Shown: piece by piece, positions 1 through 49,184 of the stretch
How the letters are laid out: every line of letters begins with the position of its first letter
How positions within the stretch are numbered: the first letter of the stretch is position 1
Assembly: GCA_018656645.1 (NCBI GenBank)
Contig: JABHZL010000046.1
Location: 1-49,184 of the forward strand
From: Phycisphaerae bacterium
GTDB lineage: Bacteria > Planctomycetota > Phycisphaerae > Phycisphaerales > SM1A02
Direction of reading: 5' to 3'
DNA length: 49,184 nucleotides
Notes under the pieces: model-generated
What the model was told of the DNA's origin: nothing
Seen by the model: the letters and a program-made list of their open reading frames with translations, nothing else
Database searches by the model: none
Made by a program: the position numbers and the translations under genes

Positions 1-1
1 T

Positions 2-352
2 GGTTGGAATGTGATAAAACGAATTGCTCGTGAATACGGACTCCGTCCTGGCGTTGCTGGAACATGCAGATTAATTCGCCAGATAGCAATTTCTGTTGTG
101 TTTGCAGATGTTAGTGAACATGCAACGCAGTGGCTTTCGTCCAAGGTACCCTCAATTGGTGGGCTTATTCCTGCAGCAGGGCAAGCGATTGCTGTTGGAG
201 TACTCACCGCAAGAGTAGGGCTAGCATGTAAAAAAGTGTGTAATCCTGTGCTGAACAAAAAATACGCCCGATCAGGTTTACCATTTTTCTCCTCGCTTCG
301 CAGTTTCGGGAAATTTGGGATATTCAGAGCAAAGAAATTACCTACGAGGTAA
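2..352 (+). CDS. DUF697 (YcjF-like) protein, 3' end only
   Basis: Only the C-terminal part is present; the reading frame is open to the left edge of the window, so the gene starts outside it. The visible part contains GLRPGVAGTCRLIRQI, followed by a glycine/alanine-rich stretch and a TARVGLACKKVCNP segment. This resembles the C-terminal end of DUF697 (YcjF-like) domains, which end in a TARIGL...C.P pattern and often accompany small GTPases. Inference: a membrane-associated protein of unknown function. The tail after CNP (LNKKYARSGLPF...) is basic and looks soluble. The stop codon lies inside a TACCTACGAGGTA palindrome. The family call rests on pattern recognition of the last 70 residues. Confidence 0.6.
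   Translation, partial: GWNVIKRIAREYGLRPGVAGTCRLIRQIAISVVFADVSEHATQWLSSKVPSIGGLIPAAGQAIAVGVLTARVGLACKKVCNPVLNKKYARSGLPFFSSLRSFGKFGIFRAKKLPTR
339..351. repeat. Palindrome TACCTACGAGGTA, copy 1
   Basis: A TACCT-ACG-AGGTA inverted repeat followed by ATAAA overlaps the stop codon of the DUF697 gene. An almost identical element (one changed base in the centre, same ATAAA tail) lies at 40940-40952. The AGGT half could also act as a ribosome binding site for an ATG at 357. Its function is unknown. Confidence 0.5.
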
Positions 353-356
353 TAAA

Positions 357-533
357 ATGAGTGCGGTAGAAAAAAGCACGTCGAGACGAGAAGAGAAAGT
401 CTCGACGCACTTTAGTCACCCCACGTACCCGGATCTGCCCTCCGGATCTCCGGAAATCCTAGTTAGTAATTTCCTGGAAAAACTCCCACCGCCCAAAAAT
501 ATGTGGCCCATATATCCCGTTGGGGCTCGATGA
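357..533 (+). CDS. Doubtful 58-codon ORF in a structured gap
   Basis: An ATG at 357 lies a few bases after GAGGT and opens a 58-codon frame (MSAVEKSTSRREEK... to ...PIYPVGAR). The product would be hydrophilic, with proline-rich patches, no signal peptide and no recognised domain. Against coding, the first third of the frame holds a perfect 9-bp inverted repeat at 379-407 and the middle holds nested CCGGA/TCCGG repeats. These fit a structured RNA or 3' UTR better. The SD-like GAGGT is itself part of a palindrome, so its presence may be accidental. I keep the entry because the region would otherwise be about 320 bases without a gene. Confidence 0.22.
   Translation: MSAVEKSTSRREEKVSTHFSHPTYPDLPSGSPEILVSNFLEKLPPPKNMWPIYPVGAR
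379..407 (+). other. Perfect 9-bp stem-loop downstream of DUF697 gene
   Basis: CGTCGAGAC at 379-387 pairs exactly with GTCTCGACG at 399-407 around an 11-base purine-rich loop. It is followed by CACTTTAG rather than a T-tract, so it is a poor intrinsic terminator but a strong RNA or DNA secondary-structure element. Further CCGGAT repeats at about 428-455 could fold next to it. It may be the 3' UTR of the DUF697 transcript or part of a small RNA. Confidence 0.5.
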
Positions 534-628
534 GACGAATATCTATTCAAAATAGACGTCCACTACTTATGCATGCGTATTACTGAGACAAAATAGTCGT
601 TATTTATTGGCAAAAACGACAGAAAAAA

Positions 629-657
629 CATAACGCCTTGCATAGCAAGGCGTTATG
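629..657 (-). terminator. Intrinsic terminator for the LVIVD-repeat gene
   Basis: CATAACGCCTTGC at 629-641 pairs over 13 bp with GCAAGGCGTTATG at 645-657 around an ATA loop. Read on the minus strand the hairpin is followed by TTTTTTCTG, a typical rho-independent terminator about 20 bases after the stop codon at 678. Confidence 0.9.
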
Positions 658-677
658 AGTGAAACTTTTTGAATAAA

Positions 678-2621
678 TTACTCGATTGTTAGCGTGCCTG
701 AACCGGTTGCACCTTGCCATCCACCAATTCGGATGAAATAGGTCGTTCCTGCTTGGACGGTGAAATCAATCGTAGAGTAATACGATTGGCAACCATTGTC
801 ACCATTAGCATCACCATTGCAAGCAACTTGGTTGTCGCTACTACCCTGATATAACACCATCGAGGTGTCATAGCTCGAAGGATCACACGTTGTGAAGTGT
901 GCGTTCCCTGAGAAACTTGCGTTCCAAACAAACCAGATGTCTTGTGAGTTTGACCAATCTAGATAGGTTCCGCTGCACATGGATTCATCTGGCTCTGGGC
1001 TACTTGGAGTTGCGGAATCTGTTTCGTATGCGTTTTGACCGACTTGCGCCGTCATTGCTGTGGCAGCTTCGTCACCAGCTCCAGGGCAGGTTGTGTTTGC
1101 ACAAGTTGTTTCATCACCAGAGTAGAGACCACCCGTTGCAGCACAATCAGTAGCACTAAGTTCAGAACATGAAGAATCTCCTGCACAACATGCACCTGTG
1201 ACAACACATTCTGATCCGTAGACGTCTACGACTGCAAGTAAGTCAGAAACATCGACGCAGCAATTGCCATCAACATCGCCATCGGGTCGGTATGTTCCGT
1301 CTCCACAATCGCCCCAGTTGTCAATGACACCAAGGATATCAGCAACATCGACAAAGCCATCACCCGTGACATCTGTTGCACAAGTTCCGATTGGTAACGT
1401 GCAAGGATCAAGAATACCGATTTCCCACACAAACAATCCGCTTTCAAGATCACTGCCTATGACAGTTCCACTTGGGAAGTATGGATAAACATTCCACAAG
1501 CCATTAAAACTCGCGTTGTCATTGCTTGGATAGGTATCAAAATAACCATACTGCACAGGATTTGTTGGATTTGACGCATCAAAGACGCGTAAGCCTGATC
1601 GGTAGTTTGCTTCAAAGATCATGCCATTGTGGGTATACAAATTATGGTCAATTGATGTTGATCCACTTGTGAATGTACTTACTAAATGTGGGTTTGATAG
1701 ATCTTCAACATTGAGTACTCGGGTTGTAGTGAGTGTTCCGTTGTACTGTTCGTCTAACTCATCATTGAGGTAGAAGAGCGTTCGGTCTTCAGAGAGCCAC
1801 CCTTGATGCGAATATTGTGCACCACTGTAATACGATTGACCAACAACAAAAGGATTTGATTTGTTCGTAACGTCAACGATTGTGAGACCTGTATCGTTCC
1901 AGCCGCCACTAAAACCTCCGCAACAAAATGCAATTTGTCGTCCTGCGTAGGGCCCATCGGTGTACGTGACGACTTGAGCATCGTGAATATAGCGGTCTGT
2001 CCAAGACCCAACTTGTACAGGTGCTGCTGGATTTGCCAAACTGTAGATGTACATGCCATCCGCTACGCCACCGGTTCGATAGAGGAATCCACTTTCTGTG
2101 TCAATGGCGACATTGTGTGTAGAGCCAGAGCCAGCGGAGTTTAATGTTTGAACATTTCCATTATCGATGTTTGCCAGGTTAAAGACCTGAATGCCACCGC
2201 CCCCTTCGCTAACGCAGTACATATACGTTCCGTAGGTTTTAATATCGCGCCAAAGGCTGTTTGGCCCCGAAAGCGTTGCGACGATTTGTGCATCACCAGG
2301 GTTCGTTATTTCGACAATCACTGTACTGCTACTTGTTCCCATGAGCGCGTATTCACGCCCTGATGGTGAAACATATCCCCAGCAATCGTTGCCAGTATCA
2401 GCGCCATCAAGTGAACCAAGTGGTAGCCATGATTTGAGTTGAACATTTTCTGAATCGAATCCGAGGGAACGGTTTTCTCCAGGTTGTTGATCTGCTCGAT
2501 ATGCCGGAGCAATGACTGCTGGCTGGCGATCATTGATTTTAGGATCGTCCTGGTGGGCAAGTAATACTGATCCAGTGAGGGCAGTACCAAGAGCAGCAAT
2601 AGTCGTGATATGTTTTGACAT
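678..2621 (-). CDS. Secreted LVIVD-repeat (choice-of-anchor B-like) protein with dockerin-like module
   Basis: This 647-residue secreted protein begins with a signal peptide (MSKHITTIAALGTALTGSVLLA). Residues of about 50-400 form a beta-propeller-like region of LVIVD-type repeats (GIQVFNL, MYIYSLANPAAPVQVGSW, LTIVDVTNKSNPFVVG, LRVFDASNPTNPVQYG), as in proteins annotated choice-of-anchor B. A pair of dockerin-like calcium loops follows (DVTGDGFVDVADIL and DVDGNCCVDVSDLL). Next comes a cysteine-rich TGACCAGDSSC segment of a type common in planctomycete secreted proteins, and a C-terminal beta-rich domain ending in GTTYFIRIGG...TLTIE, resembling pre-peptidase C-terminal folds. The dockerin pair is internal, not terminal as in the two neighbouring proteins. 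The start has an AAGGAA-type site upstream. The substrate or binding partner is unknown; a cell-surface or extracellular role is inferred. Confidence 0.8.
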   Translation of the reverse strand: MSKHITTIAALGTALTGSVLLAHQDDPKINDRQPAVIAPAYRADQQPGENRSLGFDSENVQLKSWLPLGSLDGADTGNDCWGYVSPSGREYALMGTSSSTVIVEITNPGDAQIVATLSGPNSLWRDIKTYGTYMYCVSEGGGGIQVFNLANIDNGNVQTLNSAGSGSTHNVAIDTESGFLYRTGGVADGMYIYSLANPAAPVQVGSWTDRYIHDAQVVTYTDGPYAGRQIAFCCGGFSGGWNDTGLTIVDVTNKSNPFVVGQSYYSGAQYSHQGWLSEDRTLFYLNDELDEQYNGTLTTTRVLNVEDLSNPHLVSTFTSGSTSIDHNLYTHNGMIFEANYRSGLRVFDASNPTNPVQYGYFDTYPSNDNASFNGLWNVYPYFPSGTVIGSDLESGLFVWEIGILDPCTLPIGTCATDVTGDGFVDVADILGVIDNWGDCGDGTYRPDGDVDGNCCVDVSDLLAVVDVYGSECVVTGACCAGDSSCSELSATDCAATGGLYSGDETTCANTTCPGAGDEAATAMTAQVGQNAYETDSATPSSPEPDESMCSGTYLDWSNSQDIWFVWNASFSGNAHFTTCDPSSYDTSMVLYQGSSDNQVACNGDANGDNGCQSYYSTIDFTVQAGTTYFIRIGGWQGATGSGTLTIE

Positions 2622-2710
2622 GGAGGTTCCTTTTCCTTGAACACCTCAGAATAGCCTAAAAAACAGGGTGGGGCTAACAGATTCTTAGGTATTTCTTAAT
2701 TATACGGCGT

Positions 2711-5059
2711 TTATTGGGAGCAGGATCCCCAATTTCCTACAACTACGAGCAAATCTTCTATTGTTACAGAGCCATCGCCATCAATATCTGCTGATTGATC
2801 GTCGCTCCCCCACGCATCAATAATAATAAGAAGGTCACTTACATCTACCACGTTGTCCACATTGACATCTCCGAGGCAGATTGAGGTTCCACAATCAATG
2901 ATCTCAAGTTGGAAATTGTCGATTCCAGCTTCAACGATACTTGCAGGTTCTGTATCTTCTGCGACAAATGCAACTCTCATTTGACTTGTAGTTTCAATGA
3001 AGGTGCCAATTGCAAAGTTTGCTGTTTCCCATTCTGATCCAGTACCGCCAGTTTGATGAACAAATGCCCATGTATCGCCATCGTCATTACTGACGTAGGT
3101 CAATAGTTGATCAGTTGATTGGCTATCGAAGAACCATCGAGCGTACGAAATGATGCCATCGGTGCCTTCAAGATCTAAGAGTGGGGAAACAAGCGAAGTA
3201 GAGCCACCATCAACATCCGCTGAACCAGCTGAACCACCAACGTCTCCGTTTTGTGTCACAAAGCACATTGTATTTTGCGAACCTCCGGTTGCGTCATCTT
3301 CTGGAGCAGCCATTTGTGAATTATAAATGGTGCCATTTGGATCAACGCGTTCCCATGCACCAGTTGAGAGTCCATCACTATTAATAACTGACCAGTTAGT
3401 TACATCATCTTCCATATCATCGCGGAAAACAATTTTAGTCCCATCACCAACGATAACGGAATACCACCCAGTTGGTGGGTCAGTAAATGTTGCCCCATTT
3501 TCTATGCTTGCTGAAACTTTGAATTCTAAACTTACAGCACATGGGGTTGCAGGCAATGTTGCTTCAAAAACATTGTTGCCAAGCGAGTTCATGGAAAAAG
3601 TATCCTCGTTTGTTCCATCAATTCGAACAGTAATGGTTGCATTTGTTGGATCAATATCTCCTTGACCTATAAGGGTAGTGTCAACAAGAAAAGCCCACGG
3701 CTCGTCAGGAATAATAAAGCCCGGTAGTCCATCTGGGTATGCAAACACAATACCTGTAGGTGCATCTTGTATCCAAACTTCGGTTGAGTTACAGCGACCC
3801 ATGACAAGGTCTAGCCATCCATCACCATTGATGTCAAAAACAGCAACATCATGAACACCCGTGAGTTCGTTTACGCTTATCCCAACAGATTGTTCTGAGA
3901 GTGAAATGTTTGGAACATTTCCAAGGTTGCGATAGATGTGGGTTGTTCGGGAGCAGCCCGAAATATCTACATCAACATCGGTCACAATGACATCTTCGTG
4001 TCCATCATTGTTGATATCTGCAATAAGAGCGTTGCCGCCAAAGCCATTACTATTTTCAAGTGTAAATGAATCAAAGTTTGCGAATCCATCACCACCGTTA
4101 CCCGAGTTCAGGTAGTAGGTATCAGATCCATCATCGACTACAACAAGGTCCATTCTTCCATCCCCATTGAGGTCACCAACGGTAACAAAGTATGGTGCTT
4201 GTTCGTCAATAATGTCATACCCGTTGAAGAACCCTTCATTTGAGGGGTCGTTGTAAGTAATGGCAACATGTTGAGGAGGATTAAGTGAAGTTTGTTTAAC
4301 AATATCAAGGATACCATCGCCGTTCATATCAACAATGTTGCTTGCGGCGCCGAATGCGGAATCTAACATTTCGCTGTCCATTCGCTGGGTGCTTTCATCG
4401 GTAAAAAAAGCGTTGCCATCGTTGATGAGGAGACGATTGTTGTAATCGAAAATTTGTGTTGTACCACTGTCGTAATCGCCAAAGTACAAATCGGGAAAAC
4501 CGTCACCAGAAATATCACCAACTGCAAGACTGCAAAACCTAGGTCCAGCAGTGTCGTGCATCTGGGGAATACGTGCATTCTCAAAGCGAAAGCCTTGCCA
4601 AATGCCATCGCTCTCGCCAAGGTTCATATAAATCCGAGGATGAGATAATTCTTTGGTGGAATTGTCGGTGAGCGTCGTGACTGTAATCATGTCAAGCCAG
4701 CCATCGAGGTCAAGATCGTGAAGAATGATGTCACGATCATTTGTTGGGGTAAAGAATCCTTGGTCACCAGAAACATCAGTGTTTGTTGCATATTCTGTTG
4801 TACGATCAGTGAGGACGCCGTTTTCATTCATAAGGAGAACATTGATGTCACGTCCTGTTGAAGTGAAAGGTTCCTTGCGAATGCACACGAGATCAATGTC
4901 GCCGTCTAAATCAACATCGCCCCAAGCGTAATCTTTTTCTTGTGAATCATTTGATCCAAGAGAAGGATCACAGATGAGCCTCGCGTCCGTTTGGTTCGTG
5001 AAGTTTGCGAACCCGCCTGAAAGAACGAGTTCCGTAACAAGAATGGTAGTTACTATCAT
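2711..5059 (-). CDS. Secreted VCBS/FG-GAP repeat protein with C-terminal dockerin-like pair
   Basis: The N-terminal hydrophobic stretch (MIVTTILVTELVLSGGFA) acts as a signal peptide. About 450 residues of VCBS/FG-GAP-type repeats follow with DxDxDGxxD calcium loops (DVDLDGDIDLVC, DLDLDGWLDMIT, DLNGDGRMDLVV, DINGDGWLDLVM), predicted to fold as an integrin-like beta-propeller. Next is a beta-sandwich-like region and, at the end, a dockerin-like pair (GDVNVDNVVDVSDLL and DIDGDGSVTIEDLL). I chose the start at 5059 because its ATG overlaps the stop of the upstream di-haem oxidoreductase gene as ATGA; a start 15 bases earlier is possible. Co-transcription with that gene is therefore very likely. 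The ligand is unknown. Confidence 0.82.
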   Translation of the reverse strand: MIVTTILVTELVLSGGFANFTNQTDARLICDPSLGSNDSQEKDYAWGDVDLDGDIDLVCIRKEPFTSTGRDINVLLMNENGVLTDRTTEYATNTDVSGDQGFFTPTNDRDIILHDLDLDGWLDMITVTTLTDNSTKELSHPRIYMNLGESDGIWQGFRFENARIPQMHDTAGPRFCSLAVGDISGDGFPDLYFGDYDSGTTQIFDYNNRLLINDGNAFFTDESTQRMDSEMLDSAFGAASNIVDMNGDGILDIVKQTSLNPPQHVAITYNDPSNEGFFNGYDIIDEQAPYFVTVGDLNGDGRMDLVVVDDGSDTYYLNSGNGGDGFANFDSFTLENSNGFGGNALIADINNDGHEDVIVTDVDVDISGCSRTTHIYRNLGNVPNISLSEQSVGISVNELTGVHDVAVFDINGDGWLDLVMGRCNSTEVWIQDAPTGIVFAYPDGLPGFIIPDEPWAFLVDTTLIGQGDIDPTNATITVRIDGTNEDTFSMNSLGNNVFEATLPATPCAVSLEFKVSASIENGATFTDPPTGWYSVIVGDGTKIVFRDDMEDDVTNWSVINSDGLSTGAWERVDPNGTIYNSQMAAPEDDATGGSQNTMCFVTQNGDVGGSAGSADVDGGSTSLVSPLLDLEGTDGIISYARWFFDSQSTDQLLTYVSNDDGDTWAFVHQTGGTGSEWETANFAIGTFIETTSQMRVAFVAEDTEPASIVEAGIDNFQLEIIDCGTSICLGDVNVDNVVDVSDLLIIIDAWGSDDQSADIDGDGSVTIEDLLVVVGNWGSCSQ

Positions 5060-6720
5060 GAGCAGGGGCCCCAATTTCCAACGATGAAAAGAAGATCGGT
5101 CACGTCAACTTCGCCATCTCCATTGATGTCTGAAGCACAATTCATACATGGTCCCCACGCATCGATCATTGTGAGAATTTCACTCACTCCAAGATTACCG
5201 TCGCCATCAAGGTCACCTAAGCATGTTTGACAACTGTCTGGAACGCCGTTGTTGTCATCATCTGTTTCTCCAAGAAGAATATCGAGCAGGTCATTCGTGC
5301 CGTTCTCATTGCAGTCAGCAAATTCGTCATCGTATGCAATGAGGAACACATCAAAGTCATCTAGGTCAATGTCGCCGTCTTGATCGACGTCGTGAATTGC
5401 ACATGGATCATCTGGGGTGACAGTCGTCCCGAAGCAAGGATGGAAACCGATTGTGTCGGAGTAACCATGAAAATCGTTTCGTTCAACGTCTCCATCAGAA
5501 TCACTGTCGAATTCAACTTGACCAAGTGATCCTAGAAAAGAAATGAGTGCGTTTTGATCATCAACTCCGAGTGCAGCGAATGCTTCAGCTGAAGGTTCGC
5601 CTTGTGAACCAAAAACACCGTGTTCTGCAATAGCATCACGAATACGAGAATCAAACGTGCCTGCACTAAAACGTGCGTCGTGCCAAAGTGGATCGCGGTA
5701 AGCGACACCCCAAAGAGGTGGCGTCTTTAGTTGTTGCCCGTTTGCCTCACCTTGCACAATTCCATCACCTGCAATACCCATGTCGTGAAGTAGAAAGTCA
5801 CCATAAGGCTGAATGGATACATTTCTAAGGACTGATTCTGTTTCTGGATCATTGCCCGTTGTAAACGTGGGTGTGTGGCATACGGCGCAACCAATGTTTA
5901 TAAAAACGGTTTCGCCTTGCATGCCCATCTGCGGTGTTTGGGATGGTGGAGCGAGAAAACGTTGGAAGTCTGTTACTCGATCAATGAAGTCATAACCATC
6001 TGCATCAGGGCCATCTTCGGGATCAGCAACAGTGTCGCAATTCGCAAGAAGTTCTTCGTCACCGTTAGGAGCGTTGTCGAAAGGTAGGAAACGGTTACTC
6101 AACCCCATTTCATTTTGAGATGCATCTGAAGAAAAAGTTAATACTGAAGCAACTTGTGCTTTCCAACCAAATCTACCTACATGTAATTCGTCGGTTGGAT
6201 CTTCAAAGTTTGAGACCATGTGAGCATGCCCCCGAAGTGTTTCTGGTTGCGAATCACGATTTGCTAGAAGATCAGCATCGCTGATTGCTTCAACAAGACC
6301 AAAGGCGAGTGCGCTATTGGTTACTCTAAGTGAAGTGACATTTGCTTCAGGTGGCACAAACTCTGCGCAGTCATCGTTGATGGCTTCTGCTTGTCTAAGC
6401 GAGCCACCAAGTTCTGCAAGTGGATCGAATCCGCCCTTCTTTCCTATGAACCCAAAGCGTGTGACTGTTTGTGATCCTGCACCGCCAATAGGGTTGTTGT
6501 GGCAACTTCCGCAACTTGTTTGGTTAAAAATTGGCCCGAGTCCGCCTTCGATAGTGAGGTCTTCGTTGAAGGCGATTTTTCCGATTTCAAACCTACTGAG
6601 TAGATCGGCTGTGAGGGTTGCGAGTGGTTCTCCAGGGCGCTCTTGTGGAGAAGTGGCGAGGGCAGTACTTGAAAAACCAATTAAGCAAAGTGCACGGAGA
6701 GTGCGTTGATTATTAAACAT
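5056..6720 (-). CDS. Di-haem c-type oxidoreductase (DUF1111 family) with dockerin-like C-terminus
   Basis: A signal peptide (to about residue 22, ALA|TSPQ) precedes a periplasmic di-haem cytochrome domain. Two CxxCH haem c sites are visible: CGSCH at residues 70-74 and CAVCH at 278-282. The flanking sequences (GLGPIFNQTSCGSCHNNP, GETVFINIGCAVCHTP, LKTPPLWGVAYRDPLWHD) match the di-haem oxidoreductase (DUF1111, so-called thiol oxidoreductase) family. From about residue 405 to the end there are several EF-hand-like loops, including two dockerin-like pairs with WGPC endings, which the basic family lacks. The gene has a strong AAGGAG site and is the first of a two-gene unit with the VCBS protein. 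The electron donor or substrate cannot be deduced. Confidence 0.88.
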   Translation of the reverse strand: MFNNQRTLRALCLIGFSSTALATSPQERPGEPLATLTADLLSRFEIGKIAFNEDLTIEGGLGPIFNQTSCGSCHNNPIGGAGSQTVTRFGFIGKKGGFDPLAELGGSLRQAEAINDDCAEFVPPEANVTSLRVTNSALAFGLVEAISDADLLANRDSQPETLRGHAHMVSNFEDPTDELHVGRFGWKAQVASVLTFSSDASQNEMGLSNRFLPFDNAPNGDEELLANCDTVADPEDGPDADGYDFIDRVTDFQRFLAPPSQTPQMGMQGETVFINIGCAVCHTPTFTTGNDPETESVLRNVSIQPYGDFLLHDMGIAGDGIVQGEANGQQLKTPPLWGVAYRDPLWHDARFSAGTFDSRIRDAIAEHGVFGSQGEPSAEAFAALGVDDQNALISFLGSLGQVEFDSDSDGDVERNDFHGYSDTIGFHPCFGTTVTPDDPCAIHDVDQDGDIDLDDFDVFLIAYDDEFADCNENGTNDLLDILLGETDDDNNGVPDSCQTCLGDLDGDGNLGVSEILTMIDAWGPCMNCASDINGDGEVDVTDLLFIVGNWGPCS

Positions 6721-6739
6721 TATGTATTTCTCTCCTTTA

Positions 6740-6786
6740 TATCCTTCATAAGAGGATACGATATCCTTATAGATTTAGTTGCAACT
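6740..6786. promoter_or_regulatory. Candidate operator between divergent di-haem and TPR genes
   Basis: Three TATCCTT-type half sites alternate in orientation: TATCCTT at about 6740-6746, AAGAGGATA at 6750-6758 (inverted, one extra base) and TATCCTT at 6762-6768. A 10-bp palindrome AGTTGCAACT follows at 6777-6786. The block fills most of the space between the di-haem oxidoreductase gene (minus) and the TPR lipoprotein gene (plus). Regulator binding is inferred, not shown. Confidence 0.4.
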
Positions 6787-6820
6787 ATTAATGTATATGT
6801 GCTGGAATAGTATGAAGAGT

Positions 6821-7567
6821 ATGTGTAATTTAAAACATATATTAATATCCTTTTTTCTGCTTTTGGGCTGCCAGGATCAACCAACAGAAGAGGTACCACT
6901 TGATGCATCGCTGAATACCCACTATTCCTTGATTATTGCAGGCAATACGGGATCTGCGAGGGTTAGAATTCGCCAGTACATGGATGATCGGAGTGCATCT
7001 GCCCAGCCCTTGTTTCTCTTGGGGCTAAGTTACCATCAAGAAAAAAAATACACAAAAGCTGTGGAATGGTTTGAAAAAGCAGCAACTTTCGATAATTTAG
7101 AAGATCGGTATCCTCCAACATGGCACTTTTTGGGGTGGTCGTACTATTACTTAGGCGAGGTTGAGAAATCAAAAAATGCGTTCAATACATTTTTGACGAT
7201 GCATCCAAAAGAGGGCGATTCTCTCTTTGGACTTGGTTTGCTTGCGATGAACGCAGGTAACCTCAATGAAGCGGAAGTGTTGTATACCAAATCTATTGCC
7301 GCGCAAGAGGGAAATTCTAAGCCGCAAGCAAAAGCAATGTCACGTCTTGGTGATGTGTTTGTCTTGCAAGGAAACGTGAACGCTGCGCAATCGATGTATA
7401 TGCATGCAGTTGAACTCGACCCAGATTTGTATGAAGCTTGGTATCGACTCGCAACAACATACGACCGTTCAACACACGCAGCACGAATTGAACAATTACT
7501 AAAGAAATCAAAAGAAGCTAAAGAACGTTTTTACATACATGATCATGTTACGAGGTTTCCAGAATGA
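6821..7567 (+). CDS. TPR-repeat lipoprotein
   Basis: The protein begins with a lipoprotein signal (MCNLKHILISFFLLLGC), with the lipobox cysteine at residue 17 of the chosen start. Tetratricopeptide repeats follow, for example PLFLLGLSYHQEKKYTKAVE, WHFLGWSYYYLGEVEKSKNA, LFGLGLLAMNAGNLNEAEV and AMSRLGDVFVLQGNVNAAQS. TPR lipoproteins act as scaffolds, so a periplasm-facing role in a complex is inferred. I chose 6821 because TAGTAT ends seven bases before it, the leaderless pattern seen elsewhere in this window; an ATG at 6812 is the alternative. The stop overlaps the next start as ATGA, so it is coupled to the CRTAC1-type lipoprotein, its likely functional partner. Confidence 0.75.
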   Translation: MCNLKHILISFFLLLGCQDQPTEEVPLDASLNTHYSLIIAGNTGSARVRIRQYMDDRSASAQPLFLLGLSYHQEKKYTKAVEWFEKAATFDNLEDRYPPTWHFLGWSYYYLGEVEKSKNAFNTFLTMHPKEGDSLFGLGLLAMNAGNLNEAEVLYTKSIAAQEGNSKPQAKAMSRLGDVFVLQGNVNAAQSMYMHAVELDPDLYEAWYRLATTYDRSTHAARIEQLLKKSKEAKERFYIHDHVTRFPE

Positions 7568-9153
7568 AACGGTTGTTATTCTTATTCATTCTGTTTGGTT
7601 GTGAGCAAAGAGAAACGCCTCAACCAAGTTTTATTTTTACAGAAGTTCAAACTGACATCACTCCGACTGTTTGCGGTTCAAAAGATGCAACGCAAATTAT
7701 AGAAGTCAATGGAACGGGGCTCGCACTCTTTGATTATGACAATGATGGTGATTTGGATGTGTTCGTTGTCAACGCTTCAGACCAACCATGCCGATTGTAT
7801 GAAAACATTAGTGATGGTTCGATTGTATTTCTAGACGTAACGGAAGATAAAAAAATTGACGTCAAGCGTTGGGCAAATGGAGTAGCGGTCGGTGATGTTA
7901 ATGGCGATGGTTTTGAAGATTTGTACCTCACTTGTTTTGGTCCAAATGTGTTGCTTATGAATAATGGAGGGAAGTCATTTACAGATATCACCGAACAAGC
8001 GGGTGTTGGAGATGCTCGTTGGGGGACAAGTGCTGCTTTTGGTGATCTTGATAACGATGGCGATCTCGATTTATATGTTTGTAATTATCTTGAATTTGAT
8101 TCGAAAAACCCTCCTCCTAGGGCAAAGTACAAGGGGACGTCAGTCCTTGGTGGTCCACATGGGATGATTCCTGAGAGTGATATTGTGTATGAAAATATGG
8201 GCGATGGTGCATTTTCGGATGCAACTGAAGCGTGGCAACTCGATGCACCACCAGCATTTTCTTTGAATGTTGTCATTCTTGATGTTGATGGTGATGGGAT
8301 GCAAGATATTTATGTTGGCAATGATTCAATGGCAAATTTTCTTTTTAAGAACAACGGGCGTAATTCTGGTGAACGGTTTATACAAGAAGGAATACATAGT
8401 GGCTTGGCTGTCAACGGTGATGGTTCAATGCAAGCAACAATGGGAATTGCCATCGCAGATGTTGATGGCAGCGGATCACCAGATTTTTTCACAACAAACT
8501 TTTCAAGTGATACAAATACACTGATGTTGCAAATGGATAACTATTTTGAAGACCGAACAAATTTATATGGTTTAGGTTTACTAAGCCGTACATTACTCGG
8601 GTGGTCGTGTGGTTTTCATGATTTTGATCTTGATGGTGACGAAGATTTGCTCGTTGTGAATGGACATGTGTACCCAGAAGCTACAGCAAATACAATGGAC
8701 AGTGATCTTTTTCAACCCATGTTGTGGATGTCCCGAGTTGGCAAACGTTTTGTAAAAGTAGAGGCTCAAAAGAATCCAAAAAAATATCAAGATCGAGCTG
8801 CTGTTTTTGGGGATCTTGATGGTGATGGGGACACCGATGTTATTGTTTCTCAGCGAAACGGGCCTGTTCGAGTGTTACGCAATGATGCAGTTGGTGCTGA
8901 GCCCTTAGTAATTCATTTAGAGGGTCATGCACTAGGTGCTGCATTGAAACTAACCCTTGATGATGGCTCAGTTATTTCTAGGTGGAATCATAGCGGAGGG
9001 GGGTTTCAGTCATCTGTTTCTACAAATCCTACGTTTACGTTTCACACAGGTCGTGTGCCTGTAAAATTAGATATTACGTGGGGGAATGGCAATTCCCAAA
9101 CTTGCAGTGTCGTTCCAAATAGTGGCGACTTTATTGTGACTCAAATCGATTGA
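7564..9153 (+). CDS. CRTAC1-type VCBS/ASPIC-UnbV repeat lipoprotein
   Basis: A short lipoprotein signal (MKRLLFLFILFGC) precedes about 400 residues of VCBS/FG-GAP repeats with clear calcium loops (DYDNDGDLDVFVVN, DVNGDGFEDLYLTC, DLDNDGDLDLYVCN, DVDGDGMQDIYVGN, DFDLDGDEDLLVVN, DLDGDGDTDVIVSQ). The C-terminal portion (ALGAALKLTLDDGS... to LDITWGNGNSQTCSVVPNSGDF) matches the ASPIC/UnbV domain, giving the CRTAC1 architecture common in planctomycetes. The start overlaps the TPR gene stop (ATGA) and has GAGG upstream. The gene ends convergently with the DUF1501 gene, with only 28 bases between them and no obvious terminator. The function of these proteins is unknown; an extracytoplasmic binding role is inferred. 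Confidence 0.87.
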   Translation: MKRLLFLFILFGCEQRETPQPSFIFTEVQTDITPTVCGSKDATQIIEVNGTGLALFDYDNDGDLDVFVVNASDQPCRLYENISDGSIVFLDVTEDKKIDVKRWANGVAVGDVNGDGFEDLYLTCFGPNVLLMNNGGKSFTDITEQAGVGDARWGTSAAFGDLDNDGDLDLYVCNYLEFDSKNPPPRAKYKGTSVLGGPHGMIPESDIVYENMGDGAFSDATEAWQLDAPPAFSLNVVILDVDGDGMQDIYVGNDSMANFLFKNNGRNSGERFIQEGIHSGLAVNGDGSMQATMGIAIADVDGSGSPDFFTTNFSSDTNTLMLQMDNYFEDRTNLYGLGLLSRTLLGWSCGFHDFDLDGDEDLLVVNGHVYPEATANTMDSDLFQPMLWMSRVGKRFVKVEAQKNPKKYQDRAAVFGDLDGDGDTDVIVSQRNGPVRVLRNDAVGAEPLVIHLEGHALGAALKLTLDDGSVISRWNHSGGGFQSSVSTNPTFTFHTGRVPVKLDITWGNGNSQTCSVVPNSGDFIVTQID

Positions 9154-9181
9154 ATTTCACTACATTCGGGAGAAGTTCAAC

Positions 9182-10513
9182 TTACTTTAGCACATCGGCT
9201 TTTGTGTAAGACTTACCAAGTATTGCCTTGTCATCCGCGCCCATCCAATCGTTGAGAACGGTGGCATACACTTGTCTGAAATCTGTGTTATAGATCAAGT
9301 CACCTTCATCAAGTTTTGTCAAGGATGGATGCGTTCCAAGTAAACCAGGCTTTACCATGTCGCCAATCAAAAACATTGGTGCTGCAGTACCGTGATCTGT
9401 TCCAACTGAACCGTTTTGGGCTACACGGCGTCCAAACTCACTGAACATCATCGTGAGGACTTTACCCCCATTCCCCTGTGTTGAAATATCTTTTTGGAAT
9501 GCGTTGAGTGAATCCCCAACCTGACGCATAAGATTAGCGTGAGAGTTTAGTTGATTTGCATGTGTGTCAAATCCGCCAAGACTCGCATAATAAACACGGG
9601 TTGGAAGTTCAGCTCGAATCATCGCAGCAATCATTTGCAACTGCTGAGCGAGTTTTCCATCTGGGTATTTCACAAGAGGTTGAACTTGCACTGCTTTTCG
9701 AATTTTGTCTGAAGAAACTTGAGCATCCAATGATGTTCGAACGAGAAAATCTAATTGGCTGTTTTTAGATACGCCTTGCATAGAATCTCGGCGATTGATG
9801 TCATCGTATGTTGTTGCAAGTGAATCATCAGAATCTTTTCCTGCCCATTTGAACAACTCTTCAGTTTCAAAATTAACCGCTTTTTGTGTCTTGCCATGTA
9901 ATGCAAGCGGCGCTTTGGGACCGATTGCAATTGATCCCTTTGGATTTGGTTTGCCTGCACATGTGTTGTCAAAATATTTGCCTAACCAACCATACCCTTG
10001 AGCAGAACGATTTCCTGTATGCCAAATATCTGTAGAAGTGAAGTGTGAACGGTTCGGGTTGGGATACCCAATTCCCTGCATAATTGCAGCTTGTCCATTA
10101 TCAATAAGTTCACGAAGCCCTGTGAGGTTTGGATGTAACCCAATACCATCAGCCCCAGGAATCGACAACGCGCTTCCTGCATTGCTTCTTGAACTTCCTG
10201 GTGCACCAATTGCTAATTGAGAACGGTGGTTGTAGTAATCTCTAGAACCATACGGCACTACTGTATTTAGACCATCATTTCCCCCAGCGAGTTGAATCAC
10301 GACTGTGACTCTGTCATCAGGCACGCCTGCTTGAGAAGAAACTAATGAACCGACAGGAAGCATGATTCCATGGGCAGATTTTTGCAAGAATGTTGGCACT
10401 GTTGTAGCCATAGACAGAAAAACCATCCCTTGCTGCATAAACAACCGTCTGCTGTATGTATTGTCATTTCCCGTACTAAGATTTTCGTTTTCATGTGGAT
10501 GGTGATGTGTCAT
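9182..10513 (-). CDS. DUF1501 secreted protein with twin-arginine signal
   Basis: Residues 21-26 read SRRLFM, a twin-arginine motif preceding a hydrophobic segment, so export of a folded protein by Tat is predicted. The rest matches DUF1501: VTVVIQLAGGNDGLNTVVPY near the start, LHPNLTGLRELIDNGQAAIM, GFDTHANQ, MMFSEFGRRVAQNGSVGTDHG and a C-terminal tail with QVYATVLNDWMG. The family belongs to the alkaline-phosphatase-like/sulfatase-like fold and is very abundant in planctomycetes; its substrate is not established. The gene lies 10 bases downstream of the DUF1800 gene with GAGG before its ATG, so the two are almost certainly one unit. Confidence 0.93.
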   Translation of the reverse strand: MTHHHPHENENLSTGNDNTYSRRLFMQQGMVFLSMATTVPTFLQKSAHGIMLPVGSLVSSQAGVPDDRVTVVIQLAGGNDGLNTVVPYGSRDYYNHRSQLAIGAPGSSRSNAGSALSIPGADGIGLHPNLTGLRELIDNGQAAIMQGIGYPNPNRSHFTSTDIWHTGNRSAQGYGWLGKYFDNTCAGKPNPKGSIAIGPKAPLALHGKTQKAVNFETEELFKWAGKDSDDSLATTYDDINRRDSMQGVSKNSQLDFLVRTSLDAQVSSDKIRKAVQVQPLVKYPDGKLAQQLQMIAAMIRAELPTRVYYASLGGFDTHANQLNSHANLMRQVGDSLNAFQKDISTQGNGGKVLTMMFSEFGRRVAQNGSVGTDHGTAAPMFLIGDMVKPGLLGTHPSLTKLDEGDLIYNTDFRQVYATVLNDWMGADDKAILGKSYTKADVLK

Positions 10514-10523
10514 GCGTCGTTCC

Positions 10524-12020
10524 TCAACTAAGTTGATACTCTGGCATTGCAGTTATCAATGTGAGTAAGCCAGTTACAGTTCTATTGTCTAGTACGTTGT
10601 GTTGTGTTTTTAAATAATCAAGGAGAGCGTCTTCTCGTTCCTTTTGAATGTTTGGATTGCAAAGTACGTTAGTAAGTAGGTATCGCACTGCTTGTTTTGG
10701 AGATTTTGTTCTTCCACCGAGCAAAGAAATAGCATCATATTTACTTGCATCAGCATTCCAAGCATATCCATCTGGTTTTTGCCCAGTGAGTAAAAAGAGA
10801 AGGGTATTTTGCCGCATAAACATGGTTGAAGTGCTGATCCAAGCTCTTCCACCATCCCAACCTTTTACAGAAGGGGGAGCGAATAGTTTTTGCCCCATCA
10901 AATTGGATGCAAGTGAGAGTGTTCGCAACAACTTTTTTCGATCTGGAGGATTGACAGTTCGCATTGCTTGGACAATCAATTGGATAGGGCTCTTGATAAT
11001 TGAACGTACATTTTCTTCATCATAAAAATGTTCCGAAAGAAGCATGGCTTTCATGACATTTTTGATTTTCCAATTTGATCGTTTGAATACACTTGCTAGT
11101 TGCCCAACATATTTTGTAGCATCTGGTGTTGGCCCATGTGGCAAATCATTGATGAAGAAACGATAGAGCTTCCAGATAACAAATGTAGATACACTTGGTC
11201 TTGTGAAAATCAGATCAACAAAATCATCACCATCAAATTGTCCTCGTCGACCAAATATTGTTTTGACGCCTTCGTCGTGTTGACGGGTTCTGAATGCGAA
11301 AGCATCGTCTTCGAAGGTATACCCCGTCAAGGTTCTGGCACCTTCTTTTATATCATCTTCTGTGTACCCGTTGCCCTCGCCAAGAGTGAAGAGTTCCATT
11401 AGTTCACGGGCGAGATTTTCGTTTGGAGCTTCTTTGCGATTTTGATGATTATTGAGATATTGGATCATTGCTGGATCGTGCACGATGCCACGAACTAAAT
11501 CTTCTTTGAAGTTTCCCATGGCATTTGTACGGAAAAATGCATTTTGCTGATACATGTGAAAGCTATTTTCAATTGTTCGATATCCAGTTGCAAAATGACC
11601 ATGCCAAAAGAGTGTTAGTTTTTCTTCAAGTGGTCGTGGCGTTTCGATCAGACGTTTGAGCCACCATTCTTCCATTTCAGAAATTTGTTTTCGATCGGCA
11701 CGTTGTCGTCGTTGTCGCTCTTGCCTTAGTGTTTCAAGTGTTGCTTCATCACCATCTTGCCGAGCTTTTTTTATCATTTGCCCTTCGCTCTTTGTGCGCG
11801 GTCGCATGATGTCGTTGTCAAAATCCTCTGCACGTACTGGTGAAGGATCTTTGACTCGTGCATACTCAACAATGTACTCAACTGCTTTATCGAGCCCCAT
11901 TTTTGTAAGTAAAGATATTTGTCTTTCTGTTCCTCCGAAACCAGCGCGGTTGAGAAGGTGTTGTGCCTTCCACTCATCAAATTTGCTTTTATCTAGCTTT
12001 TTGAGTGTGCTACTTTGCAT
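10524..12020 (-). CDS. DUF1800 protein
   Basis: The 498-residue protein matches DUF1800 from end to end: HLLNRAGFGGTERQI near the N-terminus, EEKLTLFWHGHFATG at about 155-170, NENLARELMELFTLGEGNGYTEDDIKEGARTLTG in the middle, and PPSVKGWDGGRAWI towards the end. DUF1800 genes are regularly found directly upstream of DUF1501 genes in planctomycetes, as here. The biochemical function is unknown. No signal peptide is evident from this start. A GGAG site lies nine bases before the ATG and a TATATT box lies further upstream, so the unit probably has its own promoter after copA. Confidence 0.93.
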   Translation of the reverse strand: MQSSTLKKLDKSKFDEWKAQHLLNRAGFGGTERQISLLTKMGLDKAVEYIVEYARVKDPSPVRAEDFDNDIMRPRTKSEGQMIKKARQDGDEATLETLRQERQRRQRADRKQISEMEEWWLKRLIETPRPLEEKLTLFWHGHFATGYRTIENSFHMYQQNAFFRTNAMGNFKEDLVRGIVHDPAMIQYLNNHQNRKEAPNENLARELMELFTLGEGNGYTEDDIKEGARTLTGYTFEDDAFAFRTRQHDEGVKTIFGRRGQFDGDDFVDLIFTRPSVSTFVIWKLYRFFINDLPHGPTPDATKYVGQLASVFKRSNWKIKNVMKAMLLSEHFYDEENVRSIIKSPIQLIVQAMRTVNPPDRKKLLRTLSLASNLMGQKLFAPPSVKGWDGGRAWISTSTMFMRQNTLLFLLTGQKPDGYAWNADASKYDAISLLGGRTKSPKQAVRYLLTNVLCNPNIQKEREDALLDYLKTQHNVLDNRTVTGLLTLITAMPEYQLS

Positions 12021-12086
12021 AGAGAGACTCCAAGTGGTTTGTGAAAAAATATAATCGTGCTGCGTTGAACGATTAATTTGATAGAG

Positions 12087-14243
12087 CTATTGCATATTTT
12101 CCATGATACGTTGCTGCCGCAGCTTTCGTTTGAGTAAAATTGCGTTCCCAATGACTGTGACATCACTAAAGCCCATTGCAGCAGCTGCAATGAGGGGTCC
12201 GTGTGGTCCGAGAACCCCGAATGCTGCGAGCGGAATTGCAGCAACGTTATACATGAAAGCAAAAACAAGATTTTGTTTTATTGTTTTAAGCGTATCTCTT
12301 GCAATCGAAACGGATTCTGCGGTTGATTCAATGGAATTCGACGGAATGATGATCGAAGCCGATTCCATTGCAACGTTTGTTCCTGATGCTATCGCAACAC
12401 CTACGTCTGATGCTGCAAGGGCAGCAGCATCGTTGATCCCATCACCGACCATCATCGAAGGCCTTGGAAGGCTGGCAACAATTTCAGTTTTTTCGCTTGG
12501 TGAAGCTTCGGCGTGGACATGTTCTGTTTTGATGCCAACTTCTTTCGCAACGGCGATTGCATTTTCAGTTCTGTCACCCGAAAGCATGTGTACCTCAACT
12601 CCGAGTGTGCCTAATCGTGCAATTGTATCTTTTGCATCTGGACGGATTTCGTCAGTAACAGAAATACGACCAATAAAAGAGTCTTCAACTTCTACGCGGC
12701 ACGTTGCTGCGTTATCTCGCAAGACTGCAACCTTTCTTCCATCGACTTCGCCTTTGACGCCGCTTCCGGGTGTTGCTTGAAAATTAACAACTGTTGGAAC
12801 TTCGATGTTTTGTTTATGTGCTTCGTTTACTATTGCAGAGGCAATAGGATGTTCACTTGGAGTTTCGACGGAAGCTGCGAGCCTGATGAGTTCAGTTTTT
12901 GAGTAACCACTTTCTGGAGTAATTTGTTCGACAACAGGTTTTCCAAGTGTAAGCGTTCCGGTTTTATCAAAAATACACGTGACAGTTTTTCCTGCGAGTT
13001 CAAGAGATCCAGCGTCTTTCACTAAAATACCACGCAAACTCGATTCGCCCGCTGCAACCATCACTGCCATAGGTGTTGCAAGTCCAAGCGCACATGGACA
13101 TGAGATGACTAAGATCGTGACAGCAGAAACAATTCCTGTTTCGGTGTCTCCTGCGATTATCCAACCGATGACTGTTACTGCTGCAATCGCAAGGACGATA
13201 GGAACGAAAATACTAGCGACTTTGTCAGCAAGGCGCTGCATACCTGCTTTGCTCGATTGGGCGTTCGTAACGAGTTGGGCAATTCGAGAAACGGTTGTGT
13301 GTCGACCGTCGACGTTTGTTTTAAGAACGAGCTGACCAGATGTGTTCATCGATCCGGCGATGAGTACATCGCCGATTCCTTTTGCTACTGGGAGGGGTTC
13401 ACCTGTAACTATTGATTCATCAACTTCGCTTGCGCCTTCAACAACATGACCGTCAACTGGAATTCGGCTACCGGGACGTACGAGCAATCGTACCCCTTCA
13501 GAAACTTCTCCCGTTGGAATTTCGGTTGTTGAACCATCTTCGTTGACCTGTTCTGCAACATCGGGTTGCATGCGGAGCAATTCGCGAATTGCAGAACCAG
13601 CTTTTGCAGATGATGTGGCTTCAAGCCAATGTCCAATACTAATAATTGCAAGCAGGGCGGCCGCTTCCATGAAGTACATTGGATGACCAGTTTCGTAACC
13701 ATAATTTTTAGCGATAAATACAAACAGAGAAAAGAAGTACGCAGAAGATGCGCCTATTGAAATGAGCGTATCCATGTTTGTTTGTAATCTTTTGGCTGCT
13801 GCAAATGCAGAAGTAAAAAAACCACTGCCGACCAAAATCATTGAAACAGTTGATGCAGCAAACATAATCCATGGAATCCAAGGACCTTCAAGACCAAGGG
13901 TTCCTGCACTCCAATGCAGTGCTTCAAAAGGCGCCCAAATTGCTACGCCGAGAATCGCTCGGCGTTTCCAGTTGGAAGCATTTTTCTTTTGCCGTTGTTC
14001 AATTTCAGTCGCCATTTTGGCAGGATCGATGCCAGCATCCTCGACCGTGGCTGGATAGCCCGAGGCAGTTACGGCGGCGGCGAGCGCTTCACCATCAAGA
14101 CCCTTGCCAGTCACTGTTCCACGCCCAGTTGCAAAAGCAACGGAAGCAGATTCCACTCCATTTATGGACAAAAGGGCTTTTTCAACACTAGAGCTGCATG
14201 CGGCGCAGTTCATTTCACCAATTTTGAGGTCAATTTGATCCAT
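12087..14243 (-). CDS. copA: Copper-exporting P1B-type ATPase
   Basis: The protein has one N-terminal heavy-metal-associated domain with a CAAC metal site (GEMNCAACSSSVEKAL), then the P1B ATPase core: TGE actuator loop (SIVTGEPLPV), the CPC transmembrane metal site (SCPCALGLATP), the phosphorylation motif DKTGTLT, the SEHP motif and the hinge GDGINDAAAL. CPC with a CxxC HMA domain indicates Cu(I) export across the inner membrane. I chose 14243 because the HMA domain begins there and TATGAT ends seven bases upstream, with no Shine-Dalgarno site; the frame stays open further upstream, but that extension is basic, low-complexity and overlaps the promoter elements. An ATG at 14255 is an alternative. 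No chaperone or CsoR-type regulator gene is adjacent. Confidence 0.93.
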   Translation of the reverse strand: MDQIDLKIGEMNCAACSSSVEKALLSINGVESASVAFATGRGTVTGKGLDGEALAAAVTASGYPATVEDAGIDPAKMATEIEQRQKKNASNWKRRAILGVAIWAPFEALHWSAGTLGLEGPWIPWIMFAASTVSMILVGSGFFTSAFAAAKRLQTNMDTLISIGASSAYFFSLFVFIAKNYGYETGHPMYFMEAAALLAIISIGHWLEATSSAKAGSAIRELLRMQPDVAEQVNEDGSTTEIPTGEVSEGVRLLVRPGSRIPVDGHVVEGASEVDESIVTGEPLPVAKGIGDVLIAGSMNTSGQLVLKTNVDGRHTTVSRIAQLVTNAQSSKAGMQRLADKVASIFVPIVLAIAAVTVIGWIIAGDTETGIVSAVTILVISCPCALGLATPMAVMVAAGESSLRGILVKDAGSLELAGKTVTCIFDKTGTLTLGKPVVEQITPESGYSKTELIRLAASVETPSEHPIASAIVNEAHKQNIEVPTVVNFQATPGSGVKGEVDGRKVAVLRDNAATCRVEVEDSFIGRISVTDEIRPDAKDTIARLGTLGVEVHMLSGDRTENAIAVAKEVGIKTEHVHAEASPSEKTEIVASLPRPSMMVGDGINDAAALAASDVGVAIASGTNVAMESASIIIPSNSIESTAESVSIARDTLKTIKQNLVFAFMYNVAAIPLAAFGVLGPHGPLIAAAAMGFSDVTVIGNAILLKRKLRQQRIMENMQ

Positions 14244-14250
14244 GTAAGGC

Positions 14251-14329
14251 ATCATAACCGTACGCACTTGCACTTGGACCAGTCCCCCGGATATCTGGCA
14301 CTTGGACCTGGCACCGGCGCCAAGTCCAA
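14251..14329 (-). promoter_or_regulatory. copA promoter region with dyad and direct repeat
   Basis: On the minus strand TATGAT (14256-14251) sits seven bases before the copA ATG and could be the -10 box. The 10-mer CACTTGGACC (plus-strand reading) occurs at 14271-14280, over the expected -35 position, and again 28 bases away at 14299-14308. The second copy is part of a 28-bp imperfect dyad at 14302-14329 with 12 of 14 paired positions. This looks like binding sites for a metal-responsive regulator. The exact regulator cannot be named. Confidence 0.5.
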
Positions 14330-14342
14330 AATGGTTAAGGAG

Positions 14343-14370
14343 TTGGATTATTTGAAAATGAGGGTATAAT
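14343..14370 (+). promoter_or_regulatory. Promoter for the small secreted protein gene
   Basis: TTGGAT at 14343-14348 and a consensus TATAAT at 14365-14370 are separated by 16 bases. The TATAAT ends six bases before the ATG at 14377, so transcription should begin at or next to the start codon, giving a leaderless message. Confidence 0.65.
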
Positions 14371-14376
14371 CTATGG

Positions 14377-14646
14377 ATGCGAAATGACCGTACAAACCGA
14401 TTGGCAATGCTCTTGGTCGTATTTTGCTGTCTTGGCACGACAGCAGTAGCGATGCCAGCAACCACGCAAACTGTTTTAACAGTTGTTGTAGGTGGAACGA
14501 CATCACAAATTGCATACGAATTGGAATCATATGAATGCCAATTTCAGGTCAAGAATGAGGATGTTTCATCCGCTTTACGCAGAACTCCAATTCTTCCGGG
14601 GATCAATATGGAACTTCAGAACTTACCGCCACCATCAATCCGATAG
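14377..14646 (+). CDS. Small secreted protein of unknown function
   Basis: This 89-residue protein is not recognised. It has a convincing signal peptide: a basic start (MRNDRTNR), a hydrophobic core (LAMLLVVFCCLG) and an AVA|M cleavage site near residue 25, leaving a mature product of about 65 residues. The mature part starts with a beta-like run (TVLTVVVGG) and ends in a proline-containing tail. It contains one cysteine. A consensus TATAAT six bases upstream and the absence of a Shine-Dalgarno site suggest a leaderless mRNA. It sits between divergent copA and secA and may be transcribed ahead of secA. Confidence 0.55.
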   Translation: MRNDRTNRLAMLLVVFCCLGTTAVAMPATTQTVLTVVVGGTTSQIAYELESYECQFQVKNEDVSSALRRTPILPGINMELQNLPPPSIR

Positions 14647-14723
14647 ATTTCGTTGTGTGGCGATATAAGATCGCAAATTTTCATTTATTACATTTCCATT
14701 TAGATAAAAAAGTGAGGTGACGC

Positions 14724-17700
14724 ATGGGCGTTCCCGTAGTAGGTACGATTGGTCGAAAACTCTTTGGTAGCCGAAATGACAGGCTAGTCAAAAGATATAT
14801 GAAATTGGTAGATCAAGTTTCAGCACTTGAATCCGAAACTGTGGTTTTGACGGACCAAGAATTACGAGCAAAAACAGAAGAGTTTCGTGAACGGATAGCT
14901 AGTGGTAAAGAGTCCGAAACGGATCTGATTCCAGAAGCATTCGCCGTTGCAAGAGAAACGATGGACAGAGCGGTAGGAATTAGAAACATATTTGATCCGA
15001 TACACGAGTTTGATCCATCACTACTTGATGATGATGCAAGAAAACTCTTCGAAGAAACCAAAGCAACTATGGATGCTACCGAAGCGCATCCTCCCACAGG
15101 AGAGTTCCTTGGTTCAAATGAACCTGTTCCGGCATGGAAATTTGTTGATATTCCTCATGAACTTTACGCTGCAGTTCGTAAGATTTATCCAAAATCAAAA
15201 CCACCATTTCGCGCCCGGCCATTTGATGTGCAACTAATTGGCGCGGTCGTTCTGTATGAAGGTCGCATTGCAGAAATGAAGACTGGTGAAGGTAAAACAA
15301 TTGTTGCCCCTCTTGCTTGTTATCTCGCTGCACTTGTTGGGAAACAAGTCCACGTTGTCACAGTCAATGATTACCTCGTGCAACGCGACCGCGATTGGAC
15401 GTTCCCGTTTTTCCGTATGCTTGGTTTAACAGTTGGTGCAATTCATCCACAGCACATGCAACCTCCACAGCTGAAACAAGTCGCATACCAATGTAACGTT
15501 CTCTATGGAACAACGGCAGAGTTCGGTTTTGACTACCTTCGTGACAACATGAAAATGTCGACAGCAGAGCAAGTGCAAAAACATCGGCAAATCGCAATCG
15601 TCGATGAAGTTGACTCAACATTAATTGATGAGGCGAGAACTCCCTTAATTATCTCAGGACAAGCCCATAATGAACAACCACGCTACGATCTTGCCGATCG
15701 TTTAGCTAGGCATTTAATGGCAAAACAAAAGCCATGGGATGACGCTGATCAAGCGGTGCAAACTTGTCTTGTTACGATCAGTGGGCTTGAAGGTGATATC
15801 CGAAACGCAATGGATAAGTCAGCGGTTCCAGCAATGAAGCAAAAAATGGATGCAGCAAAAAAAATGCTTCCAGAACTCGAGACAACTCGAGATGCGTATA
15901 CACAGTTTTTTGAGCTAGAACTTGATAAAAAACGAGCAACTCTTACACATGAGGGAATTGCTGAAGCCCAAACAGAAGCTGGAATCGGCTCCTTTTATGT
16001 AGGGCAAAATATGGATGTGCCACACCTTTTGGAACAATCCATCCGCGCACATGCAGTTTATAAACGTGATGCAGATTACATCGTTGCAGCTGATGAAAAA
16101 GGTGAACAAACGATTGTAATTATTGATCAAAACACTGGCCGTAAAATGGTTGGGAGACAATGGTCAGATGGTTTGCATCAAGCAATTGAAGCGAAGGAAG
16201 CCGTTCCAATTAAGCAAGAAACACAAACGATGGCAACAATCACCATCCAAAATTTCTTCAAGTTGTACGAAAAACTTGCAGGCATGACTGGTACTGCAGA
16301 CACAGAAGCTACTGAGTTTTATGAAATTTATTCACTTGATGTCATTGTAATTCCAACAAATGTGCCAATTACTCGAATTGATCACAACGACTTAGTTTTC
16401 ACATCTGAAAAAGATAAAGTGACTGCTGCTGTCAACGAAATTCACGCCATGCACGATATTGGTAGACCAACTTTGGTGGGAACAACGAGTGTAGAGAAAT
16501 CCAAGGAACTTAGTGATGCACTTACCAATAGGTTCAAGGTCGATCACGAAGTACTAAATGCCGAACAGCATGAACGTGAATCAGAAATCGTAAAATTTGC
16601 TGGTAACCTTGGTGCTGTGACTGTTGCAACAAATATGGCTGGTCGTGGTACAGACATTAAGTTGAGCCCGCTCACGCCAGATAAATTAATTGAGTATTGG
16701 AAGCGTCGCGACCTTTGCCCACGTGACGTTACTGCAGATCTTGGCGAAGAAGAGGTTGTCAAGCGCATTTGGCGTCATGTAGCTCCAAAGGATCTGGGTT
16801 TGAAAAAATCAGATGTTGATGCAATGGATGATGCAGCAATTTTCAAACAATTACTTGGGAAATGGTGGAGCACATTCTGTTGGTGGGTTGACGGTGATAA
16901 GGCATCTTCTACAAGTGAAAAGAAAATGATGGAAGATTTAGATCGAAGTGGTGCATGTATGTTGCATCGCCTTCGCTTCTATGAAAATATTGAAGACATG
17001 GGTGGTTTGCATGTTGTAGCAACGGAAAGACATGAAGCACGCAGAATTGATAATCAACTTCGTGGTCGAAGTGGTCGTCAAGGTGATAACGGTTCAACCC
17101 GTTTCTTCTTGAGTCTTGAAGATGATTTGATGAAAATGTTCGCAGGTCCTCGAACACTTCAACTTTTAAGCAAAATGGGGATGAAAGAAGGCGTTGCTAT
17201 TGAGCACAATATGCTCACTAAGGCAATCACAAAGGCACAACGTAAAGTTGAAGAACGCAATTTTCTCGTTAGAAAGAATATTCTTGAATATGACGAAGTA
17301 ATGGATCATCAACGGCATGTCTTTTACGATTTGCGGCAACGTGTTTTAGAAGGCATCGAAATACGTGAACTCATTTTTGAGTATATAGAACAAGCAGTAG
17401 AGGATTCAGTTTTTAATTACCTTGACCCCTCGTATTCAGCAAATTGTATTGAAGAGTGGTTACGAGAAAACATTTCTGTAACGATCGACGCAGACCGCAT
17501 GATTGGCAAAGATCGAGAAGATTTACACAAACTTATTATTCGTGATGCACTTGGAGAATCCGCAGAAGTCATTCGTGTAACGATCGGCGAATATCTTCCA
17601 GATACGATTGATCTTGGTGATGGTAAAATTTCTGAACGAGATGAAACAACTTGGGATTACAAAGCCGCTGTTGACTGGGCAGTTGCAGCGTGGGACAGTG

Positions 17701-18779
17701 ATCTAACTATTACTGAAGCAACCGAAATGGATCGTGAAGAAATTGTTGCAAGAATTGAAGAATCAGCTGCAGCAAAAATCCAATCAACCGATTTGTCTCC
17801 ACTTGATACATATCTTGTGGCACAACATGGACAACAAGAATTGGCAAAGTGGATTATTGCAAAGTTTGAAATATCATTTGATAGTTCGGATCTCACAGAT
17901 CTTGAACCTGAAGAAGCAGTAGACCTTGTGATGGAACGTGCTTTAGATGCCTATCGAACACGAGAGCAAATATATCCTGTTGAATTTATGATTGATATGA
18001 CATCAATGCGATTGCAACAAGACCCAGCAAAAGCTATCGAAGCATTTTGCCAGTGGGTAAAATTGAAATACGAACTTGATTGGACACCGCAAACGTTGCC
18101 TTCCAACAATCCTGATGATTTGAAAAAATTCTTACTTGAAGAAGCGAGTAGATGGGATGAAGATCGAACGGAAAGACGTGCGCAGCGCATCGTTGACGAG
18201 AGTGGAGGCGATATCGATGCTTGGTTACGGACAAATTGGAACTTCGCGCTGACTGATGATGAAAAAGAGCAAGCTGAAACAGATCCATTATTTGTTGCAA
18301 CGAAGAAAATCAAACAAATGCAACGTGCAGAACTTGCGCAACTTGAACGTAATGTTCTCTTGCAAATTTTCGATGGAGCATGGAAAGATCACTTGCATCA
18401 AATGGACCAAGTTCGCGAATCCATTGGGTTCCGATCGTTTAGCCAGTTAGATCCTAGGATTGAATTTAAGCGTGAAGGTGCTCGTAATTTTGATGAAATG
18501 TTTGGAAACATTCAAGATCGTGTAACAGATTTGGTGTTCAAAGCGAAAATGCAGGTTCGGATGCCGCAACAACAGCAGCAACCAAAGCAAGAATCTGCAA
18601 AACCAACTTCTCAGCAGCCTCGCTCAAAGCCGAAAGTAGCAGAGCAATCTGTTAGAGCAGCATCTGCTGCTGCGTCCAAGGACGATCCTACTTCAGGTGG
18701 TGCAATGACCGTTGGTCGCAATGAACCCTGTCCGTGCGGAAGTGGCAAGAAGTACAAAAAGTGCTGTGGCAAACGTTAA
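14724..18779 (+). CDS. secA: Preprotein translocase ATPase SecA, extended form
   Basis: SecA drives export of unfolded proteins through SecYEG. Recognisable elements are the Walker A region (AEMKTGEGKT, residues about 184-193), TVNDYLVQRD, the DEAD-type site VDEVDSTLIDEARTPL, ATNMAGRGTDIKL, RGRSGRQGD, and the C-terminal zinc motif (CPCGSGKKYKKCC). At 1351 residues it is far longer than the roughly 900 of most SecA proteins. Extra sequence lies before the RPFDVQL motif, in the preprotein-crosslinking region, after the GRGTDIKL motif, and as an acidic insertion of about 200 residues in the helical wing region (about residues 930-1150). A good GAGGTGA site precedes the ATG. The gene ends 12 bases from a convergent membrane-protein gene. 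Confidence 0.97.
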   Translation: MGVPVVGTIGRKLFGSRNDRLVKRYMKLVDQVSALESETVVLTDQELRAKTEEFRERIASGKESETDLIPEAFAVARETMDRAVGIRNIFDPIHEFDPSLLDDDARKLFEETKATMDATEAHPPTGEFLGSNEPVPAWKFVDIPHELYAAVRKIYPKSKPPFRARPFDVQLIGAVVLYEGRIAEMKTGEGKTIVAPLACYLAALVGKQVHVVTVNDYLVQRDRDWTFPFFRMLGLTVGAIHPQHMQPPQLKQVAYQCNVLYGTTAEFGFDYLRDNMKMSTAEQVQKHRQIAIVDEVDSTLIDEARTPLIISGQAHNEQPRYDLADRLARHLMAKQKPWDDADQAVQTCLVTISGLEGDIRNAMDKSAVPAMKQKMDAAKKMLPELETTRDAYTQFFELELDKKRATLTHEGIAEAQTEAGIGSFYVGQNMDVPHLLEQSIRAHAVYKRDADYIVAADEKGEQTIVIIDQNTGRKMVGRQWSDGLHQAIEAKEAVPIKQETQTMATITIQNFFKLYEKLAGMTGTADTEATEFYEIYSLDVIVIPTNVPITRIDHNDLVFTSEKDKVTAAVNEIHAMHDIGRPTLVGTTSVEKSKELSDALTNRFKVDHEVLNAEQHERESEIVKFAGNLGAVTVATNMAGRGTDIKLSPLTPDKLIEYWKRRDLCPRDVTADLGEEEVVKRIWRHVAPKDLGLKKSDVDAMDDAAIFKQLLGKWWSTFCWWVDGDKASSTSEKKMMEDLDRSGACMLHRLRFYENIEDMGGLHVVATERHEARRIDNQLRGRSGRQGDNGSTRFFLSLEDDLMKMFAGPRTLQLLSKMGMKEGVAIEHNMLTKAITKAQRKVEERNFLVRKNILEYDEVMDHQRHVFYDLRQRVLEGIEIRELIFEYIEQAVEDSVFNYLDPSYSANCIEEWLRENISVTIDADRMIGKDREDLHKLIIRDALGESAEVIRVTIGEYLPDTIDLGDGKISERDETTWDYKAAVDWAVAAWDSDLTITEATEMDREEIVARIEESAAAKIQSTDLSPLDTYLVAQHGQQELAKWIIAKFEISFDSSDLTDLEPEEAVDLVMERALDAYRTREQIYPVEFMIDMTSMRLQQDPAKAIEAFCQWVKLKYELDWTPQTLPSNNPDDLKKFLLEEASRWDEDRTERRAQRIVDESGGDIDAWLRTNWNFALTDDEKEQAETDPLFVATKKIKQMQRAELAQLERNVLLQIFDGAWKDHLHQMDQVRESIGFRSFSQLDPRIEFKREGARNFDEMFGNIQDRVTDLVFKAKMQVRMPQQQQQPKQESAKPTSQQPRSKPKVAEQSVRAASAAASKDDPTSGGAMTVGRNEPCPCGSGKKYKKCCGKR

Positions 18780-18791
18780 ATTGATCAGCGG

Positions 18792-19880
18792 TCAAGTTGA
18801 CCGTGGGTTTATTTGGTCTGCGAATGCCCACGTTGCGAAGACGACGACTGGTAAGACTGAAAGCCATGCACTCCCACCGATGTAACCAGCTTCAAGGAGT
18901 GGTAGTGAAACAATGGCGACAAGTGAGAAGAGTGCTATACGTAGTGGTGTAAACTGTTTCTTTGTCCAAACAAATGTTGCGACGAGCCCTGGAAAAACTA
19001 ATCCGTAAAAGACAAAGAACCGCAAGTAATCATTTGCCACAGCACGAACGTTCTCATATTCGCGATGTGCGATTGCAATGCCAACAGCACAAGCAATAAT
19101 TGTGCCTAATGCAAAGATTGTTCTGCGAGCTTTAACTTCGCACAGCCAGCCTTCTCGAATATGCGCTCCAACTGTAAATATTGCTTGAGAAATGATGTGA
19201 ACTGCAATCACAAATGCAAAGCCCGCTACGAATGCATCACGATACAAACAAGTCAGGCCGATCATTAACGCAAAAGTCAGCCCAAACACACCAAATGAAT
19301 GTTTCGAAGGTGAGGATTGCAATGCTTTGTGGAATGTTGGGTCAAGATACGGACAGAGCAAAAATCCAAAGGTTGTAATTGGTAGCAGCCAAACTACTTC
19401 TTGCCAAGGGTGCGTTTGTGTCGTTTCGACATTAATAGAACCGGGCCAAAATGATATTCCTATGCCCAGAGAGAGAGTCCAAACTGCCGTTGCAAGTATT
19501 GGCCATAAGCGATTTGGCAAAAAACTAATGATCAGGCCTGATAGTAATACGATTGATGGAAGTGCAATCATCCACCACGCAGGTAGATCTGGGATGAAAT
19601 ATCTCGCAACAATTGCTAGAAAAAATGCGTGAAATGCGATTGTGATCACTGCAAAGCTTGCGAGTGCCCCTCGGTATTTTTCAGCAAGTTTCTTAGATCG
19701 TTCTGGAGTTCGCAGTACATAACCAAAAGCGGTACATCCAATTACATTTGGAATCGCGAACATAAAAAAACCACTCCAACCGTAACGGTCGATTAATACA
19801 ATAGGGAGAAACATGCCAATGCACCACGTCCAACTGCACGCGAGGTACAGTCCCCAGCCGATTGTTTTGAATAGCTTCAC
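18792..19880 (-). CDS. Polytopic inner-membrane protein, unknown
   Basis: The product has about 11-12 predicted transmembrane segments over 362 residues, beginning with LYLACSWTWCIGMFLP and ending with SVLPVVVFATWAFA. I do not recognise the family. The N-terminal part (SWTWCIGMFLPIVLIDRYGW, then FAIPNVIGCTAFGYVL) is loosely like transporter N-termini. The start is GTG and overlaps the stop of the upstream DUF4442-like gene as GTGA, so the two genes are probably co-translated. No conserved charged pore residues are obvious. Confidence 0.75.
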   Translation of the reverse strand: MKLFKTIGWGLYLACSWTWCIGMFLPIVLIDRYGWSGFFMFAIPNVIGCTAFGYVLRTPERSKKLAEKYRGALASFAVITIAFHAFFLAIVARYFIPDLPAWWMIALPSIVLLSGLIISFLPNRLWPILATAVWTLSLGIGISFWPGSINVETTQTHPWQEVVWLLPITTFGFLLCPYLDPTFHKALQSSPSKHSFGVFGLTFALMIGLTCLYRDAFVAGFAFVIAVHIISQAIFTVGAHIREGWLCEVKARRTIFALGTIIACAVGIAIAHREYENVRAVANDYLRFFVFYGLVFPGLVATFVWTKKQFTPLRIALFSLVAIVSLPLLEAGYIGGSAWLSVLPVVVFATWAFADQINPRST

Positions 19881-20542
19881 TTCGCCTCTTTTTGCTTTTT
19901 CTTGCGACTAAATCGTTGGCGAATCATGGATTTTGGAGTGCAATGAAAAGTAAGTTCACACCGACCAACGCGAATCTCTTTTTCGCGTTTGTGTAATGTT
20001 TGTGTAATGTCAAGGGTAAAGTCAATGTTGAATTCCACACCAAATTTCATTTGTTCATTGAGTTCGTCTCGCACTTGATCTGCATTTTTCACATTGTAAA
20101 CCGCAGGTCCATAGCAAGGCCGCAAGAATCGGTATGACATATTTTTACAAACAACTGCATAATCACTTCCGCAATGCTTAAACAAAAACATCCCTGCGGC
20201 AACTTCACTATTTCCTAAAAGAGCCGCGCCAGCCATTGCGTTGTAGAAATTTCGGTTTGATCGCTTAAATGGCAAAACTGCAGTGAATCGGTCATGTGTA
20301 ATTCTTCGCATAGTGATGCCGCTACGAAAGGCAAAGGGGAGCCAAATCAATGAACAAACTCGGTGCCAAAAATTATTTTTTGTGCTCAATCTGGTGATGT
20401 ATGCTTCAGTTTTTTCCCAGAAGGATAAATCCTCAGGTTGTGGTTGGATTTCTTCAATTGGACATCCTGAAGTGCCTGAATCGGTAACTTCTTGCTCAGA
20501 TGAAGCCAAATCGCATTGTTCTTGGATTGAAGACATGGTCAT
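19877..20542 (-). CDS. DUF4442-like hotdog-fold protein (putative thioesterase)
   Basis: From about residue 45 the sequence resembles DUF4442 proteins, a hotdog-fold group related to acyl-CoA thioesterases: WLPFAFRSGITMRRITHDRF, AVLPFKRSNRNFYNAMAGAA and LGNSEVAAGMFLFKHCGSDY correspond to the family's central segment. The first 40 residues are acidic, low-complexity and probably disordered. Two starts six bases apart (20542 and 20536) are possible. On the minus strand a TACAAT box at 20573-20568 lies in the short divergent spacer. It is coupled to the membrane-protein gene. Acyl-thioester cleavage is inferred from the fold and is not certain. Confidence 0.6.
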   Translation of the reverse strand: MTMSSIQEQCDLASSEQEVTDSGTSGCPIEEIQPQPEDLSFWEKTEAYITRLSTKNNFWHRVCSLIWLPFAFRSGITMRRITHDRFTAVLPFKRSNRNFYNAMAGAALLGNSEVAAGMFLFKHCGSDYAVVCKNMSYRFLRPCYGPAVYNVKNADQVRDELNEQMKFGVEFNIDFTLDITQTLHKREKEIRVGRCELTFHCTPKSMIRQRFSRKKKQKEAK

Positions 20543-20548
20543 GTTATC

Positions 20549-20577
20549 TACCTAGTGAATCCTAGGTATTGTAGGCT
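20549..20577. promoter_or_regulatory. Shared divergent promoter with TACCTAG/CTAGGTA dyad
   Basis: TACCTAG at 20549-20555 and CTAGGTA at 20562-20568 form a perfect 7-bp dyad with a six-base spacer. It lies between the divergent DUF4442-like and TIM-barrel genes. A minus-strand TACAAT (20573-20568) and a plus-strand TAGGCT (20572-20577, seven bases before the ATG at 20585) touch or abut the dyad. A regulator bound there could control both directions. Confidence 0.45.
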
Positions 20578-20584
20578 ATACCCA

Positions 20585-21394
20585 ATGATAAGTCATCAAG
20601 TTGGAATATGCAGTTGGAGCCTGAAACCCAAAAGCCCAGAAGAATTGATTTTAGCACTACAAATATGCAATATTCGTGCGGTGCAACTCGCTCTCTTCCC
20701 CTTACTAGAAAATGATGCATGGAAACAGTGCAAATCATCTTTGTCTGAGGCGGGTCTCATGGTGATCAGCGGCATGTTTGAACCTTCAGGTGAGGATTAT
20801 TCGAGCCTCGAATCCATTGCTCGAACAGGTGGTGTCCGGCAAGATGCAACGTGGCTTGAAACATTGGATCGTGCCAAAGCAAGTTCAGATATTGCAAGTG
20901 AACTTGGTTTATCACTAGTTACTTTTCACGCAGGTTTTCTGCCACACGATGACTCGGAAGAACGCACAAAAATGTTAGATCGGTTGCATGAAATAGCGGA
21001 TATTTTTGAGAACAACAAAATTACCATTGCATTTGAAACTGGGCAGGAAAACGCAGCAACTCTACTTGGTGTTCTTGACGAATTGTCACATCCAAACATC
21101 GGCATTAACTTTGATCCAGCGAATATGATTTTGTATGGGCAAGGAGATCCGGTAGAAGCAATCAAACTATTAGAACCTTGGGTTCGACAAGTGCACATCA
21201 AAGATGCTACTGCAACAAAAGTTCTGGGCACTTGGGGAACGGAAGTACTTGTAGGTACAGGAGATGTAAAGTGGAATGAATTTCTTCCTGCAATTCCACA
21301 CGGTATAAATCTTGTAATTGAACGCGAGGCGGGTGATAACAGAGTTGAAGATATTCAACACGCAATTAATTTTTTGAAGGAACAAGGATGTTAA
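20585..21394 (+). CDS. Sugar phosphate isomerase/epimerase-like TIM-barrel protein
   Basis: The protein resembles the xylose-isomerase-like/AP-endonuclease-2 TIM-barrel family. Supporting segments are GICSWSLKPKSPEEL at the N-terminus, LVTFHAGFLPHD, TIAFETGQENAATL, IGINFDPANMILYGQG and VRQVHIKDATATK, in which E, D, H and a late E (LVIEREAG) are the usual metal ligands. A cytosolic sugar isomerase or epimerase is likely, with unknown substrate. The start at 20585 fits the barrel's first strand and the TAGGCT-N7-ATG pattern; the frame is open ten codons further upstream. The end overlaps the ggt start by seven bases. Confidence 0.85.
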   Translation: MISHQVGICSWSLKPKSPEELILALQICNIRAVQLALFPLLENDAWKQCKSSLSEAGLMVISGMFEPSGEDYSSLESIARTGGVRQDATWLETLDRAKASSDIASELGLSLVTFHAGFLPHDDSEERTKMLDRLHEIADIFENNKITIAFETGQENAATLLGVLDELSHPNIGINFDPANMILYGQGDPVEAIKLLEPWVRQVHIKDATATKVLGTWGTEVLVGTGDVKWNEFLPAIPHGINLVIEREAGDNRVEDIQHAINFLKEQGC

Positions 21395-23022
21395 TACGCT
21401 TACTTTTTTTGATTTCGATACTTAGTGGTTGTACGGCGAAACAAGTTATATATTCAGGTGGTTCTGTAGCAGCAGATCATCTATTTGCTTCAGAAGCAGG
21501 TGTACGAATTTTAAAAGAGGGTGGCAATGCTGTTGATGCAGCTGTAGCAACGAGTTTTACACTGAGTGTTGTTAGACCGTTCTCTTGCGGGATTGGTGGT
21601 GGCGGTTTCATGGTGATCGCTCCCAAAGATGGAGCATTTGTAGCGTTAAATTATCGCGAAACTGCACCCGAAATTGTGGGACCTAGCTTCTATGAAAATC
21701 ATAATTCTCGCGTTGGTCCCGATGCAGTTGGTGTACCCGGTACAGTTGCAGGATTACTTTCAGCACATGAAAAATATGGCAAGTTACCTCTTTCACAGGT
21801 CATGGCGCCAGCAATTGAAATTGCGAAAGGTGGTTTCGTTCCAGACAGCGCGTATCGAGCAGGTGTTGAAAGCGCTAAAAGGGCTCTGAACAAAGTTTCG
21901 ATGGAGTTGCAAGATCGTGCTACGGCAATGACTCGATTTGAAATTGATAAGGAACTTATTCTTCCCGGACAAGCACGCGTTCTGGAAAAAATTGCACAAC
22001 ATGGGATTGTTGGTTTTTATGGAGGTGATGTAGCCAATGCCATTGTTGCAAGCACGGAGGGGCATATTTCACACAATGATCTTGCAACTTATAGTCCTCG
22101 CTGGGAAAAACCATTGGTTGTTGATGTTGGTGGTGGATTTACAATTGTTTCTATGCCACCACCAAGCAGTGGGGGTATTGCGCTTGCACAAATTTTGTCT
22201 TTGATGCAACGTTTGGGAGCGACAGAATTGGATCGGGATGATCCTTTATATTCACATTTACTTATCGAGTCAATGAAACACGTGTTTGCAGATCGGGCCG
22301 AGCATTTGGCAGATGCAGCATTCGTTGATGTGCCAATAGAAAAGTTGATTGATCCTGCTTATCTAGATGAACTTGCGTCTCGTGTTTCAAATGAACGAAC
22401 GGCATTACCTTCTTCCTATGGTTTGTCTTCTCAATTACCAGACGATGCTGGGACAAGTCATTTATGTGTTGTTGATCGAAATGGAATGGTTGTTGCTGTA
22501 ACGGAGACAGTTAACACTTCGTTTGGTTCACAAGTTCTGGTGACACCTTATGATTTTGTATTGAATAATGAGATGGATGATTTTTCTCCGCCAACTGGGA
22601 CAAATATATATGGTCTACAACAGTCGACTAAAAATTTGCCTGAGGTAGGGAAGCGACCTCTATCAAGTATGTCTCCAACAATAGTTTTACGTGATGGGAA
22701 ACCGATATTTGTTACAGGTGCATCTGGTGGACCTCGAATTATTTCAGGGGTTGTACAAGTGATTTTGAATAATGTGTGGTTTGGCGATGAACCCATTGCT
22801 GCAGTTTCTCGGCCTCGCTTGCATCATCAATGGATGCCTGACAAAGTTTACTTCGAGGAGCTGTGGGATGACAAAGTTGTGATCGATGCGATCCAAAGCA
22901 AAGGGCACGAAACAACAACACGAAAAACAGTCGGTGTAGTTCAGGCTATTTCTATCGACGGCAATGTGCTTAAACCTGCGAGCGACCCTCGAAAAGGCGG
23001 TGTTGCTTCGGGGATTGATTGA
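21388..23022 (+). CDS. ggt: Gamma-glutamyltransferase, lipoprotein form
   Basis: Gamma-glutamyltransferases hydrolyse or transpeptidate glutathione and related peptides after autocleavage into two chains. The large-chain motifs are present (EGGNAVDAAVATSFTLSVV, SCGIGGGGFMVI, NYRETAP). The autocleavage site is GTSHLCVVD, where Thr356 aligns with the nucleophile of the E. coli TTHYSVVD motif. The small chain carries NTSFGS, LNNEMDDFS and RPLSSMSPT. The N-terminus is a lipoprotein signal with LSGC at residues 12-15, so the enzyme is probably membrane-anchored outside the cytoplasm. An AAGGAACAAGG site precedes the ATG, inside the end of the preceding gene. Confidence 0.94.
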   Translation: MLIRLLFLISILSGCTAKQVIYSGGSVAADHLFASEAGVRILKEGGNAVDAAVATSFTLSVVRPFSCGIGGGGFMVIAPKDGAFVALNYRETAPEIVGPSFYENHNSRVGPDAVGVPGTVAGLLSAHEKYGKLPLSQVMAPAIEIAKGGFVPDSAYRAGVESAKRALNKVSMELQDRATAMTRFEIDKELILPGQARVLEKIAQHGIVGFYGGDVANAIVASTEGHISHNDLATYSPRWEKPLVVDVGGGFTIVSMPPPSSGGIALAQILSLMQRLGATELDRDDPLYSHLLIESMKHVFADRAEHLADAAFVDVPIEKLIDPAYLDELASRVSNERTALPSSYGLSSQLPDDAGTSHLCVVDRNGMVVAVTETVNTSFGSQVLVTPYDFVLNNEMDDFSPPTGTNIYGLQQSTKNLPEVGKRPLSSMSPTIVLRDGKPIFVTGASGGPRIISGVVQVILNNVWFGDEPIAAVSRPRLHHQWMPDKVYFEELWDDKVVIDAIQSKGHETTTRKTVGVVQAISIDGNVLKPASDPRKGGVASGID

Positions 23023-23050
23023 TAGAACATCAACGTAGTGTCATAGAAAA

Positions 23051-23079
23051 AAACACCCCAGCTAGATGCCGGGGTGTTT
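23051..23079. terminator. Bidirectional terminator between ggt and tsf
   Basis: AAACACCCC (23051-23059) pairs with GGGGTGTTT (23071-23079) around an 11-base loop. The preceding GAAAAAAA makes a T-tract for the minus strand (tsf side), and TTTGAAAATG follows on the plus strand (ggt side). It can serve both convergent units. Confidence 0.85.
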
Positions 23080-23107
23080 GAAAATGTGTTTTTTAAAATG
23101 TTAGTGG

Positions 23108-23896
23108 TTATCCACCGAGTGTGTATCGGATGAATGCAGTCACAGTAGTGCCCTCTGGCAATAATTCTTGAACTGTCTTTGATTCGTCAAGAACATATTT
23201 TTGTGCAAGAAGCGTGTTTTCTTCTAGATGCTTTCGAACCTTACCTTCTGCCATTTTTTGAGCAATTTCATCATTCTTGCCAGTATCTTTGGCTTGTTGA
23301 ATTGCATCAGTTTTAATTTTTTCAATGATATCAGTGGGCACATCAGCGGCACTGATTCCCAGTGGATCGTGGAATACGACGTGTTGGCAAATGCCTTTGA
23401 GCACATCACTGTCAACTTCTCCATCTGTTTGAAGAAGGCAAGCGCGTTTGCCATCATGGTGAATGTAATGACCATAGTGACCGCCGCTGTAATGCATGCC
23501 TCGTGCGTAATTTGCATTTTCACCAGTCGTGATGCGGATTTCGTCAATCGCTTTTGTCATGTCATCAGAACAAGTGACATCGCCATCATCTGATGAAAGT
23601 GCAAAGTTTGCGACTTCAGCAACCATGTCTGAGAAAGCGTCATTTTTTGCAGTGAAATCAGTTTCTGTTTGCACTTCAACGATTACAGCACAGTTGTCGC
23701 CGTATGCAACACCAATGCGTCCTTCGCCAGTTGTGCGTTCAGTTCGCGTATCCATTTTGCCCTTTTTCTTTGCGCGAATCCACTCTTCAGCAGCAGCAGC
23801 GTCACCATTATTTTCAGTGAGGGCTTTTTTACAATCCATCATGCCAAGGCCAGTTTTTTGGCGAAGTTGCATGACATCTTTTGCAGTGAAACTCAT
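23108..23896 (-). CDS. tsf: Elongation factor Ts
   Basis: EF-Ts recycles EF-Tu by exchanging GDP for GTP. The N-terminal UBA-like domain is clear (VMQLRQKTGLGMMDCKKAL), followed by the TDF contact region (VQTETDFTAKNDAF) and the dimerisation or core repeats (HYSGGHYGHYIHHDGK...CLLQTD). I chose 23896 because family members begin directly at this domain and GGAG lies about nine bases upstream. An ATG at 23929 overlaps the rpsB stop as TAATG and would add 11 threonine-rich residues; it remains possible. It is the last gene of the rpsB-tsf unit. Confidence 0.95.
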   Translation of the reverse strand: MSFTAKDVMQLRQKTGLGMMDCKKALTENNGDAAAAEEWIRAKKKGKMDTRTERTTGEGRIGVAYGDNCAVIVEVQTETDFTAKNDAFSDMVAEVANFALSSDDGDVTCSDDMTKAIDEIRITTGENANYARGMHYSGGHYGHYIHHDGKRACLLQTDGEVDSDVLKGICQHVVFHDPLGISAADVPTDIIEKIKTDAIQQAKDTGKNDEIAQKMAEGKVRKHLEENTLLAQKYVLDESKTVQELLPEGTTVTAFIRYTLGG

Positions 23897-23928
23897 TGTT
23901 GGATCTCCAGTTGTTGTTTGAGTTGTCA

Positions 23929-24828
23929 TTATTTGTCTGTTTCGGTTTTAGGCGCTTCTGCAGTTGCAGTTGCTGCTCCACCTTGATCATCTTTTGGTGC
24001 AGCTTTTGAATCATCTGCTTTGAAACTAGCCCGTGAAGAACGAGACTTTGCTTCTTCATGAGCAGCAGCTTCTTGAGCTTCAGATTTTGCTTTATCTTCA
24101 GCCTTTCGCTGTGCTGCAGCTTCTTTTGCACGCCGACCCGCAAGTCCATCACTGACTGCTGACATCAATTCAGAGATCACTACTTCGATAGATCGAAGAG
24201 AGTCATCATTACCTGGAATTGGAATATCGACAAGTTGAGGATCACCATCACTGTCAATCAAACCGATTGTTGGAATTCGGAGGGCAGTAGCTTCACGAAG
24301 TGCATTCACTTCATTATTCGCATCAATCACAACCATCGCACCCGGTAATTTATTCATGTTACGGATACCATCAAGGTTACGAGTGATCTTTGCTTTCTCA
24401 CGCATCAATTGTGAAGTCATCTTCTTTGAGTACGTTTCAATTTCACCGGAATCAACAAGTTTTTCAAGTTCGATCAACCGCTTGAGTCGCGAACGAATTG
24501 TTTGAAAGTTTGTGAGTGTGCCACCGAGCCATCGTTCTGTAACCCAAGGCATGTTAGCTTCGCCAGCATACTTTTGAACTGCTGCTTGGGCTTGCCGTTT
24601 TGTGCCAACAAAGACTACGTCTTTGCCACCAGCAACGGTATTTTGAATATAAAGTTTTGCTCGCATCAAACCTTTAACGGTTTCACGAATATCAATGATG
24701 TGTAAACCATTGCGAACGCCCCAAATATACGGTTTCATTTTCGGGTTCCACTTACTTCTTCGCTGTCCAAAATGGATACCAGCTTCAAGTAAGCGGCTCA
24801 CGACATCTGTCTTTTTTTCTTCGGCCAT
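23929..24828 (-). CDS. rpsB: 30S ribosomal protein S2 with long C-terminal tail
   Basis: S2 is a small-subunit protein needed for late assembly and for S1 binding. Conserved segments include LLEAGIHFGQRRSKWNPKM, VFVGTKRQAQ, WLGGTLTNFQTIRSR, PGAMVVIDANNE and IPTIGLIDSDGDPQLVD. The usual S2 ends near residue 235; here a low-complexity Ala/Lys/Glu/Ser tail of about 65 residues follows and is probably disordered. AGGAA lies seven bases before the ATG. The 193-base leader contains repeated motifs (see the separate entry). It is followed by tsf, the usual order in bacteria. Confidence 0.97.
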   Translation of the reverse strand: MAEEKKTDVVSRLLEAGIHFGQRRSKWNPKMKPYIWGVRNGLHIIDIRETVKGLMRAKLYIQNTVAGGKDVVFVGTKRQAQAAVQKYAGEANMPWVTERWLGGTLTNFQTIRSRLKRLIELEKLVDSGEIETYSKKMTSQLMREKAKITRNLDGIRNMNKLPGAMVVIDANNEVNALREATALRIPTIGLIDSDGDPQLVDIPIPGNDDSLRSIEVVISELMSAVSDGLAGRRAKEAAAQRKAEDKAKSEAQEAAAHEEAKSRSSRASFKADDSKAAPKDDQGGAATATAEAPKTETDK

Positions 24829-25021
24829 CTGTATTTCCTAGCAGCGATACCGGCAGTCTTGTGGGCGAAGATCTGCACAAGGGCGCTTCACGTTTTTTGG
24901 CGTGCCATTGCAGCACTGCCGCCTAAGGGTAATTGAGCATTGCCGCCCACCGACGATGCCCATCGCTCAGAAACTGAGTCGAATGGGAGATTTTACACGA
25001 AACTCGGCGAATTGCAATGGT
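24829..25021 (-). promoter_or_regulatory. rpsB upstream region with tandem motif and hairpin
   Basis: This 193-base gap lies between pyrC and rpsB, both minus. On the plus strand AGCAYTGCCGCC occurs twice, at 24912-24923 and 24936-24947. A hairpin at 24959-24987 pairs CCCA-TCG-CTCAG with CTGAG-CGA-TGGG, with two single-base bulges and an AAA loop; it is 35 bases after the pyrC stop but has no T-tract on the minus strand. An S2 autoregulatory leader is conceivable but not matched to a known RNA family. Confidence 0.35.
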
Positions 25022-26338
25022 TTAGGCGATATCAACAGGTGGCTGTTTTTGTGTGCAGGTATGTGTGATTTTGCCGCCCAAAATAACCAAAACCGCCTTG
25101 CCCTTGACTTTCCAACCATTAAAAGGGCAGTTTTTCGCAGGAGAAAGGAATTCAGATGTATCGATGATCCATTCTCGTTCTGGATCGATCACAGTGATAT
25201 CTGCTTTGCCATTGATTGAAAGACCTCCCAAGTCGGTTCGGCCGATCAAATTGGCTGGATTTGCGGTCATCATTGCAAGCATCTGTGCCCATTCAATCGT
25301 GCCATCTTCAATGAGTGCTTTCACGTACAGAGCTAAGGCACACTCTATGCCCACGATTCCAAATGAGGCTTCGGGAAAAGGTTTCTCTTTCGTTGATTGT
25401 GGGTGCGGTGCGTGGTCTGTAGCAAGGATAGTGATGACTCCTCGCTGTATTCCATCTTTAATTTCATCAATATCCTTGTTGGTTCTAAGCGGAGGGTTCA
25501 TCTTTGCCATCGTGCCATGTGTTTTGCACGCATCGTCTGTGAGTAATAAATGATGCGGCGATGCTTCACCAGTTGCTCGTTGTCCGGCTTGTTGTGCAGC
25601 TTCAATGATTGCAACGCTACCGCCACTGCTGAGATGTTGTGCGTGCCAAGCGCTGCCAATGTCCTTGTTTAGCGAAAGATCTCGCGTGATGATCGACTCT
25701 TCTGCTTCGCGGGGCCAAGGACCATAGCCAAGTTCTTCTTGGACTTCCCCTGCATGCATCACTCCACCAACTGTCATGTTTGGATCTTGGCAATGCTGCA
25801 TGAAGCAGCGATCAACTTCGTTGGCGGCTTGTAACACTTCTGCCATCATTGCGTCGTCTTCAACAACGTCACCATCATCTGTGATGGCAATTGCACCACT
25901 CCTTACCATTTCAGCAATTGGTGCAAGTTCTTTGCCAAGGCGACCAACTGTCGCGCAGCATGTGGGTAATACGCGGCATTTTCCTACACTTTTTGCAATT
26001 TGTATCGCGGTAGAAATGAGTTCTGGGGAATCTGTTGCGGGAGTTGTGTTTGGCATTGTGCAGACAGTTGTGAAACCACCAGCAGCAGCTGCAGCTGCGC
26101 CAGTTCTAATAGTTTCTTCATGTTGCCCGCTACTTGGTTCGCGAAAGTGGACGTGAATATCAATGAGCCCTGGCGAGATAATGCGGCCAGTGCAGTCGAT
26201 AGTCTGCGTTCCCGGTGGTTCGCTCTCGACATTTCCCAAGGCAACAATTCGATCGTCTGTAATAAGCAAATCTCCAACTATGTCAAGTTGGCTGCGAGGA
26301 TCAATAATTCTGCCGTTTGTGAGTAAGATCGAGGACAT
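25022..26338 (-). CDS. pyrC: Dihydroorotase (class I)
   Basis: Dihydroorotase cyclises carbamoyl-aspartate in pyrimidine synthesis. The metal-binding DIHVHFREP motif (His62 and His64 from this start) and the catalytic ATDHAPH motif near the C-terminus are intact, as are GGFTTVCTMPNT and MKMNPPLRT-like elements (AKMNPPLRTNKD). The 438-residue length fits class I enzymes. I chose 26338 because a TACAAT box (26353-26348) ends nine bases before it, and the ATG at 26347 would begin inside the promoter. No other pyr genes are adjacent. Confidence 0.94.
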   Translation of the reverse strand: MSSILLTNGRIIDPRSQLDIVGDLLITDDRIVALGNVESEPPGTQTIDCTGRIISPGLIDIHVHFREPSSGQHEETIRTGAAAAAAGGFTTVCTMPNTTPATDSPELISTAIQIAKSVGKCRVLPTCCATVGRLGKELAPIAEMVRSGAIAITDDGDVVEDDAMMAEVLQAANEVDRCFMQHCQDPNMTVGGVMHAGEVQEELGYGPWPREAEESIITRDLSLNKDIGSAWHAQHLSSGGSVAIIEAAQQAGQRATGEASPHHLLLTDDACKTHGTMAKMNPPLRTNKDIDEIKDGIQRGVITILATDHAPHPQSTKEKPFPEASFGIVGIECALALYVKALIEDGTIEWAQMLAMMTANPANLIGRTDLGGLSINGKADITVIDPEREWIIDTSEFLSPAKNCPFNGWKVKGKAVLVILGGKITHTCTQKQPPVDIA

Positions 26339-26365
26339 GATTGGCATATTGTACCCATAAAAAAA

Positions 26366-26390
26366 CAGGCCTCGCTAAAAGCGAGGCCTG
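26366..26390 (-). terminator. Intrinsic terminator after the cysteine-rich lipoprotein gene
   Basis: CAGGCCTCGCT (26366-26376) pairs over 11 bp with AGCGAGGCCTG (26380-26390) around three bases. On the minus strand a run of seven T residues follows. It ends the lipoprotein transcript and lies just upstream of the pyrC promoter, separating the two units. Confidence 0.93.
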
Positions 26391-26414
26391 CTTCGTAATC
26401 ATTCGAAAGATGGT

Positions 26415-26834
26415 TTACTTACCACCGGACATTGGGCAGCCGCCTGCCTTTTTCGTCTTGTCACAGTTAGCTTTGTCGCCTTTTTTCATTGAAGCGCATT
26501 TTGCTGGATCGCAATCTTTCATATCGCCACACTTGGAAGGATCACAAGCACCTGCAGCAGCTGGTTTTGCTTTAGCTTTGCTTGAGCAGCAGCTTTTTGC
26601 TTCGCCTGCAGCAGCTGGCTTTGCTTTAGCAGCAGCCATTGGGCATGCATCTGTTCCCGCTTTGTCACAATTTTTCATGCTTGCACATTTTGAAGGGTCA
26701 CAGTTCGCAGGATCACAGGAAGATCCGTCACATTGAGCAGCAGTAGCGCTTGCATTCACTTTTTCGGTCTTGTTGCAGCCGATTATTGCGAAGCCGAGCA
26801 TGGCTACGAGAGTAAGGGTTAATAGTTGTTTCAT
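26415..26834 (-). CDS. Cysteine-rich repeat lipoprotein, putative metal binder
   Basis: I do not recognise a named family. A lipoprotein signal ends in AIIGC (Cys20). The mature part, about 120 residues, holds roughly 14 further cysteines arranged in repeats: CDGSSCDPANCDPSKCASMK, then CDPSKCGDMKDCDPAKCASM, each followed by a DACPM or GGCPM-type motif. These units are separated by Lys/Ala/Pro linkers. Regular CxxxxC and CPM spacings suggest metal or cluster binding, or disulfide cross-linking at the envelope; this is inference. GGAG lies about eight bases before the ATG at 26834, which decides the start. It is monocistronic, with a strong terminator downstream. Confidence 0.75.
   Translation of the reverse strand: MKQLLTLTLVAMLGFAIIGCNKTEKVNASATAAQCDGSSCDPANCDPSKCASMKNCDKAGTDACPMAAAKAKPAAAGEAKSCCSSKAKAKPAAAGACDPSKCGDMKDCDPAKCASMKKGDKANCDKTKKAGGCPMSGGK
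26551..26630. repeat. 26-bp direct repeat inside the cysteine-rich gene
   Basis: Positions 26551-26576 and 26605-26630 are identical except for one base. The repeat encodes the Lys/Ala/Pro linker (KAKPAAAG) and shows that the protein grew by internal duplication with a period of 54 bases. Confidence 0.8.
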
Positions 26835-26950
26835 TGATTTCTCCATAAAAGGGATTGGGGGGTTACAAGGGCGATCTTTGATTGTACAAGAATCGAAAGT
26901 CTAGAACAAGGCTATATTTTGATAAATCAAAATGTTAGAATGTTATACGT

Positions 26951-28303
26951 ATGAATAATGAAGATATTGCATCAAAATGGGAGAAAAAAAGAGAAAAATT
27001 AGCTGAATTTTCTCTTTTGTTGCCAGATACAGCCGGTGTATATCTCATGCACGACACAGATGGTGAAATTTTATATATAGGGAAGGCTGGATCACTTAAA
27101 AAAAGAGTTGGATCTTATTTTCGGAAATCTACGGACGTTGGTCCTTGGAAGCAGGGAATGCTCGCAGAGATCAATGATGTCGAGACCATTGATTGTGAAG
27201 ATGACTGGGAGGCATTATTGCTTGAGTCAAGGCTTATTAAAGATCATCGCCCGAAATATAATTCAATGCAACTTGATGGGAAGACGTATCCCTATATTGC
27301 AGTAACTGTAAAAGACGAATTTCCAGGCGTTTTTGTCACTCGATCGCCAGGTGATAAGGAATTCAAGGGGGCTAAGTTATTTGGACCATTTGCATCATCG
27401 TGGGCTTTGAATAATGCAGTGCACATGTTGCAAACGATTTATAAGTTTCGTACATGCACCCTAGTGATTCGAGAAGATGATAAAACGAACCGATTTTTTC
27501 GCCCATGTTTGTTGCATGCAATTAAACGTTGTTCAGCACCATGTGCGAACCGAATAAGTAGAGAAGAATACAAGTCAGAAATTGATCAATTTCTTAAGTT
27601 CATGCAATCAAAACGAAGTGTGATGCTTCGTGATTTAAAAAATAAAATGGAAGAAGCTTCGAAACAGAAAGAATATGAAGAAGCTAGGAGACTTCGTGAT
27701 CAAATCAATGCAATTGAAAGATTGAGTGATCGCACAAAACACGAGGAAGAATGGCAATCAGAAGTTACTATTTTTGCAAGTGATCCTGCTGAATCCATTC
27801 GAGCATTGAGGAAAGCGCTTGGCTCGAATGAGGACCTTCGTTGTATTGAAGCGTTCGATATCGCACATTTACAAGGAACAGAAACAGTAGCGTCTAAAGT
27901 CTGTTTTGTTGATGGTCGCCCGCACAAAGATGGATACAGAAGGTTTAAAATCAACACAGCGACAAATGATGATTACATGTCGATGCGAGAAGTGATTTCA
28001 AGAAGGTATCGCGATGCAGGTGAAGGGTTGGAGTTATATCCAGATTTGATTGTGATCGATGGAGGAAAAGGACAACTGTCTGCTGCGATGGAGGGGTTGT
28101 CAGTTTTAGGGAATAAACCGCCGCTTGTCATCAGTCTTGCAAAAAAAGAAGAGCTGATATATTTGACGACGCAAGAAGAACCAATCAAACTTGGGCGAAA
28201 CAATCTTGGATTGAAACTTGTACAAGCAATCCGAGATGAGGCGCATCGATTTGCACAACATTATCACCATCTGCTGCGTAAGAAGCGAGTGCTAGGGGAT
28301 TGA
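26951..28303 (+). CDS. uvrC: UvrC-type excinuclease subunit lacking the C-terminal HhH domain
   Basis: UvrC makes the two incisions in nucleotide excision repair. The N-terminal GIY-YIG nuclease domain is present (AGVYLMHDTDGEILYIGKAG, residues about 28-47, and LLLESRLIKDHRPKYN). So are a cysteine-containing linker (RRCSAPC-like, KRCSAPCANRI), a UVR/UvrB-binding helix (about 210-240) and the RNase H-like 5' incision domain (DIAHLQGTETVAS, LIVIDGGKGQLSAA). The protein stops at IRDEAHRFAQHYHHLLRKKR, where usual UvrC proteins (about 600 residues) continue into helix-hairpin-helix motifs. TAGAAT ends nine bases before the ATG and there is no Shine-Dalgarno site. The DUF167 gene follows after one base. 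Confidence 0.9.
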   Translation: MNNEDIASKWEKKREKLAEFSLLLPDTAGVYLMHDTDGEILYIGKAGSLKKRVGSYFRKSTDVGPWKQGMLAEINDVETIDCEDDWEALLLESRLIKDHRPKYNSMQLDGKTYPYIAVTVKDEFPGVFVTRSPGDKEFKGAKLFGPFASSWALNNAVHMLQTIYKFRTCTLVIREDDKTNRFFRPCLLHAIKRCSAPCANRISREEYKSEIDQFLKFMQSKRSVMLRDLKNKMEEASKQKEYEEARRLRDQINAIERLSDRTKHEEEWQSEVTIFASDPAESIRALRKALGSNEDLRCIEAFDIAHLQGTETVASKVCFVDGRPHKDGYRRFKINTATNDDYMSMREVISRRYRDAGEGLELYPDLIVIDGGKGQLSAAMEGLSVLGNKPPLVISLAKKEELIYLTTQEEPIKLGRNNLGLKLVQAIRDEAHRFAQHYHHLLRKKRVLGD

Positions 28304-28304
28304 C

Positions 28305-28595
28305 ATGTTCAACATTTTTGAAACCGAAACAGGTGTGCTATTTCAAATCAAAGTTGTACCAAATGCCCGTACAGATGAAATTGTTGGTTTGATTGGTGAT
28401 AGGTTAAAGGTTCGAGTTTCTGCACCTCCTGAAGACGGCAAAGCAAACAAAGCGGTATGCCTATTAGTAGCCCAAATGCTTGGAATCAAGAACAACTGCG
28501 TTTCAATTTCATCTGGTGAAAGTTCCCCTCTGAAAACCATCGCAGTCAGTGGGGTTCAAAAAACAGATTGCCTCACACTGATTGAAAGTAACTAA
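28305..28595 (+). CDS. DUF167 (YggU-type) protein
   Basis: This 96-residue protein matches DUF167: IKVVPNARTDEIVG near the start, RLKVRVSAPPEDGKANKAV in the centre, and a segment like ISIxSGxSSxxK (VSISSGESSPLKTIAV) after it. These are small cytosolic proteins of unsettled function that are widespread in bacteria. It starts one base after the uvrC stop, so it is in the same unit. Confidence 0.9.
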   Translation: MFNIFETETGVLFQIKVVPNARTDEIVGLIGDRLKVRVSAPPEDGKANKAVCLLVAQMLGIKNNCVSISSGESSPLKTIAVSGVQKTDCLTLIESN

Positions 28596-28649
28596 CTCAG
28601 GCTTGGTTCTCAGGTTGTAATTGAGATCAAGTCTTCTCTTAGTTCGTAC

Positions 28650-28671
28650 AAATTGACCCGTGAGTCAATTT
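28650..28671. terminator. Possible bidirectional terminator between DUF167 and ftsH
   Basis: AAATTGAC (28650-28657) pairs with GTCAATTT (28664-28671) around CCGTGA. The hairpin touches the ftsH stop codon and lies 55 bases after the DUF167 stop. T-tracts are weak on both sides, so termination is only possible. Confidence 0.4.
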
Positions 28672-30673
28672 ATGCTGGTGAGGGAATTGCGCCATCTGCA
28701 GGTTTATCATCGCCAGTATCAGCATTTGGCTCAGAGGAATTCGTTGTTGCAGTTTCTTCTGCAAGTAAATCGCCAACAGAAGGCCGGTCGATTGATTCGC
28801 CCCTCATGATTGCATCAATTTCATCGCTTTGCAAGGTTTCATACTTTAATAAATTGTCAGCGACACCTTCGACGCAAGCCCAGTTTTCTTCAAGAATTCG
28901 CTCTGCATCAGCAAACGCCAAATCAATCAGGCGTTTAATTTCTTCATCGATGACTCTTGCAGTGTCCTGTGAGTAATCGCGATCGGCAATAATTGTTTCT
29001 CTGTTTGGGTCAGGCGTGTAATTAATAAATCCAAGCCGTTCACTCATGCCCCACTCAAGTACCATGTGCCGCGCATAATCAGTTGCCATTCGAATATCCA
29101 TACTTGCACCACTAGAGATGTCGCCAGTTTTTCTTTTTTCAGCAATACGTCCTCCGCAGAGCACTCGCAAACTTGCTTCAATGAATCTGCGGTTGTAGAA
29201 ATATCGATCTTTCTCAGGCAGACTAAAAGTAGCACCGCCGGATTGCCCTCGTGGAATAATGGTGACTTTGTGAATTGGATCAGCATATTGAAGAAGATGT
29301 TGCACGACAGCGTGGCCTGCTTCGTGATATGCAGTCGCAACGCGTTCAAGTTCTTCTATCTTGCGGCTCTTATTTGCACGTCCCCAACGGATTTTGTCAC
29401 GCGCCTCGTCCATATCAAGTTGGTCAACAAATTCCTTGTCAGCGAGTGTTGCAATAATTGCAGCTTCATTGATGAGTGCTTCGAGATCAGCACCTGAAAA
29501 CATAGGTGTTCCTCTTGCAACACGTGCTAGATCAATCCCCGGAGAAGTTTTAATTTTCTTTGCGTGCACTTTTAGAATTGCTTGGCGACCTTCAAGGTCC
29601 GGCAACGATACATTTACTTGACGATCGAATCGACCAGGGCGCAGGAGCGCTGGATCAAGAACGTCTGCTCGGTTTGTCGCAGCAATCATAATCACTTGGT
29701 CGCTTGCTTCAAAACCATCCATCTCAACAAGAATCGCATTGAGTGTTTGTTCACGTTCGTCATGCCCGCCACTTGAAAAACCGCTGCCCCGTTTTCTGCC
29801 AACAGCATCGATTTCATCAAGAAAAATAATACAGGGGGAAGCCTCTTTGGCTTGCTTGAAAAGATCACGTACTCTGCTTGCACCAACGCCGACAAACATT
29901 TCAACAAAGTCAGAACCTGAAATTGAAAAGAATGGAACATCTGCTTCGCCTGCAATCGCTTTTGCAAGGAGTGTCTTGCCACAGCCAGGAGCGCCGACAA
30001 GGAGCACACCACGAGGGATCCGTCCGCCGATTTTTGCAAACTTCTTCGGGTTCTTTAAAAACTCAATGATTTCATGAACTTCTTCTTTGGCTTCTTGAAT
30101 TCCAGCAACATCATCAAAGGTAACCTTGATCGAGTCTTTACCGGCAAGGCGATGTTTTGATTTTCCGAAACTTCCAAGCATGCCACCGGGTCCACCTCCT
30201 GCGCGAGCAGAACGAGAGATAAAGAAAAAGATCAGAAGTAACAAGAAAATCATCGGTGCCCAGCTGATAAGCATTGTCATAAATAAGCCAGTGCCGGTGT
30301 CCGTGCGGTGATCAATGCCAGCTTCTTTCAACTCTTCTAGATAGAATTGGCGGTTTTGACCATCGGCACTGAAGTAAACAACTTCACCAGCACTAAAATC
30401 AGTTGCTTTAGAGTTGCCACTCGCATCTTTCCCGATAACAGCAGTAATTTCTGAATCTTTTACTGTGACTCGATTGTCTTCAAATTGACCCGCTTTTGCT
30501 CTCGTGAGAAAATCATTCCACCCAGTGAGCTCACTGCCACCGCCAGCACTGTTCATCATGGACCAGACCATGATCAGCACAAAGCAAATGAGCATCCAAC
30601 TCAGAATACCTCTGCTCATGCGTGGTTGTGGGGGAGTTTTTTTGTCGTCTTTATCGCCGGTAGGGTTTGCCAT
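28670..30673 (-). CDS. ftsH: ATP-dependent membrane zinc protease FtsH
   Basis: FtsH degrades membrane and some cytosolic proteins. Two transmembrane segments (about 22-40 and 130-152) flank a small periplasmic domain. The AAA domain follows with Walker A GAPGCGKT (227-234), Walker B FLDEID (284-289) and the arginine-finger region RPGRFDRQ. The zinc protease motif HEAGH is at 450-454. The C-terminal tail is Ala/Asp-rich. The length of 667 residues is normal. The gene is third in the minus-strand run after the BamD-like and LptE-like genes, with an 84-base gap that may contain its own promoter. Confidence 0.97.
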
Positions 30674-30757
30674 GGGGGAATCCGTTGTTCAATTATTTAG
30701 AGATACTGTAGATTGTATCGGACTTACGATGCATAACCGCAATATGTTCAATAAAGA

Positions 30758-31270
30758 CTACCAAGCGGCTTGTAGTTGATCGACAATATCAGTGGACAAC
30801 TGTTGCACGAGTGCGAATTGTCCCATTTCTAATGGTTCAGATGAGGGTTGAGATGGTATAAAAAGTGCCGATGAAGAGAATCTCTCTCTTCCAATAATTC
30901 GTTTGCCTGTTCGAAGGTTTAGCCATTCAAAATTGATCGTGGCTGTGATGAGCATTTCATTATCAAGCCCAGTGGTTCTTGATGTTGAGATCGCCCTCAA
31001 TTTAATATCTGTAATTGTGCCAATCAACATGGTATCTGCGTGGGTGTCATCGAGAACGCGATACGGAGTTCTTGCTTGGATTTGCTTGACGACTGCATCG
31101 GTAAGCATAAATTCCATATTTCTTGACATTGTTTCGTTTTCAAAAACCGGAACACATACGCTGTGGAATTGTTGATCGTATAAGGAGGCTGAGGAATAGC
31201 CTGTCGTAGGGTTCGAGGAACATCCTAGCATGAGAAGAAGGAGCGAAAGAGACAAACAAATTCTAATCAT
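30758..31270 (-). CDS. LptE-like outer-membrane lipoprotein
   Basis: A lipoprotein signal with LMLGC (Cys17) is followed by sequence typical of LptE-like proteins: a short GYSSASLY start, HSVCVPVFENETMSRNMEF, LTDAVVKQIQARTPYRVLDD and ADTMLIGTITDI, then beta strands and a C-terminal helix with VQQLSTDIVDQL. LptE pairs with LptD to insert lipopolysaccharide in the outer membrane; the match is by pattern and is moderate in strength. The start overlaps the stop of the BamD-like gene (ATGA). Confidence 0.75.
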   Translation of the reverse strand: MIRICLSLSLLLLMLGCSSNPTTGYSSASLYDQQFHSVCVPVFENETMSRNMEFMLTDAVVKQIQARTPYRVLDDTHADTMLIGTITDIKLRAISTSRTTGLDNEMLITATINFEWLNLRTGKRIIGRERFSSSALFIPSQPSSEPLEMGQFALVQQLSTDIVDQLQAAW

Positions 31271-32307
31271 TGGACTGTCTCAACTTTGGTTATGAAAGTC
31301 TCACCTAGTAATTCTTCTTGCAAAATTTGATACGTGTCACCGATTTCTTCAAGAACGATTGGGGGCAGTTTGTGCATAAAAGCAGGGACAAGATGTTCTA
31401 GTGCTTCGATTGCAGCTTGTGTATGCAGATGATCTTCGACTAATCTTCTGACGGTGTATTCAGCTGAAATAGGGTTATTGACAACCATGTACCACTGTGC
31501 AGTTCGTAACATTTTTTGTGCAACCGATTCGTCGATTCGTACAATGATTGCAGCTGAATTAATTTTCTTTGCATGCCTTGGGTTCAAGGTTTCTAATTGA
31601 ATCAATTCATCTCGAGCGTCGATCAAACCTTTGTCATCAAACGCAGGTCCTCGATATGTTGCAAGCCTTGCATACACTAGCCGTTGCTTTGCTTTGCCAA
31701 CTTGGGTTGACATAGGATAATTCTCGATAAATAGCTGATACGCTTCGGCTGCAAGTTTCATTTGAGACCGTCTAAAATATAAATCTGCCAATTCAATGCC
31801 AGCGCTTTCAGCAAGAATACTTGCATCAGATCTCTCCTGAATGAGGAAGAAAAGTTCTTCGGCTTCATCTGTTGCATCTAAAAATCGGATACCCCACTTT
31901 TTGCGTAACGTGCCATTAGCAAACATTTGGGCAATTTTGAATTCCCTTTGCAGTGCAATTTGGAATGCTTCGCTTTCGTAGAAACTTCTGGCGATTAATT
32001 CATAATCAAACAGTGATTCGTAATATTCTTTTTGATTAAAAAGTGCGTCACCTCTGACAAGATATGCTTCAGCAGCGAGGGGGTTACGTTTGTTGCGGTC
32101 AAGCCAGATTGTTGCAAGACGCTGGGCCTCAGCGGCATTGCCCTCTGCAAGTTGTTTTCTTGCTTGGGCAAGTTGTGCCTCGGGAGAACCTTCTTCAGGT
32201 GCATTTCGAAGCTCCCAATCATCATTCTGGTCGAGAATGTAATGCTCTTGACCATAAGAAAGAGAGGTGAAGATCAGACAAATCAAAGAGGCAGTGATGC
32301 GGTACAT
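31267..32307 (-). CDS. BamD-like TPR protein, secreted
   Basis: After a signal peptide (MYRITASLICLIFTSLSYG) the protein has TPR-like helices similar to the BamD/YfiO group: AQARKQLAEGNAAEAQRLAT, AEAYLVRGDALFNQKEYYES, IGIELADLYFRRSQMKLAAE-like units and YQLFIENYPMSTQVGKAKQR. Unlike BamD it lacks a lipobox cysteine. A role in outer-membrane assembly or envelope scaffolding is inferred from the coupling to the LptE-like gene. I chose 32307 because TATCAT ends seven bases before it; in-frame ATGs at 32316 and 32325 are alternatives. The C-terminal part (LEHLVPAFMHKLPPIVLEEI) is conserved-looking but unassigned. Confidence 0.7.
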   Translation of the reverse strand: MYRITASLICLIFTSLSYGQEHYILDQNDDWELRNAPEEGSPEAQLAQARKQLAEGNAAEAQRLATIWLDRNKRNPLAAEAYLVRGDALFNQKEYYESLFDYELIARSFYESEAFQIALQREFKIAQMFANGTLRKKWGIRFLDATDEAEELFFLIQERSDASILAESAGIELADLYFRRSQMKLAAEAYQLFIENYPMSTQVGKAKQRLVYARLATYRGPAFDDKGLIDARDELIQLETLNPRHAKKINSAAIIVRIDESVAQKMLRTAQWYMVVNNPISAEYTVRRLVEDHLHTQAAIEALEHLVPAFMHKLPPIVLEEIGDTYQILQEELLGETFITKVETVQ

Positions 32308-32424
32308 ATGGGGCATGATAATCATGAAGGGCGATAAAAGTAGCCGATGAGCACAATAGTTTCTCACGTTGTGTAGGAAACGCGAAATGGGCAGGACGCC
32401 CACTGAACGAGAGCCAGGAAGGCC

Positions 32425-32832
32425 ATGATTCGCAAACGAGCGATCAATTGTTGTATCTATATATTGAGTGCGCTGTTTGTACGCACTTCTTTTGGTGGAT
32501 ATTTGGCTTCCCAGCCACTGCCTTTGCCTACTCCAAAAGCAGAGCAAACCACAGTGTGGCTCGGACTTTGGGATGTGTGCCTCGCCTTGCTAGTCATTGT
32601 TGGATTACTTTTTGTAATTCGCTGGCTCTTTGGTCGGATGTGTGGAGGCAAAACGCCCATTGTTGGCTCAAAACAGCGAAATATCTCTATTGTTGAACGA
32701 AAACCACTCGGAGGACGTCAATCGCTCCTTTTGGTGAGATGCCGTGATACTGAGGTTTTGCTGCATCAATCTAAGGGTCGTTTATCAACACTTTGTGTGC
32801 TTGATGCTGAAAAAAGAGAGGAAACTACATGA
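32425..32832 (+). CDS. fliO: Flagellar export protein FliO
   Basis: FliO helps assemble the FliP ring of the flagellar export gate. The 135-residue protein has an N-terminal signal-like segment, a single transmembrane helix (LWDVCLALLVIVGLLFVIRW, about 47-66) and a small cytoplasmic domain with RNISIVERKPLGGRQSLLLV and a VLLHQS element, as expected for FliO. AGGAAGG lies just before the ATG. It is the first gene of the flagellar unit and overlaps fliP by ATGA. Confidence 0.88.
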   Translation: MIRKRAINCCIYILSALFVRTSFGGYLASQPLPLPTPKAEQTTVWLGLWDVCLALLVIVGLLFVIRWLFGRMCGGKTPIVGSKQRNISIVERKPLGGRQSLLLVRCRDTEVLLHQSKGRLSTLCVLDAEKREETT

Positions 32833-33611
32833 ATTTCCTCGCAACGGCACTTCCAGACAATCCGATCGCTGCGCTTGAGCAAGCGGGGGCATTGCTTCCT
32901 GCAAGCGATGGTTCGATTGGCTCGACAATCAACGTACTTCTGTTGTTGACTGTGCTTGCTCTTGTGCCTTCTATTCTTGTGCTTTGCACCTGTTTTACAA
33001 GGTTTGTCGTTGTGCTTGCAGTTCTTCGCCAAGCACTTGGTTCTCCTTCGCTTCCGCCAACGCAAATTCTCGTTGGGTTGAGTCTCTTGCTTTCAGTTGT
33101 TGTCATGGCACCAACACTAGAACGAATGTACGACGATGGCATAAAGCCGATGATCGATGGAGAAATAACAAACTCTGAAGAAGCGTGGAAAAAAACAAAA
33201 AAACCAATCAGAGAGTTTATGTTTGCGCAAATTGAAGCAGCAGATAATTGGTCAACTGTCTACATGATGCTTGATTATCGGGGAGTTGATACATCGGATC
33301 CACGAAAATTAACAATGGATGATGTTGATACACTTAGTTTGATTCCAGCGTATGTGTTAAGTGAGTTAAAAACTGCTTTTTTGATCGGTTTCCGGATTTA
33401 CTTGCCGCTACTGGTTATTGATTTGCTCGTTTCTGGGTTGCTCGTTTCGATGGGCATGTTGATGTTGCCTCCAGTGTTGGTATCCCTTCCATTTAAAATA
33501 TTATTATTTGTTCTTGTTGATGGTTGGGAACTTGTTGTTGGTAATTTATTGCAAAGTGTCGCAGCGCCTGAAGGAGTCGCGATGCTTATGACTTCGGGAG
33601 GATTCGTATGA
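32829..33611 (+). CDS. fliP: Flagellar type III export gate protein FliP
   Basis: FliP forms the core of the export gate with FliQ and FliR. Signature sequences are present: SILVLCTCFTRFVVVLAVLRQALG near residue 45, PPTQILVGLSLLLSVVVM, and LIPAYVLSELKTAFLIGFRIYLPLLVIDL in the second half, followed by MGMLMLPPVLVSLPFKI. Four transmembrane segments are evident and the 260-residue length is normal. It is coupled to fliO and fliQ by ATGA overlaps. Confidence 0.97.
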   Translation: MNFLATALPDNPIAALEQAGALLPASDGSIGSTINVLLLLTVLALVPSILVLCTCFTRFVVVLAVLRQALGSPSLPPTQILVGLSLLLSVVVMAPTLERMYDDGIKPMIDGEITNSEEAWKKTKKPIREFMFAQIEAADNWSTVYMMLDYRGVDTSDPRKLTMDDVDTLSLIPAYVLSELKTAFLIGFRIYLPLLVIDLLVSGLLVSMGMLMLPPVLVSLPFKILLFVLVDGWELVVGNLLQSVAAPEGVAMLMTSGGFV

Positions 33612-33862
33612 CCGATGTTCTCATCGAAACATTGAAATCTGCATTGACGGTTGTGCTCGTTGTTGCATCTCCTATTTTATTGATTGGTTTGGTTGTAAGT
33701 TTGGTGATAAGTTTGATGCAAGCGATGACACAAGTACAAGAGCAAACAATTAGTTTGATTCCGCGAATGCTTGCGATGCTTATTGCTATTTTGATGCTCA
33801 TGTCTTGGATGTTTGGTCAAATAACTGGATTTGCAGAAGAAATGTTTAGGATGACACCATGA
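33608..33862 (+). CDS. fliQ: Flagellar export gate protein FliQ
   Basis: This 84-residue protein has two transmembrane helices and FliQ hallmarks: ASPILLIGLVVSLVISLMQA and TQVQEQTISLIPRMLAM. It is a structural subunit of the inner-membrane export gate. It overlaps fliP and fliR by four bases each. Confidence 0.96.
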   Translation: MTDVLIETLKSALTVVLVVASPILLIGLVVSLVISLMQAMTQVQEQTISLIPRMLAMLIAILMLMSWMFGQITGFAEEMFRMTP

Positions 33863-34623
33863 CAGCGCCGCTAGTTGGTTCATTGATAGGGCTGTTGGTT
33901 GTTATTGCTAGAGTTGGAGGCTTGGTACTCACTGCTCCAGTTCTTGCATCTCCTGCAATCCCAAAATTGATCCGAGTTGTAATAGCATTGACACTTGGTT
34001 TTGCTGTTTGGTCGTTGATTCCTCCACTTTCTGGGCTCACACAAAATGGAATTGGTTTGCTTGTACTCCTTGGTGTTGAATTTGCACTTGGGGCAACTAT
34101 TGGTTTTCTCATTAATATTCCACTCGTTGCATGTCAGATGAGTGGAACACTCATGGGGCAACAGATGAGTCTTGCACTGCCATCGATGCTCGATCCTTCC
34201 TCAGGATCGCAAACAGATGTACTCGGGCAGGGATTCATGATGCTCGCAGTCGTATGCTTTGTTGTGATTGGCGGTGTTGAGCAAACATTCTCAGCAATCG
34301 TTGCTAGTTTTTCTCATTTGCAAGCATCAGCACTTCTTGAACATGGACTAGCGCAATCATTGAGCGCGATGATTGATACAGCCTTTGAGTTTGCACTTCG
34401 AATGGCGTTGCCTATCCTTGCAGTGTTGTTGTTGCAAACAGCAGCGCTTGCTATTGTTGCAAGATCAATGCCCCAACTAAATATTTTTAGCATCGGTTTA
34501 CCGCTACGTATTCTTGTCGGATTGCTCGTTCTTGTTGGAGGACTTGCTTTTATTGGGCAAACGATGGAAACGTATTTGCCTCTTGGCATTGAGCAAGCGA
34601 CTTCATGGGCGGGCGTTGTCTAA
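33859..34623 (+). CDS. fliR: Flagellar export gate protein FliR
   Basis: FliR is the third gate subunit. The 254-residue protein has about six membrane segments and typical FliR parts: RVGGLVLTAPVLASPAIPKL at the start, GVEFALGATIGFLINIPLVA, SGTLMGQQMSLAL and PQLNIFSIGLPLRILVGLLV near the end. It overlaps fliQ by four bases, and its TAA stop overlaps the flhB start as TAATG. Confidence 0.96.
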   Translation: MTAPLVGSLIGLLVVIARVGGLVLTAPVLASPAIPKLIRVVIALTLGFAVWSLIPPLSGLTQNGIGLLVLLGVEFALGATIGFLINIPLVACQMSGTLMGQQMSLALPSMLDPSSGSQTDVLGQGFMMLAVVCFVVIGGVEQTFSAIVASFSHLQASALLEHGLAQSLSAMIDTAFEFALRMALPILAVLLLQTAALAIVARSMPQLNIFSIGLPLRILVGLLVLVGGLAFIGQTMETYLPLGIEQATSWAGVV

Positions 34624-35636
34624 TGTCATACGATCGCCAAGAAGCAACAGAGCAGCCAACTGACAGACGGCTAACACGTGCAAGAGAGGAAGGAAAAGTT
34701 GCGCGAAGTGGTGACTTCTCCTCTTCGGTGCTCTCGCTCGTTGCGATAGGATTTGCTTTGTATTGGTTTCCACAGATGCTTGTTGCAGTAGAGGGACTTC
34801 TTTCGACTGGTTTTTCGTTTTCAACAGAAGATCCAAATCTATTGCTTATGCAATCAGGCGTGTTCCTGTTACAAATCCTTCTGTTGCCATGCCTCGTTCT
34901 TTTTGCTGCTGCGGTGTTCGCAGGAGTAATACAAGTTGGGGGACTCTTTGCCCCAACTGCAGCCAAGGTGGATCCGAGTCGTGTTCATCCAGGTTCAGGT
35001 TGGATTTTGCTGTGGGGTGGACATGGCTGGATGAACTTGTTGTTTTCATGTTGCAAGTTGACAGCAGCAGTCATTGCTGCAGGTGCGGTAGGTTGGTCAT
35101 ATAAAAACGAATTGTTATCCCCTTCAGGTGGCGAGCTCATGGCAGAGCTTTCAACGGTTGGGACGATCGCAGGAAAAATGGTTTTTGCTTCTGCCGGTAG
35201 TTTGTTTGTTTTGGGTGTGCTCGATGTTGTCTGGCAACGATATTTGTGGAAATCAAGATTAAAGATGACTCGGCAAGAAGTGATCACAGAGCAAAAAGAA
35301 CAACAGGGCAACGCAAAAATTCGGCAAACAGTGCCATTTGATCATTATGCGAGCGAACGTATTCCGCCTTCGCTTGTTCTCGTTGGAAAAACAATTGCAA
35401 TTTCGATTCGTTGGAACCCAACAACGATGACTTCACCTGTTGTTCTAGCATTTATTCGTGAGGATGAAATTGACTCCATCACAGAGAAGGCAAAATTACA
35501 AAAAATTCCAGTTGAGGTTAATTACTGGTTGTGCAGTCGAGTTGAACAAAGTTGTGATATTGGCACTGCAGTACCGCCTTCATTACACAGTGAAATCGCA
35601 TCGGTGCTCACTCGTGGGAGGAGAAAAATCGCATGA
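34623..35636 (+). CDS. flhB: Flagellar export switch protein FlhB with altered NPTH site
   Basis: FlhB has four N-terminal transmembrane helices and a cytoplasmic domain that normally cleaves itself between Asn and Pro of an NPTH motif to switch substrate class. The N-terminus is typical (EATEQPTDRRLTRAREEGKV), as are FAPTAAKVDPSRVHPGSGW and TRQEVITEQKEQQGN. The cleavage site here reads WNPTTMTSP: Asn265, Pro266 and Thr267 are kept but His is Thr268, and the loop after it is about a dozen residues shorter than usual. The length is 337 residues. I chose 34623 because the domain starts there and its ATG overlaps the fliR stop; a start 18 bases earlier is possible. It overlaps flhA by ATGA. Confidence 0.95.
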   Translation: MSYDRQEATEQPTDRRLTRAREEGKVARSGDFSSSVLSLVAIGFALYWFPQMLVAVEGLLSTGFSFSTEDPNLLLMQSGVFLLQILLLPCLVLFAAAVFAGVIQVGGLFAPTAAKVDPSRVHPGSGWILLWGGHGWMNLLFSCCKLTAAVIAAGAVGWSYKNELLSPSGGELMAELSTVGTIAGKMVFASAGSLFVLGVLDVVWQRYLWKSRLKMTRQEVITEQKEQQGNAKIRQTVPFDHYASERIPPSLVLVGKTIAISIRWNPTTMTSPVVLAFIREDEIDSITEKAKLQKIPVEVNYWLCSRVEQSCDIGTAVPPSLHSEIASVLTRGRRKIA

Positions 35637-37714
35637 ATAATATTTCAAGTAGTTTTGAATATTTCTTGAGACAACTTGCATCGCATCGCCATTACCTTGT
35701 GCCCGGTCTATTGTTGAGTTTGGTTGCTGTACTTGTTGTTCCATTACCTCCGGGTATTCTTGACGTGCTGCTTGCAGCCAATATTTCACTAGCCGCAGTT
35801 ATTTTGCTCACGACAATCTATACAAAAAGTCCATTGGATTTCAGTGTATTTCCTGCATTATTGTTGATCACTACCCTTGGCAGGCTTGTACTGAATGTCG
35901 CATCAACACGTTTGATTCTTTCAGCGGATGCAAGTTCGCCTGAGGCGGCAGTGGGAATGGCAGGACATGTAATTGAAGCGTTTGGTGGGTTTGTCGCTGG
36001 ATCTAGCATCATTGTTGGTGCGATTATCTTTTTGATTTTAGTTATTGTGCAATTTGTTGTTATTACCAAAGGCGCAACACGCATGAGTGAAGTCGCTGCT
36101 CGTTTTACACTTGACGCAATGCCCGGACGTCAGATGGCGATTGATGCAGATCTCTCCGCAGGTTTGATAAAAGAGCGTGAAGCTACGGATCGTCGTGACC
36201 GAGTGTTACGAGAAGCAGATTTTTATGGCGCGATGGATGGAGCAAGTAAGTTTGTACGCGGCGATGCGATTGCAGGTCTTGTCATTATTGTCGTGAATAT
36301 TGTTGGTGGTCTTGGTGTTGGCCTTCTTGAACGAGGGTGGTCTCCTGGTGCAACGTTTGATTTGTTTACTCGTTTGACAATTGGTGATGGTTTAGCAAGT
36401 CAAATTCCATCTTTTCTCATTGCAGTTGCAGCTGGGTTGATTGTCGCAAGAGCAGGCGATCGCCGCCCATTAGGTATGGAAATACCTACGCAATTAGTTT
36501 CTCAACCAGCAGCGCTTGCACTTGTTGCTAGTTTTCTCGTGGTCCTGTCTATTCTTACACCCTTGCCAACATTTCCACTGTTGATTCTTGCAGCAGTTTT
36601 AGGCGGCCTCGCTTGGTCGTCGCATCAACAGCGAATCGAAGAAGAAAAGCAGGATGCAATTGAAGAACCAATTGTGATTCCAGAAACAAATACTGTCGCT
36701 CCAGTTGTTGACATGTTGCAGGTAGAACTTGGCATCGGATTGCTTTCACTTGCTCAAGTTGAACAGGGCGGCCAACTGTTAGAACGATTTTCTGCAGTTC
36801 GTGCATCTATTTCACAAGAATTAGGTCTTGTTGTTCCTCCAATTCGTGTGTTAGATAATATTGAACTGGCAAATTCTTCGTACAGGATTAAAATTCGTGG
36901 AGGAATTGTTGGTGAAGGGACACTTCATCGTGACAGAGAGATGGTTGTCGTTGGAGAAGAAGTTGGTCGAGGCTTTGATGGTATTCGAGAAAAAGAACCA
37001 GTTTTTGGTTTGTCTGCACTGTGGATTTCAACAGACCGTTCTGAAGAAGCCAGAGAATTAGGATTAACAAGTGTAGATGCTCTTTCAGTTCTCGTTACAC
37101 ATCTCTCTCAAATCGTCACACACCATGCTTCTGAACTCATTTCATGGGAAGAAGTCTCGAGGCTTGTTGAAGGTTTAAAACAAACTTCTCCTCGGCTTGT
37201 TGAAGAAACGATGAGTGAATCACTGACAATTTCAAAGTTACATCGAATTGTGAAGTTGTTGCTTGCTGAACAAGTTCCGATTATTGATATGGAAACAATT
37301 GTTGAAACTTCTGCAGACCATATTTGTGGTTCGATCGAAACATGTGTTGAGAAAGTACGAATTGCACTTAGAAGACAAATTTGTTCGCAAGTTTCATCTC
37401 AAAATGTACATGGGCAACAGTCAATCCAATGCATCACACTTCCGCCTGCGATTGAATCTGCATTACACCGAAATACATATTCAGATTTGCAACCCAAAAC
37501 ACTCTCAACAGCGCTATCACGTGCTACTGCTCCGATTGTACGTGAAGGGCGACCTGCAGTTGTTGTTGTATCTTCTGAGGCTGCTCGACGATTTTTACGA
37601 GAGGCAGTTGCCCAATATGAACCTTCGATTGTCATTCTTAGCCAGCAAGAAATTGTCACCGAGGTTGATTTGGAAGTAGTAGGCACGATTGATGTCGCTT
37701 CGCGAGCGTCGTAG
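35633..37714 (+). CDS. flhA: Flagellar export protein FlhA
   Basis: FlhA forms the nonameric export ring. About eight transmembrane segments occupy the first 320 residues. The FHIPEP-type region is recognisable in DFSVFPALLLITTLGRLVLN, TKGATRMSEVAARFTLDAMPGRQMAID and EREATDRRDRVLREADFYGAMDGASKFV. The cytoplasmic domain starts after a charged linker (HQQRIEEEKQDAIEE) and includes VVPPIRVLDN. The length of 693 residues is normal. The gene follows flhB by a four-base overlap. Confidence 0.97.
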   Translation: MNNISSSFEYFLRQLASHRHYLVPGLLLSLVAVLVVPLPPGILDVLLAANISLAAVILLTTIYTKSPLDFSVFPALLLITTLGRLVLNVASTRLILSADASSPEAAVGMAGHVIEAFGGFVAGSSIIVGAIIFLILVIVQFVVITKGATRMSEVAARFTLDAMPGRQMAIDADLSAGLIKEREATDRRDRVLREADFYGAMDGASKFVRGDAIAGLVIIVVNIVGGLGVGLLERGWSPGATFDLFTRLTIGDGLASQIPSFLIAVAAGLIVARAGDRRPLGMEIPTQLVSQPAALALVASFLVVLSILTPLPTFPLLILAAVLGGLAWSSHQQRIEEEKQDAIEEPIVIPETNTVAPVVDMLQVELGIGLLSLAQVEQGGQLLERFSAVRASISQELGLVVPPIRVLDNIELANSSYRIKIRGGIVGEGTLHRDREMVVVGEEVGRGFDGIREKEPVFGLSALWISTDRSEEARELGLTSVDALSVLVTHLSQIVTHHASELISWEEVSRLVEGLKQTSPRLVEETMSESLTISKLHRIVKLLLAEQVPIIDMETIVETSADHICGSIETCVEKVRIALRRQICSQVSSQNVHGQQSIQCITLPPAIESALHRNTYSDLQPKTLSTALSRATAPIVREGRPAVVVVSSEAARRFLREAVAQYEPSIVILSQQEIVTEVDLEVVGTIDVASRAS

Positions 37715-37741
37715 AGATTTTTCAAGGTATGATGACAGTGT

Positions 37742-38722
37742 ATGAGTAGAAATAAACGCACAACAGAGCCGCCAGTGGCAACCCTAGAAGACCGAGAAAA
37801 AACGGTTGCTTATGCTAAATCACTACTCAAAGAGAATAAAGATACTTCAATCGACGCTGCTAAAATTGAAGAGGGAATAGAAGAAATTCGTTCTATGGTT
37901 GGTGAGGTACTTGAGCATGGATCTGCCGGATGGCTTTCTCCAGCACTTGCTCAATCACACGCATGGCTAGTTTCTCAGGGTATACCTGATGATGAAGCAA
38001 CAACTGTTGTGCAGCGTGCTGGTGAAGGCTCAGACATAGATAGAGATACATTGCATCAGCGGTTGGTTGAAACTTTTTTGACTAGGCTGCCTTCGTGTAC
38101 GCTGCCCCCAAGAAGAGAAGCTGGGCAACGAGCGGTGATTGCATTGATTGGTCCAACAGGGGTTGGCAAGACAACTACGATTGCAAAGCTTGCTACTCGC
38201 TTCCGTTTACAACAGGGTCGACGCGTTGCGTTGATTACTGCAGATACATACAGAATTGCAGCGGTCGATCAACTGCAAAAATATGCAGAGCTTGTTGACG
38301 CTTCATTTTATGTTGCAAGTACGAAACAGCAAATGCGTGAAACGATTGCATCAATACATGATGTTGATGTAATTCTGATTGATACTGCTGGTCGTAGTCG
38401 GACTGACGGCGATCGAATACAAGAAACAGGTGAAATTGTTGCTGCCGCCGAGCCAACTGAGCGGCACCTTGTGTTGTCGGCTGCGACATCATTAACAGCA
38501 ACACGAAGAGCTGCAGAAAGTTTTATGGTGACCGGTTGCGACCGTATCATTGTCACGAAGTTAGACGAGGCTGGTTCATTAGGTGAAATTATTTCAACTC
38601 TCAGCGAACTTCAATTGCCAGTGAGTTGGTTTACAAACGGGCAGGATGTATCGGCAAATATTGAGCCAGCAAAAATGGAACGACTTGTCGAATCTTTGCT
38701 ACCTACTGGATGCATCGCGTGA
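37742..38722 (+). CDS. flhF: SRP-type GTPase FlhF
   Basis: FlhF is a signal-recognition-type GTPase that positions flagella. The N domain is helical. The G domain has GPTGVGKTTT (137-146), ITADTYRIAAVDQLQKYAEL, DTAGR (214-218) and TKLDEA (272-277), typical of the SRP/FtsY/FlhF class. The N-terminal region before the GTPase is short (about 125 residues), so the basic domain is reduced. TATGAT ends eight bases before the ATG, so the gene may also have its own leaderless promoter inside the flagellar cluster. It overlaps flhG by 13 bases. Confidence 0.95.
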   Translation: MSRNKRTTEPPVATLEDREKTVAYAKSLLKENKDTSIDAAKIEEGIEEIRSMVGEVLEHGSAGWLSPALAQSHAWLVSQGIPDDEATTVVQRAGEGSDIDRDTLHQRLVETFLTRLPSCTLPPRREAGQRAVIALIGPTGVGKTTTIAKLATRFRLQQGRRVALITADTYRIAAVDQLQKYAELVDASFYVASTKQQMRETIASIHDVDVILIDTAGRSRTDGDRIQETGEIVAAAEPTERHLVLSAATSLTATRRAAESFMVTGCDRIIVTKLDEAGSLGEIISTLSELQLPVSWFTNGQDVSANIEPAKMERLVESLLPTGCIA

Positions 38723-39549
38723 TAGAGAAAGCGTGTAGTGACGATTCACATCGTAAGCCTCGCCGAGCGGGGCGTGCGATTGTTGTTACATCTGGAAAGG
38801 GGGGTGTGGGAAAAACGAATATTTCCGTAAATCTTGCTGTTTCACTTTCGCAACTTGGTCGCAAAGTGACAGTCATGGATGCAGATCTAGGAATGGCGAA
38901 TGCGGATGTACTTTGTGATTTAACTTTGCGAAATGGTCTTGAAGATGTTGTTTCAGGAAAAAAGAAATTAGATGAAATTGCTATTACGGCACCTGGTGGG
39001 TTTAAATTACTTCCAGGAGCTGGCGGTGTTCCCTCCATTGCAGACTTGCCGGAAGTAGATCGGAATCGCTTGATCGATGCGCTTGCAAGACTTGAAGCGC
39101 GAAACGATTATTTGATTGTTGACACTGGCGCAGGGATAGGTGCTTCTGTGATGGGATTTGTTGTAGCAGTTGAACGTGTACTTCTTATTACTACTCCGGA
39201 GCCAACTGCAATTACCGATGCTTACGCAATGCTTAAAACAATTCGTAAGCGTAGACCAAAAACTCGGGCAAGGCTGGTCGTAAATCAAGTTGAATCGCTC
39301 GCTGAGGGGATTGCGGTTCATGGTCGCATCGATCAGGCTTCGAGACGGTTTTTAGGGGTCGGTATCGGATTTGCGGGGTCAATTCCAAAAGATCCACAAA
39401 TCCCACTTGCTGTACGCAGGCGTTCACCGGTGGTGATCAACGCCCCAAAATCCCCTGCTGCCAAAGCAATTCAAAGGCTCGCCGCCTCTATCGACGGCTC
39501 GCCAGTCCAGGAACGCAGATCATTGCTCTCATTTTTGACTCGTTCCTGA
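38710..39549 (+). CDS. flhG: FlhG/YlxH-type MinD-like ATPase
   Basis: FlhG controls flagellar number or placement together with FlhF. A deviant Walker A motif SGKGGVGKT lies at 28-36, followed by DADLGMANADVLCDL and GFKLLPGAGGVPSIADL. The conserved Asp region reads LIVDTGAGIGASVM. The 279-residue length is normal. The start lies inside the end of flhF. A Gly/Lys-rich N-terminal tail precedes the ATPase domain. It is the last gene before a 206-base gap that leads to the sigma-factor gene. Confidence 0.94.
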   Translation: MHRVIEKACSDDSHRKPRRAGRAIVVTSGKGGVGKTNISVNLAVSLSQLGRKVTVMDADLGMANADVLCDLTLRNGLEDVVSGKKKLDEIAITAPGGFKLLPGAGGVPSIADLPEVDRNRLIDALARLEARNDYLIVDTGAGIGASVMGFVVAVERVLLITTPEPTAITDAYAMLKTIRKRRPKTRARLVVNQVESLAEGIAVHGRIDQASRRFLGVGIGFAGSIPKDPQIPLAVRRRSPVVINAPKSPAAKAIQRLAASIDGSPVQERRSLLSFLTRS

Positions 39550-39583
39550 CCCTTCATCCCAGAAAAGTGCCCTCTAACGACCG

Positions 39584-39601
39584 ATAACCGGTTGCGGTTA
39601 T
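39584..39601 (+). other. Stem-loop downstream of flhG
   Basis: ATAACCG (39584-39590) pairs with CGGTTAT (39595-39601) around GTTG. No T-tract follows. It precedes a second, stronger hairpin and may be part of the 3' end of the flagellar message. Confidence 0.45.
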
Positions 39602-39630
39602 TCGGGTTATGACATTTGCAGGTTGCTGTC

Positions 39631-39658
39631 GATTTGCCCTCGTCAAAGAGGGCAAATC
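39631..39658 (+). terminator. Candidate terminator after the flhF-flhG unit
   Basis: GATTTGCCCTC (39631-39641) pairs over 11 bp with GAGGGCAAATC (39648-39658) around GTCAAA. TCTATTTT follows, a partial T-tract. It probably ends or attenuates the upstream flagellar transcript before the sigma-factor gene. Confidence 0.6.
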
Positions 39659-39763
39659 TCTATTTTGCCACATCTGAGGGGTCCATTCTCGGACTCTTAG
39701 CAGGTGGATCAGCATGCAGTTTCTCTTGCAATGTTAATTTTTCTCTTCGAATTAGTTGAGCGC

Positions 39764-39805
39764 AGAAGATCTGAATGTGATCTTCTATAAGGAGTACTTC
39801 GTACT
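39764..39805 (+). other. Twin hairpins just upstream of the sigma-factor start
   Basis: AGAAGATC (39764-39771) pairs with GATCTTCT (39779-39786) and AGTAC (39793-39797) pairs with GTACT (39801-39805). AAGGAG at 39789-39794 lies between and partly within them. No in-frame start codon lies at a normal distance from that AAGGAG. The next ATG is at 39819. The hairpins could be a translational control element or remnants of a longer leader. Confidence 0.4.
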
Positions 39806-39818
39806 TAATTTTCGCTTT

Positions 39819-40838
39819 ATGTCAAACAATTACGCAACACCATTAACCAACACGCCCTCTGCGCGGTATAGTCTTGGCAACATCGATGCCAAGGATCGGC
39901 AGGATGTTGAAAGTTTTCCGTTTTCTAATGTAGAAGACGCAGGACAAAATACGTTAGGGTCAAGGAGTCGACCGATGCCAAGTGCAACAGTATCAAAAAC
40001 AAAACAAGATACGAAATCTCAGTACACATTCACTGGAAAGGTCCCAAAGGGCTTAGACAAGATTGTGTCAACACCTCGCGGCGATATGGAATTGCTCCAT
40101 GTCTGGCTGACGTACAAAGCGGAAGGTACGCAAGAGTGGCGGAATGTTCTGATTGAACAATATCTCACGCTTGTTCGCTATACCGCAGAACGTTTGCATT
40201 ACAAATTACCTTCTGAAGTTGATGTCGATGATCTCTACTCAGCTGGTGTGTTTGGTTTGATGCATGCGATCAATGCGTATGATCTTTCAAGAGGGATTAA
40301 ATTTGAAACATATTGTACGCAGCGCGTCATGGGAGCGATCTACGACGAACTGCGTGCAAACGACTGGGTTCCACGCCTCGTCCGATCTCGAACTGCGAAA
40401 GTCGAGCGAGCTCGTAAGGCGATCGAAATGGAAACCGGCGAAAAAGCGACGAATGATGAAATCATCAATCACATGGAAGTAGATTCGAATGAGTTTGAAA
40501 AACTTGATCGTGATTCTCGCCCTGTGATGATGACGTCGCTGAATCGAAAAGCGTACGACAGCGATTCAAGCCGTGAAGTGACTGAGATTGATGTGATCTC
40601 AGATGATCGTCAAGAGAATCCTGTGCATGAATTGCAAAAGAAAGACCTCCAACTGTTGTTGACCAAGGGGCTTTCAAGAGCAGAACACTTGATCGTCGTA
40701 CTGTATTACTACGAAGAGATGACTATGAAGGAAATTGGCGCGACTCTTGATCTATCAGAATCACGCGTAAGTCAAATGCACTCATCTATCCTTGCTCGTC
40801 TTAAAGCGCAAATGCAACATCGTTGCAAAGAGTTTTGA
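39819..40838 (+). CDS. fliA: FliA/WhiG-type flagellar sigma factor
   Basis: This sigma-28-class factor directs RNA polymerase to late flagellar genes in other bacteria. Region 2 is clear (VDVDDLYSAGVFGLMHAINAYDLSRGIKFETYC, read in parts) with the RVMGAIYDELRANDWVPR segment typical of the FliA/WhiG group. Region 3 follows (TAKVERARKAIEMETGEKAT). Region 4 is also clear (VVLYYYEEMTMKEIGATL, SESRVSQMHSSIL). About 80 residues before the sigma core are low-complexity Ser/Thr/Asn-rich, unusual for the group. The start is uncertain: 39819 is supported by TAATTT ending seven bases upstream, while a TTG at 39756 would add 21 residues across the hairpins. An in-frame ATG at 39975 is a further option. 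Confidence 0.9.
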   Translation: MSNNYATPLTNTPSARYSLGNIDAKDRQDVESFPFSNVEDAGQNTLGSRSRPMPSATVSKTKQDTKSQYTFTGKVPKGLDKIVSTPRGDMELLHVWLTYKAEGTQEWRNVLIEQYLTLVRYTAERLHYKLPSEVDVDDLYSAGVFGLMHAINAYDLSRGIKFETYCTQRVMGAIYDELRANDWVPRLVRSRTAKVERARKAIEMETGEKATNDEIINHMEVDSNEFEKLDRDSRPVMMTSLNRKAYDSDSSREVTEIDVISDDRQENPVHELQKKDLQLLLTKGLSRAEHLIVVLYYYEEMTMKEIGATLDLSESRVSQMHSSILARLKAQMQHRCKEF

Positions 40839-40862
40839 GCCAAGGGTTGAGTTACCCAACTG

Positions 40863-40898
40863 AAAAAGGCCGCGACGAAAGTCGCGGCCTTTTTTTTT
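40863..40898 (+). terminator. Strong intrinsic terminator after the sigma-factor gene
   Basis: GGCCGCGAC (40868-40876) pairs with GTCGCGGCC (40881-40889) around GAAA, flanked by five A residues on one side and nine T residues on the other. It ends the flagellar unit on the plus strand and, because of its A-rich left arm, could also act on the minus strand for scoB. Confidence 0.95.
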
Positions 40899-40939
40899 AG
40901 GAAATATAATTAATCCAAGCGGCAATGAGCGCAATAAAC

Positions 40940-40952
40940 TACCTATGAGGTA
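40940..40952. repeat. Palindrome TACCTATGAGGTA, copy 2
   Basis: A TACCT-ATG-AGGTA inverted repeat followed by ATAAA lies 17 bases beyond the scoB stop codon. It differs from the copy at 339-351 by one base and shares the same ATAAA tail. Confidence 0.5.
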
Positions 40953-40968
40953 ATAAACTCATCTAGGG

Positions 40969-41622
40969 TTAGTGTTGGCAAGCAGCTGAAACAAGTACTT
41001 CAGCGGTTGTTTTTTCGAGGACTTCGTCGATTGTGACATCAGGGGCGAGTTCGATAATTTCAAAACGACGTTTTTCTTCGTTCATTTCCATGACACAAAG
41101 GTCAGTGATGATCATGTTAATGCAGCGAAGACCAGTCAAAGGTAGCGTGCAGGTTGGAATCAATTTTGGGTCCCCCTTACGGGTGACATGATCCATAATG
41201 ACAACAACTTTGTTGACACCAGCAACGAGATCCATCGCGCCGCCCATGCCTTTGATCATTTTTCCGGGAATCATCCAATTCGCGATATCACCTTCTTGTG
41301 ATATTTCCATAGCACCAAGAATGGCAAGATCAATATGGCCGCCGCGGATCATCGCAAATGAATCAGCCGAGGAGAAGTAGCTTGCTCCTGGGACGGCTGT
41401 TACAGTTTGCTTTCCTGCATTTATCAAGTCTGCATCAACAGCGTCATCTGTGGGGAATTCTCCCATGCCGAGCAATCCATTTTCAGATTGCAGCCAAACT
41501 TCCATGCCATCGGGCACATAGTTGGCGACAAGGGTGGGCATCCCAATACCTAAATTGACATAAAAGCCGTCTTGTAATTCTTGAGCGGCACGCTTTGCAA
41601 TTCCGTTTCGATCTAATGGCAT
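40969..41622 (-). CDS. scoB: 3-oxoacid CoA-transferase subunit B
   Basis: This enzyme moves CoA between succinyl-CoA (or acetyl-CoA) and 3-oxoacids, in ketone-body or butyrate metabolism. The B subunit carries the catalytic glutamate in SENGLLGMG (Glu47). GIGMPTLVANYVPDG, RGGHIDLAILGAMEISQEGDIANWMIPGKM and GGAMDLVAGVNKVVV are typical of the family. The A subunit is not in this window, although A and B are usually adjacent. The start at 41622 has TATTAT six bases upstream and no Shine-Dalgarno site. It is transcribed away from the ALDH7 gene. Confidence 0.94.
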   Translation of the reverse strand: MPLDRNGIAKRAAQELQDGFYVNLGIGMPTLVANYVPDGMEVWLQSENGLLGMGEFPTDDAVDADLINAGKQTVTAVPGASYFSSADSFAMIRGGHIDLAILGAMEISQEGDIANWMIPGKMIKGMGGAMDLVAGVNKVVVIMDHVTRKGDPKLIPTCTLPLTGLRCINMIITDLCVMEMNEEKRRFEIIELAPDVTIDEVLEKTTAEVLVSAACQH

Positions 41623-41662
41623 ACGTGGATAATACCACCTCTTGGTGTGCTAGAATACGCCA
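41623..41662. promoter_or_regulatory. Compact divergent promoter of scoB and the ALDH7 gene
   Basis: The 40-base spacer holds a minus-strand TATTAT (41634-41629) six bases before the scoB ATG and a plus-strand TAGAAT (41651-41656) six bases before the ALDH7 ATG. Neither gene has a Shine-Dalgarno sequence. This is the clearest pair of leaderless-type starts in the window. Confidence 0.6.
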
Positions 41663-43201
41663 ATGACTACAACACTTACAAAACTCATTGATCACCCGCT
41701 CGTCGTTGACCCCTCAGAAGCAACTGACGATCACATCATTTCCTACAACCCAGCAACAGGGGAAGCAATCGCAGCCGTCAGAAAGCAGACGACTGCCGAA
41801 TATAACGACCAAATTGCTCGTTCGCACGCTGTGTTTAAGGAATGGCGAATGTTGCCAGCTCCAAAGCGAGGTGAAATTGTCCGCAGAATTGGTAATGCAT
41901 TCAGAGAATACGAACGTCCACTCGGTGAACTCGTCACGATGGAATGTGGGAAAATTATCGCAGAAGGCATCGGCGAAGTCGTCGAATGTATTGACATTGC
42001 CGATTTTGCTGTCGGTCTTTCAAGGCAACTGTATGGATTGACAATCGCATCAGAGCGACCACGTCATGCAATGATGGAGCAATGGCAACCACTAGGCACA
42101 ATCGGTGTTATTTCAGCATTCAATTTCCCCGTGGCAGTTTGGGCTTGGAACGCGATGGTCGCAGCAGTGTGCGGAGACACGACTGTTTGGAAACCGAGTG
42201 ACATTACACCCCTCACAGCAATTGCAATGACGAATGTTGCCCACGAAGTGATGCAAAACCAAGATATTTTTACTCCAGAAAATGGTGACCCCTGTGATGT
42301 ATTTGGTTTGGTCATCGGTACAGTTGAAGAAGTTGGCGAACCAATGATTGCCGATCGTCGATTACCACTTATCAGTGCAACAGGTTCTTGCAGAATGGGA
42401 CGACGTGTTGGCGAAGTTGTTGGCGGTCGATTAGGTCGCTCCTTACTTGAACTTGGCGGGAACAACGCAATCATCATCATGGACGATGCAGATTTGGATA
42501 TGGTTATTCGCGGCACGCTCTTTGGTGCAGTAGGCACAGCAGGGCAGCGATGTACATCAACCCGCCGCCTTCTTTGCCACGAATCTGTTGTGGATAAAGT
42601 GACAAACGGTTTACTTCAAGCATACTCCCAAGTGAGCATTGGAAATCCCCTTGATGATGCCACGCTCATGGGACCACTCATCAATCAGGCTTCAGTTGAT
42701 AACATGCGATCTTCGATTGAACAGGCGAAAAAAGAAGGATGTGAAATACTTTGCGGTGGCGTTGAGGGTATTGAACGTATGGAGGACCGCGATGGCCACT
42801 ACGTTGAACCAACAATTATTCGCGTTCCAAAAGGGACAATGCCAGAAGTCGTGAAAGAAGAAACCTTCGCGCCAATACTTTACATCTTTACAATCAATGA
42901 TCTTGATGAAGCACTTGCAATGCATAACGATGTTGACCAAGGACTCAGTAGCGCTATCTTTACAAACTCAATGCGAAACGCTGGCCGATTCTTATCACCA
43001 GAGGGTTCTGATTGCGGCATCGCAAATGTGAATATTGGAACAAGCGGCGCAGAAATTGGCGGCGCCTTTGGTGGAGAAAAAGATACAGGTGGTGGTCGCG
43101 AATCAGGTTCCGATGCATGGAAAGCATATATGCGACGCCAAACATGCACGACCAACTGGAGCGATGAAATGCCACTAGCGCAAGGCATCGAATTCGGTTG
43201 A
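41663..43201 (+). CDS. ALDH7-family aldehyde dehydrogenase
   Basis: The 512-residue NAD(P)-dependent aldehyde dehydrogenase contains the usual catalytic set: Asn154 (SAFNFP), Lys177 (VWKPSD), Glu263 (LLELGGNN) and the nucleophile Cys297 (GTAGQRCTST). The sequence resembles the ALDH7/antiquitin group, which oxidises 2-aminoadipate semialdehyde (piperideine-6-carboxylate) in lysine breakdown. The substrate is inferred from similarity by eye. Its stop overlaps a TTG start of the Nudix-like gene (TTGA). Confidence 0.88.
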   Translation: MTTTLTKLIDHPLVVDPSEATDDHIISYNPATGEAIAAVRKQTTAEYNDQIARSHAVFKEWRMLPAPKRGEIVRRIGNAFREYERPLGELVTMECGKIIAEGIGEVVECIDIADFAVGLSRQLYGLTIASERPRHAMMEQWQPLGTIGVISAFNFPVAVWAWNAMVAAVCGDTTVWKPSDITPLTAIAMTNVAHEVMQNQDIFTPENGDPCDVFGLVIGTVEEVGEPMIADRRLPLISATGSCRMGRRVGEVVGGRLGRSLLELGGNNAIIIMDDADLDMVIRGTLFGAVGTAGQRCTSTRRLLCHESVVDKVTNGLLQAYSQVSIGNPLDDATLMGPLINQASVDNMRSSIEQAKKEGCEILCGGVEGIERMEDRDGHYVEPTIIRVPKGTMPEVVKEETFAPILYIFTINDLDEALAMHNDVDQGLSSAIFTNSMRNAGRFLSPEGSDCGIANVNIGTSGAEIGGAFGGEKDTGGGRESGSDAWKAYMRRQTCTTNWSDEMPLAQGIEFG

Positions 43202-43827
43202 TACACCTTCGAAGACCAGCAACGTTGCACATCCAAGATGGAGTGTGGGTTCCACCCGCAGCAACGTTGGATGAAATAGACAAGCGATGGGATTCGATGT
43301 GTGCATCGAATCCCGCTTGTTTTGATGGTGAATTGTTGCATGTGCTTGGAGCGCAACGGAATGGTTGTGGTGGAGCGAATGTGCATTTGATCCCATGCTC
43401 ATACAGATTTTTCGCGGTTCAAACAGATGCTTTTGACATTGGAGTTCGCTCGCTTGGCGCGAAGGGGATTACGAAGTTTGACGGAAAGTATTTGTGGGGG
43501 AAACGGAGCGATTCCGTTCTCAATTATCAGCTTGTATGGGAATTGGCTCCAGCGGGTTGTGTTGAGCCCACAGTCAAACCAGCGACCACGATCGAACTTG
43601 AACTACAAGAAGAAACGGGTTTAGAGCTCGCAAGGCCGCCAAAAGAAATAGCACTTATTCAAGATCCAATTGCAAGAACGTGGGAATTGATTTATGAATT
43701 ACAGGTTAAAAGTTCCGATCTCAGTGGAAACCATGAATATACCGAACTGTGTTGGCGCGAAAGCGGGGACGTACCTACAGAGCGAAGCCCGATTACAAAT
43801 GATGTACTTACATTACTTGACGTCTAA
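43198..43827 (+). CDS. Nudix-like hydrolase coupled to the ALDH7 gene
   Basis: The C-terminal half holds a Nudix-box-like segment: ELAPAGCVEPTVKPATTIEL followed by ELQEETGLEL, with the E-E-T-G core intact. The usual REL arginine is replaced (LELQEETG), and the spacing before it is atypical. The N-terminal 100 residues do not match a family I recognise, but contain beta strands typical of the fold (VHLIPCSYRFFAVQT, KFDGKYLWGKRSD). A nucleoside-diphosphate-linked substrate is inferred. The start is TTG, overlapping the dehydrogenase stop by four bases. The last 15 bases overlap the convergent gene at 43813-44139. Confidence 0.65.
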   Translation: MIHLRRPATLHIQDGVWVPPAATLDEIDKRWDSMCASNPACFDGELLHVLGAQRNGCGGANVHLIPCSYRFFAVQTDAFDIGVRSLGAKGITKFDGKYLWGKRSDSVLNYQLVWELAPAGCVEPTVKPATTIELELQEETGLELARPPKEIALIQDPIARTWELIYELQVKSSDLSGNHEYTELCWRESGDVPTERSPITNDVLTLLDV

Positions 43828-44139
43828 ATACTGAACGACACTTTTTACATCGTTCATGATTTGTGGAGTCACGCGTATGGTAAAACTTGCACCCGTTTCG
43901 CAACGAGCAGTTCGTGTTGCTCGTGGACGATCAAACCAAACGCGGCCAGCGCGGATTGTGTGTTTGATGTCTTTCTGTTTTCTGCGACGTTGAAGCATCT
44001 TCAGGTCACGCTTTTTGTCATCTTGCATCCACATGAGACGTTCAATGGTCTTCTTCGCTGCAGGGCGGGTTGGCACTGTTGCGATTGTGAAAGTCATTTC
44101 AGTATTTGGGACAATTTGGTCTTTTGTAGTTGCTGACAT
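43813..44139 (-). CDS. Small basic protein, unknown
   Basis: I do not recognise this 108-residue protein. It is strongly basic in the middle (KKRDLKMLQRRRKQKDIKH), begins MSATTKDQIVPNTEMTFTIA, and ends with a beta-rich GASFTIRVTPQIMNDVKSV. Such composition suggests nucleic-acid or ribosome association, but this is a guess. GGAG lies about nine bases before the ATG at 44139, which fixes the start against a longer frame. Its 3' end overlaps that of the Nudix-like gene by 15 bases, so the two are convergent and likely interfere with each other. Confidence 0.6.
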   Translation of the reverse strand: MSATTKDQIVPNTEMTFTIATVPTRPAAKKTIERLMWMQDDKKRDLKMLQRRRKQKDIKHTIRAGRVWFDRPRATRTARCETGASFTIRVTPQIMNDVKSVVQYLDVK

Positions 44140-44142
44140 AGT

Positions 44143-44187
44143 GTGCTCCGTTTCGGGAGAGCGCCATTTCGGGGGTGCTCCGTTTCG
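44143..44187. repeat. 13-bp direct repeat upstream of the small basic protein gene
   Basis: GTGCTCCGTTTCG occurs at 44143-44155 and again at 44175-44187, with starts 32 bases apart. It lies immediately upstream of the start at 44139 and includes the GGAG ribosome site in its first copy. It may be an operator or a recent duplication. Confidence 0.5.
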
Positions 44188-44283
44188 AGCCACGTATTGT
44201 ATCAATCAAGCGTAATTTGGCAAGGTCATGTTTGAAATAACGGTACAATGCCATGTTGAGGGGTTTTTACTAGGGTATTTTTT

Positions 44284-46146
44284 ATGACACAGACCAGCAC
44301 AAGCCAAATTTCATCGGTCTCCGTACGTTTTTGTGGTGACAGTGGTGATGGTATGCAAATGGTGGGTTCTCAATTTACCGACAGTGTTGCAACCGCGGGA
44401 AATGATTTTGCTACAGCTCCCGATTTTCCTTCGGAGATCAGGGCGCCAAAAGGAACGATTTTCGGCGTGTCTGGATTCCAAGTGCAATTTGCAAGTACTG
44501 ACATCCATACTCCTGGGGACACTGTGCACGCAATGATCGCGATGAATCCAGCTGGTTTTAAAAGTAACATTGGCGACGTTGAACATGGTGGTCTTGTAAT
44601 TGTCAACGTAGATGAGTTTGATAAAAAGCACTTAGAAAAATGTGGATACGCAGAGGGTTACAACCCACTCGACGATGAAGACATTACAACGAGATACAAA
44701 ATATGTCGTGTTCCAATGAGTCGTCTTACTAGAGAGTCGCTTGCAAGCGATGAAGATATTTCTGTTAAAGATATCGATCGGTGCAGAAACATGTTCGCCC
44801 TTGGCATTGTCTGTTGGTTGTATTCACGTGATATTCAACCAACGATTGAAAGGCTACAGCATTACTTTGGCACAATTAAAAAGAAACCACATATTGCCGA
44901 TCTAAATGTGTCGGCAATCAAAGCGGGGTTTTATTTTGGTGAAACAGCGGAACTTTTTCCAGCACGATACGAAGTTGCTCCAGCTGCATTGCCAAAGGGT
45001 GAATACCGGCGTATTTCTGGAAACGAAGCGCTTGTGCTTGGCTTGACAATTGCTTCCTCAAAAGCAGATCGAGAATTGTTTTACGCGAGTTATCCCATAA
45101 CCCCAGCATCGGATGTGCTACATGGTTTAGCAAGACTAAAACAATACGGAGTTCGTACGTTTCAAGCAGAAGACGAAATTGCAGCAGTCATGTCGGCGAT
45201 CGGCGCATCGTTTGCTGGGGACATTGCAGTTTCTGGAACTTCTGGCCCGGGCTTAGCGCTAAAAAGTGAAGCGATAGGTCTTGCTGTCATGATGGAATTG
45301 CCATTGATTGTTCTGAATGTGCAGCGAGTCGGCCCAGCGACTGGAATGCCCACCAAGTCAGAGCAAGCAGATTTATTGCAAGCAATGTTTGGTAGACCAG
45401 GCGAAAGCCCTGTTATCGTTCTTGCTGCGTCTTCTCCAAGCAACTGTTTTGATATGGCGATTGAAGCAGTGCGATTATCAACTCGTGCAATGTGTCCTGT
45501 TGTCCTCCTTAGTGACGGATCGATTGCAAATGCTGCTGAACCTTGGTGCATTCCTGATGTGAAACAAATTTCAACAATAGAAACTCCGAAACCTGTTGCT
45601 GGCGACGCAAATTTCCAGCCCTACAAAAGAAATGCTGAAACATTAGTCCGTGCGTGGGCAACTCCAGGCATAAAGGGATTAGAACATCGAATCGGTGGAC
45701 TTGAAAAAGAAGATGGCAGTGGAAATGTTTGTTATGACCATGAGAACCACGCAAAAATGACATCGTTTCGATCAGAAAAAATAAAGTGTTTAGAAGATGT
45801 TATTCCAGAGTTAGAGGTTGAAGGCGAAGGTGAGACGCTCGTTCTCGGTTGGGGTGGTACGCGAGGTACTATTTTGACTGCTGCAAAACAATTGCGTGAA
45901 GATGGTGTGCAAGTTGCAACTGCGCATTTGCATTACATCAATCCATTTCCGAAAAATCTAGGTGAGGTTTTATCTCGTTACAAACAAGTCATCATTCCTG
46001 AACTCAACGCAGGACAACTTCGGATGCTCATACGCAATGCGTTTCTTATTGATGCAATTGGAATTAGTAATCTTTCAGGACGCTCCTTTTTTGTACAAGA
46101 CCTTGTTGAAAAAATTGCATCTGTGATTCAAGGAGTTGAAGCATGA
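44284..46146 (+). CDS. korA: 2-oxoglutarate/2-oxoacid:ferredoxin oxidoreductase, fused gamma-alpha subunit
   Basis: This subunit catalyses oxidative decarboxylation of a 2-oxoacid to acyl-CoA with ferredoxin as acceptor, together with KorB. Residues of about 1-200 form the gamma domain (RFCGDSGDGMQMVGSQF, FPSEIRAPKGTIFGVSGFQV). The alpha domain follows (YPITPASDVLHGLAR, FQAEDEIAAVMSAIGASFAG, SGTSGPGLALKSEAIGLA, GPATGMPTKSEQADLL). This order and the 620-residue length fit KorA-type fused enzymes; 2-oxoglutarate is the likeliest substrate but others are possible. TAGGGT ends seven bases before the ATG, and an AGGG sits in the same place. It overlaps korB by four bases. Confidence 0.92.
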   Translation: MTQTSTSQISSVSVRFCGDSGDGMQMVGSQFTDSVATAGNDFATAPDFPSEIRAPKGTIFGVSGFQVQFASTDIHTPGDTVHAMIAMNPAGFKSNIGDVEHGGLVIVNVDEFDKKHLEKCGYAEGYNPLDDEDITTRYKICRVPMSRLTRESLASDEDISVKDIDRCRNMFALGIVCWLYSRDIQPTIERLQHYFGTIKKKPHIADLNVSAIKAGFYFGETAELFPARYEVAPAALPKGEYRRISGNEALVLGLTIASSKADRELFYASYPITPASDVLHGLARLKQYGVRTFQAEDEIAAVMSAIGASFAGDIAVSGTSGPGLALKSEAIGLAVMMELPLIVLNVQRVGPATGMPTKSEQADLLQAMFGRPGESPVIVLAASSPSNCFDMAIEAVRLSTRAMCPVVLLSDGSIANAAEPWCIPDVKQISTIETPKPVAGDANFQPYKRNAETLVRAWATPGIKGLEHRIGGLEKEDGSGNVCYDHENHAKMTSFRSEKIKCLEDVIPELEVEGEGETLVLGWGGTRGTILTAAKQLREDGVQVATAHLHYINPFPKNLGEVLSRYKQVIIPELNAGQLRMLIRNAFLIDAIGISNLSGRSFFVQDLVEKIASVIQGVEA

Positions 46147-47147
46147 GCGACGTCTCCTTGCCAACATATAAGCCCAAAGATTTTGCAACCGATCAAGATG
46201 TCCGTTGGTGTCCGGGATGCGGTGATTACGCAGTTCTTACTGCAATGCGAAAAACGGTAGCAAATCTTGGTGTGAAACGTGAAGATGTCGTGTTTGTTTC
46301 TGGCATCGGCTGCGCAGCACGTTTTCCGTATTACATGAATACGTATGGCGCGCATACATTGCATGGTCGCGCGCCAGCATTTGCAACTGGTGTGAAACTT
46401 GCAAATTCAGCACTGACTGTCTTTGTTGTTTCTGGCGATGGTGATTTACTTTCTATTGGTGGGAACCACACGATTCATACGATGCGAAGAAATATCGACA
46501 TCAATATTGTGCTCCTCAATAACAAAATTTATGGGTTGACAAAAGGGCAGTATTCACCAACAAGTGAAGTGGGGAAAATTACAAAGTCGACACCTCATGG
46601 TTCTCTTGATGCGCCGATGAATCCAATTGCGATGGCAATTGCAAGCGGCTGCACGTACGTAGCTCGTTCTCTTGACGTTGATGTCAAATTACTGACGCAG
46701 TTACTTGATCGCGGTGCTCGGCATCGAGGCACTTCGTTTGTCGAGGTGTACCAAGATTGCAATGTGTTTAATCATGAAGCGTGGTTTTATGCTTCTCAAA
46801 AAGATACGCGGAGTGAAAATACAATTCTTCTTGAACATGGAAAGCCCTTGGTGTTTGGGAAAGAACATGAAAATGCGATTTGCCGAGTTGGTGATGCCAT
46901 AGAAATTGGATCACCTGAAAGTGATTCAGTTTTGGTGCATGATGAAACAAGTATTGAGCAAGCCTTTTTACTAAGTCAACTTTTTCAACCAGCGTTTCCT
47001 GAACCACTTGGTGTTTTTTATATTGATGATTCGCAACCAACATATAATGACATGTTGCATGAACAAATTGATGACGTAAAAACGAAACATGGCGATGTTG
47101 ATTTGCAAACACTTGTTTCAGGTTCGCATACATGGACAATCAGATGA
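46143..47147 (+). CDS. korB: 2-oxoacid:ferredoxin oxidoreductase beta subunit
   Basis: The beta subunit binds thiamine diphosphate. WCPGCGDYAVLTAMRKTV lies near the N-terminus. The TPP-binding segment GDGDLLSIGGNHTIHTMRRN and the following NNKIYGLTKGQYSPTSEVG are intact. No ferredoxin-type cluster domain is fused. The 334-residue length is usual for this class. It is coupled to korA by ATGA, and its stop overlaps the mnmG start by ATGA. Confidence 0.94.
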   Translation: MSDVSLPTYKPKDFATDQDVRWCPGCGDYAVLTAMRKTVANLGVKREDVVFVSGIGCAARFPYYMNTYGAHTLHGRAPAFATGVKLANSALTVFVVSGDGDLLSIGGNHTIHTMRRNIDINIVLLNNKIYGLTKGQYSPTSEVGKITKSTPHGSLDAPMNPIAMAIASGCTYVARSLDVDVKLLTQLLDRGARHRGTSFVEVYQDCNVFNHEAWFYASQKDTRSENTILLEHGKPLVFGKEHENAICRVGDAIEIGSPESDSVLVHDETSIEQAFLLSQLFQPAFPEPLGVFYIDDSQPTYNDMLHEQIDDVKTKHGDVDLQTLVSGSHTWTIR

Positions 47148-48955
47148 TGGCTAAGACGTTTGATGTGATTGTTATCGGTGGAGGGCATGCAGGGATAGAA
47201 GCAGCATGGGCTGCTTCATCAGTATTACCAAATGGTGAAATTGCATTTATCACAATGGACCCTAGAAACATAGGTGTGATGTCTTGTAATCCAGCAATTG
47301 GCGGGCTTGGAAAGGGACAAATAGTTCGCGAAATTGATGCGCTTGGCGGCATCATGGCAAGAGCAATCGATGCAACAGGCATCATGTTCAAAATGTTAAA
47401 TACATCCAAAGGGCCAGCAGTTTGGGGACCACGCGCGCAAGCCGACAAAGATGCGTACCGCGATGAAGTGCAACGGTTGATAGCAACGCGCAATAACATC
47501 AAAGTTATTGAAGCAACAATAGATGATCTTCTTGTTGAAGAGGGCAAAATTAAAGGTGTGATGCTCGATGAACCTGTGTATGCAAACGCAGTAGTCCTCA
47601 CAACAGGTACATTTATGCGAGGGCTTATGCACACTGGTGATACGCAAGAGAAGGGCGGCCGTGTTGGTGAGGGGACGGCGGATGGTATTTCAACAACACT
47701 TCGGGGGCTTGGTTTTGAACTTGGCAGACTGAAAACAGGAACGCCGCCGAGGCTTTCAAAGAAAAGTATTGATTGGGAATCATTGAAAGTGCAACTTGGC
47801 GATGAAACGCCAACACCGTTTAGCGATTTTCTGCAGAAAGATTTTCCATCATTATCCCAAGTTGATTGCAGAATTACTGCCACTACTTCTGAAATGCACG
47901 AACAGATCAAAGCAAATCTTGACCGAGCGCCAATGTACAACGATCAAATAGATGCTGAAAGTGGTCCTCGATATTGTCCATCGATCGAAGACAAGGTCGT
48001 TCGATTCGCAGAGCGAACATCGCATCATGTTTTTCTTGAACCAGAGACAGTTGACGGTGATTCGGTGTACTGCAACGGTATTTCGACCTCGCTTCCAAAG
48101 GACATTCAAAAACTCCTTATTCCGATGATGCAAGGATGCGAAAACGCTGAAATTTTGCAATACGGCTATGCGGTTGAATACGACATCGTGCGACCTCATC
48201 AAATTGACGCCACATGCATGACTAAAAGTGTTCGGGGGTTGTTTCTCGCAGGTCAAATCAACGGTACAAGTGGGTATGAAGAAGCAGCTGGGCAGGGACT
48301 TATAGCTGGTTTAAATGCAGCAAGATTAATTTCGGGGGTGGAGCCAATTCGCCTTGGTCGTGAACAAGCGTACATTGGCGTCATGATGGATGATATTGTT
48401 ACAACAACCCCACGCGAACCGTATCGAATGTTTACAAGTAGGGCGGAACATCGACTGTTGCTTCGCGCGGATAATTCAGACGAGCGTTTAACTCCACTCG
48501 GCAGAGAGCTTGGATTGGTGTGCGACGAGCGATGGAACGCTTGGGAGAAGCGCAAGCAAGAGCTCTACACAATCAAAGAAGAAATTGAAAAACGAAAACT
48601 TGGACAACTCGCAAAACGCTCAGATACAACAATCAAAGAATTGCAATCAAAGTTATCAGAGTTTGATCCCAAACTTGTGCATAGAGTTGTTTCTGACATT
48701 CGGTATGAAGGGTATGTTGTTCGTCAGCAAGCAGAAATCAAACGACAGGCAAAATCCGAAGGCAGAAAAATACCCCAAGAATTAAAACCAGAAACAATTT
48801 CTGGTCTTCGCAACGAAGCAATAGATGTATTGAACGAATTTAAGCCAGCAACGCTCGGTCAAGCGTCCCGACTTGCAGGCATTACACCCGCCGACATCAC
48901 CCTTATTTCAATTGCGATACAGCGTTTAGGCACCAATAAATTAACTAGTGGATAA
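47144..48955 (+). CDS. mnmG: tRNA uridine-5-carboxymethylaminomethyl modification enzyme MnmG
   Basis: MnmG (GidA) works with MnmE to modify U34 of certain tRNAs. The FAD-binding motif GGGHAGIEAAWAAS, the signature CNPAIGGLGKGQIVREIDALGG, KGPAVWGPRAQADK and the C-terminal FTSRAEHRLLLRADNSDERL are clear. The 603-residue length is typical. I chose 47144 because its ATG overlaps the korB stop as ATGA; an ATG at 47132 adds four residues. No mnmE lies nearby, and coupling to a ferredoxin-dependent oxidoreductase is unusual. Confidence 0.97.
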   Translation: MMAKTFDVIVIGGGHAGIEAAWAASSVLPNGEIAFITMDPRNIGVMSCNPAIGGLGKGQIVREIDALGGIMARAIDATGIMFKMLNTSKGPAVWGPRAQADKDAYRDEVQRLIATRNNIKVIEATIDDLLVEEGKIKGVMLDEPVYANAVVLTTGTFMRGLMHTGDTQEKGGRVGEGTADGISTTLRGLGFELGRLKTGTPPRLSKKSIDWESLKVQLGDETPTPFSDFLQKDFPSLSQVDCRITATTSEMHEQIKANLDRAPMYNDQIDAESGPRYCPSIEDKVVRFAERTSHHVFLEPETVDGDSVYCNGISTSLPKDIQKLLIPMMQGCENAEILQYGYAVEYDIVRPHQIDATCMTKSVRGLFLAGQINGTSGYEEAAGQGLIAGLNAARLISGVEPIRLGREQAYIGVMMDDIVTTTPREPYRMFTSRAEHRLLLRADNSDERLTPLGRELGLVCDERWNAWEKRKQELYTIKEEIEKRKLGQLAKRSDTTIKELQSKLSEFDPKLVHRVVSDIRYEGYVVRQQAEIKRQAKSEGRKIPQELKPETISGLRNEAIDVLNEFKPATLGQASRLAGITPADITLISIAIQRLGTNKLTSG

Positions 48956-49013
48956 TTTGATGTTTTTTAAATATTTTTATACACACTATTTTTTGAACTC
49001 TTAGTATATGGCA

Positions 49014-49184
49014 ATGATGTCTCCTAAAGAAGCACGAGCATTAATGATGGAGTGGGTTGAAAGCGATGCACTGCGCACGCACATGGAGTGCGTCGCTGCT
49101 TGCATGGAATCATATTGCAGTGGTGATGAAGAAGATCGTAGCCGTTGGATTGTTACCGGTTTACTTCACGACTTTGATTATGAA
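49014..49184 (+). CDS. HD-domain hydrolase, 5' end only
   Basis: The frame runs off the right edge. The visible 57 residues include ALRTHMECVAACMESYC and end in WIVTGLLHDFDYE, the His-Asp (HD) metal motif typical of HD-superfamily phosphohydrolases. The function cannot be given from this fragment. TAGTAT at 49002-49007 lies six bases before the ATG at 49014; ATGs at 49008 and 49017 are alternatives. The 58-base spacer after mnmG is AT-rich. Confidence 0.7.
   Translation, partial: MMSPKEARALMMEWVESDALRTHMECVAACMESYCSGDEEDRSRWIVTGLLHDFDYE

Follow-up and report, generated by a model that had tools for sequence, protein, structure and literature searches.

To our knowledge, self-cutting of FlhB is nearly universal in flagellar and injectisome systems; the exact job of the cut is still debated, and the asparagine of the FlhB/SctU site is required for the Asn-Pro autocleavage chemistry. 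In Salmonella FlhB, the NPTH site lies between strands β1 and β2, the β2–β3 loop from Tyr279 to Pro287 is variable, and replacement of Asn269 by Ala abolishes cleavage and locks export in the hook-type mode (PMC3640470). Salmonella has also been shown to be capable of ATPase-independent type III export (PMC4230889). Among bacteria without flagella, genes for flagellar export are already known from Lysobacter, the Chlamydiae and the Myxococcales. The non-flagellated Lysobacter enzymogenes OH11 exports a test flagellin through FT3SS-like genes in a FliI-dependent manner and uses flhA, flhB, fliI and fliR for twitching (PMC7277350), and FliO occurs in non-flagellated species (PMC12248157). A literature search over titles and the starts of abstracts, covering few subscription papers and with bioRxiv outside its range, found no flagellum-less Phycisphaerales gates, no NPTH-less FlhB tied to flagellum loss and no FlhA–FlhF fusion.

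The window, that is, the whole stretch of DNA analysed, is a complete contig of 49,184 bases from a draft genome of 2.0 Mb (98.25% complete) belonging to a genus coded g1 in a family coded f1. Isolate names within the genus, among them MED703 and SI073, hint at a marine origin of the samples. Pfam assignments give the gene order fliO-fliP-fliQ-fliR-flhB-flhA-flhF-flhG-fliA, as follows:

fliO, 32425..32832, + strand, PF04347
fliP, 32829..33611, + strand, PF00813
fliQ, 33608..33862, + strand, PF01313
fliR, 33859..34623, + strand, PF01311
flhB, 34623..35636, + strand, 337-aa subunit of the export gate, comprising membrane helices and a cytoplasmic switch domain from which NPTH is missing
flhA, 35633..37714, + strand, 693 aa, full length, with R94, D208 and D249 (Salmonella numbering) kept and the GYXLI Tyr replaced by Ile
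flhF, 37742..38722, + strand, SRP-type GTPase
flhG, 38710..39549, + strand, ParA/MinD-type ATPase without the FlhF-activating helix DQAxxLR
fliA-type sigma factor, 39819..40838, + strand, sigma-70 regions 2 and 4, start chosen inside a longer frame at 39756-40838

All five gate proteins (FliPQR, FlhB and FlhA) are encoded in one operon in the window and in five further members of the genus. Genome G004 has the same cluster as the window, flhG included, and G001, G005, G006 and G009 keep the cluster with flhG missing at this place; the contig of G011 begins inside a partial fliR and continues with flhB, flhA and the remainder to fliA. None of the seven flhB genes of the genus contains a stop, and no broken frame was seen across the whole operons of the window and the five others. 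An earlier note on this DNA had described the rest of the export set as intact, and this holds: fliO, fliP, fliQ, fliR and flhA are Pfam-supported, and FlhA is full length.

Our comparison with the closest described systems reveals both shared and divergent features. Like Salmonella FlhB, the window protein has membrane helices and the cytoplasmic domain fold, the operon context, a conserved linker start and the C-domain strands; unlike it, the window protein carries VGKT for NPTH, has a linker shorter by about 8 residues, scores below the NCBIfam flhB cut-off and has no partner flagellum that we could find. As in L. enzymogenes OH11, export-gate genes occur without flagellin, and there is evidence that the gate there can export and has taken on a new role; by comparison, that strain has FliI, none was found here, FlhB here is without the site, and sister species go to an FlhA–FlhF fusion. 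The non-flagellar T3SS of the Myxococcales is likewise flagellum-derived, without motility-essential parts, long conserved and once called a relic (PMC3459982), but it belongs to a different lineage, and here no ATPase was found. Chlamydiae likewise keep FlhA and FliF without a flagellum (PMC2830194), whereas they keep FliI and an injectisome (PMC3459982) and the present lineage keeps FliPQR–FlhB.

The window FlhB matches the PF01312 profile over its whole length (184.2 bits, E 5e-54, cut-off 24.4, profile positions 1–333 of 335) and has membrane helices and an SctU-type C-domain fold without an NPTH-type site; the flagellar FlhB equivalog model TIGR00328 gives it 142.5 bits, below its cut-off of 349.25. 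The ORF is intact and encodes W264-N265-P266-T267-T268, and NPTH occurs nowhere in the 337 residues. To this extent the observation made in the earlier note stands. Its two further statements, that NPTT replaces NPTH and that about a dozen residues are missing from the stretch behind it, do not agree with the placement of the following two elements:

codons V254-G255-K256-T257, 35382..35393, + strand, homologous to the NPTH autocleavage site in the β1–β2 turn, from alignments, an AlphaFold model and the spacing in PMC3640470
codons N265-P266-T267-T268, 35415..35426, + strand, β2–β3 loop within the YDPxTM block, from alignment, the AlphaFold model and the spacing in PMC3640470

In a 30-row FlhB alignment (7 sequences of the genus and 23 others from the family or order, 22 of the latter with NPxH), NPxH is matched by VGKT (residues 254–257) and the [YW]DPxTM block further downstream by WNPTTM, with zero gaps between them. 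The same placement of VGKT on NPxH is obtained in a 50-row alignment and in an alignment of 32 FlhBs reaching other phyla, in which the gaps of the window FlhB ahead of WNPTTM are confined to the upstream part, namely the linker and the positions immediately preceding β1; the real shortening thus amounts to about 5 residues in the linker and 3 just before β1. In addition, the spacing of 8 from W264 to P272 equals that from Tyr279 to Pro287 in Salmonella, and Salmonella N269 projects onto V254 (numbering from PMC3640470). The AlphaFold model (pLDDT 80.5, pTM 0.56) places β1 at 251–254, β2 at 258–263 and β3 at 273–279, so that NPTT sits in the β2–β3 loop, and the C-domain of the model superimposes on EscU, YscU and FlhB structures with rmsd mostly of 1.4–2.3 Å (few at 3.6–4.6 Å) and TMt of 0.57–0.83. 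By alignment and model, WNPTT is therefore assigned to the β2–β3 loop and not to the autocleavage site, that loop is unshortened, and the autocleavage motif is gone.

The seven FlhBs of the genus read VGKT, VGKA, VGKT, VGNK, VGNK, VGDT and SGSS at the site, and none of them has NPxH. The column of the catalytic asparagine holds Val in 6 and Ser in 1, so the idea that a retained Asn and Pro leave cleavage possible falls away; where this Asn is missing, autocleavage by the known Asn-Pro chemistry is impossible. Of the six sisters, G011 alone keeps the proline of WNPTT, and Ala takes its place in the remaining five (WNATTM, WNAMTM twice, WNAITM and WNASTM). The departure from NPTH that the earlier note had seen is confirmed, at the aligned place VGKT; the His-to-Thr change that it proposed to look for across the clade was seen in no family row, and flagellin-bearing relatives in the family carry NPEH, NPTH, NPDH or NPQH there. 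A sequencing error at residue 268, named in that note as a possible refutation, is excluded because all seven genus genomes lack NPxH. A frameshift or sequencing error was rejected on the strength of seven genomes, and a variant autocleavage site NPTT was rejected for its wrong homologous place.

The statement that these bacteria lack a flagellum rests on profile searches of draft genomes for flagellin, rod/hook, FliK, FliG, FliM/N and FliI, none of which was found in the genus. Among 20 draft genomes (13 of genus g1 and 7 other family members), the flagellin N-terminal (PF00669), rod/hook (PF00460), FliK (PF02120) and FliM/N (PF01052) profiles and FliI over its cut-off were detected in 0/13 genus genomes and only in G014 and G018, two flagellated family members positive for all six parts. 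FliG (PF01706) was likewise found in 0/13 genus genomes, and among the 20 in G014, G018 and G016, where it is fused to FliF. Weaker matches to the FliI model occur in 20/20 genomes, including 13/13 of the genus, and also in 14/14 control genomes (over the cut-off in 4), and are therefore taken for other ATPases. FliF (PF01514) was found in 8 of the 13 genus genomes as short frames of 375–418 aa, with matches beginning at profile position 52–81 of 179. Two side observations concern FliF. Two genes without a Pfam family (258 and 316 aa; L100:5601-7324) precede the short fliF in all eight genus genomes that have it, one of them fusion-bearing. In G016 (L108:9053-10987), in which flagellin, FliM/N and FliI were not detected by profile searches, a natural FliF–FliG fusion of 644 aa (PF01514 and PF01706) has a histidine kinase and a sigma-54 response regulator as neighbours.

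A survey of 181 family genomes, of which 118 have FlhB and 79 a flagellin match (78 above the Pfam cut-off; G062 below), extends the comparison beyond the genus. One FlhB place was read per genome in the 118 genomes, and NPxH was counted by aligned column; our own FlhB profile missed 11 of 14 sequences of genus g57, which were counted from a Pfam search and then read. Aligned NPxH is present in 78/78 genomes with both FlhB and a flagellin match (G108 has flagellin and no FlhB match), and in 6/40 genomes with FlhB and no flagellin match. The 34 site-less genomes comprise the seven of g1, G016 (GPGP), G015 (disturbed site), 11 of genus g25 and 14 of g57. In 25 of the 40, namely g25 and g57, the C-domain of FlhB is lost, the proteins ending shortly past the last membrane helix and the linker start, and a Pfam search gave no second PF01312 match in these genomes. 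The six genomes with NPxH and no flagellin match are G094, G127, G156, G178, G179 and G200 (completeness 86, 70, 68, 79, 92 and 88%, five below 90%); at 92% completeness, G179 at least must be either a genuine exception or a case of missed flagellin. In G179 (L158), which has an NPTH FlhB, FlhA lies on a long branch, so its cluster is possibly foreign or a product of misbinning. Besides the place counted, G156 carries another FlhB place that is split. On a 30-row FlhA tree, the state of the site changes at least 4 times, 3 of them forced by well-supported branches, so the NPxH and flagellin counts, which share descent, are not independent.

Codon substitution indicates that the gate is under purifying selection. 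Nei–Gojobori dN/dS was obtained for four pairs that are not all independent, three being among G000, G004 and G011, and dS is often near or above 1, G001/G009 being the sole pair far from saturation. Over fliO to fliA and fliF, dN/dS is about 0.01–0.22. In the four pairs it is 0.10–0.15 for FlhB (0.07–0.19 for its cytoplasmic part), 0.06–0.07 for FlhA, 0.01–0.09 for FliR (only 55 codons of FliR in G011), 0.04–0.13 for FlhF and 0.04–0.06 for FliA; in the two measurable pairs it is 0.18–0.22 for FliO, 0.04–0.10 for FliP and 0.05–0.07 for FliQ. The earlier view that this is not simple decay is supported by these values. In addition, Salmonella FlhA without R94, D208 or D249 fails to secrete FlgD (PMC3139655), and all three residues are kept in the window and in 9/9 other flagellum-less gates (G015, G016, three of g25 and four of g57), D208 being kept in 7/7 gates of the genus; the membrane-part columns R154, D158, D168, D193, D199 and K203 (Salmonella chain) were also read.

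Motifs linked to the flagellum are lost alongside the FlhB site: the GYXLI tyrosine of FlhA and, in the genus, also DQAxxLR of FlhG. GYXLI (PMC9431611), which Salmonella needs for normal export, lacks its Tyr in 21/21 non-NPxH rows holding that column (16 gate-bearing and 5 fusion rows; the G007 fusion falls short of it), and the Tyr is present in 15/15 NPxH rows of the family. This rule fails outside the family, where 4/10 NPxH rows have Gln. DQAxxLR, the FlhG helix that activates FlhF (PMC12826062), is missing from all three members of the genus with a retained flhG, whereas G014, G018 and G016 have it; G179, an NPxH genome, likewise lacks it, and the near-forms TQAANLR and GQADRLR occur in g25.

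We consider it likely that the window FlhB belongs to a type III export gate of flagellar kind which has outlived its flagellum, with the site lost and the subunit switch-less. The lineage would have lost flagellin, rod, hook, the FliK ruler, the C-ring and the FliI ATPase, with FliF shortened, and would have kept the membrane gate FliPQR–FlhB–FlhA together with FliO, FlhF, in some members FlhG, and the FliA-type sigma factor. With the hook-to-filament order gone, the autocleavage motif would no longer be selected, and the lack of detectable flagellum genes beyond the export set and the short FliF explains why the switch site could go. FlhB would have become an uncleavable, switch-less gate subunit, never cut and still constrained in sequence, in a gate fixed in one specificity; the gate may still move something across the inner membrane by proton motive force, without the ATPase, and FlhF may place it. 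What the sequences themselves record is the loss of the motif, the undetectable axial, ATPase and C-ring genes, the conservation of the gate, purifying selection and the NPxH–flagellin link. For a broader proposal the chances seem to us evenly balanced: within a single Phycisphaerales family, several genera may have recruited a minimal, ATPase-less and switch-less gate to a non-flagellar function, the gate shedding autocleavage or the C-domain at least three times and being rebuilt in some species into a single FliO–FlhA–FlhF membrane GTPase.

The FlhB self-cutting site is probably not needed any more in these small-genome planctomycetes. A gate that persists after loss of both flagellum and cut site would tie the site to hook–filament switching and not to export as such, and the clade would supply natural cleavage-free gates for testing. 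Furthermore, the graded series of full flagellum, dead-site gate, gate without the FlhB C-domain and FlhA–FlhF fusion may indicate how type III machines are reduced and reused. If the broader proposal is true, the state of the FlhB site would let one read from a genome whether a flagellum is still built. Several observations weigh against the retained-gate reading: the gate is dispensable in six sisters, the GYXLI Tyr is lost, and six flagellin-negative family genomes have NPxH.

The six sisters (G002, G003, G007, G008, G010 and G012) are without fliOPQR-flhB at the locus. No FlhB was found elsewhere in their genomes, and flhG and the FlhA membrane core are also gone at the locus; the gate is thus dispensable there, which also fits slow decay. 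In five of the six, FlhA is reduced to the last two membrane helices and the cytoplasmic domain, fused in frame to FlhF in stop-to-stop frames of 815–850 aa; the contig of G007 holds the later part of the fusion only, and there a single in-frame TAA interrupts the FlhA part. The feature and its equivalents are:

FliO(start)–FlhA–FlhF fusion, L110:4905-7454, with equivalents in L111, L112, L113, L114 and L115 (start not visible in L115)

In all five species with a visible start, the start of the fusion matches fliO starts of gate-bearing sister species over stretches of 45–180 bases at about 70–90% (blastn), with a best E for the fliO-derived start of 6e-14 to 8e-33 in four species and a weaker 9e-7 in G010; a single deletion bringing fliO and flhA together would give such a pattern. 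All six fusion-bearing species keep fliA, and a FliF match also occurs in G003. The unsaturated pair G003/G008 gives dN 0.12 and dS 0.84 for the fusion, the other two pairs being saturated or nearly so. AU tests, which included 4 to 6 of the six species depending on the gene, reject a single clade of fusion-bearing species for the housekeeping neighbours (p 0.0001; FtsH alone 0.0001, FliA alone 0.0015), whereas the FlhA–FlhF part does not reject it (p 0.31), so the fusion arose repeatedly or moved between species.

These fusions favour a role for the FlhA cytoplasmic ring with FlhF in the fusion-bearing species. It is possible, though we would not call it probable, that the ring and FlhF are the functional core, as a membrane GTPase platform for positioning, a type IV pilus or envelope control, with the export channel secondary and discardable; this overlaps with the retained-gate reading. 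In all six species fliA is kept and the cytoplasmic domain of FlhA, preceded wherever visible by the last TM pair, is joined to FlhF; the fliO-derived start is found in all five fusions whose start is visible, most weakly in G010. The FlhA docking dimple (equivalents of D456, F459 and T490; PMC8166844) is kept in all six, bar one F-to-Y change. Twitching in Lysobacter is affected by flhA, flhB and fliR and not by fliP or fliQ (PMC7277350). Such a core would, however, leave the strong selection on FliP, FliQ and FliR in the gate-bearing species unexplained.

That the export genes are instead leftovers of the lost flagellum in decay, under residual constraint only and due to disappear as in the six sisters, seems to us unlikely. 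The pattern of loss fits it: fliOPQR-flhB, flhG and the FlhA core have already gone at the locus in 6/13 genus genomes, G007 with its in-frame stop in the FlhA part, flhG is missing at the locus in four more, gate-bearing genomes, FlhB evolves faster than FlhA or FliP, and the FlhB C-domain is lost in g25 and g57. Against this, the seven flhB genes and six whole operons are unbroken, dN/dS stays within the range given above from fliO to fliA and fliF, the export-critical FlhA residues are intact, the unsaturated fusion pair has dN far below dS as quoted, and gates are retained in five family genera in genomes without detected flagellin.

A non-flagellar injectisome-type T3SS in place of a flagellar remnant is very improbable: the NCBIfam SctU and FlhB models do score the window FlhB about equally (144.3 and 142.5 bits), but both lie far below their cut-offs (358 and 349.25), the SctN/FliI-type ATPase model TIGR01026 is over its cut-off in 0/13 genus genomes, and the flagellar order fliPQR-flhBAFG-fliA is shared with two flagellated family members. 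Least credible, with next to no chance in our judgement, is the reading of NPTT as a variant autocleavage site that is cut more slowly or differently, with a short loop, in a working flagellum, for although the letters NPTT do occur in the FlhB C-domain, they stand at the wrong place by alignment, structure and spacing, their Pro is lost in five of six sisters, and flagellin, hook and FliK genes were not found in the genus genomes.

Variation at the true site was also noted elsewhere. Two other planctomycete FlhBs, of a Planctomycetales bacterium (L205:6001-7011) and of Pirellula staleyi (L212:414-1424), have NPTE there, and G060, a genome of the same order, has two FlhB loci (L037/L168 and L046), the site of one reading NPTH and that of the other APS-L.
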